From positions 1-6,497 of the forward strand of contig JALGVQ010000169.1 in NCBI GenBank assembly GCA_025774615.1: a DNA stretch of 6,497 bases, in the 5' to 3' direction. The DNA comes from a bacterium. GTDB taxonomy: Bacteria > Blakebacterota > Blakebacteria > Blakebacterales > Blakebacteraceae. Under the pieces are notes generated by a model, which had not been told where the DNA came from, made no database searches, and saw nothing but the letters and a program-made list of their open reading frames with translations. The position numbers and the translations under genes are program-made. This document shows positions 1 to 6,497 of the stretch, one piece after another; position 1 is the first letter of the stretch, and each line of letters opens with the position of its first letter.

Positions 1-624
1 ATCCAGTTCGACCCGGATAGCGAGGCACTCTGCCGACAGGCCATGCAGGAGGGCAGGGGCGTGGTGTATGTCGCCGGTCACTACGGAAACTGGGAACTCC
101 TCGGCGGCAGATTGGCGACTATCGGATCACCCTCGGTCGCCATCTATCAGGAACTGCGGAATCCCTTCCTCAGCAGGGAATTGAACTGGATCAGACGGAA
201 ATTCAACATTCGACCCGCCCTGCGGGGGGTTGCTGTGCGGGAGGTTCTGAAGGCGTTGAAGGCACAGGGCGCAGCGCTCTTTGTGGCCGACCAGGAAGCC
301 GACCCTGAGAGCGGATTGATGATCGACTTCTTCGGAAAACCGGCTTCCACATTCCAGGGACCTGCAGCACTTGCCGTTCGATACAATACTCCCCTGCTGG
401 CGACATCGGTCCATCGTGAGGGGGGGCGTTACCAGGCAACCTGCGAACGTCTTGACCAGAAGGCTCTCGCCGACCTTCCCGCCGATGCCGATGAAGAGAC
501 GCGGATCCGGCGGCTTACTGAAGCGTTCGTACACTGGCTCGAAGAGATGATCAGAACGGATCCCAGCCAGTACTTATGGCTCCACCGCCGTTGGGAATGG
601 TTGCCCATGAGGATGGAGCGGTGA
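1..624 (+). CDS. LpxL/HtrB-like lysophospholipid (lipid A) acyltransferase, C-terminal part
   Basis: Partial gene: frame 1 is open from the first base, so the true start lies upstream; 207 residues are visible. The family transfers a secondary acyl chain onto lipid A precursors at the inner face of the inner membrane. The catalytic H-x4-E motif is seen as GHYGNWELLG (His codon at 79, Glu codon at 94). It is followed by the family's R-N-P block (LRNPFLSREL), an acceptor-side block with DQEADPESG and DFFGKPAST, and the C-terminal signature DPSQYLWLHRRWEW. An internal ATG at 43 is not the start, because residues encoded upstream of it (IQFDPDSEAL) align with the paralogue downstream (VHFDEEAERR). 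The stop TGA (622-624) overlaps the GTG start of the next gene by 4 nt, implying translational coupling. Which acyl chain or position it serves cannot be told from sequence. Confidence 0.9.
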   Translation: MQFDPDSEALCRQAMQEGRGVVYVAGHYGNWELLGGRLATIGSPSVAIYQELRNPFLSRELNWIRRKFNIRPALRGVAVREVLKALKAQGAALFVADQEADPESGLMIDFFGKPASTFQGPAALAVRYNTPLLATSVHREGGRYQATCERLDQKALADLPADADEETRIRRLTEAFVHWLEEMIRTDPSQYLWLHRRWEWLPMRMER

Positions 625-1571
625 GTATCGACGAGGTCGACGAGGAGCAACACGCCACACTGCAGGATAGACTCGAGTACCTGCTCCTCAGACTGCTCGG
701 TTTTGCTGCTTCCCTGCTGCCCCGCTTCCTGGCGATGGCGCTTGCCTGGCTCATCGGTGTCTTTTTCTTCGAGTTCCTCCGGATCCGCAGAGGGGTGACG
801 ATCTCCAACCTGCAGCAGGCATTTCCCGATGAATCTTCCTCGTGGCACCGCCGGATCGCAAGGGCAGCCTATGTGAACCTTGCGGTTGTGAGCGTGGAGA
901 TGCTCCGGGCACGCTCTCTCGATGCAGATAAGGTGAACACCCTCGTTCACTTTGATGAGGAAGCTGAACGCCGGCTGCGGGAGATACTCGACTCAGGTAC
1001 AGGAGCCGTCTTTGTCAGTGGTCATTACGGCACCTGGGAACTGCTGGGTGCCAGGATCGCCGCTCTCGGGTACCCGTCGATCGCGATCATGCAGGATCAG
1101 CGGAACCCGCTCATGAACCGGGAACTGAACGAAATGAGGGGTGAACTCGGGCTTGAAGTCGTGGAGCGTCGGGCGGCTCCGAAAAAGGTGATGAAGACGC
1201 TGCGCGAGGGCGGGCTGGTACTGATCGTCGGTGATCAGGACGCCGGTACCGGTTCGGGAATCTTTGTGGACTTCTTCTCCAGACCGGCCTCCACTGCAGG
1301 CGGACCTGCCCGGTTTGCGGTCAGGAGCGGAGCAGTGTTCCTCGGCGTCTGGGTTCACCGGGAGGATCGCGGGTACCGGATGGGATTCGACGAGATCGAA
1401 AAGATGGAGGTGGTCTCATCCCTGGCTTCCGACGCGGACCCGGAGGAACGCGTTATCCGGATGACCGAAGCGTATATGCAGTGGCTCGAAGCCCGGATCC
1501 GCATCGATCCCGGCCAGTATCTCTGGCTCCACCGCAGGTGGAAGTCGCGGCCTGAAGGAGAGCGGTCGTGA
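621..1571 (+). CDS. LpxL/HtrB-like lipid A acyltransferase, complete tandem paralogue
   Basis: A 316-residue protein, the usual size for LpxL/LpxM-type acyltransferases. I chose GTG at 621 because it forms a 4-nt GTGA overlap with the upstream stop and has AGGA at 610-613, 7 nt upstream. In-frame ATGs at 576 and 597 would extend it into the preceding gene with residues that resemble nothing in the family. Residues about 21-52 form a hydrophobic N-terminal anchor, followed by the family's NLQQAFPDES block. The catalytic motif is GHYGTWELLG with His135 and Glu140. Later come QRNPLMNREL, GDQDAG, DFFSRPAST and the C-terminal DPGQYLWLHRRWK. It is collinear with the preceding partial gene and about half identical by eye, so the two are probably a tandem duplication that may add two different acyl chains. 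It lies in an envelope-biosynthesis operon with a GT9 glycosyltransferase downstream. Confidence 0.92.
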   Translation: MSIDEVDEEQHATLQDRLEYLLLRLLGFAASLLPRFLAMALAWLIGVFFFEFLRIRRGVTISNLQQAFPDESSSWHRRIARAAYVNLAVVSVEMLRARSLDADKVNTLVHFDEEAERRLREILDSGTGAVFVSGHYGTWELLGARIAALGYPSIAIMQDQRNPLMNRELNEMRGELGLEVVERRAAPKKVMKTLREGGLVLIVGDQDAGTGSGIFVDFFSRPASTAGGPARFAVRSGAVFLGVWVHREDRGYRMGFDEIEKMEVVSSLASDADPEERVIRMTEAYMQWLEARIRIDPGQYLWLHRRWKSRPEGERS

Positions 1572-2620
1572 CCGGAGGGGTCGTGATCATCCAGACAGCC
1601 TTCCCTGGTGACGTGATACTCACGGGGGGGCTCATGCGGAGTGTGAAAGAGTACTGGCCCAATCTCCCCCTGGCGATCGTGGTACGGCCCGATTGTGAAT
1701 CGATCACCGAGATGATGGGCCCTGAAATTGAGGTGATCATCTACGATAAGCGGGGAGCCGATCAGGGATCCTCCGGGATCCGCAGGGTGGCCCGCACCAT
1801 CGCCGATGGACCGTGGGAGAGCGCGATCATCCCGCATAGATCTTCCCGATCGGCCATCCTTGCCCGCCTGGCAGGTCTTGATCCCCGGATCGGTTTCGCG
1901 GTCGGTAGCAGCTCACTTCTGCATACCGTTCGCGTACCCTACCGGCGGGGAATTCACGAGGTAGAGCGGAACCATGACCTCCTGCTCGCGCTGGCGGACC
2001 GCATCGAGACAGAATCGGAGCCGACGCTGGTCCTCCCGCGGTTGATCCTCACCCCGGAGGGGAAGGAAGAGGCCGGTTCGATCTTCGAGAAACTGGGGCG
2101 CCGGCTTGAACCGCCGCCGTTCATCGCACTTGCTCCAGGATCGATCTGGCCGACGAAACGCTGGCCTTTCGATCACTGGGTAACACTTGCTGAGTGGTAC
2201 ACACAGGCGGGTCTTTCCGTGGTCTGGATCGGAGGTGACGATGATCGGGAATCATGTGATCAGATGGCCACTGCCTCCGGGACCGGCATTCCTGCGGCCG
2301 GGGAACTCTCCTGGCAGGGGACTGCGGCACTTCTGAGTCAGGCCCATGTTCTGGTAGCGAACGATTCGGCTCCGGTCCATCTGGCCGGCAGTGTGGGATG
2401 TCCGATCGTGGCGCTCTTCGGTCCCACCGTGCCCGGATTCGGTTTCGGTCCGATCGGGAAGGGAAGCATTTCGATGGGGGTACGCCTCGGGTGCCGCCCC
2501 TGCCGACTTCACGGGGGCAGGCGTTGTCCGGAGGGACATTTCCGATGCCTGACCGATCTTCTGCCCGCCCGGGTACTCAACACGTCGGTGGAGGTGATCC
2601 GATCAACCCGCGGGCTCTGA
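1568..2620 (+). CDS. Glycosyltransferase family 9, LPS heptosyltransferase (WaaF-like)
   Basis: A 350-residue GT-B protein of the ADP-heptose:LPS heptosyltransferase family, expected to transfer a heptose-type sugar to the lipid A-proximal core on the cytoplasmic membrane face. The N-terminal loop IIQTAFPGDVILTGGL carries Asp15 in the position of the family's catalytic Asp. The C-terminal half has APGSIWPTKRWPFDHW (Lys197), the nucleotide-sugar motif ANDSAPVHLAGSVGCP (Asp266, His271) and ALFGPT. A four-cysteine tail (Cys309, 312, 320, 327) matches the Cys-rich end seen in WaaF-type members. GTG at 1568 was chosen because AAGGAG (1555-1560) lies 7 nt upstream and it makes a GTGA overlap with the preceding stop. 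GTG 1583, preceded by GGAGG, is an alternative that starts directly at IIQTAF. The last five residues (STRGL) may be spurious: one base change at 2604 would place the stop at 2603-2605. Donor and acceptor sugars are inferred from the family only. Confidence 0.9.
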   Translation: MTGGVVIIQTAFPGDVILTGGLMRSVKEYWPNLPLAIVVRPDCESITEMMGPEIEVIIYDKRGADQGSSGIRRVARTIADGPWESAIIPHRSSRSAILARLAGLDPRIGFAVGSSSLLHTVRVPYRRGIHEVERNHDLLLALADRIETESEPTLVLPRLILTPEGKEEAGSIFEKLGRRLEPPPFIALAPGSIWPTKRWPFDHWVTLAEWYTQAGLSVVWIGGDDDRESCDQMATASGTGIPAAGELSWQGTAALLSQAHVLVANDSAPVHLAGSVGCPIVALFGPTVPGFGFGPIGKGSISMGVRLGCRPCRLHGGRRCPEGHFRCLTDLLPARVLNTSVEVIRSTRGL

Positions 2621-3585
2621 CCAGCTTCATCACCCTGTTGCTTCTGCTGAACGGCTGCGGGCCTCCGAACCCGCTGGAAGTGAGCCGGACGCGCCTCCTG
2701 ATGGGCACCACCGTCACGATCACCGTGACCGGCGTGAAGGAGTCGCGCGCCCTCGATGCCATCGAGGCCGCTTTCGCCGAGGTAGCGCGTGTCGATCGCC
2801 TGATGAGTACCTACCGCAGTGAAAGTCAGGTCGGTGTACTGAATCGAACCGGCCGCGTAGAGGCCGGACCTGATCTTCTCCTGGTGCTGGAGAGGGCGCG
2901 GACCATCTCGGAGGCAAGTTCCGGGGCGTTCGACATCACCATCAAACCGTTGCTTGACCTCTTCTCCCGTCTGTTCGAGCAGGAAGAGCGGGCGCCGGAA
3001 CCGGCTGAGGTCGAGGCGTGCCTGCTCCGGGTCGGTTACCGGCGACTGACCGTTGAAGGGACTCTGGTCTCACTTCCCGCTGGATCGGAGATCTCGCTGG
3101 GAGGAATCGCCAAGGGGTATGCCATCGATCTGGCCGTCGCGGCTCTGCTTCGGGAGGGGATCGATCACGCCCTGGTCAACGCCGGAGGTGATCTGTACGC
3201 GCTCGGTAACCGGGAGGGTGAGCCGTGGCGGATCGCCGTGCAGAATCCGAGGGAACGAGATGATCTTCTGGCGACCATCCCTCTCTCGGCGATGGCGGTC
3301 GCAACGAGCGGCGACTACGAACGTTCCTTCGATCCCGACCATGAATACCATCATATCATCGATCCCAGGACGGGGCTGAGCGCCAGGGGAGTGATGAGCG
3401 TGACCATCACGGCCAGCTCCGCCCTCGACGCGGATGCTCTCGCCACGGCTGTGTTCGTGCTGGGCGCTGATGATGGTCTCGCGCTCATCGAGAGCCTGGA
3501 CGGGATAGAGGCATTCCTGATCACCAACGAGGGAACGATCGTGACTTCAGGCGGAATGAACTACACGATGCTGGAGGAGCGCTAG
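2545..3585 (+). CDS. apbE: ApbE-type FAD:protein FMN transferase, lipoprotein
   Basis: ApbE enzymes cleave FAD and attach FMN covalently to a Thr/Ser of exported flavoproteins such as NqrC and RnfG. Numbered from ATG 2545 (346 residues), the family blocks appear in order: LMGTTVTITV, MSTYRSESQVGVLNRTG, GAFDITIKPLLDL, GGIAKGYAID (Lys190), LVNAGGDLYALG, ATSGDYERSF (Thr254), YHHIIDPRTG (His269, His270, Asp273) and ALDADALATAVFVLG. Asp297 and Thr301 in the last block match the Mg-binding pair. A hydrophobic stretch ends in the lipobox LLNGC (Cys38 here), so the protein is probably an exported lipoprotein. ATG 2545 is the nearest ordinary start codon and has GGAGGG about 9 nt upstream, but it overlaps the previous gene by 76 nt and gives a long odd N-terminus. 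The natural start is more likely codon 2602 (now ATC), which gives N-P-R-A-L-T-S before the hydrophobic core and has an excellent Shine-Dalgarno. An earlier ATG at 2398 is implausible. Confidence 0.93.
   Translation: MPDRSSARPGTQHVGGGDPINPRALTSFITLLLLLNGCGPPNPLEVSRTRLLMGTTVTITVTGVKESRALDAIEAAFAEVARVDRLMSTYRSESQVGVLNRTGRVEAGPDLLLVLERARTISEASSGAFDITIKPLLDLFSRLFEQEERAPEPAEVEACLLRVGYRRLTVEGTLVSLPAGSEISLGGIAKGYAIDLAVAALLREGIDHALVNAGGDLYALGNREGEPWRIAVQNPRERDDLLATIPLSAMAVATSGDYERSFDPDHEYHHIIDPRTGLSARGVMSVTITASSALDADALATAVFVLGADDGLALIESLDGIEAFLITNEGTIVTSGGMNYTMLEER
2590..2600 (+). promoter_or_regulatory. Near-perfect Shine-Dalgarno pointing to codon 2602 of apbE
   Basis: GGAGGTGATCC is complementary to the conserved 16S rRNA 3' end over 11 bases, much better than any other ribosome binding site in the window. 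The GGAGG core ends 7 nt before codon 2602 in the apbE frame. That codon is ATC, not ATG. The site also lies within codons V-E-V-I of the upstream glycosyltransferase, so part of the match could be chance. Confidence 0.6.
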
Positions 3586-3618
3586 TGTCCTGAGTCGGGG
3601 CGCCAGGAGTCACTTTTC

Positions 3619-3647
3619 TTGCCTGCGCATCTCCTCGCGTCTATTAT
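3619..3647 (+). promoter_or_regulatory. Sigma-70-like promoter of the second transcription unit
   Basis: TTGCCT (3619-3624) and TATTAT (3642-3647) are separated by 17 nt, the ideal spacing for a housekeeping promoter, in the only sizeable intergenic gap (3586-3685). Transcription would start near 3654, giving a leader of about 30 nt before the ATG at 3686. A 6-bp inverted repeat, GCCTGC (3621-3626) and GCAGGC (3651-3656), brackets the spacer and -10 element and could be an operator or chance. This is pattern recognition only; the sigma factor preferences of this organism are unknown. Confidence 0.5.
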
Positions 3648-3685
3648 CAGGCAGGCGTGATAACGGTACACCAGGGGAGAATTCA

Positions 3686-4627
3686 ATGATGAACCGGAGA
3701 GTCTTTCTCGAGAGCGCGAGTGTCGGTTTTGCCGCGCTCCATCTGTCGGCCACAACCGGCTACAGCACCGAGGTGCTGCCGAAAACCGGTGCTGTCGGAG
3801 TGGGGATATGTGACTGGAACCTCGGGCCGATGTGCGATCCCGGCAAGATTCCCCTGGCCCGTGAAGCGGACCTGGAGGGGATTCAGGTAAGTCTGGGCAG
3901 TGATCCGGAGAACATCCCCTTGAGAGATCCCCTCGTGCGACGGGAATACCTGGAATTGGGTGAGCAGTACGACATCACCTTCCATTCAGTCGCAATCGGA
4001 ATGCTCAATACCTTCCCCCTGGCCATCGAGCCCCGGGCCGCGGTCTGGGTTGTGGATGCGATCGAGGCTGCCGCGGCGATCGGCGCCGGCAACATCCTGC
4101 TCGCCTTCTTCGGGAATGGCGATCTCAGGTGGCGTGATGGTGACGGGCAGTTTGTCGATGAGAAGGATGGGGAGTTCTCCTCTTTCCGGCTGGATGAGGA
4201 GAAGGTCACCTCGGTTGTCGAGACGCTCAAGCAGGTCGTTCCCCGCGCCCGGGACGCCGGGGTGATCATCGGACTGGAGAACACGATTACCGCCAGGCAG
4301 AACCTGGAGATCATCGGCCGGGTGGGTGCAGACCGGGTTCAGGTCTACTACGATGTCGGCAACTCGACCGGCAATGGATATGATGTGCCCGGCGAACTGC
4401 GTCTCATCGGCAATGGCCGGCTCTGCGAGGTGCACCTGAAGGACTGGAATACCCCCCTGCTGGGGAGTGAGGGATGCATGGTGGATATGGCGGCTGCAGC
4501 CGTAGCGCTCGATGAGATCGGCTTCAACAAGTGGCTGGTACTGGAGACGAGCGGCCGGAGTGATCACTTCGTTGAGGACACCCGCCGGAACGTGGCATTC
4601 GCGCGTGAGACGTTCCGGATGGCCTGA
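3686..4627 (+). CDS. Tat-exported sugar isomerase/epimerase-like TIM-barrel protein
   Basis: A 313-residue member of the xylose-isomerase-like TIM-barrel (AP endonuclease family 2) superfamily, which isomerises, epimerises or dehydrates sugars using a divalent metal. The N-terminus has a twin-arginine signal (NRRVFLE, residues 3-9, then a hydrophobic stretch ending near LSA at 20-22), so it should fold in the cytoplasm and act outside it. Barrel landmarks are ICDWNLG, FHSVAIG (His100), GLENT (Glu198), YYDVGN (Asp223), VHLKDW (His250) and LVLETS (Glu287); the last four fit the usual E-D-H-E metal set. Two adjacent ATGs (3686, 3689) are possible starts; AGGGGAG at 3673-3679 serves either. The gene follows a promoter, and its stop overlaps the next ATG by one base (TGATG). 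The substrate is unknown; the neighbouring Gfo/Idh/MocA gene suggests a role in sugar, possibly keto-sugar, breakdown. Confidence 0.85.
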   Translation: MMNRRVFLESASVGFAALHLSATTGYSTEVLPKTGAVGVGICDWNLGPMCDPGKIPLAREADLEGIQVSLGSDPENIPLRDPLVRREYLELGEQYDITFHSVAIGMLNTFPLAIEPRAAVWVVDAIEAAAAIGAGNILLAFFGNGDLRWRDGDGQFVDEKDGEFSSFRLDEEKVTSVVETLKQVVPRARDAGVIIGLENTITARQNLEIIGRVGADRVQVYYDVGNSTGNGYDVPGELRLIGNGRLCEVHLKDWNTPLLGSEGCMVDMAAAAVALDEIGFNKWLVLETSGRSDHFVEDTRRNVAFARETFRMA

Positions 4628-6192
4628 TGAAATACCTGCGGCATCCCGTCACACTGGGGATAGTGATAGGCATCCTGGCCCTCGTCATGGTGAGGGCGGG
4701 AAATTCGACAACCTCCACGGACCGCTTCTGTGAATCGTGTCACGTCCACCCCCAGGCGACCACCTCCTGGAAACTCTCCACCCATTACAGCACGAAGAGC
4801 GGGGTGGTGATCCACTGTGTCGAGTGTCATCTCCCTCCCGGCGGTATCTCCTATGTGATCCAGAAGACACGACTCGGTGTACGCGATGCAGTCAGCAAGC
4901 TCCTCAAGGACCCTGAAAAGTTCGACTGGGATGAGCGTTCACAGCTCGAACACGCGAAATCATATACCTTCCGCGAATCATGCATTGATTGTCATAGCAA
5001 CCTTTTCCCCCTTCAGCTCACCGACAAGGGAGAGGAAGCCCATCTCTACTATGAACAGAAAGAGGATGAGCTTCGCTGCATCAACTGCCACCTGTACGTG
5101 GGGCATTTCGATCCAGACGCCACCCAGGATATCGATTTCGGGATCACGACCACCGTTGAGAGAGAGGTCTACACCCGGCCCGCCGAGGTGGAGGGATTTA
5201 CCGATTTCACCGAGCAGATCCCCGGCACAAGTGTCGATTTCGGGATGGTGGCCATCCCCGGCGGCACTTTCACTCTGGGCAGTCCACCCGATGAGCGATA
5301 CCGGAGATCGGATGAAGGGCCTCAGCGGCAGGTGAGGGTGAGTTCATTCTGGATGGGCAGGGTCGAAGTGACCTGGGATGAGTTCGAGGCGTGGTATCGC
5401 GCAACGGCCGGAGAGGGGAGAACCGACACACGGGCTCTCGATGCTCAGGCGGATCCCGGTGTCGATGCAGTCACCGGCGCGACTCCTCCCTATGTCCCCC
5501 CCGATCAGGGCTGGGGCAGGGGAGAGCGGCCGGCCATCACCATGACCCACCATGCCGCGCTGGCCTATTGTGAATGGCTATCGAGCGTGACCGGTAAACG
5601 GTACCGACTGCCGACCGAAGCGGAGTGGGAGTACGCCAGCCGGGGGGGAACAGAGACACCCTATTTCTTCGAGGGGGATGCAAAGGATTTCACCGAGAAG
5701 CGGTTCTGGAACCGGCTCTTCGGCACACGGAGTGATGCGATCGATCCATGGGTGATCTATGCCGGTAACAGCGGTGGTAAGACACAGACGGCGGAGAATA
5801 TTTCCCCCAATCCCTTCGGACTCATCAACATGCTCGGGAACGTGCGAGAGTTCTGTCTCGACTGGTACGCTGCCGATGCCTACACAGCCTGGCCGGCAGG
5901 ATCTGTGGTCATCGATCCCCGGGGACCGGCCTCCGGTTCCGAGCACGTGGTCAGAGGGGGCTCATTCCGGAGTGATCCTGCCGATGCGCGCTCTGCCTCG
6001 CGGGATCGAACCCGTGTGGAAGCCTGGCTGATGACCGATGATGACCGATCCCCAGATCCCGAAGAGTCTCTGGTGGTATTCCGACTGTATCGATGTCGGA
6101 TTCCGTGTAGTATGCGAACTGGCTGTGGAAGAGAAGGATTGAGTCCGAAACCGATTATAACACCACGCTGCACTGGAGGAATCGTTCCATGA
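4627..6192 (+). CDS. Membrane-anchored tetraheme NapC/NirT-type cytochrome c fused to SUMF1 (FGE-like) domain; frameshifted near C-terminus
   Basis: As read this is 521 residues. A single N-terminal membrane anchor (about 8-24) precedes four CxxCH heme motifs: CESCH (35-39), CVECH (64-68), CIDCH (119-123) and CINCH (151-155). SWKLSTHYS between hemes 1 and 2 and CINCHLYVGH at heme 4 are typical of the NapC/NirT/NrfH family, which passes quinol electrons to periplasmic partners. From about residue 203 a SUMF1 domain begins (MVAIPGGTFTLGSPPDE, then FWMGRVEVTWDEFEAW, RLPTEAEWEYASRGG at 327-341, GLINMLGNVREF, VRGGSF at 442-447). The cysteine pair of true formylglycine-generating enzyme is absent after RGGS. 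After Asp471 the frame is wrong: a 10-bp tandem duplication (6029-6048) replaces the expected end with 50 unrelated residues. Removing one copy gives PQIPKSLWWYSD, VGFRVVCE and a stop at 6140-6142, a 501-residue protein. D280-T286 (DAVTGAT) resembles an ApbE flavinylation site. The start is coupled to the preceding stop. Confidence 0.88.
   Translation: MKYLRHPVTLGIVIGILALVMVRAGNSTTSTDRFCESCHVHPQATTSWKLSTHYSTKSGVVIHCVECHLPPGGISYVIQKTRLGVRDAVSKLLKDPEKFDWDERSQLEHAKSYTFRESCIDCHSNLFPLQLTDKGEEAHLYYEQKEDELRCINCHLYVGHFDPDATQDIDFGITTTVEREVYTRPAEVEGFTDFTEQIPGTSVDFGMVAIPGGTFTLGSPPDERYRRSDEGPQRQVRVSSFWMGRVEVTWDEFEAWYRATAGEGRTDTRALDAQADPGVDAVTGATPPYVPPDQGWGRGERPAITMTHHAALAYCEWLSSVTGKRYRLPTEAEWEYASRGGTETPYFFEGDAKDFTEKRFWNRLFGTRSDAIDPWVIYAGNSGGKTQTAENISPNPFGLINMLGNVREFCLDWYAADAYTAWPAGSVVIDPRGPASGSEHVVRGGSFRSDPADARSASRDRTRVEAWLMTDDDRSPDPEESLVVFRLYRCRIPCSMRTGCGREGLSPKPIITPRCTGGIVP
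6029..6048 (+). repeat. 10-bp tandem duplication causing a frameshift
   Basis: TGATGACCGA occurs twice in direct succession (6029-6038 and 6039-6048), and the period-10 match extends one base further to 6049. The copy number is not a multiple of three. With one copy, the SUMF1 reading frame continues through A-W-L-M-T-D-P-Q-I-P-K to the family's normal ending. With two copies, the frame is lost. The repeat is therefore most likely a recent slippage duplication or an assembly artefact. Confidence 0.9.
6175..6180 (+). promoter_or_regulatory. Ribosome binding site of the Gfo/Idh/MocA gene
   Basis: GGAGGA lies 8 nt upstream of ATG 6189 and fixes that start. The gene thus has its own strong ribosome binding site in the 46-nt gap left if the upstream gene ends at 6142, which supports 6142 over 6192 as the natural upstream stop. 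Confidence 0.75.
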
Positions 6193-6497
6193 GCGAGAAG
6201 AAGGATGGGCCAAACAGGAGAGAATTCATCGAGATCGCGGGGCTGGTGGGAGCCGCAGGCGCTGTCGGATTAGTGGCTGCCGGCTGCAGCGGGGTCGGCG
6301 ACGTCTATGCCGATTACCCCTTCCCGGACATGCTCGATACCGCTCCCGACGGACCGGTCCTCAAGGCGGGACTGATCGGCTGTGGCGGGCGCGGAACCGG
6401 CGCGGCAGGCCAGTTCCTCTCGGCCGGGCCCAACCTGGAGATCACCGCGCTGGCCGACGTCTTCCAGGACCGGCTCGACGGTTGCCGGAATTCGCTC
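6189..6497 (+). CDS. Gfo/Idh/MocA-family oxidoreductase, Tat lipoprotein, N-terminal part
   Basis: The frame is open to the window end; 103 residues are visible and the C-terminal part is missing. This family comprises NAD(P)-dependent sugar and cyclitol dehydrogenases. The N-terminus has a twin-arginine motif (NRREFIEIAG, residues 9-18), a hydrophobic region and a lipobox ending at Cys33 (VAAGC), so the protein is probably exported folded and lipid-anchored. From about residue 60 the Rossmann dinucleotide loop is seen (LKAGLIGCGGRGTGAAGQFL), followed by ITALADVFQDRLD, where the Asp after the second strand fits cofactor binding. ATG 6189 is set by GGAGGA 8 nt upstream. Exported members of this family are thought to carry their nicotinamide cofactor out bound, as in glucose-fructose oxidoreductase. 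With the TIM-barrel protein and the cytochrome it seems to form a periplasmic sugar-processing unit; the substrate is unknown. Confidence 0.88.
   Translation, partial: MSEKKDGPNRREFIEIAGLVGAAGAVGLVAAGCSGVGDVYADYPFPDMLDTAPDGPVLKAGLIGCGGRGTGAAGQFLSAGPNLEITALADVFQDRLDGCRNSL

Follow-up and report, generated by a model that had tools for sequence, protein, structure and literature searches.

The window analysed here, 6497 bases in length, is the whole of contig C240 from a draft, strain-mixed MAG of 3.3 Mb (324 contigs, 82% complete), as a genome search showed. Its annotatable reading frame joins a NapC/NirT-type tetraheme cytochrome (PF03264, residues 8-164, with four CxxCH motifs) to a SUMF1/FGE-sulfatase domain (PF03781, residues 206-459, Pfam E-value 5.4e-41). 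The stop codon of this frame at 6192 overlaps the ATG of the next gene at 6189 (ATGA). By its appearance, the next gene encodes an oxidoreductase of the Gfo/Idh type; a Pfam search with its 103-residue piece returned no match. A copper-binding pair of catalytic cysteines defines the true formylglycine-generating enzymes, not the SUMF1/FGE-sulfatase domain as such. The stretch GGSFRSDPADARSASRDR contains no cysteine, and the same holds for the homologues. Since the pair is absent, the domain is SUMF1-like and not a formylglycine-generating enzyme.

Within the 3' part of the cytochrome-SUMF1 gene, ten bases are present twice in tandem (Table 1). This duplication had been described in the earlier note, and both direct reading of the sequence and a script reproduce it together with all coordinates given there. 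As the match run extends over 11 bases, the register of the repeat is ambiguous by one base. The duplication puts the last 34 codons of the gene out of frame. Past the repeat, the two-copy frame continues with DDRSPDPEESLVVFRLYRCRIPC and reads 47 unrelated residues up to 6192. The shifted frame gives TDPQIPKSLWWYSDCIDVGFRVVCE past the repeat, with the stop at 6142; this other frame reads TDPQIPKSLWWYSDCIDVGFRVVCELAVEEKD. When one copy is removed in a scripted reading, ...VEAWLMTD is joined to PQIPKSLWWYSDCIDVGFRVVCELAVEEKD, followed directly by the stop, and the two frames are reunited with zero residues lost, as had been claimed from the sequence. The window holds one further exact tandem of at least 7 bp, a 9-bp in-frame repeat at 628. 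In a survey of 102 contigs of the MAG (847 kb) and of control genomes (990 kb), we counted 8 and 5 exact non-triplet tandem duplications with a period of at least 10, respectively. At such rates fewer than 0.1 are expected per 6.5-kb window, and the repeat thus exceeds chance.

Table 1. Features of the window around the tandem repeat (positions counted from the first base of the window).
Feature	Position	Strand	Remarks
TGATGACCGA, first copy	6029-6038	+	sequence read and script
TGATGACCGA, second, tandem copy	6039-6048	+	match run 11 bp; missing from all readable homologues
Annotatable ORF, 521 aa: cytochrome, SUMF1-like domain and spurious 47-aa tail	4627-6192	+	
Conserved-frame 3' end MTDPQIPKSLWWYSDCIDVGFRVVCELAVEEKD, shifted by the repeat	6041-6142	+	stop 6140-6142
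Spurious Cys/Arg/Pro-rich tail, two-copy frame	6049-6192	+	no homologue
Strain SNP T/C	6094	.	Asp, synonymous in conserved frame; Cys to Arg in tail frame
Start of next gene, open at contig end	6189-6497	+	broken in C297 by 61-bp duplication
Zone also covered by C297	6050-6497	+	96% over 6050-6444, 100% over 6384-6497
Exact 114-base contig-end overlap with C297	6384-6497	+	de Bruijn node, k about 115

For comparison, 37 loci were gathered from genome contigs, and 32 relatives among them reach the end of the SUMF1 domain. The strict motif TDPQxPKSxWWYSD...GFRxV, in a frame continuous with the upstream gene, is found in 29 of these. L029 differs from the motif by a single residue, L033 carries a frameshift further upstream, yet its 3' end gives the identical motif, and L031 reads TDPQIPKSL followed by Ns. 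In L031 (CP070727.1) the N run starts at 5434, at the equivalent of PKSL and about 20 bases past the repeat site, and this locus is likewise one-copy as far as it can be read. All homologues readable across the site (31/31, 49-81% identical) are one-copy and retain the conserved ending. They include the sole other member of the genus among the genomes compared, which is intact and shares 81% identity. The earlier note had named homologues with two copies and the same tail as the finding that would speak against a frame break; the 31 readable homologues are all one-copy, and none of them carries the 47-residue tail in the alignment. Substitutions downstream of the repeat relative to ten relatives (rows summed) amount to 26/11/105 at the first, second and third codon positions of the conserved frame. 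Counted in the frame of the tail, the same substitutions show an excess at the first codon position. Taken together, the codon-position pattern and the one-copy relatives show that the one-copy frame is the selected one and that the two-copy state is derived. It is thus borne out both that the shifted frame holds the conserved end of SUMF1 and that the duplication is derived and frame-breaking.

The 47 residues up to 6192 might also be read as a real alternative C-terminus that is coupled to the downstream gene, a reading to which the open frame and the ATGA overlap would lend themselves. We regard it as extremely improbable. No homologue has the tail, the conserved codon pattern is present in the other frame only, and the sole strain SNP of the conserved 3' end is synonymous there, while it exchanges Cys for Arg in the tail. 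A Pfam search matched neither the tail nor the conserved 33-residue end. The tail is therefore best called spurious, as had been suspected. Its presence is easily overlooked: the PF03781 match ends upstream of the lesion, at nearly the same residue as in the intact homologue (206-460), which is why Pfam does not reveal the frame break, and the ATGA overlap looks plausible. Annotation would thus hide the lesion, in agreement with the earlier expectation. When the structure of the intact homologue from the same genus was predicted, to see whether the lost segment belongs to the core, the mean pLDDT was 50.6, too low for use.

The last 448 bases of the window, directly after the repeat, overlap with another contig of this MAG. 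This contig, C297 (5030 bases), covers 6050-6497 in reversed orientation with 96% identity and differs from the window by about ten SNPs and one 6-bp indel, which indicates that two strains are present at the site. That the window is an entire contig and that it overlaps with C297 were both beyond the reach of the earlier note. A search of the genome for another full-length copy of the gene found none, TGATGACCGATCCCCAGATCCC being present in C240 only. As the upstream part of the gene likewise occurs just once, C240 and C297 represent strain variants of one locus and not paralogues. When reversed, C297 starts with CCCCAGATCCCGAAGAG at 6050, the first base after TGATGACCGAT and hence after the second copy. 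The breakpoint of a contig coincides with the lesion.

C297 contains a duplication of its own. Window bases 6384-6444 are present in it twice in tandem as an exact 61-bp unit (C297 4569-4690), which is probably an assembly error. The unit begins directly past the last strain SNP (6383), and over the 114 bases that follow, up to the end of C240, the two contigs do not differ. Such a pattern is expected when a strain arm that runs 61 bases into shared sequence is concatenated with the shared piece. With one copy of the unit, the oxidoreductase frame is open over 472 codons.

Further signs of mis-joining are found elsewhere in the assembly. Six contig pairs in the 102-contig sample have exactly 114 bases in common at their ends, which is the hallmark of de Bruijn assembly at k about 115. 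Compared with L120, the strain arm L080 is missing 69 in-frame bases where its 114-bp node borders on the rest of the contig (L080 4212-4213 versus L120 6951-7019), a loss at a shared contig end that is probably a mis-join. An exact 38-bp duplication (L088, contig C18, 3965-4040) breaks a gene that, judged by eye from its translation, is isoprenylcysteine-methyltransferase-like; it lies near a contig end sharing 114 bases with C324, and a single copy would leave the frame open. Likewise, an exact 85-bp duplication (L131, contig C243, 5924-6094) splits a gene that we read by eye from the translation as MsrB-MsrA and that would be open with a single copy; this duplication is probably an assembly error as well. 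These other duplications and the 69-bp loss were judged to be errors by their pattern, not by reads. Exact non-triplet duplications of at least 30 bp number 4 in 847 kb of the MAG compared with 0 in 990 kb of controls, so that the excess consists of four cases (about p = 0.05). Three of the eight non-triplet duplications are located less than 500 bp from a contig end (p about 0.05). For duplications of 10-17 bp, there is no clear excess in the MAG over the controls. Real short repeats do occur in this genome: an 11-bp tandem repeat in folP (L135, contig C247, 3058-3079) is the natural in-frame state.

MAGs from the Guaymas Basin with names in 'Meg' were assembled with IDBA-UD at --mink 65 --maxk 115 (PMC9258230). 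The relative from the same genus is named in this way (Meg22_46_Bin_213), and the 114-base overlap fits k 115. We infer that the MAG of the window comes from such a 'Meg' IDBA-UD assembly. A rule placing the start of C297 and the repeat at a fixed k-mer distance was rejected, because the distance of contig start or repeat from the first SNP varies between the strain-overlap pairs.

We conclude, with a probability of about 0.6, that the second copy arose through a local error of the assembly where two strains branch. The assembler would have met two co-existing strains at the site. An upstream piece may have ended with ...CTGATGACCGA and a downstream piece may have opened with the identical bases. 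If the two pieces were set end to end with their short common overlap left unmerged, 10 extra bases and the frameshift would result. At k about 115, such an artefact would require a gap-filling or local-assembly step. An assembly error explains why the lesion lies within a base of the breakpoint of the strain contig, why the gene is otherwise undamaged and why C297 has its own duplication 350 bases away. The reads would accordingly be expected to lack the second copy. For de Bruijn metagenome assemblies, especially those made with IDBA-UD, local errors and overlaps that were kept in duplicate are documented (Chen et al. 2020, PMC7111523). Our case shares with them the short duplicate at the join of overlapping pieces, the wrong repeat number, the damaged gene prediction and contig ends with a perfect overlap of fixed length. 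It differs in that the join is not marked by an N run, and it is known from the assembled sequence. Several observations speak against an assembly error. C297 begins downstream of the repeat and is silent on the copy number in the other strain. The 20-bp repeat is short compared with k about 115, so that plain graph traversal gives two copies only if the reads had them. Finally, exact 10-bp duplications occur at a similar rate in controls (2 in 321 kb, G007/G008), and the folP repeat shows a natural one of 11 bp in the same MAG.

As exact 10-bp duplications are a background class in other genomes, the second copy could also be a genuine recent tandem duplication, generated by replication slippage in the C240 strain, that truncates SUMF1 and leaves an unfixed pseudogene. 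The position of the repeat in the interior of a contig built with a large k and the derived state seen against the one-copy relatives fit this account, which we consider possible but the less probable of the two. Like other slippage frameshift pseudogenes, the gene shows an exact head-to-tail copy of 10 bp, derived with respect to all relatives, and has lost its frame. However, further decay is lacking. The other 473 codons are intact and about 80% identical to the same-genus homologue, so that the mutation would have to be very fresh. Unlike what is known for such pseudogenes, the site is within a base of the point where a strain-variant contig ends, itself mis-joined elsewhere, in an assembly with other frame-breaking duplications.

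In contingency loci, a non-triplet repeat unit within the coding region can toggle the frame, and the known loci of this type carry long repeat arrays. A reversible slippage switch of this phase-variation type that toggles the C-terminus would in principle be compatible with the non-triplet unit found here in a coding region. We consider it very unlikely. There are two 10-bp copies only, far from the long arrays of known loci, and the second copy is found in 0/31 homologues, including the same-genus genome. The tail that would be read in the off state is unconserved, and it is the first codon position at which its substitutions lie, the pattern of a sequence that is not translated. It is just as doubtful that one-copy and two-copy cells coexist, with the population toggling the last part of the SUMF1 domain by 10-bp slippage. 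Of the three causes that the earlier note had left side by side, signs of mis-joining, both at the site and across the genome, speak for the assembly error, the freshly broken gene stands behind it, and the switch is without support, since no relative has kept the repeat.

Most likely, the repeat is no new genetic device but stems from an error of assembly or, failing that, from an ordinary recent mutation. In the organism itself, the gene most likely contains a single copy, and its product would be a normal NapC/NirT tetraheme cytochrome-SUMF1 protein that ends near 6142. If the second copy is real, it represents an ordinary fresh frameshift. A strain-mixed assembly can fake a pseudogene in which the false reading frame is still matched by Pfam and acquires a plausible ATGA overlap as well. 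With several such lesions in one MAG, claims of gene loss or pseudogenes made from it need read support.

Beyond the lesion, the window (4627-6142) and loci L003-L033 and L035 share a gene fusion in which a NapC/NirT tetraheme cytochrome is followed by a SUMF1-like domain without the cysteine pair. A literature search found no description of this fusion, and its function seems to be undescribed in the literature searched. It is conserved in Gemmatimonadota, KSB1, Bacteroidota, Acidobacteriota, Calditrichota and others at 49-81% identity. At three of these loci (L004, L005 and L007), a reading frame resembling the next gene of the window follows directly after the fusion gene.
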